From: Antedon mediterranea
Lineage: Eukaryota > Echinodermata > Crinoidea > Comatulida > Antedonidae
Assembly: GCF_964355755.1 (NCBI RefSeq)
Contig: NC_092673.1
Span: forward strand, 4,841,001 to 4,905,000
Direction of reading: 5' to 3'
DNA: 64,000 nucleotides
The notes below the pieces were generated by a model that was not told the DNA's origin, searched no databases, and was given only the letters and a program-made list of their open reading frames with translations. Shown here piece after piece: positions 1-64,000 of the stretch. A program made the position numbers and the translations under genes. Each line of letters opens with the position of its first letter. Position 1 is the first letter of the stretch.

Positions 1-3000
1 GAGCAAAACTGACAAAAATAATTATATAGTGTTTTGTCAATTTTACAACAAATTAATTCATTTATAGTAAACGAAGGCCAGCTTTAAACTACTATTAAGT
101 ACTAGTCACAATAAGAAGGCCAAGTTCGCTAGTAGTAGGAAGGGATTATGTTAAAAACCCAAGAGGGACAAAAGGGTTTTTACAAAGGAAATATGATTAA
201 TGGGTTGAAATGGGATAAAATTATTTCCCTTGTTCAGTAGTTTTACAAATGTCTGGGTTTTAGTGTACAAACAAATTGTACTATTTTTATTTATGAAAGT
301 AAACAATGAACTATTTTCAATTACTGTAAATTCTTACTGTATAAAATCATATTGAAAAAAAAAATCATTCCTATTATATTACTAGAGTAAAAATAAGACT
401 GTTTGGCTGTCTACAGTACCTGTGTAATAGTTGTGACAATTTAAAATTTGTAATCCCAGACCTATTGTGATTTTTCTCAAGGTAAGCACAAAATATTCTA
501 TTATTACTCAATTGTACACGTGACTACGTAAATGTATATACAGGAGGGCTAAAAAAAGTGGTCCTAAGTACAAAAATCATTCAATTCAAGTACATTTTCT
601 ACTGCATGCACAGAGTTCATTTCAGTACCAACAAAGCCGTTAAAGTACAAAAATCATTCAATTCAAGTACATTTTCTACTGCATGCACAGAGTTCATTTC
701 AGTACCAACAAAGCCGTTAACCAACACTTACCGCAGTTTATTTATTACTTCAGTAGTACATACATAGGCAACAATAACATTGCCAACAAACATCACAACA
801 TACACACAAATTAAACATGTGGCACCTCCTGTTATTTGAAAGCATACTTTGCAATATACAGTCCATAAAATAAGTCTCAACAGCTGTCTACTCTGTATAA
901 TGTGTTTTCACATTCAGTAATCAAATATATCAAACACACAGTATACATCATTTAATACATGTATTATTTATTAAGCATACCACATCATGATTTTAAAATC
1001 TGTTCCTAATCGGACAAGTTAATTAACAGTCACTTTCTATTAGGGTAAATAATCAGCTACAAAACAATCTTGGTTGCAACACAGCTAGACAATGTACAAT
1101 ACTGAAAATTCCTGCTCTAAAAAATATTTGACATCTTACAGAATCAAAGATTACGATTATATTATTGTGTAATCACAAAGCCGCAATTAAATTCAATGAC
1201 CTTGGTTTAAAACGCATACTGTAGTATTCATTGAATACAAAAAGCATAACATGGTGCATAACAATGTGTAAATTCTGTAATTCTCAACAACAATAAGTAC
1301 TCAGAAAGCAAGACTATTGTGACATACTGTAGAGAAGTCACATTTGAATCGGGAAATAAAACGATTCTAAAAATGCAGTCGGCTATCAAATACATCCTCT
1401 GAATACTAGGAAATAAAATAAATGAACCAGTAAATTAAAAACAAACAAAATACAACTCAACAGAACTGTTTATCAATTATACAGTACAATAATTGTGATC
1501 TTGAGGGACATACTGTACTGTACAGTACATATACAGGGAATAATTTCGCCAGCAAAAAGCTATACAGTACAACTAAACAGTACCTTACTGCAGTGCTACC
1601 GAGTCACTCACAAAATTGTGTAGCAATTTTAACATTAAACATAACATTTATGTTCTAGACCCAGTTTCATTAGACCTTAATAAACACAATTTATTTATTT
1701 ATTATTGAAATAAGCAGTATGGCACACATTCTATTAATGTTTTATGATTTAAGTTTACTACAGGCATTTACTGTAGTACTGTATTGCATAATAATGTTCA
1801 AAGGCTAAGTACAGAATATTGGTGATTACATAAACTTACTACTTTAATGGAATTTGCCATAATGTTCTCTATGATGATGCTCACTGTTTGTTATGATACT
1901 CATAGCACATTCGTAATTCAACTTCAAAAGTTGACAGCAAAAAATCAAAATATGAACGAATTAATATATATATTTTTTGTACAGTAATTAAATAATAATT
2001 CACCAAAATATGTTTTAGATTAGAGTGTTTGTACTGTGTTTAAAAATGTATGTTATGATTATCTGCCAGTGTGTGGCATTTACAACAAAATGTTTTATTA
2101 ATAATACAATAGATAGGTTATCATAATAATTGTGTAGTAAGTGTGAATTATCCTACTCACTACTGTACACTTGACATCAATTAATCAGGAAAATTATACT
2201 ATAAAACCTAAAATCAATAAGTAACGTGTTGTTATGGTGAAGAATTACATTTCTAATTGATTTCACGTCAAGTTAATATCATACTTTCATTTCGTTTTGC
2301 ATACAATGATAAACAAGAATTTACAAGAGCCAAGCCAGCACCTCTTAGCAGCGTACACCAGCTCAAACTGACATTTTTAAACTTCGCACCTGCAGGTGAA
2401 ATGTTTTAGTTGGTAACTAACCATGATACAGTAACCTTGGAGATGAGATGACCTCTAACACAAAATTATCCTCTATTATCCGAGTATCAAGACGAATAAA
2501 CTCCAATAATAAGTTCCAGTGAATGAGGGCATGACAAACCCCCATAAAGGTGCCTAACAATAGCGTCTAGGCATTGTAAAAAGTAGCATCATAGAAATTC
2601 AATCAAACACGCAGACTGAACAAAAACATTAGGATGAGGAGATCCTGTTAAAACCTCCTGTTCGGAGGCACATGTGTTTTGCTACTGCCCTGACAATGGC
2701 ATGCGTGGTATGTTGATACTGTTCGAGGGGCCTCACTATATATGGCCTAATTAATGGAGGCCGGGCCTATGGCCAGCACTGTAAAGCCAGCCTGCCAGTC
2801 AAGCAGACAGTTCATAGTTCATAAGAGTGGAGATAAACAATGTTGTATGCTTATTATTTTTGGCTGAAGTTCATAACAATAAACTAAACTACATAACTAT
2901 ATTTAATAAAATAGTTTAAATCCACTATTTTAAAATTAAGTTGAGAAAATTACTTTGAATAAAAAAGAAATTATTTATTATTTCATCTAAAAGTGTTATT

Positions 3001-5319
3001 ATATTCATGTATACTGTGGTAGGAAACAAAACGCATATTAATTTGCACTTCCTGTTTTCCTACTCTCTCTTTAATTAAAATAATCTAATTAATTACTGGA
3101 AGTATTGTTTATTAATTAATATATTTAACTTGAGTATATTCAATTGCATGATTTAATTAATATCAACTAACATACATACTGAACTCACAATTAAATTAGT
3201 AAACTTAATAACATGAACATGTATTTAATATTTAACTGGAAGGAGGTATAAAGTTCGTTTATTTTAATTGGTTTATACTATGTTTATATACAATGTCAAT
3301 TGTACATTAATGATACCAAGTGTAAATATTTATTTCTCACTCATGGATACACTGTACTTGTAGAGGCCAAAGTGCACAATATCTAACAGTCTCAATGTAC
3401 AGTACTGTTACTATAAATATACTTTGAAAATGCTCCTAAACAGGTGCAGATAAATAGGGGGGATGGGGGTGTGTGTAGCCGGCCCGGACACCCTCTAAAT
3501 TTTACAACTTGTAATGCAAAATATACAGTAGGACATCAAATTAAGTCCATTTCACTACTTTTATTCTCTGGAACCAACCTCCCCCCGCCCTCACCCATCT
3601 ATTTCAAAATCCTGGATCTGCCACTGCTAAACACTAGTATTACTATTACATAACTACTTGCCCAGCATACAGTGATCAAATTTTACTAGAATGTTAAACT
3701 GGGAAGAAATAATATTAATGACATAATTCAACATTGAATGACAAGCAAATATTATGTTGGATAAATGACCTAATGTTGTCTACAGTCGGCTATGACAGCA
3801 GGAATATACACACAAAAACCAATACTCATATAGAAACAGGATACAATACAGAAAAACAGGACTTCAATTAATACTATGGGTGTACAGGCAGTTGATTGCT
3901 TCCTAGTGGGATGTTACAACCACGGTTTCATGGAATGATTTTATTTTAGTGGTTAAAACAAATCTATTTTGAGGAAAGAATAAACAAAACATAACAATAA
4001 AAGAATGTTGTACAGTACTATTTAAATAAATGTTATTTTAATTGATTAATTCAATTAAAATTGTGTTTAGTTGGGCGTGGTTGTTTTAGGTAACAGTAGT
4101 GAGTAGGATAATTCACACTACTTACTACACAATTATTATAATGATCTTGTGTATTAGATCTCTCATAGTTTTTATTTTGTAAACCTATAGAGGTACTGGA
4201 GGACAATACTGTCCCACTGTCATAATGTAATGGGGTGTACTGCAACCTGTTATAAACACTGTCTTACTGTCCACACTGTACAATTACTGTACTGTTTGCC
4301 AATTTTGGCAATGATTGTTTGAACGTCAACGTGATGGTGAGGGGGGATGATTATGTGACAGGAAGTTGTCTCATAACTAAAATGAAAGTTACATTGATAG
4401 AAAACATCCTTTGTAACTTGAAACACTAGAAATTTTAAACCACACATGAATCATCATAAATTAACAAATTTATAAAGTAAAACAAAAAGCTTTAAAAAAA
4501 AATTGAATATATAGATAGAAAGCTATACTTAAAACAAATATAGCAATTAATTAATGTGTATTTAAATTGCATCTCTAACATTTATTTTATTCAGTTCACA
4601 ACAAAAAGCGATGAAACCGCCACTAATATGCCCTTCTCAATCACACCTACAGTACATTTTAAAAGTTGGCTACAATGTTTTTAATTTTATAGGCACAAAT
4701 TTCAGATGTTCCAACTGCCAAGTTAACAAGGTGCAAGGAGGTTAACAATACATATTGTTAACGAATTTAACGTAATAACACGTTTTAACAGATTTGACGC
4801 ATTTTAAATTCATCACAAAATACCTGGTCTAAAATGTAACTTGATTATTTCACCCTACAGTAATTGTGCAATACAAAATATTTACTAAGCACAGAGTAGG
4901 GACATAACAACCAACAGAATATAATATACTGTACTACACGCAAGGACACAGTAAAGTTCAGACAAAGAGACTAAATGAATTTTATAAAACAAGTCCGTAT
5001 CCATCTACAGTAGTCATAAGTAATTCAGAAAAGGATAACTGATTTCTACTAACTAGTTTAAAAGACATTGAAACAAATAAAAGAAAGTGAATTATAAAAA
5101 AATTAATTACTACTGTACTAGTAGCTTAATTAACCTAAACACGTGATCAAATTGCTACAATAACAAAAGAACTGATGTGATGAAACATCCCCCTGCAATC
5201 AAACTTCAAACGGAAACACTCAGTGTTTAACGACAACTAGCTTTCAATGGTTACCATCAAATCATTGCTACAGTTTTCAGATTCCTAATCAAATAAAAAC
5301 TTGCAATAAAGTTACTTAC
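1..5319. other. Non-coding AT-rich DNA (intergenic or long intron)
   Basis: I find no exon with convincing protein similarity here on either strand. The short open frames are AT-rich and resemble no family I know. If the minus-strand KIAA0232-like gene continues leftwards, this may be part of its first intron. The visible structure is a 77-bp tandem duplication at about 566-720 and a G/C-rich patch at about 3440-3640 that looks like a decayed repeat ending in CTGGATCTGCCACTG. Confidence 0.5.
566..720. repeat. Two-copy tandem duplication, 77-bp unit
   Basis: The sequence starting AAGTACAAAAATCATTC at 566 is repeated almost exactly from 643, giving a 77-bp period. A 69-codon open frame crosses both copies only because the unit lacks stops in one frame, and its translation shows the same peptide twice. 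The near identity points to a recent local duplication. Confidence 0.9.
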
Positions 5320-5334
5320 TTCTTTGCTTGCCAT
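5320..5334 (-). CDS. Possible five-codon first coding exon (MASKE)
   Basis: On the minus strand an ATG at 5334 opens five codons (Met-Ala-Ser-Lys-Glu) that run straight into a consensus GTAAGT donor at 5319-5314. The surroundings (about 5330-5720) are richer in CpG than the DNA to the left, as expected near a start site. No partner exon is visible further left in the window, so the gene cannot be named. It could be an alternative start of the KIAA0232-like gene, the start of another gene beyond the left edge, or chance. Support is only the ATG plus donor. Confidence 0.2.
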
Positions 5335-6776
5335 GACACTTGACTAAAGGCGATTGTAAAACGCGTCAAACTCTTAAGAAAAGGTAGATGGCCGACGAGA
5401 ACACATACAGGAAATTGACAGGAAAACAACCAATCTTATTTCCGTGGTTCCACGTGTGACTCATCGCATAATTTAACATATCACTTTAGGTACAATCAGC
5501 AGAATCTTGATTTACCACAATTATTGTGACATATCCGTGACAAAATATTGAAATAGCCAATCAAAATCACCATCTGATCGTACGCTGCAAGTTTCAAAGT
5601 TTGTCAAACTTTATCAGGCGAAGCACGTTGTTAATACATGTTCGCTTCGTTTTTTAACAAATTACTTTTACGAACGTCCTAATTTAGGCAGAGAACCCTG
5701 GGGTATTATACTGGTAAGCAAACTCACAAAAAGTGATTTTCATAGGGTGAACTGTCTTCTAGAGTGGATCATTTTGGTCACTGGAATATGCCTCACAAAC
5801 TTGATTAAATATGATTGATAGTGAAATATTCAAACTACTGTATCTACTGTATAAAATGTGCTAATTTATCTTAACATTAAACAATTTCATAATTTAAATT
5901 TTTAATGTCAGAAAAATTTTGTTTAGTTTTCACTTTTATATTACATAATTACAGTACAGTATATCATACAGTATCTCATACAGTATCTCAAACGATAATA
6001 ATAAATTTGTTGAATTGTATTTACTTGCAAAGTAACGTACTTGATTTCTAATTTAAATTATGTTTTTAAAGATCTTTAATTAATATCAAATTCCTAAATT
6101 TAAAAAAAATATTTATCTACTGTATGGTTGGTACCCATCACACTGTGTACTGTACAGTATTTATAAAGTTGGCATAAAATATGCTAATAACCAAACTAGA
6201 AATCAGCGTGTACAATAGTATTAATGTCTTATCAAATTAACCAGAGTTTTAATGTCTTATTAAATTATCCATAGTTGTGCTTCATGCCATGTAATAGGTA
6301 GTTGTAAGTTGCCAACACAGCACAGCATCTGACTGCCCTGGATACTATGTTACTAGAGTCTATTGACCCTTAAACTATGTCCACTAAAACAAAGTACAGC
6401 TTGGATGGATACAATGATAACTAACTTGACCTACATCTCTATAGCATCTACACTGTTCACTGAACACGGTTGTCAACATGTGTAGAAGATAAGGATGATT
6501 TTTTTTTAATTTAAAAAACAATATTTCTATAACTAACAGTGAACACTCCAAACCTAATAATTAATATACTTTTTCAGAACATTGATCTACAAGATATTTT
6601 TTTTAATTGATTTTTTTTAAACATTGATTATATTGCTGTACAAGAATTAATTTAATTATTATTTTATTGAATTGACTTTGTTTTGTAGCTTCAGGTTTAA
6701 TATACGCTCTACCTTCAAATCACATTCTGACTCCTATTTTAAATTTGTTTACAATGTTATTGTTATATAAACTTAC

Positions 6777-7046
6777 CTGTTCTGTAACAGACTGAAGGCA
6801 CTGCAGAACTGCAGTCTTCTTTAGATCCTCTGATGACCATGAATAGCGCCCTCGTTTGTTTCCTCGACATTTGCCTCTTGCATCTTTTCTATACATCGAA
6901 TTGTAATCAAACTCGGGCTCCATTTCATAGTTATCTTGCTGCAGTATACTAAGAATATAGTGAGAGTAGATCATTGCATCTATCCCTCGTACCTCCAACT
7001 CCTGACCAAGCCACACCTTCACTGAAGGCAGTGATGGAACAGACAT
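6777..7046 (-). CDS. KIAA0232-like protein, first coding exon (partial gene)
   Basis: This 90-codon exon ends at a perfect donor (CAG|GTAAGT, donor at 6776-6771). The motif WLGQELEVRGIDAMIYSHYI closely resembles the start of vertebrate KIAA0232, a large and poorly characterised protein whose N-terminus reads WLGQELEKCGIDAMIYTRYV as I remember it. The exon's last residues (LKKTAVLQCLQSVTEQ) match the family segment MKKQAAVQCLRSASDE. I chose the second methionine (7046) because the family begins close to this motif; an in-frame ATG nine codons upstream at 7073 is possible. The remaining exons should lie to the left, but none is visible within 6.7 kb, so the next intron is long and leaves the window. 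Function is unknown and I assign none. Confidence 0.7.
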
Positions 7047-10000
7047 GGTGGTCTTAATTTCGTAATTATTCAATTACTTAAACTACGACAAACTATTTCA
7101 TTGGAACTTTTTTTAATAGTCCAACGAAAATGCGTTTGTTTGAAGTTAATCGATAGACATCTTAAGCCCTCAGTTCGTCAACTGAGGGCATGATAAGATG
7201 CGTGCTGAGGGAGAATGGATGGGTGACATCATCGGCAACTATCGTGGCAAGAATGTGAAACAGCACCAAGCTGGTTGCAAAAGTCATGTTGTTCTAATTA
7301 CAGTTCATGTTGCCAAGTTCGATGTTGATTCTCAACCTAGTTTTTGTTTAAAAAGCAAAGAGTTTATATTTTTAAAATATTTCTAAACTTAAGTTTTTCC
7401 TTCAAAAAGATTTAAAATTGTCTGCTATTTTGTATATTACAGTTAGGCCCATGATTTTTACCTGTTTTAAATACAAAATGTATAACATTCAGCAGTTATT
7501 TATTGCGTAATAACACACAGTTTGAAGCTGTTTTATTTCAGCACAAAATGTTGACATGAACAATAATTAAATATTTCCTGGTGACACATTGCTTTGTCAA
7601 AACTATAAATTAGCCAAAAATATGATATTCAAATGCAGGTGTTATTATGCGCAATTTGAACGATTTGGTAAATTGAAATTGCGCAAGAAAATCTGCCTGC
7701 AATAGGCCTAATTTATATATCACACACAATGTTAAATGAATTAGTAAATAAAAGTGTACAGATTACAGAACAGTATTACATAATATCATTTACATTAATT
7801 GCATCATTCAATTAAAAAAATGTTTACTTTTAAATAATAAGTAGTATGTCAATATATAAAGGGCGTAACTGGGCCTTGGCTAACATGGATCGGCGTAGCT
7901 AGGTCCAGCCTAGGCTATATCTATATTTTTATTTTAGGCAGGGCCAGCCCTTTTCTCTCTCTCCTAGCCTAGCAGAATAGCTAGCATAGAGAAGGGGAGA
8001 AGGCTAGGCTACTAGGCCTAGACCTAACGCTAGCCTGATTTTGGATATATAAAATCAAGTTTTGCACAATTGAATAAGAACATAACAATTTGTGCATAAT
8101 TAAAATATAATTCAACTTTTAAAAAACATATAAACCAATAGAAATTCAATAGTTTCAATTAAAATTTTGCCTACGTACCATCGAATAAAAATGATGAAAC
8201 ACAACGATCGAGAGTTCCTCCAACGTTGACTTTTGACCTGTTGTGTGTGTGATGATCTGTCTGCGCATTAATATCATCACTTAAGATATTAATATTTCTC
8301 CCATCCATTTCTCTCTCTGAGCCCAGATAAAATAGATTTTAATATTGTAAAAAGTGAATATTATTTTTATGCTACCTAATAATACGTACAGTTTATTAAA
8401 AATTATTCTCAATAAGCAATATATAAAATCATCGAACTATTTTATCAAATGCGGATCTCTTGTATATCTTCACCATGACAAAAGAGGCGCGCGCATTATG
8501 GATACTTGATTGGTTCAGAGTACACTAATTGATATTCAATCATGATTGGGACGACGCGGAACTTATAATTAAAAAACGGGATCATGAAACACTAAAAAGC
8601 TTTTTACGGAAATAATAACAGATTAAATGTTTCCTTTGCATGTACTAACCAGCGTCATTATCAATTTAATTCTGTCGCTACAAAAATTAACATTTAATCT
8701 ACCATTCTTTTTTTTCAAAACCAATGTAAATGTTTGTGGAAAACAATAACGAAATAATAAAATGTGATTTTCCCGTTGGATTTTCTACCAAGTTAATAAA
8801 TTAAATTTTCTCAAAATATTGCAATGGTTACAGGCCAAAATAAAAAGAGTGGTGTAATTTATATATACTCGTATTTTGATCCTTTAACTTGGTGTATTTT
8901 AATTCTTAAAATTTTAAAATAAATGTACCTTTTGTTTATTATCTTTTGGTAACTACCATAAGGCATATCCCAGCAGAATTGCAACATAGGGAGTTGTGCT
9001 GAATGGGTTTGAATCCTATCCTTGTTGTACAGTACTACATTTTTTCAAAGTTAAAATTATAATTAACAGTTCAGACAGACGATAATAATAACAGACAAGG
9101 TATGTTTAAATTTCAGATATAATGACAATAAAACATTTATTAATAAATAAAAATACCTACACAGTTTAGTAGACAAAATCGCACATTAACAAAATACAAC
9201 ATTCACTCAAACAGTTTACAAATTACAATTATACTTTTCCAGTTGGTTCAACTTTTTTTTGGTCACATATTCTTCAAATAATCAATTAAAATCTCCTACA
9301 TAAACATATAATATATTTGTCTTTCCCAAACATATGGTTATTCTTTACTCCATTGGTTAATACGTAACCAGTTCAGAATTTAATGTTAAAATATATAAGT
9401 TTACACATATAGTAAATATCATTTTACCTGTAAAAGTTCATTATTTAAATAGGTTGAAATTGTCACTATGGTAGGTTTAAAATACTATAATATTCTTAAA
9501 GAGGGATACCCCAACCCTACTCGGGATACTAAAAAGGTAGGTCACTATAAAACAACATATACAGTATTACCATTTATTTATTTTTTAAAACAACTACATT
9601 ATAATAATACAGTAATATACTATCTGAATTAAACTTCTATTTTTGTATAATTAAAATGTATAAAAATCAGTAGATATTCTTAATCTACTTAAAAAGTTAA
9701 AATGACTATTATTGCACATTCACAGTTAAAATATATTTTACCAACACAGAACTAAATATTTAATTTAGTTATTACTGAATATGTTGCTCTCTGCATTAAT
9801 CACTACAATTCACTAAGTACTTCAAAGGTGGATACATATTTTTCAATAAATTGTAGGAAAATAGTATGTTTTTAGCATTTTACGATCCATTGCTTTCTAA
9901 TTCTGAATCTGTCCCTGTACATTTTAGTTAAAAGCACCATCAACGTTTAGAATACCTACACCTCAGGTGGTTACTTATGTCAGATTTTGTAGAATTCGTT

Positions 10001-10184
10001 ACACGCCCACAGGAAAATCATCCCACTCCATTAAAAAATGAATCTTCCTTCAGATTCAATGAGACATTGCACAATTTTAAAATAAATGTTACATCTTGGC
10101 ATTGAACTATTACTGATAAAATACAGGTATTTTTGTATACATTTTAAAGCTACATATAAAAAAAGGGGTTGGATTTAATACTAG
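7047..10184. other. Upstream region of the KIAA0232-like gene; no coding sequence seen
   Basis: No coding exon could be supported. The region holds a short perfect hairpin at 7158-7200, a stretch of AGGCCTAG-type simple sequence at about 7890-8035, and a CpG-containing patch at about 8170-8570 with CCAAT-like ATTGG words. A minus-strand GTACGT at about 8175 could be the donor of a non-coding first exon of the KIAA0232-like gene, but nothing else supports this. Confidence 0.4.
7158..7200. repeat. Short perfect hairpin
   Basis: GCCCTCAGTT (7166-7175) and AACTGAGGGC (7180-7189) form a perfect 10-bp stem with a four-base loop. After a small asymmetric bulge, CATCTTA (7158-7164) pairs with TAAGATG (7194-7200). 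It lies about 110 bp upstream of the chosen start of the KIAA0232-like gene and could form a structure in DNA or in its 5' transcript. No function is known. Confidence 0.7.
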
Positions 10185-10466
10185 TTTACTAGTTAGCTAC
10201 AGTAACTGTATTTTACTAGGTTCGTTAACTGTATTTTACTAGGTTAGTTACTTGTATTTCACTAGGTTAGTTAACTGTATTTTACTAGGTTAGATACCTG
10301 TATTTCACTAGGTTAGTTAACTGTATTTCACTAGGTTAGTTAGTTAACTGTATTTTACTAGGTTAGTTAGTTAACTGTATTTTACCAGGTTAGTTACCTG
10401 TATTTCACTAGGTTAGTTAGTTAACTGTAGTTTACTAGGTTAGTTACCTGTATTTTACTAGGTTTA
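10185..10466. repeat. Minisatellite, about 23-bp unit
   Basis: About eleven imperfect copies of a unit resembling TTAGTTAACTGTATTTTACT plus AGG are arrayed head to tail. Variants alternate between AACTG and ACCTG and between TTTTAC and TTTCAC, and some copies carry an extra TTAG. The array lies 160 bp beyond the BIN3 stop codon and may fall within its 3' UTR. Confidence 0.9.
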
Positions 10467-10625
10467 GGTAACACACAAGTACAAGTGATGCAACTGGTGG
10501 TATTCTCTTATTTAAAGGTTACAAAGTAACAGGTTGGCTAGTCTAGGTTAATTATTACTAAACATTGCAAACTGGACTAGGACCAAAATACTGCCTTTGG
10601 TCACCGATTCAACATCAAATGGAGT

Positions 10626-13600
10626 TTAGTCATCTATAACAATTGACAGAGCACGGATATCAGATAACTTTTGCTGGAGTATAACTTCATATTTTTCATC
10701 GTCGATAACAGAGAACTCTTCTCCTTTCAGGTGGGCTGCTAGTTCAGCGTATATGTGGAAACATTCTGTGTAATAGTTGATCTGTGATTTGATAAGGGCT
10801 TCAAAGCATGGCTGAAAATATTCTATTCTACCATTAAAGAACTGAGGTAGCTCCTCCATTAGTTTATTGTGTTCTGATTCATAGTCTTCTCTTGCTGCAT
10901 TTAAAGCCTTCTTAGCCTGAGAAGTTAAACAAATTATATTACTGTATTCACTAGTGCTTATAATTGAGATTTGTTGAAATGAGTTGCTTTCTTTCTCCGG
11001 TCCGGCAAATAAAATATCATGTTTCGTTTTTCTCTATGCTCCACACAGCTATGCGCCAATCTCTTTACCAAATATGCGTAAAATACGCCAAACAAAAGGT
11101 TGATAATACTATAAGCATAATCTGGCGTAAACTTGACCAGAGCAGGTGTGAAAGGCCCTTTTAGATGTATTGCCCCCCAAAAATAAAAAAAAAAGACTTT
11201 GAATAGGCCATTTTGCAGTTTTAATCAAGTTAATCACTTCTGTAGAAAAATAAATAATGTTTCTACTATAAAAAAGACAAAATAAACGGTTAAATTCAAC
11301 CAAAAACGCATGGACTTCCAGTCAATTTGAATACTTTTTTGCTTTAAATTACAGTTTTTTAATAATAATTTTTTTTTCAATACAATTTTTGGTCAAAGTA
11401 ATAACTATTATGTGACATTAAAATGACATAATCAACAAGAAAAATATTTTTTCAGGGGGACAATATATCTTAAAATAGGTAAAATGAGGGCAGATTGGTT
11501 ATTTATATTCCTAAACTGATTGTGTTCCTGTAATATGACAGTTAAAGATTAATTAATAATAATTAAGGGGGAAGCATTAGTACCTGTTCAAATTTGACAA
11601 TGTTTGGACCTGTTCTTTCTTTTTCCTGATATTTCTCCATTTTTGCATGTGCTTTTCTATATTCTTGCAACAATTGTTCTCGTTTTCTTATGGCTGTATA
11701 CACACTAGGAAAAATACCACTAAACTTCTTCATGGGATCTATCATACAGTGCTGTGCATTTTCATTCTGAAACGAACAGGTACACAATAAAAAAAAGTAA
11801 TTTATTAGCACAGATATAGAATAGTATGAAATGATTGTATGTAAAGCACTTAGTGGTTCAAACTTGTTTGTCAAATTGTTCAAATCTGTTCCTTAAACAT
11901 TTAGCAACTTCTGATTCTCCGGTTCAAATGAATTACAAAGCATCCAGTACAATACACTATACAGGATTTAAATTTAACAATTGAAAATAACCAAATGGTG
12001 TTAGTTAAACCTGTCTTTATGAACACCACAATTGATTTAATCAAAGAATTTCAATAAAGGTATTATATCTAAGAAAAGTGGTCTAGGTACTTAGATAACC
12101 ACAAACAAAACGTGTTTACATTTTAAGAGCCTGTTCAGACTTTACAATTTACCCATGTAATGGTTGTGTGTGGTGTAAATTTTGAGATAAACTAATTAAA
12201 AAATGCAACTCATGAGGTGGATTTTTCAATTACACCTTAAACCGAAAGCTGATTTACCAGGAGCAACTTGACCTTAATAATAGTGTAAAAAGATGCATAA
12301 AATATAACCTTGCTGAGTAAATTTTTGTTGTGTAAATAGTTTGTCTGGTCAGTTCCAAGAGTAATTTAGGTTACACATGTAATTGAGTTTAAAGTCTGAA
12401 CACAGCCTAAGACTTACAAATTGTACCATGAATTCATCAACCCTTGATATACTAGAATACATCTCTTCAAATTCTTTAAAGTCATCCTCTGTGTTCAAGA
12501 GAGGGCTTGCAGCCAGGTTTTGTCCTATACGACACTGCAACTTAGACAACTGGGCCATACTGTCTATGCATTTCTTCATATCTTTATATAGTTTCTTGGT
12601 AGCTTCATCGAGCCTATGGTAAAAGAATACAGTTAAATACTTAGGGTGGTTTCGTACAGTAGCATTAAACTAGATGGCAACTGGGTAGTATAGGAATTGC
12701 TGTTTGAAAATTCTGTTAATCACTACACAGTAGAGAGGGGTAGGGTAGAATGACTGAAATGATAATTGTGGACAACATAATGACAAAACAACCGTTCTTA
12801 TGGTTATCTGCAGATGTTTACAAACCAACTTGTTGTGGACAGAGAAACAGGCACCACTTGGTGACAGCACTTAACACGAAGGGCATATAGGGGAGAAGAA
12901 AGTTGTGGTATATGTCGTCCACACTTGTGCACAGCCCAGTAGGCTGCAAGTCACAGGTTATTCTCCAATTTACATTAGTTTTTGAAAACAATAACTAGTC
13001 CAGTTATTATATGAAATAGATAGAAAGAAAAGAAATACAACATTATATTTTTACTCACACTTCAATTTTCTGTACTTCATCTTCAAATGCTTTTTCATCC
13101 TGAAAAAAAATCAGTGAATATTAAGAGAATACAATACGCTAAATTATATAGAAGATGAACATTTAATCATAATATAAAACACTTACTGTTTTGCTAATGA
13201 CAGCCTTCTTTGGAGTTGATAAGCGACTAAATGAAGAAAACCTTTAAAATTGAGAAGAAAACGATTTATTTAGATAATATAGCCTGTTTATTATTAAATA
13301 TTTAATTTTAAATTATAAAATAAGTCATTTGGACACCTGCTTAGAAACGTTTGATTGTTCTGTAATAAAAAAGAAAAAAACACACGGCCAATAGCCTATA
13401 GGGTATATAGATATCTATTACTACTACACAGTTGGACCATCATAAGCCTTGGCCTACTACTATACCCCACCCATCATCGGACCCATCCCAGCCCGGTTCA
13501 GGCAACTGGCACCGCAGGATTGATATGGTGAAGAGGCCTGGAGTTTGTTGTATTACTTGATAGCCTTATATCGTATATATAATTGTTTCTAATAGCTCCG

Positions 13601-13658
13601 TATTATGAATACTTGGAATGAAATGGGTATTTGTGAAACAAAAATACTCACCAGCTCA
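10626..13658 (-). CDS. BIN3: Bridging integrator 3 (N-BAR domain protein), complete
   Basis: Six coding exons join in frame: 13658-13651, 13241-13187, 13099-13059, 12613-12418, 11766-11584 and 10916-10626. They give 774 bases, or 257 residues plus stop; human BIN3 has 253. The start MSW, the block FPSVYTAIRKREQLLQEYRK, the motif GRIEYFQPCFEALIKSQ and the end KLSDIRALSIVIDD all match BIN3 as I know it. The protein is essentially one BAR domain, a dimeric coiled-coil bundle that binds curved membranes. In other species BIN3 acts in actin organisation, cytokinesis and membrane remodelling, and it lacks the SH3 domain of BIN1. The first exon holds only eight coding bases, and the tryptophan codon is split by intron 1. 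All acceptors end in AG and all donors are GT. The gene is head-to-head with the TRPM gene. Confidence 0.93.
11159..11477. mobile_element. MITE family 2 copy (AGATGTATTG...CAATATATCT ends), BIN3 intron
   Basis: This roughly 320-bp non-coding unit has imperfect inverted ends, TTTAGATGTATTGCCCCCC on the left and GGGGGACAATATATCTTAAA on the right. The interior contains AATCAAGTTAATCACTTC and GGTTAAATTCAACCAAAAA. The same interior occurs at 58795-59062, and similar ends occur near 15203-15820 and 27318-27590. It has no coding capacity and is probably a non-autonomous DNA transposon. Confidence 0.7.
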
Positions 13659-14596
13659 TTTTATATTAAGAAATATGTTGACATTTAATGACGGAAACTC
13701 CCTGTTTTTATCTAATAATACGCTTGATTGATCATCAATTTTGCTGCAGCGCCCTCATTAAACCAAATCCAAAGGAAGCAAACAGAGGGCGTTTTTATAA
13801 AAACCATGGCCACACTGTAAACAACAACAATTGTAAGAAATGTTTTTTGGCATTTAAAACAGTAAATTAATTTATTAGTAATTTAAGACAAAGATTTATA
13901 TATATGATCGTTCCTATTAATTAAATTTAAAATAAATAGCAGTAGGGCGGATATAATTAGCTAATAACTAGAAAGCTAGCCTCTCCCACTAGGCTAGCTA
14001 GCTAGGCTAGTTTGGTTGGTGGTCGGGCGGCCTCATTCATTCATCCTGTCACTCACTCTGTAGAGCTGAGTAGGCTACCTAACTAGAGAACGACCCTGGT
14101 CCTACCGCTGGTTATTAATTGGTGTGCACCACAGGTCACTGCCATACTGTATACTAGGACCAGGTCTGGAGTAGTACTAGTAGGCTAGTACAGTAATTGT
14201 ATATTTATAAAAGTAGGTAGTCCTACGTAGTGCTAGTTAGTGGGTTTACTAAAAGCCTAAATTACCCCCAAAAATGGTAAATTTCTAATATTTTTTTATA
14301 TAAATGAATTCCGCAATGAAATCCTTGTGCAGAATTTCAAATCATTAATCCGAATCCCACATAACATATGAATTACCCTATACTTTTGATAGTGATACCT
14401 TAATCGTAAAACATTTGAGGCTACTGGCACTGCACGTCTATGTGTTTCTTCAATTATTGTTTCAATGAATATGGTGTAGGAAGTAATAGGCCTAAATTCA
14501 ATCTAAAAAAGTATTTGAAAATATTTCAGTGCCTACTATTGTGTGATATCTTGAAATCCTCACAATTTGTTTTTATTTTAGAAATGAATTAAATCA
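13659..14596. promoter_or_regulatory. Head-to-head intergenic region between BIN3 and the TRPM gene
   Basis: About 940 bp separate the two divergent start codons. The part near BIN3 is CpG-bearing (CGCCCTCATTAAACC, GAGGGCGTTTTT) and presumably holds its promoter and 5' UTR. A block of AGCTAGGCTAG-type simple sequence lies at about 13970-14060. The TRPM start codon follows an acceptor-like TTTTATTTTAG ending at 14581, so an upstream non-coding TRPM exon is likely but was not located. I could identify no specific factor sites. Confidence 0.45.
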
Positions 14597-17500
14597 ATGA
14601 ATATGGACTTCTTGCATAAAAACAATGTGGTTCACCCATCAAGTGATGGTGTGTTAGTAAAACGGAATGTTAAGAAAAGTCTGCGAAAAGCGAATCATAG
14701 TACACGGGGTATTAGACGCAGAAGTCAAAGCAGTATTAACGTTCCTGAAGACAGCGAAACAGAATCTACTCACAGCGTTGTAGATATCCCAGAATTGGTA
14801 AGCACAGTGTTTTATGTGCATAGTAATGCACTTGTCAATTGTATGACCCACTATACGACCCCCGGGAGAGGTGCGTCATTTGTCCGATGTGCGTCATACC
14901 TTTGAATACCATGACGCACCGGTGCGTAAAAAATGTGACTTACCTTTAGGTGACCATGACGCACCCATTTTGACGCACTGTGACCATGTTGTTTATGATA
15001 TGGTGGGTGGTAAAGTGACGGACATTGACACACCTTGTTCATTGATGTGACGTACCATCTAGGTTTTTTGACGCACCCCTTATTTGTAAATGACGCACCC
15101 ATGACGCACCTCTCCCGGGGGTTGTATAGTGGGTCATACAATTGACAAGTGCATAATATTTATGCTTTATCAATTATAAATAGACAAAAGAAATTTTATT
15201 TTAAAGATGTATTGTCCCTTTGACTAATCCCAAAAAAATGTTTAAAAAAATATTTCGAAAAAAAGTGAATCATTTTGAAGTATCATAATAGTTATTAACT
15301 TTCACCAAAAATTAGTATAAAAAAATTATTTAACTCAAATACAGACGATTTTTTGTTCAAAAAATAACTTTAACTTCCAGTCAAAGTTTTCGATTAAAAC
15401 ATATGTCATTACGTAACACCCTTGTTTGGCTACTCTGTATGCATAATCATAAAATTTCCTCGAGATCTGTTTGAAAACACCTTCTCAACCATGACGAGTT
15501 GTAAACAATCCTAATTAGCATCATGCATAATGCATACTCGTGGTTTGAAATCTTTGTTTACTTTCGCTCGCGACAATTTTCCAGACGAAATGTAATTAAA
15601 TTAATTTACCTGTTAATTACGTAAACTTGTTGTTTTTGGCTCGAATTTTCGACTTAAAGTGAATAACTTTAATATTACTTTGTCTGGCAGACAATTTAAG
15701 TATTTTTTTTTTTTACATTACCGGTACATTTTTTTCAGGTAAATAATAATCCAATTTTTGGTCAAAATGAATAACTAATGTGACTTTAAACAAATATGTT
15801 TTCAGGAGGACAATATATTGTTAAGTAAAAAATAGTATTTTTATTTCAATTTTCTGTAGGAGAAAAATATTAAAAAGAGAAGTTGGATTGCCACGACATT
15901 TTTTAAGAAGGAGTGTGCAAGATATGTTCCACAAGCAGGGAACAAGGATAGAAAGTAAATGCAGATTTTTAATTTTTTAAATGAAGCATGGTATTTTTTC
16001 TGAGATAGATATAGATTTAAAGTACAGGTACTTCTCTAGCTTCTTTTAAAAACAGGGTTTTATTTACCAGTTTTAATATTAATGATAAGAATTTCATTTT
16101 GGGGAAAACCCTGTATTTTCACTGAAAAGTTACAATTCTTCCATTTGTTTTGGCCTTCATGATCGATTGAAAGTGTGAGAATCACAGAAGAAAAAGGAAA
16201 ATACCAATCCGCGCGCAATGCATGTTGGGTTTATAACGGGCCACTTAAATTATTAGAATCGTGACATTTTTAACTGTTTTCAAGACAAAATCAGTTATTG
16301 CAATAGGACCATATAGTATTTATTTTTACATTGTGACCTTAAATTAGATCTAAAAAAATGTAGGAAATGGGGCTTTAATAATTAAATTAATTGTAGAAAA
16401 CTAATTATTCATCCTTGTACTCACTTCTTTCAGATGCTGCTGTGGTAGGCTGAGGAATGAGCATATAGGAGAAGCAATACGCCCTCAAATGTGCACCAGC
16501 TCAACGCAGACAACAAGTGATCATAAAATTGCACTGCAACCTCAAGGAGACAACCTCAGCATACAGAGTGAATTTGATGTGAATGCTTGGGATGTACAGA
16601 GAGATGTCAAAAAGTTTCCAACAGATGCATTTGGGAAGATTGAGTTTTTAACTGGATTGGAATCATCATCTAGAGTTGCAAATGTGTGTAGTTTGTTGGC
16701 TTTGTTTGTATACTTGCCTGCCAAGTTCTTATATTCAAATTCTGATTCTAAAGCCTTGTCTACACTATCAAACTTTATGTGACAAAAAAATGTGATGTGC
16801 TCATATATGGACATGATGATGTCATATCACTACCATATCTGGGCACATCACTACCATATTTGAGTACATCACACTAAATTGATAGTGTAGGCAGAGCTTA
16901 ACATCAGTATAAATTGAAACATTTTTATTTGTTTCTTTGTTTAGTATGTTCGCATCTCTAACGATACCCACCCAAAACATGTACTGAATCTATTGTCAAA
17001 GCACTGGAAGATGCCTATTCCACATCTTGCTATTTCCGTAGCAGGTGGCACCAAGAACTTCATATTGAGCAAACAGGATCAAGATACATTTAACAGAGGA
17101 TTAGTCAAGGTAATTATGGTAGTCTTATAAGAACCTGGTTCCAAGGAGCACTCTTTTTACAGTGATTTCCATTTGTGATTATTCAGATCTCCAAAATGAC
17201 ATTCTCTATGGACAGGCACCACAAATTTCTCTGAACAGTTCCAAACTCACAGTTTGTTAATGTTTGCTAGTGTAGTCTAGGCTTAACAGGTCAATGTTTG
17301 TATATGTAAAACAACAGTATTGTAGTATTCTTACTTCTTACTTACTGTTGAAGTAAACCAAAATTTGATACCTGATATGGAATGCAGTTAAAATTAACTG
17401 ATTTGATTAACTGATTAACTTTTAGGCTGCACAAACTGTAGGTGCGTGGATAATTAGCACTGGAGTAAATTGCGGAGTTCACAAGGCAGTTGGCGAAGCA

Positions 17501-20500
17501 GTTAAAGAGGGTCAAGCGATGAGATGGATTTCAAACAGAGGTCAATCAAGAGCACCGATTCTCTGCCTTGGTGTTGCACCCTGGAGTTATGTAGAGAACT
17601 GGCAGTCACTTGTTGGTAAACAGGGAGAGGTACAGTACTGACTACATATCATATACCAAGCCCACACATTTTACACGGGTGTGAAAAACGCGTGACTCGC
17701 GTGTAATTAGGTACTAACAATACTGTCCATATTCACTCATGCATTACTGCATTGAGTAATTCAACTGCAGCGAACTGCATTTATAACTTGTTGATGTTTT
17801 GTTCATATATTATTATCATCAAACAGACAATAACTGGAATTACAGTACAGGATAACAGCATTTTATATAACAAAATATAGGCCTATTTGAAATAAAAAAT
17901 CGATTTATTTATCATAGTGCAATCATGGAGGTAAAAATTAACCTCCATGATGCAATTATGTCTGTGAATGTGATATAAAATACTATTAGTATTACTACCC
18001 TAGGCTAGTTAGTAGGCCTACTACACTACAGTACTACTATTCTAGGCCTAGTTTGCTTTCAGAGTTTGTTTATATATATTTTTAAGTTATATTTATTAAG
18101 TATTTGAGAAAACTCATTAAAAAAAACAAGGTAGAAAAGACCCATTAACAATATCTTTCAAAACACGATCGTCGCTGGTGGCCGAATGACGTACTTTCTG
18201 TACGCACCACGTTGTAGAGTTCATCCATTGAGTACACACAGTTGCTAGGCCAAATAATAACATAAAGGTTTTACCATTCCCCGTCGGGGAGGAAATAATT
18301 TATATAGTATTACAACGCCAGTATTGACATGCATGTATTTAGCGCGGTAACTAATGTACACCCCTGTTACGGACTGGACCATTAATCGCTCCACGAAACC
18401 ACGTTGGAGCGATCCTCCGAACACAGCCAGAGCGAGAGAGAAGCGAGGTCGAATAAATACAAGTTTTTACCATTTCCCGTCCAGGGAAAATCAGTTCTCT
18501 TATAATTACAGCCCTGATACCGTGCGCATATGTTTACGTTGATATTATTTAATTGCACACCTCATTTTGGACTGTGCCATTTTCGGAACCCTGTTTTGTT
18601 TTCATTATAAACATGGGCTGATGTCAGACAAATATCTGCTTTAAACGTCAATTTAGCAACTTATTAAGTCGTTTCATAAGCAGAGAATTTATAAAGCAAG
18701 TATACAATGCAGACATGTTAGATAGAAATATACTAAAAGACATTTAATAAACGTGTTGGAAGAACGTAATAATTTGACTTTCTACACCGAGCGGCGGAAA
18801 AACCCATTCACAGTTATGTACGGGAATCCTTATGTACTTGGCCTAAAACACTAGCTCTGTATTTTAATTTAAATATTTGGCTTACGGTTATGAAAATACA
18901 AGGAAACATCATTTTATAATATTACTATTATTAGGCTATTTATTGACCTAGGCACCTATTAAAGATCGCTAAATATGTTTTTTTGTGGAGGGGCTTAGGT
19001 ACAGTAGCTCTCTATTCTAGCCTAGCCTCCCTGCTGTTGTACACTTCTCGCTGTACGCCTCACATTATACTGTATAAAATAATACGACGTGAACTCTAAA
19101 CAAAACCCCGATGAAAAACAATTTACATGAATTCTATAAACTTTCTTATTTATTGTTTGCCTAACAATAGAGAAAAAAGAAACTTTGTTACATACAGTAA
19201 CGGGCAGGTTCAGATTACATAAATATGATGGTAGGCCTAAACAATAGAAACAGAACTGATATCCACGTGTGTGTTGTCGCGGGCGTCGTACCGGGAGTTC
19301 CATATTTTACCAGTAAAAAGCTACAAAGTGATGACGTCATGGTCCACACGGCAAATACAGGCACGCGGCAATTACACATATTTTACACGCGCGACAAACG
19401 CAGGTTATGGTACATGATTTGTAGTCAGTACTGTAAGATGCCAAGCCTCACATGAATCAAGGCAATCTAACAACAGGACATTGAGCTTGCCTTGACAAGA
19501 TATGAACTTGTAACAGTTCTTTGATCTTATGTCTGGCTGCGACAAATACCAACAGTACTGTACTATGTACATATTCTCAGTATCTGGTAAGGAGCATGTT
19601 GCAGCCACAGATAAACCCTTTGATCTCTGGAGCTCAACATCCTGTTGTTAAATTGCCTTGCATGAATACAGTTGAACCCCTCTTTTGGGAAACACTTTTC
19701 AGGGAACACCCTATTAAGAAACGAGGGAAAAATTATGTTTAATTTGCTGATAATATTTCATGTTAGTGTATTAACCTTAGAATTTATCTCTACATAATTT
19801 ATTAGAGATTTATATGATTTAAGTACAATGAGATATGATTTAAGTACGTATGTGATGGCTTGATTTAACAGGGTCTTTATCCAGCTCAATACAAAGTTAA
19901 CCCCATCATACAACGTGGGAAGCCAGTCTCGTTAGATCCACACCACACACACTTTCTTCTAATTGATGATGGTACCAGGATGTATGGATGCGACGTTGCC
20001 TTCAGAGCTAGGCTGGAAGAGACGATGAGAGCGCCAAAGTTTACTCAAAATGAAATGGGTAATTTAATTTTTTTGTAGTTTGTGTATAAGTTTATTGTAA
20101 AGCTCTGTCTACACTAAGAGAATGTGATGTGCCAATAGAATGTGATAAAATCTATCATTTGAACATTTTCACAGAGTCTGGTCTAGGTATTCCTGTGGTA
20201 AAGGTTTGCCTTGAGGGAGGTATGGACACAATCTTAGCTACAAGAGAAGCTGTTTTACTGAAAACTCCTGTTGTGTTTTGTGAAGGTACAGGCCGAGCAG
20301 CCGACTTGCTTGCATTTGCTAACAAGAATTGTGTCTCTATTGAGTAAGTTTTGACTTTCTCTAATAAAAACATATGTTCTGAATTACTGCTTGTTTAATA
20401 ATTCAATGTAAATTATCATTTTTAATTATTTTCATAGTGGTGTACGAAAACTAAAGCCTTCGTTGGAAAGTATAGTACATGATAGGATACACACTGTGTG

Positions 20501-23500
20501 TCGCATTAGTAAAGATCATCACATGATACCAAAACTAAAAGAAGCTATTGATGTTATTATGGAACACGAATCAATGGTAAGAAACATATTAATTATTCAA
20601 AATATTAATATTTATAACTTAATAGTATTCAAACACTTTATATTCTATATATTGAAACATTATCTCTTTTGTGAAACTCTGCTTCGATGCAACAAACATC
20701 TGCCAACCCTCAAAATCAACATGGAACAGTCTAAGTAGTTGACATACTGTACATAATCATTGGCAATCACACAAAAAAATGCCCTCAATATTCCGATATA
20801 TAAATAACGAAGACTTTAAATTCCAACCTCTCTATTAAAGCCCCTCTTTTTTGGATGAAATAAAATTCTTTGATTTATTATTCTTTTAAAGATTACCATT
20901 TTTAGTATGGATGCGGGGGAACAAGCCGATCTTGATTTAGCTGTACTCAAAGCTCTACTCAAAGGTAAATTAAATGTAATAGTTTTGATAATAATATTGT
21001 ACTAAAACACAGAAAACAGACCACTTGCATCTTCCATGTTAACAATCACAGTTCCTAATGAAAAAGAGCATTTTGTAACAATTACTGTATTCATTGCCAC
21101 TCACCATGGTAAATGTTATGTCACCTCACACAAGCTTTTACCAATTTCCACCCTCATCTTAAGGCCATCTCAGACAGCATCATACAACGAGGCCAGACGA
21201 GTCGTCTCGTCTGAAGAAAATTAAACATGTTTAAAGTTCTCCTGACGACCTAATAACTATTCATGACGCTATCTCAAGACGACCTGTCTTGTCAGGATTC
21301 AAATCAGACAGCATCGTACAACGAGGCCAGACGAGTCGTCTCGTCGGAAGAAAATTAAACATGTTTAAAGTTCTCTTGACAACCTAATAACTATGCTCGA
21401 CGCTATGTCAAGCGTTGGGCATAGTCGGGATTCAACTTAGACAACACTGACGAGTCAAAAAGTTTTGTCAGGCCTCGTTATACGACGCTGTCTGAGTTGG
21501 CCTTTTACAAAGAAGATCGCCCATCGAATTTCAATCCAGAGAACTCTCTATTTGTTAAAATGTGAGTGCCTACAGTACCCTTTAATGGATTTTATTCTGA
21601 TTTACAGTAAGTCCATGAATACTGTAGTATAAATCTTACCATCGGATAATTATTTTAGAAAACTAAACTACTCCATGTCTACTGATTATTATTCTGTTTT
21701 TTGATGTGTTCAATAAATTTTGTAGATCAATTTTCCGACAGGAAACTTTTGTCTTATGCATGTTTGTTCACTGTTTTCACTCATATCACTGTCATGCTCA
21801 TTTCCATGCTGTGAATTTTCCCTCCCGTCATGTTTCTAGGCCAGACTGCTTCCCCCACATCCCAGCTGAAGTTAGCTCTATCATGGGGCCGAGTAGATGT
21901 TGCTGAGAGCATGATTTTCAGTGGTATTAATGATTGGCCAGTAAGTACTAAAAACACTTTGCATGCATATTTACTATATTGTTTAATTATTAAAGGTAAA
22001 ACATGAAATCACACCATATTTTACTGGTTTTAACCATTACAACTATATTCAGTACAGTTCATATCTTGTTGTAAGCCTTGCATCATCAATCTTGTTTTAA
22101 CCTCAAACATTTAAAATTGATAAATCATATACTGTAGTACTATGTTTAAGAATATTTTACAGTATCCATGTGTCTCTACTGTCTACTGGAATTACCACAA
22201 GTTCTATGACTTCTATAAATCGATGTTAGAGAGTTTTTGATTTTAATTAATTCAACGTGTGTATGTGTTGATATGTGCTTCTTCACTAGATTCCTTGACA
22301 CAGGTCTTGTGGGTTCTACATGTAGGTCAAGACGAGAATCAACGACTCTTATGCATTTTGCAAATCGAAATATCCATAATTTTATTAAAAATCTTTTCTT
22401 AGGATATAGTTAACTGCTATCTTAAGCTCTGTCTACACTATTAAACTTAATGTGACAAACAAATGTGATGTGTTCATATATGGACATGATGATGTCATAT
22501 CACTACCATATTTAGGCATATCACTACCATATTTGGGCATATCACTACCATATTTGGGCACATCACTTTTTTTGTCAAACTAGTTTGATAGTGTAGACAG
22601 AGCTTTAAATTATATACTTTTTCATATTTGAATGCTGTAACTTTGATATTTCTGTAATTTTAGCCTGGTAGTCTTGACACCTTTGTGACTCAGGCTTTGA
22701 TGGAGAACAGAGTTGACTTCTTAGAACTGTTTCTAGAAAAGGGTGCAATCATGAAGGAATATCTGACAGTTTCCAGACTACGTGACCTTTATAACAAAGC
22801 CGAAACAAACAATTTTTTTCGCACGTTTATAGTGGACATAACTCGTGGTGAGGTAAGAATATAAATTATAAAAATCAAAAGGTCCACTAATTAATTACTT
22901 TTGACCCTGTATGGAGGTACTGTAGATCAATAACAAGTTCCTACTGGAGTGTTCTGTTCTCTATAAACAATTTGTGGTAGAACCAATCTTGTTAGTGTCA
23001 ATACAGTATGTAGGCCTCTTCAGATTCTTGTTTAATAAAAGAATGTGATTTTACTCTCTAAAAAAAATGTTTAATCTCTATAATTTCAGAGATTTTATGA
23101 TTATTACATCATCAATCAATTGTATGTTTGACATAGGAGCATCTGGGTGATGTCTCAACCAGAGGATGTTTAATGCATTGTTAATATTTCTTTTTTCAGT
23201 TAGCTGATCCGTTTTACCTGCATCATGTTCGAAAATTAATCCGTTCATTAATGGGAGCACATGAAGCACCTTTGTACAATCACGATCGCAACATTAGTGC
23301 AATTGGACCGGAGTGTAAAGCACTTGTAGCAATGTCAACATGCTTATCAGGTAATCAACAAAAATTGCCATCATTGTCCATGTTCATCATCATCATTTAT
23401 CATCAACTGTATTATCAATATCATTATCATATCATCTTTGTAATTTGTATTTCTTCATCAGCATTACAATGAACACTGATAATTTCTCTCTGTCCTTTTT

Positions 23501-26500
23501 TAAAACATTTGGTAATTATGTATATCACGGAAGAACATTTATTTTGTAGGTTTGATGCTTCCTTACGTCGCTCAGGTAGAGTTTCTAAACGTAACGTCAA
23601 ACAACGAACAGTTATCTATAGGTGAGAATTTCTCGGTAGCTGAGCTTGTTAACCCTGGCATGCACTTTCCACGACCTTTCAGAGAGCTTTTCTTGTGGGC
23701 AGTTTTAGTTGGCAGGTATGTTTAAAAATCTATTTTGGTAGTGTTGAAATATTTTAATACAAATAGTGATTTTCATTTATTTAGTTTATATTCGTATTAA
23801 AAACCATATCATGAAGCTCGAGCCAAATGGTAAAAGGATTTCAGGTTTAGAATCCTGGTTATGCTTGTTTTTTTCTCACTATTCACTCTTCCTAACTAAT
23901 TGAATTCCAGAGTATCACTAGGTGGTTTAGAGTTTATGCCTGTGAATTTGTATTATATTGCTAATTGGTGTTTACATATTTTTATCAAATATATAATATA
24001 CAGTATATAAGCCACTTGACTCAGCAGAATCTACTGTAGCAGGATTGTATTTGCATTTTAATTTTATGTAGTAGTTTTGATGATTGAATAAAGTACCGTC
24101 ATTTGTATGTGGTTTACTTCCAAATAGGATGGACTTAGCAGAATTCTTCTGGGAGAGAGGAGAAGACCCAGTTTGTTTAGCCATCGTAGCATCAAGAATG
24201 TTACGTTCAATGTCAAAAAGAGCACAAGATCCAGATGACAAACTTAAGCTTCTTGAAAACTCAAGGTAATAATGCACAATGCATAATGGGAAGGGTTAAG
24301 TTGTTGTTTGTACGTATGCGTTGTGGCGTTTGGTCTCAAACCCTTACCACCATGTGCGATAAACCTTATGAAGCATTGAAAAAAAAGTTTTCTTTTTTTC
24401 TTTTAAATACTGAACAATTATTCACAATTATAATTGTCAAATGATTATCTTGTCTGTTACATTTACAGTACGTTTTACTATTTTAATTTCTGTAATTCAC
24501 ATTAAATATGTACATATATATCCTTTTGTTTCAGGCAATTTGAGAAACTTGCAATCTGTGTAGTTGATGAGTGCTATGAGACTGATGAAGATCTAGCCCA
24601 GATGATGATAGAGATTCCACATCAGCAGTGGGGAGGTATGAACACCTTGACCATTGCTGCCGAGTCAGAAGCAGAAGAATTTATTTCCCGTCCATGTGCT
24701 CAGGCTGTCATCCAGAACATTTGGATGGATGGAATGCGGTGTTCGTCAAGGAAAGCGTTCTTTGTTTTGCTTGTACCGCTACTGTTGACGGTGATTCCGT
24801 ACAGGAAGGATTTTGGTTCAAAAACAATGCGGGAGAAAGTGTGGATGTTCTACAATGCCCCGGTAACCAAGTTCTTTGCGGGATTGGTAGGATTATTTCT
24901 AATTTTACTAAATTTGCAATAATCATACACTAAATTCAGGTGGCACGATCTTCAAAAAATCTAAAAAATATACAAAAAAGCCTAAAATGAAAAAGGAATT
25001 CGAGTTGAGAAGAAATGTCTTTAGTATAAGAATAAGTAATCACTGCTATACAATTTAGTAAACATCTGTCCAAGTGTTTGAAGTTAGATTGGATATGATT
25101 GGTCAAAGTAGGACTTGAATACCATTCTGGTCTATGTGGCATAACTTGCCTGTGGGTCTCAAGAGGTGAACATAGCCTATCTAAAGCTCTGTCTACACTA
25201 TCAAACTAGTTTGACAAAAAATGTGTGATGTGCCCAAATATAGTAGTGATATACCCAAATATGGTAGTGATATGACATCATTATATCCATATACAGTATG
25301 GGCACATTTGTTGTCACATAAAGTTTGATAGTGTAGACAGAGCTGTATACTCACACCAAAGTACTGTACATGTATATTTCGTTATTCAATATTTGTTCAT
25401 TGTCTGGCTTTAGAACATCTATCTTAAAGATGGAAAAACATGTAGGATGAACATTGTTTGCATTTACTGTTGTCTGTTTTCATTTATAAAACTTATATTG
25501 AATGAGTCTGTACACACCTACTCTAGCTCATGTCCACTTTAAAGTTACTAGTGCATCTTTCAAGACGAGTAGGGGTTACCCAGGTGTACTAGTATACAAA
25601 CATCCACTGATCATAACTGGGCCCTCTGGGAGACCAGACTGAAGAGGTCACCCAGTATAAATAAAATATTTCATTTCAATTCTCACTCACATTATAAATT
25701 ATGAATATAAACATATGCTATATCTTTTCTTTTTTAGATTACATATTTGATGTTACTTTTACTGTTCAGCTACGTGTTAATCTTCGATTTTCAACAAGAG
25801 CCGTCACGTTATGAAGTCGCTTTATTTATATGGATTTGTAGCCTTATTATTGAAGAATTTCGACAGGTAAATAATAAACGACAATATTTATTTAATTTAT
25901 TATTTATATATAGGATTTTACTGAGCAAATTTATTGATCGTTTACTCCTAATGTTTGCCATAAGAAAAGTTGTCTTAAATTCCACACTTTAATAGTAACC
26001 CCCCTTCTAATAATAACCCACTACTCTTATAGTAACCCATGGGGGTTACTATTAGAGTCACAAAAACTTATGATGCAGCCGTATTTTAATAAGGAGATAA
26101 TGCATGTTGATCTCGGGAGTGGGGGAGGAGTGTTTTTGAGTTTATAAAATAAAGTTAGAGTTCAACCAAATTTGTTTATTCGTATTGTTTTATTATTTTA
26201 CTATGAGTTGCTGACCGGAAAAGTTGATGGTGGGTACTATTTTCAGTGCCTAATTTAAGATTAGTAATAATAGTAACCCACTACTCTAATAGTAACCCCT
26301 CTTCTAATAGTAACCCACCCTAAAAAACAATCAAAGAATAATAACCCAGGGTTACAATTAGATTACGGAATTCAGTCTTTTACAGTTTAATAATTGTTTA
26401 TGTTTATAATTGTTCTTTGTTCTTCTCTACCTTAGTTGGCAATACCAAATGAGTTTGAGACGTGGTATCAGAAAGTTCGTCAGTGGAAACGTAGTGTGTG

Positions 26501-29500
26501 GAATTGGATAGATGCAGCAATGCTGAGCCTAGCCTGTCTTGGCTTTGGTCTACATTGGACCAACGTAGAGTGGATTCATGTTGCCAAGGGGTGTTACTCT
26601 GCCAGCTGTTTCTTATTCTATGTCAGGCTACTTAGGATGTATGCTGTCAGTACTAATCTTGGTCCTAAGATGGTTATGATAAGAAAAATGGTATGGAATA
26701 TTAATTGTTTATAAATATTGAACATAACTTAATGTCTATTTTTTGTTTGGAAAAGTAAGTTTTAGAATGCTAGTAAATTGTGAAGAATATATGGTGGTAT
26801 ACTGTAAGCTTTCTCTAACTATTTACATTCATTCTTACAGTTTTAAACCATTCTAATTTACATTGAAAAAACCCTATTCTCCACATTATGGCATATCAAT
26901 CATGTCAAGTCTTATAGGCTTGCTTGCAGTACAGTATGCATCACCTGTGGGACCCATACTAGTTTCAAGTTGATATATTTGTCACATATGTGATGCTGTA
27001 TCGCAGTATTTGCCTATGATACTGTGCAATAGATACAGTACTGTATTACCATTGCTAATAGTTGAGATAACATTTACTTTTGCAGATTCGTGAGCTGATA
27101 TTTTTTCTCTGTATCTTGCTTGTATTTATGGTTGGCTATGGTGTAGCTAGTCAATCTCTTCTATTTCCCAATCAAACAAACGTTTCTGAGGCCATTGTTG
27201 GTATCTTTTACATGCCTTACTTCCAGATTCTTGGTGAATTATTTCTGGAGGTTGCAGTTGATGGTAAGTTTTTTACTTAAAATAAATATTACTGAATTGT
27301 GTACTTATAAGCATGTTGAAGATGTATTGTCCGCCTGAAAAATTACATTTTGTTGTTGTTGAATAATATAATAGTTATCCACTCCACAAATTGATTTACC
27401 TGAAAAAAAACTGTAATTTAAAGCAAAATGATTTTTTTTTTAATTAATCATTTATTATGTTATTTTGTAAGTGAAAACATTTTGTTTTTGGGTTTTTTTT
27501 CTACAGAAGTGATTACTTTATTAAAACTACAAGATAATTCAAAGTCTGATTTAATTTATCTTCATTCGTTTTTGGGGGACAATACATGTTTAAGCAACAT
27601 TTTTTGTTTAATACATTTATTATAGATACCTATTCAGGGGACAGCTGTAGTGTTAAACATACATTGTCCCTTGTTCGTTGCACATGAAAGTGTCCCGTAA
27701 TAGGGGGTCTTCTTAGAGGTGTCTCCTGAATAGGGTTGCCCAAAAGGAGTGGTTTTTCTGTTTTTATTTAGTTCACAATTTCATTTCATTTCATTTATTT
27801 ATTCGACCAACAAAACATATACAATGTACAAAGATGAAATTGGTCAGGGACTGCTAAAGTAATATGATTACTGTAACTACAAGAGTCAGCAGTCCCAATG
27901 ATTGTTTAACACAGTTAACAGGTTTAATACAGTAGCTAATAATCTATAATGTAATCTTTGATTTACAAAGACAAAAAATATGTTTAAAGAATATACAGTA
28001 CAGTACATAGATACACAGCAGACATCACATAAAGATTTCTGATTTTGTCTGTCTTTTTGTAGGCAAGCTTGAAGATTGTAGTGACGACCCTGCTGATAAA
28101 CTTCACCCATGTCCTGAGAAACACGTTTTAGTTTCTGTATTTCTAGTCATCTATTTATTGATAGGAAATGTGCTGCTGTTGAACCTACTGATTGCAATAT
28201 TCAGGTGAGAATTGGTGCTTTACTGGGCTAGAGGACCAACAAATAGGGTATAGAACTACATCACTGCATTTATCACCACCATATGTAATATAGGACTAGT
28301 CAAAAGTACAGCTGAGTGTTCCAATTACCAGACTTTTTGAAAACCTAAAACTCTCCCAAAACCAGACTTTTCTTGAGGTACAGAACATCAAAAATTCTTT
28401 TTTTACCATTAAAAACACATTCGGAATACATGAATTTCTGGAAAACCAGACATATTAGGCCACTGGCCAAGAGAGTTCTGGTTTTAAAGTTGACTGTAAA
28501 TCAGGTACAGTACATTTGTATTATTGTGAACAGATATTCAGTATATTCCAGAAGACCATTACTGTCATTATTATTTTGGTTCTTTAACAGCGTCCAAAAA
28601 AGTGTGGTCAAAATATATTAGTGATATGCCCAAATATTGTAGTGATATGACATCATCATGTCTATATATAGGCACATCACATTTTGTTGTCACAAGTTTG
28701 ATAGTGTAGACAGAGCCTAAGTTATACCATTTTGCATTTGATTTTCACCTCAGTTTTGTATTTGATGAAGTCCAAAGCAAGGCACTTCAGATATGGCGGT
28801 ATGAACTGTATGCATTGGTGATGGAGTATGCTGACAGACCAGCTATTCCAGCGCCCTTTATAATATTTCAACATTTTTTTATGATTCTCTCATGGATGTA
28901 TAGAATGATTAATATATCATGCAGTGAATTCGTTCAAAAAGGTATTTATCTTTCTTTAATGTTTTCCTTTATATTGGAAACAAAGTTAGTCTTTCTCAGT
29001 ATTAATATCGACTTATATTGCTTTTTAAAGGTCCATTATACAATCCAAAGAAGAAAATTGAGTTAAGAGTGTTTGAAAAAGAATGTGCTGCAAGTTACCG
29101 TCGCAAGAAAGCAAATTTTGAAAGCTCACAAGTGACGGAAAAAGTTGATAGAATTGAGAAAAAGTAAGGAAAATACTTTAGAATACAAAATTATAGGTTG
29201 TGATTACTTGGACTATTTAATATCACAAAGATATGTTTTGAGTTTTATTTAAATTAATTTGTTAATTGCATTTTACAAAAAAGCACTAAAATTAATTCTT
29301 TTTAATTTACAGGCTTGAAGAATCAATCAAACAGTCGGAAAATGCTAAAGATGATTTTCATCAACATTTTGTGAATTTGAACAAAAGTATGAAAAGGAAG
29401 ACATCGCAGATTGAGCTGCCACTGAGAGAAGGATTTTCAAGTTACTCTCACAAACTTCCTGAGAACGATGTACCCTACACACCAAAGGTCAAACTTGAAG

Positions 29501-30081
29501 AAATACCAAGTAATGAACAGCCAGTTAGAGACTCAGGAATGGTAATTGAAGGTATAAACCGGAATAATGCACAGTTGCAGAAATTACGTATCGAAGACGA
29601 GACACAAGACGATGCAAAGAAACTTGAAGAGAAAGAATTACCAACCAGAGATAATGAAATCCACAATCAGGTTGGTCTTCTTTACCCCCATGAGAAATCC
29701 TCATCATCGTTGATCGATGAATTTGATGGCGCTCTTAAGCATACAAAGAAAAAAAGACGCAAGTTTAAGCGATCAAAGAAACTAAATGATTCTGATTGTT
29801 TTCCTATTCCCGAACACATCAAAAGTGAAGAATCATTCTTAGACGGTAGCGACGTGGAACAAGCTAGCCTCACCTTTGATGAAAACGTGGTGCAAAGTAG
29901 TTTGTCAAATCTGCAGGTGATTGCTAGACAGCAGGCTACAGCATTTGTAGATCTGAAGAGAGGAATTGATCTTCAGATGCAACTGGTGCAGGCTAGACTG
30001 CTAAAGCTGGAGGAGGATTCGAAAGGAAACAAGCAAATGTTGGAAAGAATTGAACATCTTCTAGAAAAAAAAAGTCTTTGA
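14597..30081 (+). CDS. TRPM-family cation channel, complete 22-exon coding region
   Basis: The coding exons are 14597-14797, 15860-15954, 16434-16683, 16945-17109, 17426-17629, 19872-20058, 20175-20343, 20438-20576, 20892-20964, 21840-21940, 22664-22852, 23200-23350, 23550-23715, 24128-24265, 24535-24886, 25738-25866, 26436-26690, 27086-27263, 28063-28204, 28754-28941, 29031-29163 and 29313-30081. They total 4374 bases (1457 residues) with every phase compatible and all introns GT-AG. The order is N-terminal TRPM homology region, six membrane helices with a pore loop, TRP helix, then a charged tail with a terminal coiled coil. TRPM channels are tetrameric, membrane-located cation channels. 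No NUDT9-like domain (TRPM2) or alpha-kinase (TRPM6/7) is present. The pore GE motif resembles the TRPM1/3/6/7 branch while parts of the N-terminus resemble TRPM2/8, so I do not assign an orthologue. Confidence 0.93.
14826..15154. mobile_element. MITE with 54-bp inverted ends and internal ATGACGCAC repeats
   Basis: Inverted termini of about 54 bp start with ATGCACTTGTCAATTGTATG and run into the G/C-rich CCCCCGGGAGAGGTGCGTCA on both sides. The interior carries at least eight copies of TGACGCAC or its complement GTGCGTCA in both orientations. It lies in TRPM intron 1, 28 bp after the exon 1 donor. Flanking TA dinucleotides suggest a TA target site, but the exact edge is uncertain. The short open frames across it are by-products of the repeats. 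Confidence 0.85.
15203..15820. mobile_element. Possible MITE family 2 copy or nested pair
   Basis: The left end AAAGATGTATTGTCCC and right end GGAGGACAATATATTG match the ends of family 2. The internal phrase GGTCAAAATGAATAACTAAT resembles the family interior. At about 620 bp it is longer than other copies, so it probably contains a second insertion or consists of two copies. It occupies the rest of TRPM intron 1. Confidence 0.5.
16751..16898. mobile_element. MITE family 1 copy (TRPM intron 3)
   Basis: Inverted ends resemble AGCTCTGTCTACACTATCAA on the left and TTGATAGTGTAGACAGAGCT on the right. The interior includes GTGATGTGCTCATATATGG and direct repeats of ATCACTACCATATTTG. At least twelve related copies lie elsewhere in the window. 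It has no coding potential. Confidence 0.88.
17923..17950. repeat. Perfect 10-bp hairpin (TRPM intron 5)
   Basis: TCATGGAGGT and ACCTCCATGA flank an eight-base A/T loop, and the TGCAA words just outside extend the symmetry. The surrounding intron (17630-19871) is otherwise non-coding. It contains two similar motifs, TACCATTCCCCGTC (about 18270) and TACCATTTCCCGTC (about 18468), which suggest an old duplicated repeat. Confidence 0.6.
20102..20158. mobile_element. Truncated MITE family 1 end beside TRPM exon 7
   Basis: Only the left terminus is present: GCTCTGTCTACACTAAGAGA followed by GAATGTGATGTGCC. It stops about 16 bases before the acceptor of TRPM exon 7 (20175), so transposon-derived DNA covers the likely branch-site region of this intron. 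Confidence 0.7.
21161..21504. mobile_element. MITE with 34-bp inverted ends and an internal 134-bp duplication (TRPM intron 9)
   Basis: The left end AAGGCCATCTCAGACAGCAT and the complement of the right end, AAGGCCAACTCAGACAGCGT, match over about 34 bp up to ACGAGGCC. The segment beginning CAGACAGCAT is repeated from about 21305, a period of about 134 bp. Each copy contains the small palindrome CCAGACGAGTCGTCTCGTC. It has no coding capacity. Confidence 0.85.
22424..22605. mobile_element. MITE family 1 copy (TRPM intron 10)
   Basis: This full-length copy has ends AAGCTCTGTCTACACTATTA and TTTGATAGTGTAGACAGAGC. The interior has three direct repeats of CACTACCATATTT(A/G)GGCA. It ends about 59 bp before TRPM exon 11. 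Confidence 0.9.
25184..25344. mobile_element. MITE family 1 copy (TRPM intron 15)
   Basis: The ends are AAGCTCTGTCTACACTATCA and AGTTTGATAGTGTAGACAGA. The interior is in the opposite orientation to most copies (ATATGGTAGTGATATG). It has no coding potential. Confidence 0.9.
25510..25672 (+). mobile_element. SINE-like repeat, 3' part (TRPM intron 15)
   Basis: The block from CTAGTGCATCTTTCAAGACG through GGGCCCTCTGGGAGACCAG to AGAGGTCACCCAGTATAAAT is shared with the longer copy at 53425-53715. Both end in an A-rich tail, as expected for a retroposed short element. The tRNA-like head is missing here. Confidence 0.7.
25993..26365. repeat. Clustered TAGTAACCC repeats (TRPM intron 16)
   Basis: Many scattered copies of TAATAGTAACCC and its complement GGGTTACTATTA occur at both ends of this roughly 370-bp stretch, with unrelated sequence between. 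It looks like a decayed inverted-repeat transposon or degenerate simple repeat. No exon is present. Confidence 0.55.
27318..27590. mobile_element. MITE family 2 copy (TRPM intron 18)
   Basis: The ends AAGATGTATTGTCC and GGGGGACAATACATG are inverted, and the interior GAAGTGATTACTTTATTAAA is the complement of the family interior. A second fragment (GTTAAACATACATTGTCCC) follows at about 27652. Confidence 0.6.
28310..28500. mobile_element. Decayed CAGTCAACTCTC-type element (TRPM intron 19)
   Basis: Phrases such as AATTACCAGACTTTTTGAAA, CTGGAAAACCAGACATATTA and the terminal AGTTGACTGTAAAT resemble the better-preserved element at 63540-63730. This copy is diverged and its left boundary is unclear. 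Confidence 0.45.
28600..28718. mobile_element. Left-truncated MITE family 1 copy (TRPM intron 19)
   Basis: The right terminus is intact (GTTTGATAGTGTAGACAGAG) but the left terminus is missing. It ends about 35 bases before the acceptor of TRPM exon 20. Confidence 0.8.
29313..30081 (+). other. TRPM C-terminal exon: charged tail and coiled coil
   Basis: This last coding exon encodes about residues 1202-1457. It starts with a helical Lys/Glu-rich stretch after the TRP helix, passes through an acidic low-complexity linker and a very basic cluster (HTKKKRRKFKRSKK), and ends in a heptad-like helix (QVIARQQATAFVDLKRGIDL onward, to LLEKKSL). TRPM channels commonly tetramerise through such a coiled coil. 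There is no Nudix or kinase motif. A candidate AATAAA polyadenylation signal lies at 30204-30209. Confidence 0.85.
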
Positions 30082-30317
30082 AAATATAGAAGTACCATAT
30101 GAGAAAATGTAGGTCATCACTCGATTCTATTTACGTCTTTTATCTGAATAACATAAGTCATACAATAATTAGTATACTATGTGCTTTGTGTACAGAACAA
30201 CTCAATAAACAAACTCTACTATGTGACCGCACCTTCTGAAACCAATTGTCTTAATTTGCCTTCTATGTTTAAGGAACCAGCTGTATTATGAACCATATTA
30301 TCAAGAATCCTTGCTTA

Positions 30318-30497
30318 AGCGTGGTTCCCACTAGCGACGCAACGCAAGGACGTAACGCAACGCAAGTGAATTGACCAATCACAAGGGATGGCTTATTCGC
30401 TTGTGATTGCTAACTGTCTATAACTTCGCTTGTCATTGGTTAAAACGCTTGCGTTGCGTTTACGTCCTTGCGTTACGTTCTAGTGGGAACCAAGCTT
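30318..30497. mobile_element. MITE with ACGCAACGCAAG-rich inverted ends
   Basis: The left arm GGTTCCCACTAGCGACGCAA continues into GGACGTAACGCAACGCAAG, and its complement forms the right arm ending CTAGTGGGAACCAAGC. The arms are about 50 bp around an interior of about 80 bp, with TA dinucleotides on both flanks. It lies about 235 bp after the TRPM stop and could be transcribed in its 3' UTR as a hairpin. Confidence 0.85.
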
Positions 30498-30928
30498 TAT
30501 GTATGTCGACAAATCTTACTTTCAAAAACAATAACAATTTCTGTCTGATTTTACTCCTTATTTTTTATCACAGTGTGCCAATAATATAGTATAATTAAGT
30601 TTTTTTATGTGAAAAATCTCAGGGAAAGTTCTTGTGTTGTTTTTTAAAGAAATCAATAGATATGTGTCAGTAAAATCATATTGTAATTATGTCGTTTTTT
30701 TATTTGCAGTAAATTTTATAGTTTTTGTCTTTCTACTTTCATAACATTGATATGTGTGTGAGCAAACATGCTTGTGATTTGTAATAGTTTATTTATACGA
30801 TATGCATTTTTATCATAGCTTTAATTTTACATTTTATAACTTGTGAAGTTTGTAAATGTGTCAGGACTGCCATAAATAGTAGGGGAAAGATATCCAATAA
30901 TCATTACTGCCTGTAGCAAGCACAATGT

Positions 30929-31052
30929 TAAGCCCTGTCTACACTATCAAACTTTATGTGAAATGTGATTTGCTTATATATGGACACGATGACATCATAT
31001 CACGAACATATTTGGGCTCATCACTCAGTTTGATATTGTAGACAGAGCTTAA
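30929..31052. mobile_element. MITE family 1 copy, internally deleted
   Basis: The ends are AAGCCCTGTCTACACTATCA and TTTGATATTGTAGACAGAGC, with a shortened interior of one ATATTTGGGC unit. TTAA flanks both sides. Confidence 0.88.
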
Positions 31053-31798
31053 GTCTTTTTATTATTTGACAAATTACTATGGCAGTTAGAGAAGAGCACA
31101 TGGTTATAGTAGAATTTTAATACTGTAATGCTATTATTTAGAACAAAATACATTTCTACAACTGTTTAGCATCTGTATTTAATATGCAGAAGGCTACATA
31201 TCTGCTTAGTATATACTGAAATATTTACCTTTTTATTGAATGAACTATTTAACTTCATTGTCTTTCATGTGAGTCTGCAATATGTTATGTCTTTTAATAT
31301 CGCTGTATGAATATAGTAATTTATGTGACAATATGTACTCATTTTGTACTAGTTGAGATTATTTAAAATGTACATTTATGTTTAATGTTAAACATTTAGG
31401 TTTTCACCTTGATTTAAACCACATTCATTAAGTAAATTAACATTACATATATTTTAAAAACAATTATAAATTTTACTGTAAAAGTTACCTATAACAATAT
31501 TAACACTACTCTGTCCACAAATCAATTGAAAATATTTACATTTAAAATTGTTATACATTTAAGTCGGTTGGACCAATAACGCAATGTGATAATGAATAGT
31601 AATTACTAACAAATTTAGTTTAGACGCAATATAGGCAATTCTTATCATCACGCAACGAAACCACAGTTCTGCTGTCATCATCAACCTGTTGAATTTCTAG
31701 TGTCAGAACAATTATAACTCCTTGAATTTCTACTCCGTGTCCAGAACTCAATTAATTACATTTTTTTACATTTAAAATGGTTATATATAGGCTATATA

Positions 31799-33121
31799 GC
31801 CTGGGTGCAGTACAAATTTTGCGGGAAAAAAGTATAGGAAAATTTTTTTTATATTTTTCTGATAGAGTATACCATATAGAATGTCAGAAAAAAAATCCCC
31901 ATCCCAGGGTCTTGGGGAAATTTTTTTACGGCCTTTTTAAATTTTGGCCTATATAACACACACAAATGCCTATTAACACACACAAATACCTATATAGGGG
32001 ATAGGGAAAACCAATTCATGTTTTTTTTTACTTGGAGTTGTGTTATGATGATTAAAATTTGCTGAGGCTTACTTTAATAACTACTTCTAATATTGGTTAA
32101 TAAATCAAGTCGATAACAATGACATCATCATGCCAGAATCCAATATGGCGTCAAATTTGGCGGAAAAAACAGGGTATTGCTAAACCCCCGCAAACCCTTG
32201 CAAACCTCCAAAAAAAACATAGCAAACCCCACCGAACCAACATAAAAGTGATTGAATCATGTAGTGTACGACCCACTGGGTATATCCATGTTTAAAAAAA
32301 AATTAATTTCTACTGTTAACTACTTATTTTTTGGGTAAAACATCATTTTTTGGTAAAAAATGATTGCTAAACCCTGCAAACCTAAAAAAAAACATAGCAA
32401 ATCCCACTGAACCAACATAATAAAAGTGATTGAATCATGTAGTGTACGACTCACTGGGTATATCCATGTTTAAAAAAAAATAAAATTTCTACTGTTAACG
32501 ACTTATTTTTGGGGTAAAATATCATTTTTGGTAAAAAATGATTGCTAATTTTTAACAAAAAAATTATGTTTTAACCCAAAAATAAGTAGTTAACAGTGGA
32601 AATTTTAAATTTTTTTTAACATGAACATATCCAGTGGGCCGTACACTCCATGATTCAATCACTTTTATGTTGGTTCGGTGGGGTTTTCTATGTTTTTTTA
32701 GAGGTTTCCAGGGGTTTGCGGGGGTTTAGCAATACCCTGTTTTTCCCACTAAATTGGACGCCATATTGGATTCTGGCATGATGATGTCATCGTATCGACT
32801 TGATTCATCAACTACTATGAGAAGTAGTTATTAAAGTAAGCCTCTACTAATTTTAATCATAAAAACACAACTGCAAGTAACAAAAACTGTTAATTGATTT
32901 TCCCTATCCCATATATATAGGTTTTTGTGTGTGTTAATAGGAATTTGTGTGTGTTATATAGGCCAAAATTTAAAAGTGCCATAAAAAATTTTCCCCAAGA
33001 CCCTGAGATGGGGATTTTTTTTCTGACATTCTATATGGTATACTCTATTAGAAAAACCAAAAAAAAATTTTCCTATACTTTTTCCCCGCAAATGTGTATA
33101 ATAATTGTTCTGCACCCAGGC
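31799..33121. mobile_element. 1.3-kb long-inverted-repeat element
   Basis: The left end GCCTGGGTGCAG is mirrored by CTGCACCCAGGC at the right end, with a TA flank on each side. The arms stay similar inward for roughly 550 bp, including CCAATATGGCGTC on the left and GACGCCATATTGG on the right, and GGGTATTGCTAAACCCCC with its complement. In the left arm a segment of about 200 bp starting near ACATAGCAAACCCCACC is duplicated in tandem. No open frame of meaningful length is present. It is probably a non-autonomous foldback transposon. Confidence 0.88.
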
Positions 33122-33329
33122 TAATAGGTTTGATTAATAAAACAAATAATAATAATACTAATACAGTACATTTAGTTTAGAAGTAATTTATGTTAATAAT
33201 TATTATTCTATTAAAAGCATGCTAGTTATTTCATGAGTTTGAACCGATACGAAAATAGTATACATTCCACGCGTTCTTTTAAACAGTACAAAATGCAAAT
33301 AATTTTACGTCCGATCAAAGTATTATAAT

Positions 33330-33750
33330 ATTCTATTGAATATGCCTGTACAACTTACAATAAGAAAGTATAGGTATACTTACATTGCAGTTTATCGTTC
33401 ATTTTACAAATATGTTTATAATCATGTTGGAAATATTCTATTATAACATGTTTTTTATTACAAATACCTATGTAGTTTCAAACACTTAGAAAATAAAGAT
33501 ATAACATGCAAAAAAATTTCCGTTCGATCATTGTTTAAAAATAAGTAGTATTATTGAATATGCCTGTAAAACTTATATGCATTCTAGTTTATCGTTCATT
33601 TAACATTATACAAATAATGTTTCCGTCCAATTTTAAATGTAGTTTATTATCATGTTGGAATTATTCTATTATAACGTTTTTTATTACAAATAGGCCCTAT
33701 GTACTTTCAGACACTGCGAAAATAAAGATACATTCCATCATCGTTCTTTT
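33330..33750. repeat. Imperfect tandem duplication, about 218-bp period
   Basis: Two copies share ATTGAATATGCCTGTA, AGTTTATCGTTCATTT, ATCATGTTGGAA, TTCTATTATAAC and AATAAAGATA in the same order. The first starts near 33336 and the second near 33554. The open frames crossing it look non-coding. Confidence 0.75.
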
Positions 33751-34277
33751 TAATAGGGCAAGCACGTGTCCGTCTGGTTATGTTTTCTGTTACGCTGCTA
33801 AAACTAATAAAACCAAGATGGATATATATGTTCAAATGCAGTACACGAATTAGTGTGGCTATATTAGATTGGTACATTTCGTGTTATTTTATACTAGATA
33901 TTTATATTGTAGGACTATATATTTATTCAATGTATGTGATATATTGTGAGATAGACGATTTTGTACACATTTATTTTACTTTTTAAACCCTAAAATGGTC
34001 AGTTAGGCCTTCATAATAATACAATAATAACCAGTAAAATAGTTTTGATCCAACCATTGAGGGATTATTTTAACATTAACTAATTCCTCTATGCTTCAAT
34101 TATGGATGTATAAAATTTATTAAACTCATTATAGTTTCATCACGGTCCTTTTGTTCTGATGCCGCTACACGTCATCCCCACAATCATTTCCTATATAAAA
34201 TTATCCTTTTATAAACACGACTTGATCGTTGCTGTACTACCGTGTCGAATGTCGTTAAATGTCAACCTTCACTTTAT

Positions 34278-35388
34278 TTATTTCGATACACAATCACAGT
34301 CTTCTAAGTTACGAATCTGTTTCTCAACTTCTTTGTACTAAAATTAAAAAAAGATTACCATTATTCGTTACTATGTAGTTTATGTAGATGTTAATTTTCT
34401 CTATAAACTATAAGAGACAAGGATAACTTAGATTAAAATGTTTGTCTCGCTCGTGACCGGTCTCACGACTCTGCCTCAAACGTTTATTTCGTTTAATTCA
34501 TGCTTTGTCTTGTTTCTCTTTATATTAGTAATACAGTATTTGTTTTAATGTAAGACCTACTCTATCTTTCAATTTGTATTTATTTGATGTTATCATCGAA
34601 CAAGTTTGTTAAACAAATCACCACTCTCCTCATCTGGGATATTCTCTATTGATTTACTCATACTCATACTCGATATAGAGGGGGCCAAATTTTGCATATA
34701 ATTTGCATGTAATTAACAAGGTGTGCAGTATGACAGGTGATACAACGGCGTCGCGTGTGTAAACGTTACCGCTAAACTCACGGGGTGTAATTAATTTAAT
34801 TTATTGTATTAAATAGTTTAAAGTTGAATAAAGTAATTGAAATTTGTTTATGATGATGTTCCTTTCGCGTATTATTCATTCCTGCGCACGACGTCTTGGC
34901 CAAGCCTTGAACTATGACATTACGTACTTAGGTATGTTACTTCAATTATTGTTTCCAAGCTAGCCAGGTGGACAGTCGGGACACTTTCAAACAAATATGC
35001 AAATAAACTTACTCTTTTACTAAGGCTGTGTGCTGTTCGTTTTAAATCCAATATTTTTTCTTCTAATTCGTTATGATCTCGACATCTAATGCAGTAATTG
35101 TCTAAAATGACCGTAAAATAATAATATAAAGTTACTTCCCTCCACCTTATGTTTATGTACGCTTAGAGGAAAATTATTACATGTTGTCTGATTATATGCG
35201 ATATATGAACCAGTCATAGCCCACGATCTCTAAGTATATTATTTAAACTCAATATTATTATGTAGGCCTACTATGCGTATACGACGCGTAATATATTAAA
35301 ACTTACCAGCCACGGGAACCTTTTCCTTACACTGTGCTTGGAATACGAGCAAACAAGCCACCAAAACTATAAATAAAATGTTTTTCAT
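34278..35388 (-). CDS. Small secreted cysteine-flanked coiled-coil protein, 76 residues
   Basis: Three exons join in frame: 35388-35307, 35101-35013 and 34337-34278 (231 bases including stop). Donors are GTAAGT in both introns, and exon 3 follows a strong TTTTTTTAATTTTAG acceptor. Residues 1-20 (MKNILFIVLVACLLVFQAQC) form a clear signal peptide. The mature part has a CxxC pair (YCIRC), a charged helix with leucine/isoleucine spacing (ELEEKILDLKRTAHSLSKR, then YKEVEKQIRNLE), and a C-terminal DCDC before VSK and the stop. Such a layout would suit a disulphide-linked oligomer outside the cell, but I do not recognise the family and assign no function. No exon is long enough to stand out as an open frame. 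The gene is head-to-head with the vinculin-like gene, 607 bp apart. Confidence 0.75.
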
Positions 35389-35995
35389 GTTTATATTTGT
35401 CACTTCGTCTCTCCTTGTCACTTTCACTGCTCGCAGTACGATAGAATAACGTGATAACCGGATGCCCTGGCTTCAAAAGTACGATCTATATGACAATTAT
35501 ACAGGGCTATTTACCCTTGAAAAAATATAAACGGGATGTAACGCTTCCTTAGATTCCATTTTGCGGTATAATTAAAAACCTTAACGTTGATAAAACGCAT
35601 TTATTAATTATTTATGAAGAAACTGTACATTGTAACATTGGAATCATAAAATATATTAAAAAAAGGATAGATGTTGTTTAAAATAAGATTATGTGCGTTA
35701 TTCAATGTTATCCGTATCGACTGCCTGTATAGTTGAAACAATTTATCGAATTTTTAAAGTGATCGTAATTCTTTTTTCTTGTAATGAATGTTTGTTGTAG
35801 CCTATTCAGTGTTAGTTTTAAAGTTTGTCACAAAAAACAGATGGATTCCTCTTATTAACATACATGACCTTTGACATCATTATTGTATAAAGTTCCGCTG
35901 TAAATACCGACGCGTCGTCCCCTCGACAACCCCACGTAATGTGTTGTATTGAATTCACATTAAAAACTAATATTTAATTAGTATTTTTATTCAAA
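35389..35995. promoter_or_regulatory. Divergent promoter region, secreted peptide / vinculin-like gene
   Basis: 607 bp separate the two start codons, so both promoters and 5' UTRs should lie here. CpG words are present (ACGCGTCGTCCCCTCG at about 35910-35926, AACGTGATAACCGG near 35450). No convincing TATA box is positioned for either gene. Confidence 0.45.
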
Positions 35996-38900
35996 ATGAA
36001 TATATCGGGAAATATTCTATCATCAGTGGTGCAGACGCGGTCAATTGAAAGAGTTTTAGCACCTATCGCGGCTCAAGTAAGTATTTTTTGGCTAGGCCAA
36101 GCAGTCAAACAGAGAGAGGCTGGTTGTTTACACTCACACAGCGCAATACAGCCACAGCGGCCGCACCACCATTTAGCATGATGAGTAGGCCTAGGCTTGA
36201 TATTTTAAAAACTAGATGGTATTTTATATACCGGCGTGAAGTTGGTTACTTATTCCTTATTCGATATTCAATTTTTTTTGTGAAGTTGGATCCTTATTCG
36301 GCATTCACATTCACATGTATGGGGCGCAATATGTGTAATATTTTAATTAAATGATTTTATACTTACGGCTTAGATTAACTAGGGCTATGATTTATATTTA
36401 TATTTATATTTAAAACCTTACTACAATTTAACGTTTTTATAAAAAATGCAATATAACCGGATGATATATAAGGCTATAATTACGTTATAAACGGCATAGA
36501 CCGGGATGACGATACATGGGTTGGAGTGAGTAGGATCCAGTCATTTCAGAAAATTTTCTCTTGCCCCGGTCCATGCCGTCTAGCTGTCATTTTACGCCAT
36601 TTTAAAACGTTACTACAATTTAACGTTTTTTAAATAAAAAATGCAATATAACAGGATGATATATAGGGCTATAATTACGTTATAAACGGCATGGACCGGG
36701 ATGACGATACATGGGTTGGGGCAAGTAGGGTCCAGTCAATTCAGAAAAATACCACTTGCCCCGGTCCATGCCGTCTAGCTATCATTTTACGCCATTTTAA
36801 AACGTTACTACAATTTAAGGTTTTTTTAAATAAAAAATGCAATATAACAGGATGATATATAGGGCTATAATTACGTTATAAACGGCATGGACCGGGATGA
36901 CGATACATGGGTTGGGGCGAGTAGGGTCCAGTCATTTCAGAAAAATACCACTTGCCCCGGTCCATGCCGTCTAGCTGTCATTTTACGCCATTTTAAAACG
37001 TTACCGGTACTACAATTTAATTTTTTTAAATAAAAAATGCAATATAACCGAATGATTTATAGGGCTATAATTACGTTATAAACGGCATGGACCGGGATGA
37101 CGATACATGGGTTGGGGCAAGTAGGGTCCAGTAGTTTCAGAAAAATACCACTTGACCCGGTCCATGCCATCTAGTTGCCATTTCACGCCATTTTAAAACC
37201 TTACTACAATTTAACGTTTGTAAAAAAATGCAATATAACCGGATGAAATATAGGGTTATAATTACGTTATAAACGGCATGGACCGGGATGACGATACATG
37301 GGTTGGGGCGAGAAGGGTCCAGTGATTTAAGAAAAATACATCTTATCCCGGTCCATGCCGTCTAGCTGTCATTTTACGCCATTTTAAAACGTTACTACAA
37401 TTTAAGGTTTTCATAAAAAATGCAATGTAAACGTATGATTTATAGGGCTATAATTACGTTATAAACGGCATGGACCGGGATGACGATACATGGGTTGGGG
37501 CAAGTAGGGTCCAGTCAATTCAGAAAAATACCACTTGCCCTGGTCCATGCCGTCTAGCTATCATTTTACGCCATTTTAAAACGTTACTACAATTTAACGG
37601 GTTTTTTTTTATAAAAAATGCAATATAACCGAATGATTTATAGGGCTATAATTACGTTATAAACGGCATGGACCGGGATGACGATACATGGGTTGGGGCT
37701 AGTAGGGTCCAGTCTTTTCAGAAAAATACCACTTGCCCCGGTCCATGCCGTCTAGCTGCCATTTCACGTCATTTTAAAACCTTACTACAATTTAACGTTT
37801 TTATAAAAAATGCAATATAACCGGATGATATATAAGGCTATAATTACGTTATAAACGGCATGAACCGGGATGACGATACATGGGTTGGAGTGAGTAGGAT
37901 CCAGTCATTTCAGAAAATTTTCTCTTGCCCCGGTCCATGCCGTCTAGCTGTAATTTTACGCCATTTTAAAACGTTACTACAATTTAACGTTTTTTAAATA
38001 AAAAATGCAATATAACATGATGATATATAGGGCTATAATTACGATATAAACGGCATGGACCGGGATGACGATACATGGGTTGGGGCAAGTAGGGTCCAGT
38101 CAATTCAGAAAAATACCACTTGCCCCGGTCCATGCCGTCTAGCTATCATTTTACGCCATTTTAAAACGTTACTACAATTTAAGGTTTTTTTAAATAAAAA
38201 ATGCAATATAACAGGATGATATATAGGGCTATAATTACGTTATAAACGGCATGGACCGGGATGACGATACATGGGTTGGGGCGAGTAGGGTCCAGTCATT
38301 TCAGAAAAATACCACTTGCCCCGGTCCATGCCGTCTAGCTGTCATTTTACGCCATTTTAAAACGTTACCGGTACTACAATTTAATTTTTTTAAATAAAAA
38401 ATGCAATATAACCGAATGATTTATAGGGCTATAATTACGTTATAAACGGCATGGACCGGGATGACGATACATGGGTTGGGGCTAGTAGGGTCCAGTAGTT
38501 TCAGAAAAATACCACTTGACCCGGTCCATGCCATCTAGTTGCCATTTCACGCCATTTTAAAACCTTACTACAATTTAACGTTTGTAAAAAAATGCAATAT
38601 AACCGGATGAAATATAGGGTTATAATTACGTTATAAACGGCATGGACCGGGATGACGATACATGGGTTGGGGCGAGAAGGGTCCAGTGATTTAAGAAAAA
38701 TACATCTTACCCCGGTCCATGCCGTCTAGCTGTCATTTTACGCCATTTTAAAACGTTACTACAATTTAAGGTTTTCATAAAAAATGCAATGTAAACGTAT
38801 GATTTATAGGGCTATAATTACGTTATAAACGGCATGGACCGGGATGACGATACATGGGTTGGGGCAAGTAGGGTCCAGTCAATTCAGAAAAATACCACTT

Positions 38901-41900
38901 GCCCTGGTCCATGCCGTCTAGCTATCATTTTACGCCATTTTAAAACGTTACTACAATTTAACGGGTTTTTTTTTATAAAAAATGCAATATAACCGAATGA
39001 TTTATAGGGCTATAATTACGTTATAAACGGCATGGACCGGGATGACGATACATGGGTTGGGGCTAGTAGGGTCCAGTCTTTTCAGAAAAATACCACTTGC
39101 CCCGGTCCATGCCGTCTAGCTGCCATTTCACGTCATTTTAAAACCTTACTACAATTTAACGTTTTTATAAAAAATGCAATATAACCGGATGATATATAAG
39201 GCTATAATTACGTTATAAACGGCATAGACCGGGATGACGATACATGGGTTGGAGTGAGTAGGATCCAGTCATTTCAGAAAATTTTCTCTTGCCCCGGTCC
39301 ATGCCGTCTAGCTGTCATTTTACGCCATTTTAAAACGTTACTACAATTTAACGTTTTTTAAATAAAAAATGCAATATAACAGGATGATATATAGGGCTAT
39401 AATTACGTTATAAACGGAATGAACCGGGATGACGATACATGGGTTGGGGCGAGTAGGGTCCAGTCATTTCAGAAAAATACCTCTTACCCCGGTCCATGCC
39501 GTCTAGCTGTCATTTTACGCCATTTTAAAACGTTACTACAATTTAAGGTTTTCATAAAAAATGCAATGTAAACGTATGATTTATAGGGCTATAATTACGT
39601 TATAAACGGCATGGACCGGGATGACGATACATGGGTTGGGGCAAGTAGAGTCCAGTCAATTCAGAAAATTACCACTTGCCCCTGTCCATGCCGTCTAGCT
39701 ATCATTTTACGCCATTTTAAAACGTTACTACAATTTAACGTTTTTTTATAAAAAATGCAATATAACCGAATGATTTATAGGGCTATAATTACGTTATAAA
39801 CGGCATGGACCGGGATGACGATACATGGGTTGGGGCTAGTAGGGTCCAGTCGTTTCAGAAAAATACCACTTGACCCGGTCCATGCCGTTTATAACGTAAT
39901 TATAGCCCTATATATCATCCTGTTATATTGCATTTTTTTTTAAAAAAAAACGTTAAATTGTAGTAACGTTTTGAAATGGCGTAAAATGATAGCTAGACGG
40001 CATGGACCGGGGCAAGTGGTATTTTTCTGAATTGACTGGACCCTACTTGCCCCAACCGATATATCGTCATCCCGGTCCATGCCGTTTATAACGTAATTAT
40101 AGCCCTATAAATCATTCGGTTATATTGCATTTTTTATAAATAAAAACGTTAAATTGTAGTAACGTTTTAAAATGGCGTAAAATGATAGCTAGACGGCATG
40201 GACCGGGGCAAGTGGTATTTTTCTGAATTGACTGGACCCTACTTGCCCCAACCCATGTATCGTCATCCCGGTCCATGCCGTTTATAACGTAATTATAGCC
40301 CTATACATCATACGTTTACATTGCATTTTTTATGAAAACCTTAAATTGTAGTAACGTTTTAAAATGGCGTAAAATGGTAGCTAGACGGCATGGACCGGGG
40401 TAAGAGGTATTTTTCTGAAATGACTGGACCCTGCTCGCCCCAACCCATGTATCGTCATCCCGGTCCATGCCGTTTATAACGTAATTATAGCCCTATAAAT
40501 CATTCGGTTATATTGCATTTTTTATAAAAAAAAACGATAAATTGTAGTAACGTTTTAAAATGGCGTAAAATGATAGCTAGACGGCATGGACCGGGGCAAG
40601 TGGTATTTTTCTGAATTGACTGGACCCTACTAGCCCCAACCCATGTATCGTCATCCCGGTCCATGCCGTTTATAACGTATTTATAGCCCTATAAATCATT
40701 CGGTTATATTGCATTTTTTATTTTTAAAAATTAAATTGTAGGACCGGTAACGTTTTAAAATGGAGTAAAATGATAGCTAGAAGACATGGACCGGGGCAAG
40801 TGGTATTTTTCTGAATTGACTGGACCCTACTTGCCCCAACCCATGTATCGTCATCCCGGTCCATGCCGTTTATAACGTAATTATAGCCCTATAAATCATT
40901 CGGTTATATTGCATTTTTTTATAAAAAAACACGTTAAATTGTAGTAACGTTTTAAAATGGCGTAAAATGATAGCTAGACGGTATGGACCGGGACAAGTGG
41001 TATTTTTCTGAATTGATTGGACCCTACTTGCCCCAACCCATGTATCGTCATCCCGGTCCATGCCGTTTATAACGTAATTATAGCCCTATACATCATACGT
41101 TTACATTGCATTTTTTATGAAAACCTTAAATTGTAGTAACGTTTTAAAATGGCGTAAAATGACAGCTAGACGGCATGGACCGGGGTAAGAGGTATTTTTC
41201 TGAAATGACTGGACCCTACTCGCCCCAACCCATGTATCGTCATCCCGGTCCATGCCGTTTATAACGTAATTACAGCCCTATATATCATCCGGTTATATTG
41301 CATTTTTTATAAAAACGTTAAATTGTAGTAAGGTTTTAAAATGGCGTGAAATGGCAGCTAGACGGCATGGACCGGGTCAAGTGGTATTTTTCTGAAACTA
41401 CTGGACCCTACTAGCCCCAACCCATGTATCGTCATCCCGGTCCATGCCGTTTATAACGTAATTATAGCCCTATAAATCATTCGGTTATATTGCATTTTTT
41501 ATTTAAAAAAAACGTTAAATTGTAGTAACAGTAACGTTTTAAAATGGTTTAAAATGACAGCTAGACGGCATGGACCGGGGCAAGTGGTATTTTTCTGAAA
41601 TGAATGGACCCTACTCGCCCCAACCCATGTATCGTTATCCCGGTCCATGCCGTTTATAACGTAATTATAGCCCTATATATCATCCTGTTATATTGCATTT
41701 TTTATTTTAAAAAACGTTAAATTGTAGTAACGTTTTGAAATGGCATAAAATGATAGCTAGACGGCATGGACCAGGGCAAGTGGTATTTTTCTGAATTGAC
41801 TGGACCCTACTTGCCCCAACCGATGTATCGTCATCCCGGTCCATGCCGTTTATAACGTAATTATAGCCCTATAAATCATTCGGTTATATTGCATTTTTTT

Positions 41901-44900
41901 ATAAAAAAACACGTTAAATTGTAGTAACGTTTTAAAATGGCGTAAAATGATAGCTAGACGGCATGGACCGGGGTAAGAGGTATTTTTCTGAAATGACTGG
42001 ACCCTGCTCGCCCCAACCCATGTATCGTCATCCCGGTCCATGCCGTTTATAACGTAATTACAGCCCTATATATCATCCGGTTATATTGCATTTTTTATAA
42101 AAACGTTAAATTGTAGTAAGGTTTTAAAATGGCGTGAAATGGCAGCTAGACGGCATGGACCGGGTCAAGTGGTATTTTTCTGAAACTACTGGACCCTACT
42201 AGCCCCAACCCATGTATCGTCATCCCGGTCCATGCCGTTTATAACGTAATTATAGCCCTATAAATCATTCGGTTATATTGCATTTTTTATTTAAAAAAAA
42301 CGTTAAATTGTAGTAACAGTAACGTTTTAAAATGGTTTAAAATGACAGCTAGACGGCATGGACCGGGTCAAGTGGTATTTTTCTGAAACTACTGGACCCT
42401 ACTAGCCCCAACCCATGTATCGTCATCCCGGTCCATGCCGTTTATAACGTAATTATAGCCCTATAAATCATTCGGTTATATTGCATTTTTTATTTTAAAA
42501 AACCGTTAAATTGTAGTAGCGTTTTAAAATGGCGTAAAATGATAGCTAGACGGCATGGACCGGGGCAAGTGGTATTTTTCTGAATTGACTGGACCCTACT
42601 TGCCCCAACCCATGTATCGTCATCCCGGTCCATGCCGTTTATAACGTAATTATAGCCCTATAAATCATTCGGTTATATTGCATTTTTTTTATAAAAAAAC
42701 ACGTTAAATTGTAGTAACGTTTTAAAATGGCGTAAAATGATAGCTAGACGGCATGGACCGGGGCAAGTGGTATTTTTCTGAATTGACTGGACCCTACTTG
42801 CCCCAACTCATGTATCGTCATCCCGGTCCATGCCGTTTATAACGTAATTATAGCCCTATAAATCATTCGGTTATATTGCATTTTTTTATAAAAAAACACG
42901 TTAAATTGTAGTAACGTTTTAAAATGGCGTAAAATGATAGCTAGACGGCATGGACCGGGACAAGTGGTATTTTTCTGAATTGACTGGACCCTACTTGCCC
43001 AACCCATGTATCGTCATCCCGGTCCATGCCGTTTATAACGTAATTATAGCCCTATACATCATACGTTTACATTGCATTTTTTATGAAAACCTTAAATTGT
43101 AGTAACGTTTTAAAATGGCGTAAAATGACAGCTAGACGGCATGGACCGGGGTAAGAGGTATTTTTCTGAAATGACTGGACCCTACTCGCCCCAACCCATG
43201 TATCGTCATCCCGGTCCATGCCGTTTATAACGTAATTACAGCCCTATATATCATCCGGTTATATTGCATTTTTTATAAAAACGTTAAATTGTAGTAAGGT
43301 TTTAAAATGGCGTGAAATGGCAGCTAGACGGCATGGACCGGGTCAAGTGGTGTTTTTCTGAAACTACTGGACCCTACTAGCCCCAACCCATGTATCGTCA
43401 TCCCGGTCCATGCCGTTTATAACGTAATTATAGCCCTATAAATCATTCGGTTATATTGCATTTTTTATAAAAAAAAACCCGTTAAATTGTAGTAACGTTT
43501 TAAAATGGCGTAAAATGATAGCTAAATGGCATGGACCGGGGCAAGTGGTATTTTTCTGAATTGACTGGACCCTACTTGCCCCAACCCATGTATCGTCATC
43601 CCGGTCCATGCCGTTTATAACGTAATTATAGCCCTATACATCATACGTTTACATTGCATTTTTTATGAAAACCTTAAATTGTAGTAACGTTTTAAAATGG
43701 CGTAAAATGACAGCTAGACGGCATGGACCGGGGTAAGAGGTATTTTTCTGAAATGACTGGACCCTACTCGCCCCAACCCATGTATCGTCATCCCGTTCCA
43801 TGCCGTTTATAACGTAATTACAGCCCTATATATCATCCGGTTATATTGCATTTTTTATAAAAACGTTAAATTGTAGTAAGGTTTTAAAATGGCGTGAAAT
43901 GGCAGCTAGACGGCATGGACCGGGTCAAGTGGTTTTTTCTGAAACTACTGGACCCTACTAGCCCCAACCCATGTATCGTCATCCCGGTCCATGCCGTTTA
44001 TAACGTAATTATAGCCCTATAAATCATTCGGTTATATTGCATTTTTTATTTAAAAAAAACGTTAAATTGTAGTAACAGTAACGTTTTAAAATGGTTTAAA
44101 ATGACAGCTAGACGGCATGGACCGGGGCAAGTGGTATTTTTCTGAAATGAATGGACCCTACTCGCCCCAACCCATGTATCGTTATCCCGGTCCATGCCGT
44201 TTATAACGTAATTATAGCCCTATAAATCATTCGGTTATATTGCATTTTTTTATAAAAAAACACGTTAAATTGTAGTAACGTTTTAAAATGGCGTAAAATG
44301 ATAGCTAGACGGCATGGACCGGGGTAAGAGGTATTTTTCTGAAATGACTGGACCCTGCTCGCCCCAACCCATGTATCGTCATCCCGGTCCATGCCGTTTA
44401 TAACGTAATTACAGCCCTATATATCATCCGGTTATATTGCATTTTTTATAAAAACGTTAAATTGTAGTAAGGTTTTAAAATGGCGTGAAATGGCAGCTAG
44501 ACGGCATGGACCGGGTCAAGTGGTATTTTTCTGAAACTACTGGACCCTACTAGCCCCAACCCATGTATCGTCATCCCGGTCCATGCCGTTTATAACGTAA
44601 TTATAGCCCTATAAATCATTCGGTTATATTGCATTTTTTATTTTAAAAAACCGTTAAATTGTAGTAGCGTTTTAAAATGGCGTAAAATGATAGCTAGACG
44701 GCATGGACCGGGGCAAGTGGTATTTTTCTGAATTGACTGGACCCTACTTGCCCCAACCCATGTATCGTCATCCCGGTCCATGCCGTTTATAACGTAATTA
44801 TAGCCCTATAAATCATTCGGTTATATAGCATTTTTTTATAAAAAAACACGTTAAATTGTAGTAACGTTTTAAAATGGCGTAAAATGATAGCTAGACGGCA

Positions 44901-47900
44901 TGGACCGGGGCAAGTGGTATTTTTCTGAATTGACTGGACCCTACTTGCCCCAACCGATGTATCGTCATCCCGGTCCATGCCGTTTATAACGTAATTATAG
45001 CCCTATAAATAATTCAGTTATATTGCATTTTTTTATAAAAAAACACGTTAAATTGTAGTAACGTTTTAAAATGGCGTAAAATGATAGCTAGACGGCATGG
45101 ACCGGGACAAGTGGTATTTTTCTGAATTGACTGGACCCTACTTGCCCCAACCCATGTATCGTCATCCCGGTCCATGCCGTTTATAACGTAATTATAGCCC
45201 TATACATCATACGTTTACATTGCATTTTTTATGAAAACCTTATATTGTAGTAACGTTTTAAAATGGCGTAAAATGACAGCTAGACGGCATGGACCGGGGT
45301 AAGAGGTATTTTTCTGAAATGACTGGACCCTACTCGCCCCAACCCATGTATCGTCATCCCGGTCCATGCCGTTTATAACGTAATTACAGCCCTATGTATC
45401 ATCCGGTTATATAGCATTTTTTATAAAAACGTTAAATTGTAGTAAGGTTTTAAAATGGCGTGAAATGGCAGCTAGACGGCATGGACCGGGTAAAGTGGTA
45501 TTTTTCTGAAACTACTGGACCCTACTAGCCCCAACCCATGTATCGTCATCCCGGTCCATGCCGTTTATAACGTAATTATAGCCCTATAAATCATTCGGTT
45601 ATATTGCATTTTTTATAAAAAAAAAACCGTTAAATTGTAGTAACGTTTTAAAATGGCGTAAAATGATAGCTAAATGGCATGGACCGGGGCAAGTGGTATT
45701 TTTCTGAATTGACTGGACCCTACTTGCCCCAACCCATGTATCGTCATCCCGGTCCATGCCGTTTATAACGTAATTATAGCCCTATACATCATACGTTTAC
45801 ATTGCATTTTTTATGAAAACCTTAAATTGTAGTAACGTTTTAAAATGGCGTAAAATGACAGCTAGACGGCATGGACCGGGGTAAGAGGTATTTTTCTGAA
45901 ATTACTGGACCCTACTCGCCCCAACCCATGTATCGTCATCCCGGTCCATGCCGTTTATAACGTAATTACAGCCCTATATATCATCCGGTTATATTGCATT
46001 TTTTATAACAACGTTAAATTGTAGTAAGGTTTTAAAATGGCGTGAAATGGCAGCTAGACGGCATGGACCGGGTCAAGTGGTATTTTTCTGAAACTACTGG
46101 ACCCTACTAGCCCCAACCCATGTATCGTCATCCCGGTCCATGCCGTTTATAACGTAATTATAGCCCTATAAATCATTCGGTTATATTGCATTTTGTATTT
46201 AAAAAAACCGTTAAATTGTAGTAACAGTCACGTTTTAAAATGGCTTAAAATGACAGCTAGACGGCATGGACCGGGGCAAGTGGTATTTTTCTGAAATGAA
46301 TGGACCCTACTCGCCCCAACCCATGTATCGTTATCCCGGTCCATGCCGTTTATAACGTAATTATAGCCCTATATATCATCCTGTTATATTGCATTTTTTA
46401 TTTTAAAAAACGTTAAATTGTAGTAACGTTTTGAAATGGCGTAAAATGATAGCTAGACGGCATGGACCGGGGCAAGTGGTATTTTTCTGAATTGACTGGA
46501 CCCTACTTGCCCCAACCGATGTATCGTCATCCCGGTCCATGCCGTTTATAACGTAATTATAGCCCTATAAATCATTCGGTTATATTGCATTTTTTTATAA
46601 AAAAACACGTTAAATTGTAGTAACGTTTTAAAATGGCGTAAAATGATAGCTAGACGGCATGGACCGGGGCAAGTGGTATTTTTCTGAATTGACTGGACCC
46701 TACTTGCCCCAACCGATGTATCGTCATCCCGGTCCATGCCGTTTATAACGTAATTATAGCCCTATAAATCATTCGGTTATATTGCATTTTTTTATAAAAA
46801 AACACGTTAAATTGTAGTAACGTTTTAAAATGGCGTAAAATGATAGCTAGACGGCATGGACCGGGACAAGTGGTATTTTTCTGAATTGACTGGACCCTAC
46901 TTGCCCCAACCCATGTATCGTCATCCCGGTCCATGCCGTTTATAACGTAATTATAGCCCTATACATCATACGTTTACATTGCATTTTTTATGAAAACCTT
47001 AAATTGTAGTAACGTTTTAAAATGGCGTAAAATGACAGCTAGACGGCATGGACCGGGGTAAGAGGTATTTTTCTGAAATGACTGGACCCTACTCGCCCCA
47101 ACCCATGTATCGTCATCCCGGTCCATGCCGTTTATAACGTAATTACAGCCCTATATATCATCCGGTTATATTGCATTTTTTATAAAAACGTTAAATTGTA
47201 GTAAGGTTTTAAAATGGCGTGAAATGGCAGCTAGACGGCATGGACCGGGTAAAGTGGTATTTTTCTGAAACTACTGGACCCTACTAGCCCCAACCCATGT
47301 ATCGTCATCCCGGTCCATGCCGTTTATAACGTAATTATAGCCCTATAAATCATTCGGTTATATTGCATTTTTTATAAAAAAAAAACCCGTTAAATTGTAG
47401 TAACGTTTTAAAATGGCGTAAAATGATAGCTAAATGGCATGGACCGGGGCAAGTGGTATTTTTCTGAATTGACTGGACCCTACTTGCCCCAACCCATGTA
47501 TCGTCATCCCGGTCCATGCCGTTTATAACGTAATTATAGCCCTATACATCATACGTTTACATTGCATTTTTTATGAAAACCTTAAATTGTAGTAACGTTT
47601 TAAAATGGAGTAAAATGACAGCTAGACGGCATGGACCGGGGTAAGAGGTATTTTTCTGAAATAACTGGACCCTACTCGCCCCAACCCATGTATCGTCATC
47701 TCGGTCCATGCCGTTTATAACGTAATTATAGCCCTATATTTCATCCGGTTATATTGCAATTTTTATAAAAACGTGAAATTGTAGTAAGGTTTTAAAATGG
47801 CGTGAAATGGCAGCTAGACGGCATGGACCGGGTCAAGTGGTATTTTTTTTAAACTACTGGACCCTACTAGCCCCAACCCATGTATCGTCATCCCGGTCCA

Positions 47901-50900
47901 TGCCGTTTATAACGTATTTATAGCCCTATATATCATCCTGTTATATTGAATTTTTATTTAAAAAAACGTTAAATTGTAGTAACGTTTTAAAATGGCGTAA
48001 AATGACAGCTAGACGGCATGGACCGAGGCAAGTGGTATTTTTCTGAAACGACATGACCCTACTAGCCCCAACCCATGTATCGTCATCCCGGTCCATGCCG
48101 TTTATAACGTAATTATAGCCCTATAAATCATACGGTTATATTGCATTTTTTTATAAAAAAAACTTAAATTGTGGTAACGTTTTAAAATGGTGTAAAATGG
48201 CAGCTAGACGGCATGGACCGGGGCAAGTGGTATTTTTCTGAAATGACTAGATCCTACTCGCCCCAATCCATGTATCGTCATCCCGGTCCATGCCGTTTAT
48301 CACGTCATTATAGCCCTATAAATCATCCGGTTATATTGCATTTTTTATTTTAAAAAACGTTAAATTGTAGTAAGGTTTTAAAATGGCGTAAAATGACAGG
48401 TAGACGGCATGGACCGGGGCAAGTGGTTTTTTTCTGAAACGACTGGACCCTACTAGCCCGAACCCATGTATCGTCATCCCGGTCCATGCCGTTTATAACG
48501 AAGTTATAGCCCTATAAATCATAGCCCTAGTTAATCTAAGCCGTAAGTATAAAATCATTTAATTAAAATATTACACATATTGCGCCCCATACATGTGAAT
48601 GTGAATGTCGAATAAGGATCCAACTTCACAAAAAAAATTGAATATCGAATAAGGAATAAGTAACCAACTTCACGCCGGTATTTTATATATGCACTGTACA
48701 TCCATGTTACACCTAACCTTAATTAAAGATAATTAAATCTCAGGTACTGTACAGATGTAGGATCGATCCCAAAAGTATTTTCACCTGGCAATTAATTTAA
48801 AATGTTGAATTTTCTGAAACCTTTCTATTGAAAATGAAAAATTATATCTTCATAGCTAGGCCTAGTAGTTTTTTATAATTATATTTTTTATGAAATTTAT
48901 TTTTGTGCTTTACATGTATTGTATTGTCAAGGGCCCCAATTATCAGCTTAGCTGGATGGGCTACCCTAATAAAACATGGTTCAATAAGATAAAAATTAAT
49001 AATAATTAATTGTTTTGCTTGTTTACAGGTGTCACAGCTAATCATTTTAAACGAAAGTGCAAAAGACACCCCAGGAAGTCTACCAAATCTAAGTTCTCAT
49101 GCTCAGTCCGTCCGCAAAGCCACAGAGGAGTTGGTGCTTGTGGGTCAAAGACTTGCTAAAGACTCAAAAGATGAAGTAAGTAGGCCTACCTGTACCAGTA
49201 TGCTTTTGTCATTTTACTTTCTTGAAAAATCCATTAGACACACGGTGACTGGTTGATAGCAGTGGGAAATAATTAAATCATATGATAACCTATATACCAA
49301 ATATTGATAATCCTCGCCAACCATCCTAACAATGATATATTCAAGATTTAACATAATTCCATTTCTTCTTTCAGGAGCTAAGAAAATCGATGCCAAAAGC
49401 TTGTGAGATGATAGATACTGCAGGAAATAGCATGATGCTGGCATCACAGATCCTGCAGACACAGCCTGAGAATAGTGGGGCAAGAGAGAACTTGGTGAAG
49501 GCTGCAAGAGATGTCCTGGAAGGTACAATGAAGGTGTGTATCATAAGAATAATCGCAGGCAAATTAAATAAAATGCAAAAGATTCAGATTCAGCACATTT
49601 TTAGGCCCATATTCTTAAGCTCTGTCTACACTATCAAACTAGTTTATGTGCCCAAATATGGCAGTGATATACATTAAAATAATATGATAGTGATATATAA
49701 AAATAAATAAATAAATAAATAATATGATAGTGATTTGACATTATCATGTCTATATAGGGGCACATCACATTTTTTTGTCACATAAAGTTTGATAGTGTAG
49801 ACAGAGCTTTAGTCAACTCTCAGAAAACCAAATACACCTTTGGCCGATCCAAACTGATATCTGCAGATTACATTGTGCATTTCAGAAGATTTGTGTGTTC
49901 TAGTGTTTTTGTTTTCGATGGAATTGATATTATTTCAATAATATATTGATTAATTTTACAATATCAGACTTTTAGTACAAGGTAATAATTTTGTTCAAAA
50001 ACTTTTTTTTAATTTATATTTTTTAGGTCATGCTGATTACAGATGATACAGAAGTGCGCAAAATAGTTCGTGCAGCACACTGGACAATTGATAGACTGAC
50101 CCTTCTCAAGTCTGTTGAGACTATGAAGACTTTAGTAGAAAGCTTTAAGGTAAAGACAAGTCGCTTGGATTATTCAAAACAAAAGAACCCCTCTCCCACC
50201 TTTTTTAAAATTTATTCATTCAAAAATATCGTAATCACAGCACAAGGCTGAACACTAACAATATTAACAATAATTTAAAAATACAGATATAAAATATCAA
50301 AAATATAATACACAATTAAAAAATGGTAAATGACAAAAAAAAATCATATGCTGAGTCAAAGAACTTTGTTTGGCTTTTAGGGTTTTACAGAAGCAATAAT
50401 GCTATTATCAAGTCTTTGTGATAAACGTCAACAAGATCTCACACAGCAGCAGCCTAAACAACGATTGCTGGTTGCTATGTCAACGCTCAAGAAGGCGACA
50501 CCCATGCTCAGCAGTATCATGCAGTCATTTGTGAAGTATCCAAAGAGTTCACAAGCCAAGGTTAGTGGTGTTTAAGTGTTGTATTGAGTTTTAGTAGTTG
50601 ACATTGTTTAATCAAGAAGAGTATAAATACAAGTTACTGTACCTAACTTTACACTACCTTTTGTTTTACCAATTGATTGTAAAATCATATTATGATACTT
50701 GGTATGATCAACTAGTATTCATGTTCCCAATGAATCATCCATTCATAAAAGTACTGATGAATAAGTCAATCAGTGGCGATTACAGAATGGACCAGAGACC
50801 TGACTTTCGTCGACTTTCAAATGATAGAAAATTTTGAATTTTTTGTTAGGATAGAAATATACAATGACTGTATGGAGAAATGTATGGTGCAAAGTATAGT

Positions 50901-53900
50901 CAGGATACCATACAATTATAATATATATTTATAAATGTTTTTCATGTACAGTACATAATTAAAATATAGTAACTTGATTTAGAGCAGTATTAACGTTTCC
51001 TAGCCTATAGTAACTGCATTTATGGAAAAGGTATTCAATCTGTATTTATAAAATTGTGTTTTAATAGGCTAGCCGTGATTATATTTTAAAACACATCATG
51101 GTTGCAGTGACAGAAATTATTAATGTTGTGGAGAAAGCAGGAAGTATGAAACCAGAGAGAAACGAAGAACCAGGTCATTTTGCCATTAAAATTGATAAGG
51201 TTAGTTTAATTATTATTATACGGCAACGGTTATAAGCTTGTTTTTGTTATTAGTGAGACTGCAATAATCTTTTAGTACAGCTGTAGCTCAATATAGCTTT
51301 TTTTTCACTCCATTTTGAACTTTTTAAAACTTTTAAAAAACATTTGTATATCTTTAGATATATTACAGTAGACTGTTTATTTATCTCTTTTATTTGACCT
51401 GACTTGAACCCAGGAACCTTAGTTAAAAGGCACCAAACAAAATCACCAAACAGTGCCACTTTTTCTTTCAATGGTTTTATTACTAAAATAATGTACTAAA
51501 TCTTTCTTTTCACTGTAGGCCATGAAGGAGTTGTCACCAGAGCATCGATATAACCTGAGTGTAGATTTTGATTGCCTGCTTGAATCTATAGTTAGACACA
51601 GTATGGCAGTAGCCTCAGCAGTGCCACAAGAACATCTTAGAGAGGGCATAGTTAAATCTTGCAAAGAGGTAAAAAGCATACACCAAATTTGCATTATGAG
51701 GCGTTGGGTATATTAATTGATATAGTTAGACCATGTGAAATAGCATTTACAACATAAGTTGGCCATGAGATGATATGATACAATAAGTGTTTGCGCTTTA
51801 AAATCTGGGGTTGGAAGATGACCAGTTTTGAGAGCAAAATAATTAATTCCCCTAGCCTTATGAAAAAAATTATTTTTATTTTTGATATACCGCATGGTAT
51901 TTATTGTTCCATCACCTTTAATAAAGATTCTCCATAAACTCAATACTTTAATGGACAAATCTATCAAATATAAAATATCATCATCATCTTAAACGCTAAT
52001 CGTCGTTAGACATTGCGTGTCTCACTTGTGTTCGCCACTCTGTACGTTTTGAGCATGTGTATAGGTCCGCATGTGAAAAGTTCTGTTTCCTTTTTGATGT
52101 TTGCCATTCATGTTGTTTTCGGTCTTCCTTTTAATCTTTCGCTGAGCCTCTTTAAACATAAAATGTAACCATGACATTTTTTGTATTTTCAGATTCTGAG
52201 GCAGCGTACTATAATCCAGGAAGAATGTATCAACGTACAAGACAACCCAGGCTTCAAGCAGTTAAAGGCGGACTATGACCAAAATTGTGAAGCATTTGCC
52301 AGAGACTTCTTGATCCTTGAGAAACACATTAAGAGCGCTTTGATTTGTCAAGTTGTAGATACCTTCATTGAAACTGTTGAACCTTTGGAGAGACTTATTA
52401 AAGCAGCAACGGTTCCACTAAAGGTGTGATATTGCAATTGTAAATTCATTCATCAAATAAAATACTTGTTTCTTAGCCATATTTTACTTTAATATATTAT
52501 TCCCATCACTATCAGATTCCTAAACTTCATTCCTAGCCTGGATTGCAATGAAGGTCTATATTGGTATTATGACTAATGGTCTAAACCAGACAATAAGATA
52601 ACTATATTACATTACTTAATGTAATAAAAATGCATTAGTTCTGTGGTATATTAAATAAAAGATACATTTGATTTTCTTTCAGGAAAAAGGACAGTTAGAT
52701 GAGAAAATTTGTCTTGAGATCTTGGAGCCATTGGAAACTGCATTCCTTGGACACCTGGACAGAGTATGTCAGACTGGGTCATTTATGGCTGCCAGTTGCA
52801 TTGACCATAAAAGTAAGTTATCAATATTATCACTAATACAGAAGTAAAAGGAATGGTTTGAGTTGTTTTGAAATATCTTTAAAAAAAATCTTTTTTTAAT
52901 AGGAGTTGAGCTAATTCAGGCAGCAGTGAACACCATGGAACAGATTGACCCAGAAATACTCCCAGCATGCATTGCTGTAAGACAAGACGTGTTGGATAAA
53001 AGAGCTATTCAGCATATTAAGTTGATACATCGTGAGTGGAAGAATGAAGTGTCCCAGTTGGTTGATTGTATTGATGAACTTATTGACCGAAACAGATTTC
53101 TAGAAGTTACCGGTAAGTGAAAGCAGTCTAATACACCTTTAATGTTGGAAGACATAGTTGGTTAACCTCTGTGGGCCAAAATATCTCTGAAGCAGAATCC
53201 AGGAACTATGCCAAGGCCTGAAATAAAAAAAGGTCTCTAGAATTGACGATTTTTTAAATATGTTAATTTTTATTTATTCAATTTTCTGCTATATACAATA
53301 CAAAGAAGACAAAACAAATATAAAAGGCAAGGAAAAACCAAACAGGTGCTAAACACCTATGCTAGTTGGTCAACCCAGAACACAGCACAGAAACAAAACA
53401 AAAATTACAATCTACAGTGAGACAGTGGAACCGTAATCACGTAGGCATAACATCGGCAGGGGTTCGAGGCTCACTCACTCCATGGTTCTGGTGGTAGAAC
53501 GAGTCTTCTCGGATAAGGACTATAAACCGTAGGTCCAGTGTACACAACTTGCTCGTGTGTAATTTTTAAGAACCTAGTACATCTTTCGAGACGAGTAGGG
53601 GGTTACCTCGGTGTACTAGTACACACAGCCACTGATCACCAACTGGGCCCTCTGGGAGATCAGTCTTTGACTGAAGAGGTCACCCAGTATAAAGATAAAA
53701 CAAACAAACAAAAACAAACAGGAAAGCGACCAACTGCACACATTTTCAACATAAAAATTATTTTTTAAATAAGTATTCAGAGAATTTAATAAAATAGTAT
53801 TACTACTACCTATTAAGCATTTATATTACTGTTTTTATTTACATATTTAGAAGCATATGTCAAAGGGGATATAACTCAATGCCGTGAAGCATCAACCATA

Positions 53901-56900
53901 GCAGACCTTGAACTTCTTTCTGAAGCTGCCAACTGCATGCTGGGAAGGGCCAAACGTGTGATACAAGTTGCAATGAAGGAAGTGGACAGCAGTAAAGACC
54001 CAGTCTACAGAAATGGTGTTTTAGTTTTTGTAAACCAGCTGCAGAAAGGTATTGTTTAGCTGTTCAATTTCTTTGACTTAATCTTCCATCATTCATTCAT
54101 GACTACTTAGAATATTAGCCTCTTGGAGACCTTTAAAAAAACAAGCTAGGCCAAGTTGGGCTAACTGCACATAGGTGGCCAATAATCAACTTTACTAATA
54201 AAACAACACTTGATGTGTCTATTGTCTTTATCCTCGGATTAGACATGATCGCCATAAGCCGATGAATATTTTTTCTAAAGAGAGCCAAAGAGCTGGTTGA
54301 AGAACTGTATTGTTTTTATGACAATGTTTTTGTATATTGTTTGAAGGTTTGCATGGCGAAATCAAATATTGATATAAAGTTTGCAGTACACCACGTGTAT
54401 TAGTTCTGAAAAGAACTGTTGAGTTTCTCGACGTTTCGATCAATATACTTTGATCGTAGTATAATATTTTTAAAATTATATTTATGCTTTGAATATATTT
54501 TCTAGTAATTCCAGTTGTGAAGGATGCAGCTAACAATGCACTAGAACACATAAACCAGGAGTCGGCGCATACAAAGCTAGCAGAGAAGGCCAATGAACTG
54601 TTAGAGTGCATTGAAGATGTACATGAAGGCTTAGACCCTAGGTCACATCCAAACATACTGAGCCCTCTCAGGAGTAATGTGAGGGACGATAGACATTCAA
54701 GACTGGAGGGTATGTTACACCACATTATGTGTTTCTGAAGATCTATCTATATTATCAAACTTTATGTGAAAAAAAATGTAATGTGCCCATATATGGACAT
54801 GATGATGTCATCACTACTATATTTGGACATCACTACCATATTTGGGCACATCACACTTTTTTTGTCAAACTAGTTTGATATTGTAGACAGAACTTTAGTT
54901 GGTCAAACCAAATTATGTTTTGATTTTACGATCAACCAGAACATTGCAATCACACAAAGGTTCTGAAATATGATATCTTCTATTTGATTTTGTAATATAC
55001 ATGATTTAATTTAGGTTCACTTGTTGTACCAGCATCACGAAGACCAATCCAACACAATGAGAGTTACCTGAGCAATCCTCTTCCAAAATGTTCTGGAATC
55101 GTTGATGTCCAACCTTCTACAATTGATTTTGATTCTTCTGCTGTAGCAAACAGCATCTCTGGTATTATGCAAGACATGAGCTTGATGAACCGTACCGCTA
55201 AGACAAAGGCAGAGGCATCATATGCATGTAAGTCTACCCTGAAGGACTTGCCACAGAACCATGTTTTGTTGTAAAATAAATAAACTATATCAATTTCTTT
55301 CAAGATTTTAACTAATGTGGGACCAACATTTTATTTATTAGTAATGCCCAAAAACCTTCGCCATCCGATGGTTCGTCTTATGAAGGCAGTGTATAAGATG
55401 GACAGTGTTGAAGTGGATGCATGTAACAACATTGTGTTAGAACAAACCAGGTTAATAACAGACTTAGCATTGAGACTTGCTGACTCACTTAATGATACAG
55501 AAATCAAAAGGTAAGCAATATATAGTGTGAAGGAAGGTATAACGCAAGTTTGTATTTAAGTATATGTTCCTTATGATGCAATTGTGATTGTATAGTGGAT
55601 AAACAGACTCAAAATCATTGGAGTAGAAGACGTATAAACTTACCAAAAAATCTAGTATTTATTTGAGACTTTTTTTTAAGCTCTGTCTACACTATCAAAT
55701 TTATGTGAAAAAAAATGTGATGTGCCCATATACTGTATTCACATGATGATTTCATATCACTACCATATTTGGGTAAATCCAACCATATTTGGGCACATTA
55801 CATTTTTTGGTCAAACTAGATGGAGCATTAACGACCATCTTATCAATCCCCTCTCCAACACACGAACATGCTTTCTCTAGTATCAACACCCTCTATAGGA
55901 GAGTGACTATTGAAAAGGTTACAGTACAATATGGTATATAAACTGCAGTATATGGGGTGCTGAAAGTTCCACCATCTGCAGTCAGTGTCATGATTGAATG
56001 TATTTGAGGGCCCTTTCTGCATTAACATGTTGCAAACATGACTGATGTTATAGATCATGCCTTCATAGTTTTCTTTCTGTTATGTAAATGGGGGAAGAGG
56101 TGTGGACGACACATAACACAACTTTCTACTCCTCTAAGGGTCCCTTTTGTCGAGTGCTTCCACCAAAATGGCGCCCGTTCATCTGCAACAGGGTTTCCGT
56201 GTATGGTTGGTTGGTAGTAACAGATTTTTAATAGTGCAAACCTGTTAATTGTTTATTCATTTTTCTTCAGACATATGAAGGCACAAGCTGAGAATTTGTT
56301 AGACTTTGTACCACAAGTAATGGGAACTGCTAAAGCATCTCTTTTAAAAGAGGACAGATTCAAAGCAGAGGCTCATTTGATGGTTGAAGATTGGACAGAT
56401 AAGATGAATAGTCTCATAAAATGCATCAGTGATGCCACTAATGTGTGGTTTAGTGTTGTTAACAAGTCGTTGAAGTTTGCCAAGGCCGGTGATAACAAGA
56501 ATTTGAACCATCAGGTGAGTAAAATCATATAATATATAAAATCTCTACAGATCACACAGTGTAAAAATAATACCTGTATTTGTATAAAAAAAGTATTGCT
56601 TAATTTGGACTTATAATTCTGAATCTAATGCAGTTTACATATACAGTACAAGAAATTTTAATAAATTCAGATAGATATCACCATTAGTATCTTGATGTTT
56701 TTTCATTTTTGTAAGACAATGTCTTGGCAAGAGTCCATATTATCATATATATATTATTACATCGTTTAAATTATTTTATGTAAATAATTTCAAGCATACA
56801 GTTACTAATGCTAATGCTGTATTTGTTTATATTCATAGTTGGAACAACTAGACATCCACATGCAGATTCTCCGTCAAACGGTGACATCAACTATAGAATC

Positions 56901-59900
56901 ATGTCGTGTCCTAGACCAGACACGCACTAGTCGATCAACATACAGCACACAGATACAAATAATCCAGACACTAGCAACACAGTTGACTAGGCTTGCCAAA
57001 TCGCTTTCTACTGCTGCAAATGAAGTAGCAATAGCTGAAGGTAATTAATGTTGCTTCTTTAAAGCCCTGTCTACACAATAAAACTTTATGTGACAAAAAA
57101 ATGTGATGTTCCTATATATATATATAGACATGATATGTCATATCACTACCATATTTGGGCGCATCACACTTTTTTTGTGAACTAGTTTGATAGTGTAGAC
57201 AGGACTTTATTCGTGACGCTTATTGTATCCATAGAGATACTATTAAACTACTGGATAGTCAGGTGACAGTGAATGTGAAAAATTCAGGGACTGCTCAACA
57301 TTGCAGTGGTATCTGTTGAAATAAATAAGAAATAAATAATAAAATAACCACATATGTTGGAACATATATATTTACAGTACAGTTTTAATCAAATTATTTC
57401 TATAAATTCTGTTAATGACCAAAAAATCTATAATTTCTTGAGTCTTGAATTTTTGCATTCCAGAATTGTATAAGAATATATTTGCCTGTTAATATACTTT
57501 TTAAACATTGTGTACGAAAAAAAAACGTTTGCGCGCCACCTGTTGTCCTGCCTGTGTTTTTAAACACTACTGCGAGATATGCAACAGCAGCAGATTTTTG
57601 TGTACGATTTGGAGATATATATATGTACTAATTTCATTCAAAAAGGCATTTATTAATGCCAAATTAGCTTTAGATCGTTTTTAGGATTTTGATTAATTAA
57701 TGGGGACATCCCTACAAGACGTGGAATCGTTGGAAAAACAATAATTAGCCTAGATAAGTTCCAATTGTCTGTCGAAGTTTTGCCTTTCAGCCAAGCTAGT
57801 AGTACTACTACTAGGTCTAGCCCAGCTAGGCATGTTATTATTAGGCTAGGCGTAGCCTTGCTAGGCCTAAGATTGTTTGGGAGTTTGTTGACATAATTAA
57901 CACTAAAGTAGGAGTGTTTATAAAATCCATATAAATATAACATTTAATATAATATTAAAAACCAAATGTTACTGTTTTAATCAATGTCAATGAAATGTAC
58001 AGTAGGCCTCTTGTTGACTAGGGCTACCTTTTGTTTGATTCAAATGACAGGAATCTATTTAGATGTTATATAAAACAAATAATGAATGTTTTATATTCGT
58101 GTAATGGTACAAATAATGGCATTTGGTGAATGACGAAAGGTTATATCAACTCGGCGTTGCCTCGTTGATATAACCTTTCATCATTCACCTCATGCCAATA
58201 TCTGTACCATTACACTCATAAACATTCATTATTTATATATTAAAGCTCTGTCACTATGAAACTTTATATGACAAACAAATGTGTTGTGCCCATATATGGA
58301 CATATCACTACTATATTTGGGTATATCACTACTATATTTGGGCACATCACACTTATTTTGTCAAACTAGTTTGATAGTGTAGACAGTGTAACAGTGTAAC
58401 AGTATGTGTACATTCATTGTTAAAGGAGATGTGAGCCTAGAGAGCAAGTTAGAACTTTTAGTTCTTGAGTGGGCAGTAAAACATCATCAGCTTTTTCAAG
58501 TGATCTCTTCCATTGATAAGAAGTCAATGTTAATGACAGATAATTTGGAAGATGCCTTACAGACAGGCTCTCAGGAATTGATTGAGAAAGAGGCTGGGAA
58601 CATAAAAAAGGCATGTGGTAGATTGGTGGAGACAGCAACGACTGCTATCCTTGGGTAAAGAGAACTAGATTTTAATATTCAATCGGCAACGTTCTTGCCT
58701 TATCCTATCTTAGTTGAATAACAAGTACCTATGTATTTAGGAATATAGGTTATATTACCTAAGATTAAAAGAACAAACCTGAAAAATGAAGATTGATTAA
58801 ATCAGACTTTGGATAGGTTATTTTGTAGTTTTAATAAAGTTAATCACTTTCATAGAAAAAACGAAAAAAAAAAAAATGTTTTTATTTATAAAATGACAAA
58901 ATAAATGGTTAAATTCAACCAAAAACCATTGGATTGCAGCCACTTTGACTATTTTTTGCTTTAAATTACTGATTTTTACGGTAAATTTTTGTTCAAATAG
59001 GATAAATATTATGTGACATACAAAAATTTAAAAAACATTTTTTTAGGGGGACAGTACATCTTTAATATATAAATAAAATAACTTTTGTTCAATAATACAC
59101 ACATGAGTATTGTTTTTAAAGATGTCTGTTTAAATAATGTAAAAATAAATGATGATATGTAATAAATTTATAATAATTTGTTTTAAGTCTAAAAGACTCA
59201 ATGAAGGTTGAGGAAACAACAGAAGCAATGTCAGATGTTGATAAACTATCAACTGAACTGATGTCAATGCTGTTGCAGACACTCGGTAAAGTTGATATCA
59301 ATCATCCTATCCAGCCTAGAGTTCTTCTAATTCAGAGGCAGTTAAAGGCTAAGGCAAGTTAAATTTAATTTATTGATTCAGTAATAGTAAAGGTTTTGTG
59401 AACAGCCATACATCATGCAAACAAACTTTGCTTTCTGTTATACATTTCTGTACTAATTAATATCTTCAAATTCAAAATTAACTACACATTCTAAACTTAA
59501 TACATAGTATTCTGTTATTTTATTGTATATTCTTTGATTTTATTTGATTGAAAAATGTAATCACTACAGGCCACACAACTGGGTATGTTGATTGATGAGA
59601 GTGTAAGTGACATGGGTCTGGCAATAGATACAATGATGGGAGTAGCATCGGCTGCAAGGCAGGCTACTGGTGAGTACTAAATCTTAAGCTAATTTTCATT
59701 AAGGTAAGATAATGGTGAGGTTTTTTTTTAAATTCTAAATACAGTTATATTTATCGAAGCTATGTACACAGTACAAATTAATCGCTTGTATAAATTACCG
59801 TTTATTCTGTTTACCATCCTAAAACGAAAGCTTACAACTCTGAAAAAGCCACCAACAGACTACAAAATATAGTTGTGACTAAAATCATGTGTATGTGCGT

Positions 59901-62900
59901 GCAACATCATGGTCATCATTCTTATTGTAATCAAAATATCCTCCTGTTGCTATTTCTACAATAATATGAAAACAATTATGTATTATATAATAATTTCTAT
60001 TGTTCATTTCCAGGACCATCTCAAACACAACTACTCGTTCAGTTTCAAGTCATGGCTGAGAGCCTAACCCAGAATGTTTCTCATGCTAGGCAGGTCTGTG
60101 CAAGAGCCTTGCTACCAGTAACTGACAAGTTAGCCAAGGAAATGCTTTTCTCCAGTGTTGATAAAATGTGCCGACTTACACCAACTGTGATTTCAGAGGC
60201 TAGAAATTTAGTTGGTATGATCAAAAGTTTTTACCATCTATTTTCTGTAAATATGAAAGTCTTAAGAAAGATTGAATTGTTGACACCACAGCTTTGCAAA
60301 CAAATTGAAAGGCAGCAGATTTTAGAAAATGTTAACATGTTTTTCAGATGATGTTCAAGGCTCGAACCAAAGACTCGGAGCTGCCAAGCGAGAGTGGTCT
60401 GCAAATGCCACTGCAGTTCTTCATGGCATCACCAAACTTCCAGAGGCTGATCCAGCTTCACTCGCAGGTGGTCTTTTAATTTTTTTTTTTTATTGTTATT
60501 AATGATTCAATACCCCATATCCATTCTTTCCTAATTGATCCACATCATGTTTCGTTTCAATCTTTCTTGTTCTTCCCTTTCTGAGGTATTAATTCTGGTC
60601 CTCATGCTTAACTGGAGACTGAGGGTACCCAAGAAGATTTCTATTTTTTTTATTACTCTTAGTACTTGAATTGCGGTTCTAGCATACATTTGTTTCTCTG
60701 TATTGTGCTTTAAAATCTATATCTCGCTCCCCACCTTTGAATCTAGAATATAGATTCTGATAGATTTTATTCTTGGTTTTGTCAGCCTTTATCGTATGGG
60801 GAATATGATTTCTATAATCACAGTCTCCTTTAGCTTAAATAAATAAATACATACACTGTTTTTTTTATATTATTGTGTGAACATATAATTAATATTGTAT
60901 TACTGTATATATATTTTGTATATTTCATATTAACAACCATTTTCAGCCAATGGCTTTGTATGTTTTTATACCTTAATAAATACAAACTGTTTATGGTAGT
61001 CCTGGCAGTAGTTAAAAATTGTGTCCGTTTACTTGTAAAATAAAGGTATGCTTCTTCCATCCAAATCTAATATGTATGTGCAATATATTACTGTTTTTAT
61101 GTTTTTTTTTCTTTTAAAAATCTAGAGATGGCAACAACACTGAAGGAGATGCAGATGCTAAATACATTGAGTCCACAAAATTGGATTCCAACACTTTCAG
61201 CAAAACAGGCAACACCAGGTGGGCCTTACCAACACAATCACAACAGCAGTATTCCTCAAACAGAGCCACAAATGTTTTCATCCCAAGCGTCACAACTTTG
61301 TGAGTCAGAGGTTATCTTTAGATATATTTTATTTCAATAGGCAAATAGCCAAGGCTTATTAATTGATAATGATTTCTGTCATATTAGATAGGTTATTATT
61401 TGAAATATTTATAATATTATCTGGATTTGTTAAGCCTTGTTAAAAAAAATCATCTGCTTACTGACATATGCTGAACAGATAACCTAAAATAGTATCAATT
61501 ACTGTAATCAGATTATGTAAAGAATGTTATAGTCAGCAAAATGTTTAGCTATCTCACAACCGGACACCCTTGGGGTGGCTGGAATGTCTGCTGTTCCGGA
61601 AATCTGGTTTTCAGAATGAATTTTCAATATTAGGACAAAATTTGGAACCCTTTGAACCAGAAACAAATTTTGGGAGAATTTCAATTTTTCAGACAGTCTG
61701 GTTTCAAGAGGAGCTTTCGATTTCCCAAATCAGGTCATCCCAAATTGAAAACTCTCTATTGTACTACTTTTCTATCTATAAAGCTCTGTCTACACTATCA
61801 AACAAAATATATATATGGACATGATGATGTCATATCACTACCATATTTGGGCACATCACACTTTTGTTGTCAAACTAGTTTGATGTGTAGACAGAGCTTT
61901 ATAACGGAGATATTTTGACAACCATGAACATCTTTCAACACCATCAAACTTTATGTGACAACAAAATGTGATGTGCCCATATATGGGCATGATGATGTCA
62001 TATCACTACCATATTTGGGGATATCATTACCATATTTGGGGATATCACTACCATATTTGTCAATAGAAAGTAAATTTGTCTAGTTTGACAAATTACAGAC
62101 ACATTTCAGAAATCCAAAGTATAATGAAAATTCCACCAAAATAAAAAAAAATAAAAAATTCCTAATCACGCCTACATTTTTCATTTCTTTGCTTTCTTTT
62201 TTATTATTCTGTCACATTTATATTATTCATATATAAATATTTTAATATTTGATAAACAAAATATATTGATTAATTATAATTGTGTTTATTATTAGATGGT
62301 CACTCTTCAAACTTTCAACAACCGATGACATCAACACCTAACCCCGGTAGACCCTCACGTGACCGGTACAGTGTGCCACCAAAAGTGAGCTTTAGAGAGA
62401 GCCGAGGACGATCACTATCACCAGTTAAACTAAAAAACTGTGGCCAAGGAACCAAAGGGTATGTCATTTTTATAGAAACTTATAGATTTTTTTATCAATT
62501 AGTTTATTTTGTGTTGGTTTTTGTTTTGTTTGTTTTAGTTTGTTTAAATTATATTTAAGAAATTTAATATTTTTTGACACAAAATTTTTTTTGTACATTT
62601 TGATATTTTGAATTCCGAATCAATTATGATATTGAAAAGGCACTGTAGGCAAGTGGTTATAATGCTTACCAATTCCAGGTCTTTGGTTCAAGTCACAGTG
62701 CCAGGATTTTGTCATGGCCTCATACAGGACTTTAGATACTAAAAGTGTATTTCCCATTCTATAATGTTGCTGTTATTACAAAAAGAAGACTCAGTAATTA
62801 TTGTTTTGAATGACGTTATTCTTATTCGAAATGACTGTGTTCATACTTGTTGTCGTTGCTTTTTATTGGAATGTTTTTTGTTTTTCTGCCATGTTGGTTG

Positions 62901-62950
62901 ATGTGTGATTGTTTTCGTAGTCCCTACAGAACCAGACATGTTAGTTATAG
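35996..62950 (+). CDS. Vinculin/alpha-catenin superfamily protein, 24 exons, 3' end outside the window
   Basis: Exons: 35996-36076, 49029-49175, 49375-49533, 50027-50149, 50381-50560, 51068-51199, 51519-51668, 52193-52423, 52683-52812, 52903-53112, 53851-54048, 54506-54709, 55015-55227, 55342-55510, 56271-56514, 56839-57040, 58426-58654, 59188-59353, 59570-59669, 60014-60214, 60348-60467, 61126-61299, 62296-62458 and 62921-62950. They give 3956 bases, more than 1318 residues, all in frame. The start (TRSIERVLAPIAAQVSQLI), TEVRKIVRAAHWTIDRLTLL and DKRQQDLTQQQ match the vinculin head as remembered (TIESILEPVAQQISHLV, AEVRKIIRVC, DERQQELTHQE). Vinculin links integrin or cadherin sites to actin. 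The helical part (about 1200 residues) is longer than the vinculin head (about 840). A Pro/Ser/Gln-rich linker (about 1215-1318, including RSRDRYSVPP-like and RGRSLSPVK motifs) follows, and a tail is expected beyond the window. Orthology to vinculin, alpha-catulin or a separate branch is open. Confidence 0.85.
36220..36230. repeat. Left target-site duplication, TATTTTATATA
   Basis: This 11-bp word directly precedes the CCGGCG end of the giant element and is repeated exactly at 48679-48689 after the right end. Confidence 0.85.
36231..36395 (+). repeat. Left terminal inverted repeat of the giant element
   Basis: The 165 bases from CCGGCGTGAAGTTGG to AGGGCTATGATTTAT match the complement of 48514-48678 with only about one visible mismatch (TCGGCATTC versus TCGACATTC). 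They include two copies of GTGAAGTTGG at about 36235 and 36281. Confidence 0.9.
36396..39888 (+). repeat. Satellite block A, plus orientation, about 18 units of 196 bp
   Basis: Each unit reads from TTATAAACGGCATGGACCGG through ACGATACATGGGTTGGGG, GTCCAGTC, CAGAAAAATACCACTTG, CCCGGTCCATGCCGTCTAGC and CATTTTACGCCATTTTAAAA to GCAATATAAC. Within each unit the arms ACGGCATGGACCGGG and CCCGGTCCATGCCGT form a palindrome about 90 bp apart. A higher-order repeat of about seven units (1.36 kb) is visible: the variant GCAATGTAAACGTATGATT recurs near 37423, 38787 and 39563. Confidence 0.92.
39889..48513 (-). repeat. Satellite block B, minus orientation, about 44 units of 196 bp
   Basis: These are the same units in reverse complement. 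Variant units (ATCATACGTTTACATTGC, TTAAATTGTAGTAAGGTTTT, GTAGTAACAGTAACG, TAGCTAAATGGCATGG) recur in similar orders, showing multi-unit higher-order duplications; for example, the stretch around 41850 is repeated around 44201. Some units contain a 63-codon open frame (such as 46546-46737), but most carry changes that break it, so I treat it as non-coding. The final units before 48513 are the most diverged, as at the edge of many satellite arrays. Confidence 0.92.
48514..48678 (-). repeat. Right terminal inverted repeat of the giant element
   Basis: This is the reverse complement of the left terminus, ending CACGCCGG at 48678, and is followed at once by the duplicated target TATTTTATATA. Confidence 0.9.
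48679..48689. repeat. Right target-site duplication, TATTTTATATA
   Basis: Exact copy of 36220-36230. The remaining 340 bp up to exon 2 (49029) is ordinary AT-rich intron ending in TTGTTTACAG. Confidence 0.85.
49617..49809. mobile_element. MITE family 1 copy with an AAAT microsatellite (vinculin-like intron 3)
   Basis: The ends are AAGCTCTGTCTACACTATCA and TTTGATAGTGTAGACAGAGC. The interior contains a short (AAAT)n run at about 49700-49720, probably a later expansion. Confidence 0.88.
53425..53715 (+). mobile_element. tRNA-derived SINE, longer copy (vinculin-like intron 10)
   Basis: A tRNA-like head with a polymerase III box B (GGGGTTCGAGGCTC at about 53459) is followed by a body and the tail AGAGGTCACCCAGTATAAAG with an AAACAAAC-rich end. 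The body and tail are shared with 25510-25672, which shows a dispersed family. Confidence 0.75.
54738..54896. mobile_element. MITE family 1 copy (vinculin-like intron 12)
   Basis: It has diverged ends (ATCTATCTATATTATCAAAC; GTTTGATATTGTAGACAGAA) and the usual CACTACCATATTTGGGCAC interior. It starts about 29 bp after the exon 12 donor. Confidence 0.85.
55678..55819. mobile_element. Right-truncated MITE family 1 copy (vinculin-like intron 14)
   Basis: The left end AAGCTCTGTCTACACTATCA is intact. The copy stops at TTTTTGGTCAAACTAGA without the right terminus. Confidence 0.82.
57062..57209. mobile_element. MITE family 1 copy (vinculin-like intron 16)
   Basis: The ends are AAAGCCCTGTCTACACAATA and TTTGATAGTGTAGACAGGAC, with a short TA-repeat in the interior. 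It begins 22 bp after the exon 16 donor. Confidence 0.88.
58077..58236. repeat. Near-perfect 160-bp palindrome (vinculin-like intron 16)
   Basis: The arms pair over about 70 bp. The innermost GGTGAATGACGAAAGGTTAT...ATCAAC and its complement flank a 13-base loop (TCGGCGTTGCCTC). Farther out, GTAATGGTACA pairs with TGTACCATTAC and AAATAATGAATG with CATTCATTATTT. It is probably a small foldback MITE and directly abuts the next family 1 copy. Confidence 0.88.
58243..58387. mobile_element. MITE family 1 copy abutting vinculin-like exon 17
   Basis: The left end AAAGCTCTGTCACTATGAAA is shortened and the right end is TTTGATAGTGTAGACAGTG. Only about 38 bp separate it from the exon 17 acceptor at 58425. 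Confidence 0.88.
58795..59062. mobile_element. MITE family 2 copy (vinculin-like intron 17)
   Basis: It shares AATAAAGTTAATCACTTTC, GGTTAAATTCAACCAAAAAC and the terminal AGGGGGACAGTACATCTTTA with the copy in BIN3. The left end is degraded. Confidence 0.7.
59354..59569 (+). other. Probable GC-AG intron 18 of the vinculin-like gene
   Basis: The exon before it ends GCTAAG followed by GCAAGT, and no in-frame GT donor is nearby. The acceptor CACTACAG at 59562-59569 leads into GCCACACAACTGG in the right phase. GC donors with an otherwise perfect consensus are a known minority class in animals. Confidence 0.75.
61557..61760. mobile_element. Decayed CAACTCTCCCAATACCGGACAC-type element
   Basis: It contains AACCGGACACCC, TTCCGGAAATCTGGTTTTC and repeated TTTGGAAC/TTTGGGA words similar to the element at 63540-63730. 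The boundaries are unclear and the frames across it appear non-coding. Confidence 0.45.
61781..61900. mobile_element. MITE family 1 copy, short form (vinculin-like intron 22)
   Basis: The ends are AAGCTCTGTCTACACTATCA and AGTTTGATGTGTAGACAGAG, flanked by TATA on both sides. Confidence 0.88.
61939..62098. mobile_element. Second, partial MITE family 1 copy (vinculin-like intron 22)
   Basis: The interior resembles other copies (CATCAAACTTTATGTGACAA, three CACTACCATATTTGGG-like units), but both outermost ends are lost. It lies 38 bp after the preceding copy. Confidence 0.75.
62638..62790 (+). mobile_element. tRNA-derived SINE fragment (vinculin-like intron 23)
   Basis: Box A-like TAGGCAAGTGG (62646) and box B-like GGTTCAAGTCA (62685) are spaced about 39 bp apart, as in a tRNA promoter. 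No cloverleaf with paired acceptor arms is intact, so it is a retroposed element and not a tRNA gene. Confidence 0.65.
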
Positions 62951-64000
62951 GTAAGTTATGTTGTATGTAACCTTGTTGCGCTAACACTAACCCCACTCAC
63001 ATTGCAAATTAGAGGCCAAGCTTTTGAATAATGTTGTCATCATTTACTCTATATTAGTAATATTTCACCAATTTTTACTAATTTATCATTTATAGCAAAA
63101 AACCCATATGAAGAGACACCTTCTGGACCCAACAAATGTGCCTTCAAAAAAAGTCAATAGGGTTCATATGTTTCCACTTGTTGGTTCCATGTAAAAGTAA
63201 CCCATATTAGAGGTGTCCTCTGAATAGAGGTTTCCCAACCGGACCTAGCCTAGCCTAACCTAGCATGGTATATTTTATTCATTGTTCCTATAACCATTAA
63301 AACCATTAATTCTTTTAACAGTCATTTACAAACGTATTTCAAAGTTTAACACATACAGACAGTTCTGTCATCTTTGTTAATGTTTTCATTTATCTCACTA
63401 GTCACTTTTATTCATCATTGTACTTCGTTTTATTGTCTTTCTTGTATTTTATATTTGTTTGCTCTATATATGATATTAAAGAAAGATAATTATATGTTGT
63501 TCACACAAGCACCCTTTTTAGGCTCATCTTGGCCTATAGTACAGTCAACTCTCCCAATACCGGACACATTTGGCCTGGCCAAATATACCTGTTTTCCGAA
63601 AATTCTGGTATTCGAAATATGTTTTTAATGGTAAAAGGGAATTTGGGACATTTTGGTCCTCAAGAAAAGTATGGTATATTAGATGAGTTTCTAGTTTTCA
63701 GAGAGATTGGTAATGGGAGAGTTGACTGTATTTTATTTCACAAAAATGTTGTACATAAATTGTATAGTGTATTGACTGTACTTGTACTTTGTTTACCTAA
63801 AAAGAAATATATTTTTGTATATTGATGATTGACGTAGACAGATTGTATTCCAAAAAAAACAAATAAGATAGTTTAGTTCAGGAAACATGCCAGAGCAGGT
63901 GTCAACATTATCAAAACAAACTTTCAATTGTACTTTCACTCCTTGTTTTGTTATGTTTTTTTTAAAGAATGATTCAACAGCCTTAAGATATCAAATTCTT
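62951..64000. other. Intron 24 of the vinculin-like gene (incomplete)
   Basis: After the GTAAGT donor at 62951 no further exon fitting the open phase (two bases pending) was found. The region contains the inverted-repeat element at 63540-63730 and A/T-rich simple sequence. Confidence 0.5.
63540..63730. mobile_element. MITE with TACAGTCAACTCTCCC ends
   Basis: The left end TACAGTCAACTCTCCCAATA is mirrored by GGGAGAGTTGACTGTA at the right. The interior contains CCGGACAC and TTTTCCGAAAATTCTGG. Diverged relatives lie at 28310-28500 and 61557-61760. Confidence 0.82.

What the first reader, a model, noticed from the sequence alone, without database searches (positions are those of the whole stretch)
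36220..48689. A 12.4-kb intronic foldback transposon built almost wholly from a 196-bp satellite
165-bp inverted termini, an exact 11-bp flanking direct repeat (TATTTTATATA) and about 62 units in two opposed blocks show that the whole satellite array moved, or was bounded, as one transposable unit. Satellite DNA is usually seen as a by-product of local unequal exchange; here it is packaged between transposon ends. The 11-bp duplication and long termini suggest a Mutator-like or foldback origin, comparable with sea-urchin TU and Drosophila FB elements.
Basis: partly seen in the sequence, partly recalled or inferred. Interest (0 to 1): 0.88.

Follow-up and report, generated by a model that had tools for sequence, protein, structure and literature searches.

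The report
Jumping gene built of satellite DNA
The 12.4-kb block in an intron of the vinculin gene is a mobile DNA element whose whole body is about 62 copies of a satellite repeat in two opposed arms, and about 20 related elements in the same genome show that kilobases of satellite DNA can jump as one unit.

Summary
Window 36230-48679 is a foldback-type DNA transposon: terminal inverted repeats of about 167 bp (one mismatch), then 18 and 45 units of a ~196-bp satellite in two opposed arms with no spacer and no gene. The true target-site duplication is 9 bp (ATTTTATAT). The assembly holds 11 full-length copies (12-24 kb), 10 with perfect and one with near-perfect 9-bp duplications. One copy sits in a multicopy repeat, and at least 34 other copies of that repeat are exact empty sites. 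A sister family of nine paired elements has diverged termini and a diverged satellite but the same layout and 9-bp duplications. Two elements at different loci share 34 satellite units in order plus the same inversion junction, so the array travels with the ends. Every listed satellite match lies in such an element. Inversion junctions differ between copies, and arms share recent multi-unit blocks. No transposase was linked to the ends, so Mutator membership is plausible but unproven. Closest known: Drosophila virilis Tetris and FB elements. This is a new, extreme variant of that kind.

The parts
36221..36229 (.). left copy of the 9-bp target-site duplication, ATTTTATAT
   Evidence: the equivalent 9-bp duplication is perfect in 10 of 11 family-A copies
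36230..36396 (+). left terminal inverted repeat, 5'-ACCGGCGTGAAGTTGGTTAC..., about 167 bp
   Evidence: 99.4% to right terminus; the 22 termini of the full copies differ by about 1%; first base fixed by 11 copies
36397..39888 (+). left arm: about 18 head-to-tail ~196-bp satellite units, including a recent 7-unit duplication
39874..39889 (.). inversion junction; the strand switches at the 15-bp inverted repeat that each monomer carries (CCCGGTCCATGCCGT)
39874..48522 (-). right arm: about 44-45 satellite units in opposite orientation
48513..48679 (-). right terminal inverted repeat
48680..48688 (.). right copy of the 9-bp target-site duplication, ATTTTATAT
35996..36076 (+). vinculin coding exon upstream of the element (MNISGNILSSVVQTRSIERVLAPIAAQ)
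49029..49176 (+). next vinculin coding exon downstream (VSQLIILNESAKDTPG...), so the element is in an intron

Best explanation
It is a non-autonomous foldback-type DNA transposon whose terminal inverted repeats have grown inward into kilobase arms of a ~196-bp satellite, until the arms meet and nothing else is left. A transposase supplied in trans recognises the outer ~167 bp (or its first ~30 bp, most of which the sister family shares), excises or copies the whole 12-24 kb, and inserts it with a 9-bp duplication (shown: ends, duplications, empty site, shared array order; inferred: the transposase and its chemistry). Between jumps the arms change length by multi-unit duplication and share blocks between opposite arms (shown; copying is the inferred cause). 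The centre is repeatedly re-formed by strand switching at short inverted homologies, including a hairpin that each monomer carries (junctions shown, mechanism inferred). The satellite is therefore part of the transposon and not merely a by-product of local unequal exchange.
For: 11 full-length family-A copies have paired termini 12-24 kb apart, 10 of them with perfect and different 9-bp duplications. Joined flanks of the copy at C4:24801613-24813605 match at least 34 other places at 100% across the join with a single CCAAAGCTT; four fetched sites are 299-300/300 identical. Five copies read in full are satellite from end to end in two opposed arms: about 18/45, 44/86, 36/69, 37/60 and 52/40 units. 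Copies C8 and C5a share 34 right-arm units in order at 2.2% mean difference (score 38, maximum of 20 shuffles 8) and the same inversion junction, which C4c also has in reverse. Termini differ by about 1% between copies while monomers differ by about 10% inside the arms, about as much as between elements, so a diverse array spread, not one monomer amplified anew at each site. Arm-to-arm sharing: C4c_L[4-18] against C4c_R[6-20] at 0.6%, and C8_L[2-15] against C8_R[10-23] at 0.5%. All 100 listed genomic matches of a satellite core lie inside or next to a terminus-bounded element; 244 of 487 fall in the five elements read. A sister family with the same design has 8 of 9 paired elements with perfect 9-bp duplications.
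Against: No transposase gene was found in any copy read, and none of 36 MULE hits lies within 200 kb of a terminus. Left arms of C8 and C5a do not share order, so much array turnover happens after or between jumps. Array length and order in 20-24-kb copies depend on the assembly, which could not be checked with reads. Only one family-A insertion has demonstrated empty sites.
Confidence: 0.85

Rival explanations
1. Short foldback elements inserted first, and each satellite array was amplified in place afterwards by unequal exchange or slippage; only the ends ever moved.
For: Multi-unit duplications within arms, different arm lengths, different inversion junctions.
Against: C8 and C5a share 34 units in order and one junction at different sites. 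Monomer diversity (about 10%) far exceeds terminus divergence (about 1%) and is not element-specific. Every full-length family-A copy is about 12 kb or more.
Confidence: 0.1
2. On the separate question of superfamily: it is a Mutator-like (MULE) element, mobilised by a MULE transposase of this genome.
For: 9-bp duplication; long termini; the foldback elements Tetris and Tm1 were assigned to Mutator on such grounds (PMC4079207, PMC3169594); MULE domains are present in this genome.
Against: No MULE gene found between or near these termini. Rehavkus-type elements also have 9-bp duplications plus minisatellites (PMC6446971), so duplication length does not decide.
Confidence: 0.55
3. A satellite array was trapped between two separate small terminal-repeat elements, or it is a satellite-carrying Helentron.
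For: Satellite-carrying Helentrons are common in the Pacific oyster (PMC7492417).
Against: One 9-bp duplication flanks the whole unit in 10 of 11 copies, the empty site lacks everything in between, and Helentrons lack long terminal inverted repeats and such duplications.
Confidence: 0.02
4. The opposed arms are an assembly artefact of a collapsed or mis-joined satellite.
For: Long repeats of more than 90% identity are hard to assemble; reads could not be examined.
Against: The same two-arm layout recurs in every full-length copy read of two families, with different junctions and arm lengths and duplications on both sides.
Confidence: 0.03

Closest known systems
Tetris, foldback transposon of Drosophila virilis (PMC4079207)
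   Same: Non-autonomous foldback element with ~220-bp tandem repeats in its inverted termini, 8-10-bp duplications, no transposase found, repeats amplified into arrays of up to 66 copies.
   Different: Tetris has a middle domain and few repeats per end in its complete copies, and its authors suggested that large arrays may have disrupted the element. Here there is no middle domain, all full copies have long arrays, and these still have intact ends, 9-bp duplications and (in one pair) shared array order, so long arrays did not stop movement.
Foldback (FB) elements of D. melanogaster and TU elements of sea urchin (from memory)
   Same: Long inverted arms of tandem repeats, variable between copies, little or no unique centre; FB also makes 9-bp duplications.
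   Different: Shorter repeat units and elements of a few kb. The unit here is satellite-sized and whole elements reach 24 kb.
Tm1, Mutator/Foldback family of root-knot nematodes (PMC3169594)
   Same: Composite inverted termini with variable numbers of tandem repeats, 9-bp duplications, empty site shown.
   Different: 13-15-bp repeats, elements of about 1 kb in the examples read, and a transposase-coding group is known.
Galileo (P superfamily; PMC3573991)
   Same: Inverted termini of variable length with a ~210-bp tandem repeat and evidence of sequence exchange between copies.
   Different: 7-bp duplications, two or three repeats per terminus, coding copies known.
Rehavkus (PMC6446971)
   Same: 9-bp duplications, 26-400-bp termini, a minisatellite next to one terminus.
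   Different: Carries a transposase with a PHD finger; minisatellite described before the 3' terminus only, not as two opposed arms.
Cg_HINE Helentrons of the Pacific oyster (PMC7492417)
   Same: Satellite-like arrays dispersed by a non-autonomous DNA element.
   Different: No long terminal inverted repeats or such duplications; average array up to about 5 monomers, longest 29.

Membership tests
Foldback-type DNA transposon | long inverted arms made largely of tandem repeats, variable in length between copies | tested here: met
Foldback-type DNA transposon | insertion as a unit with target-site duplication and empty sites | tested here: met
Foldback-type DNA transposon | no coding capacity in most copies | tested here: met
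   six full elements read are satellite throughout; a seventh, L055, also carries a nested insert
Mutator-like (MULE) superfamily | 8-11-bp target-site duplication | tested here: met
   9 bp, perfect in 18 of 20 paired copies
Mutator-like (MULE) superfamily | MULE-type transposase encoded between the same ends in some copy | tested here: inconclusive
   36 MULE hits, nearest 205 kb from a terminus; three long-ORF MULE loci lack these ends; most long family-B copies not read inside
Rehavkus | PHD-finger transposase with minisatellite before the 3' terminus | not tested
   no transposase found in the copies read; Rehavkus transposase itself not searched
Tetris | sequence homology to Tetris termini or TIR-220 repeat | not testable with these tools
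   no Drosophila genome collection on hand
Helentron / HINE | subterminal inverted repeats, 3' palindrome, no such target-site duplication | tested here: not met
   long terminal inverted repeats and 9-bp duplications
P superfamily (Galileo) | 7-8-bp target-site duplication | tested here: not met
   9 bp

The most novel reading that the evidence does not exclude
The satellite monomer is a working part of the transposon: it carries a hairpin (or two-fold protein site) that is kept in both families despite sequence divergence and at which the array folds back to make new inverted arms, so the element builds and rebuilds its own giant inverted repeat and disperses a satellite that exists nowhere else in the genome. 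Support: both family monomers fold far better than shuffles (z -3.5 and -3.8), with the main stem in the homologous place and one A-T to G-C paired change between families; the window's junction lies exactly at this stem. The other junctions examined lie elsewhere, with 1-4-bp homologies.
Probability: 0.2. Interest if true: 0.8.

Novelty: new variant of a known kind. Interest (0 to 1): 0.66.

Why it matters
Satellite DNA is usually explained by local unequal exchange. Here two sister families consist of satellite nearly from end to end, have moved as units of 12-24 kb, and, for the first family, hold all of the satellite seen in the listed part of the assembly. Long arrays therefore need not block transposition, as had been suggested for Tetris, and a ready route exists for seeding satellite arrays, and large inverted repeats, into gene introns. 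The system makes the order of events testable: array first or jump first, arm-to-arm copying, and how giant inverted repeats survive.

Tried and rejected
Autonomous partner: MULE hits compared with all terminus positions, three long-ORF MULE loci, loci sharing only the outer terminus (L060: a ~0.7-kb related short element; L061, L062, L065: duplicated DNA without a recognisable transposase): none is the partner. Empty sites for other family-A copies: none in DNA already held, and the genome search listed only hits for one site because that repeat saturated the list. Species: COX1 not in the assembly, so no name is offered. A BLAST comparison of whole arrays with strict settings returned nothing between elements and was replaced by unit-by-unit comparison. 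No Rfam family matches the window or the flanks of the empty-site copy.

Full report
What is there. The window is C4:4841001-4905000 of a 354-Mb eukaryotic assembly. At 36230-48679 lies a 12.45-kb unit with inverted termini of about 167 bp that differ at one position. Inside are only satellite units of about 196 bp: 17.9 copies on the + strand, then 44.2 on the - strand, meeting near 39880 with no spacer. The host gene is vinculin (Pfam PF01044, E 1e-47; best solved structures are vinculin, E 1e-39), and the element lies in an intron between the exons ending near 36076 and starting at 49029.

Correcting the duplication. Eleven full-length copies in the genome all have A before the left CCGG and T after the right CCGG, so the terminus is 5'-ACCGG. 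The duplication is then 9 bp: perfect in 10 of 11, and in the eleventh explicable by an AT slippage (CGATAAATG against CGATATATAAATG). In the window it is ATTTTATAT.

It is a family. The terminus has about 40 matches. Eleven pairs lie 12.0-24.2 kb apart, about 172 kb in all. Five copies read in full (the window's and four others) are satellite throughout in two opposed arms of about 18/45, 44/86, 36/69, 37/60 and 52/40 units. A pattern search with the outer 20 bp found a sister family (AGCGCCGTGAAGTTGG...) with nine paired elements of 1.4-20 kb. Two long ones read in full again consist of opposed arms, of a different ~190-bp satellite that aligns to the first at 70% over 115 bp; in one of them a nested insert interrupts the left terminus. 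A third, 1.4 kb long, has a short array in one orientation only. Their duplications are 9 bp, perfect in eight of nine. For one sister-family element, a related form of the target with a single GATTTTACA is visible inside its own nested insert.

Empty sites. Flanks of all eleven family-A copies were joined with one copy of the duplication and searched. The copy at C4:24801613-24813605 gave at least 34 full-length 100% matches across the join. Four fetched sites match the joined flanks at 299-300 of 300 bases with a single CCAAAGCTT. This element of about 12 kb, bounded by identical termini, therefore inserted into one copy of a multicopy repeat, recently by the look of its flanks. Its outer 1.5 kb at each end was read; its middle was not. 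The result list was filled by this one site, so absence of others means nothing.

Does the array travel with the ends? Duplications alone would not show that. Three results bear on it. First, copies C8 and C5a, at different sites, share 34 right-arm units in order at 2.2% mean difference (alignment score 38, maximum of 20 shuffles 8) and the same inversion junction; C4c has that junction too, reversed. Second, the 22 termini differ by about 1% on average while monomers differ by about 10% within arms, and about as much between arms and between elements, so old monomer diversity was spread by young ends. Third, the satellite core pattern occurs 487 times; all 100 listed places, covering C1 to the first 4.9 Mb of C4, are in or next to terminus-bounded elements, and 244 of the 487 fall in the five elements read. 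No free satellite array was seen; the places of the other matches beyond that part were not listed.

How the arms change. Arms contain recent multi-unit duplications: 7 units in the window's left arm, shifts of 15 and 6 units in C5b, 8 in C8, 12 in C4c. Opposite arms of one element share long blocks: C4c_L[4-18] with C4c_R[6-20] at 0.6%, C8_L[2-15] with C8_R[10-23] at 0.5%. Six different inversion junctions were seen in eight elements. Of the four types examined closely, three have 1-4-bp homologies and the window's lies exactly at a 15-bp inverted repeat carried by each monomer. A family-A consensus monomer and a family-B monomer both fold better than nearly all dinucleotide shuffles (z -3.5 and -3.8), with a main stem in the homologous place. 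That the stem causes the foldback is inference.

What moves it. No transposase was found in the copies read. The genome has MULE domains, but none found within 200 kb of any terminus, and three long-ORF MULE loci lack these ends. The 9-bp duplication and long termini fit Mutator-like elements (8-11 bp; PMC6446971), and also Rehavkus. The superfamily stays open.

Comparison. Tetris of D. virilis is closest: foldback, 8-10-bp duplications, 220-bp repeats, arrays up to 66 copies, but with a middle domain, and its authors suggested that large arrays may have disrupted transposition (PMC4079207). Here large arrays are the rule and movement continued. Tm1 (PMC3169594), Galileo (PMC3573991) and Cg_HINE (PMC7492417) share single features.

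Limits. Raw reads were not available; the longest copies may be mis-sized. Six of eleven family-A copies and six of nine family-B pairs were not read in full. The species is not identified.

Noticed in passing
L055:296-2170: A nested ~1.87-kb insert with short inverted and tandem GCGAGGCA motifs at its ends sits inside the left terminus of a sister-family element, and itself contains a related copy of that element's empty target.
   Followed up: partly
L029 from 1703 and L030:1738-2940: A palindromic insert (GCGATTTTTTTTTTCGTACATAAGTTGGGGACCCC...) lies inside satellite units of two degraded family-A copies; probably another foldback element.
   Followed up: no
L066-L069 and flanks in L005/L006: The target of one insertion is a repeat with at least 34 places matching at 100% over 100 bp, on nearly all chromosomes; no Rfam match in the flanks, nature unknown.
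   Followed up: partly
L060:100-800: A ~0.7-kb element with a related terminus (TCCGACGTGAAGTTGGTTACTAG) and short ~92/147-bp internal tandem repeats; possibly a small third relative.
   Followed up: partly
L030:502-1500 and C3:28458406: Two termini depart from the family at the same base, after the first 30 bp (CTTACTAG...); in L030 this is a ~1-kb insert in the terminus, so a sub-lineage may have spread with it.
   Followed up: no
L065:1301-4408: A 74-bp tandem repeat of 42 copies at 95% identity, apparently unrelated to the element.
   Followed up: no
window 10626-11033 (-) and 24506-24922 (+): Neighbouring genes: a BAR-domain protein and a TRPM2-like channel.
   Followed up: no
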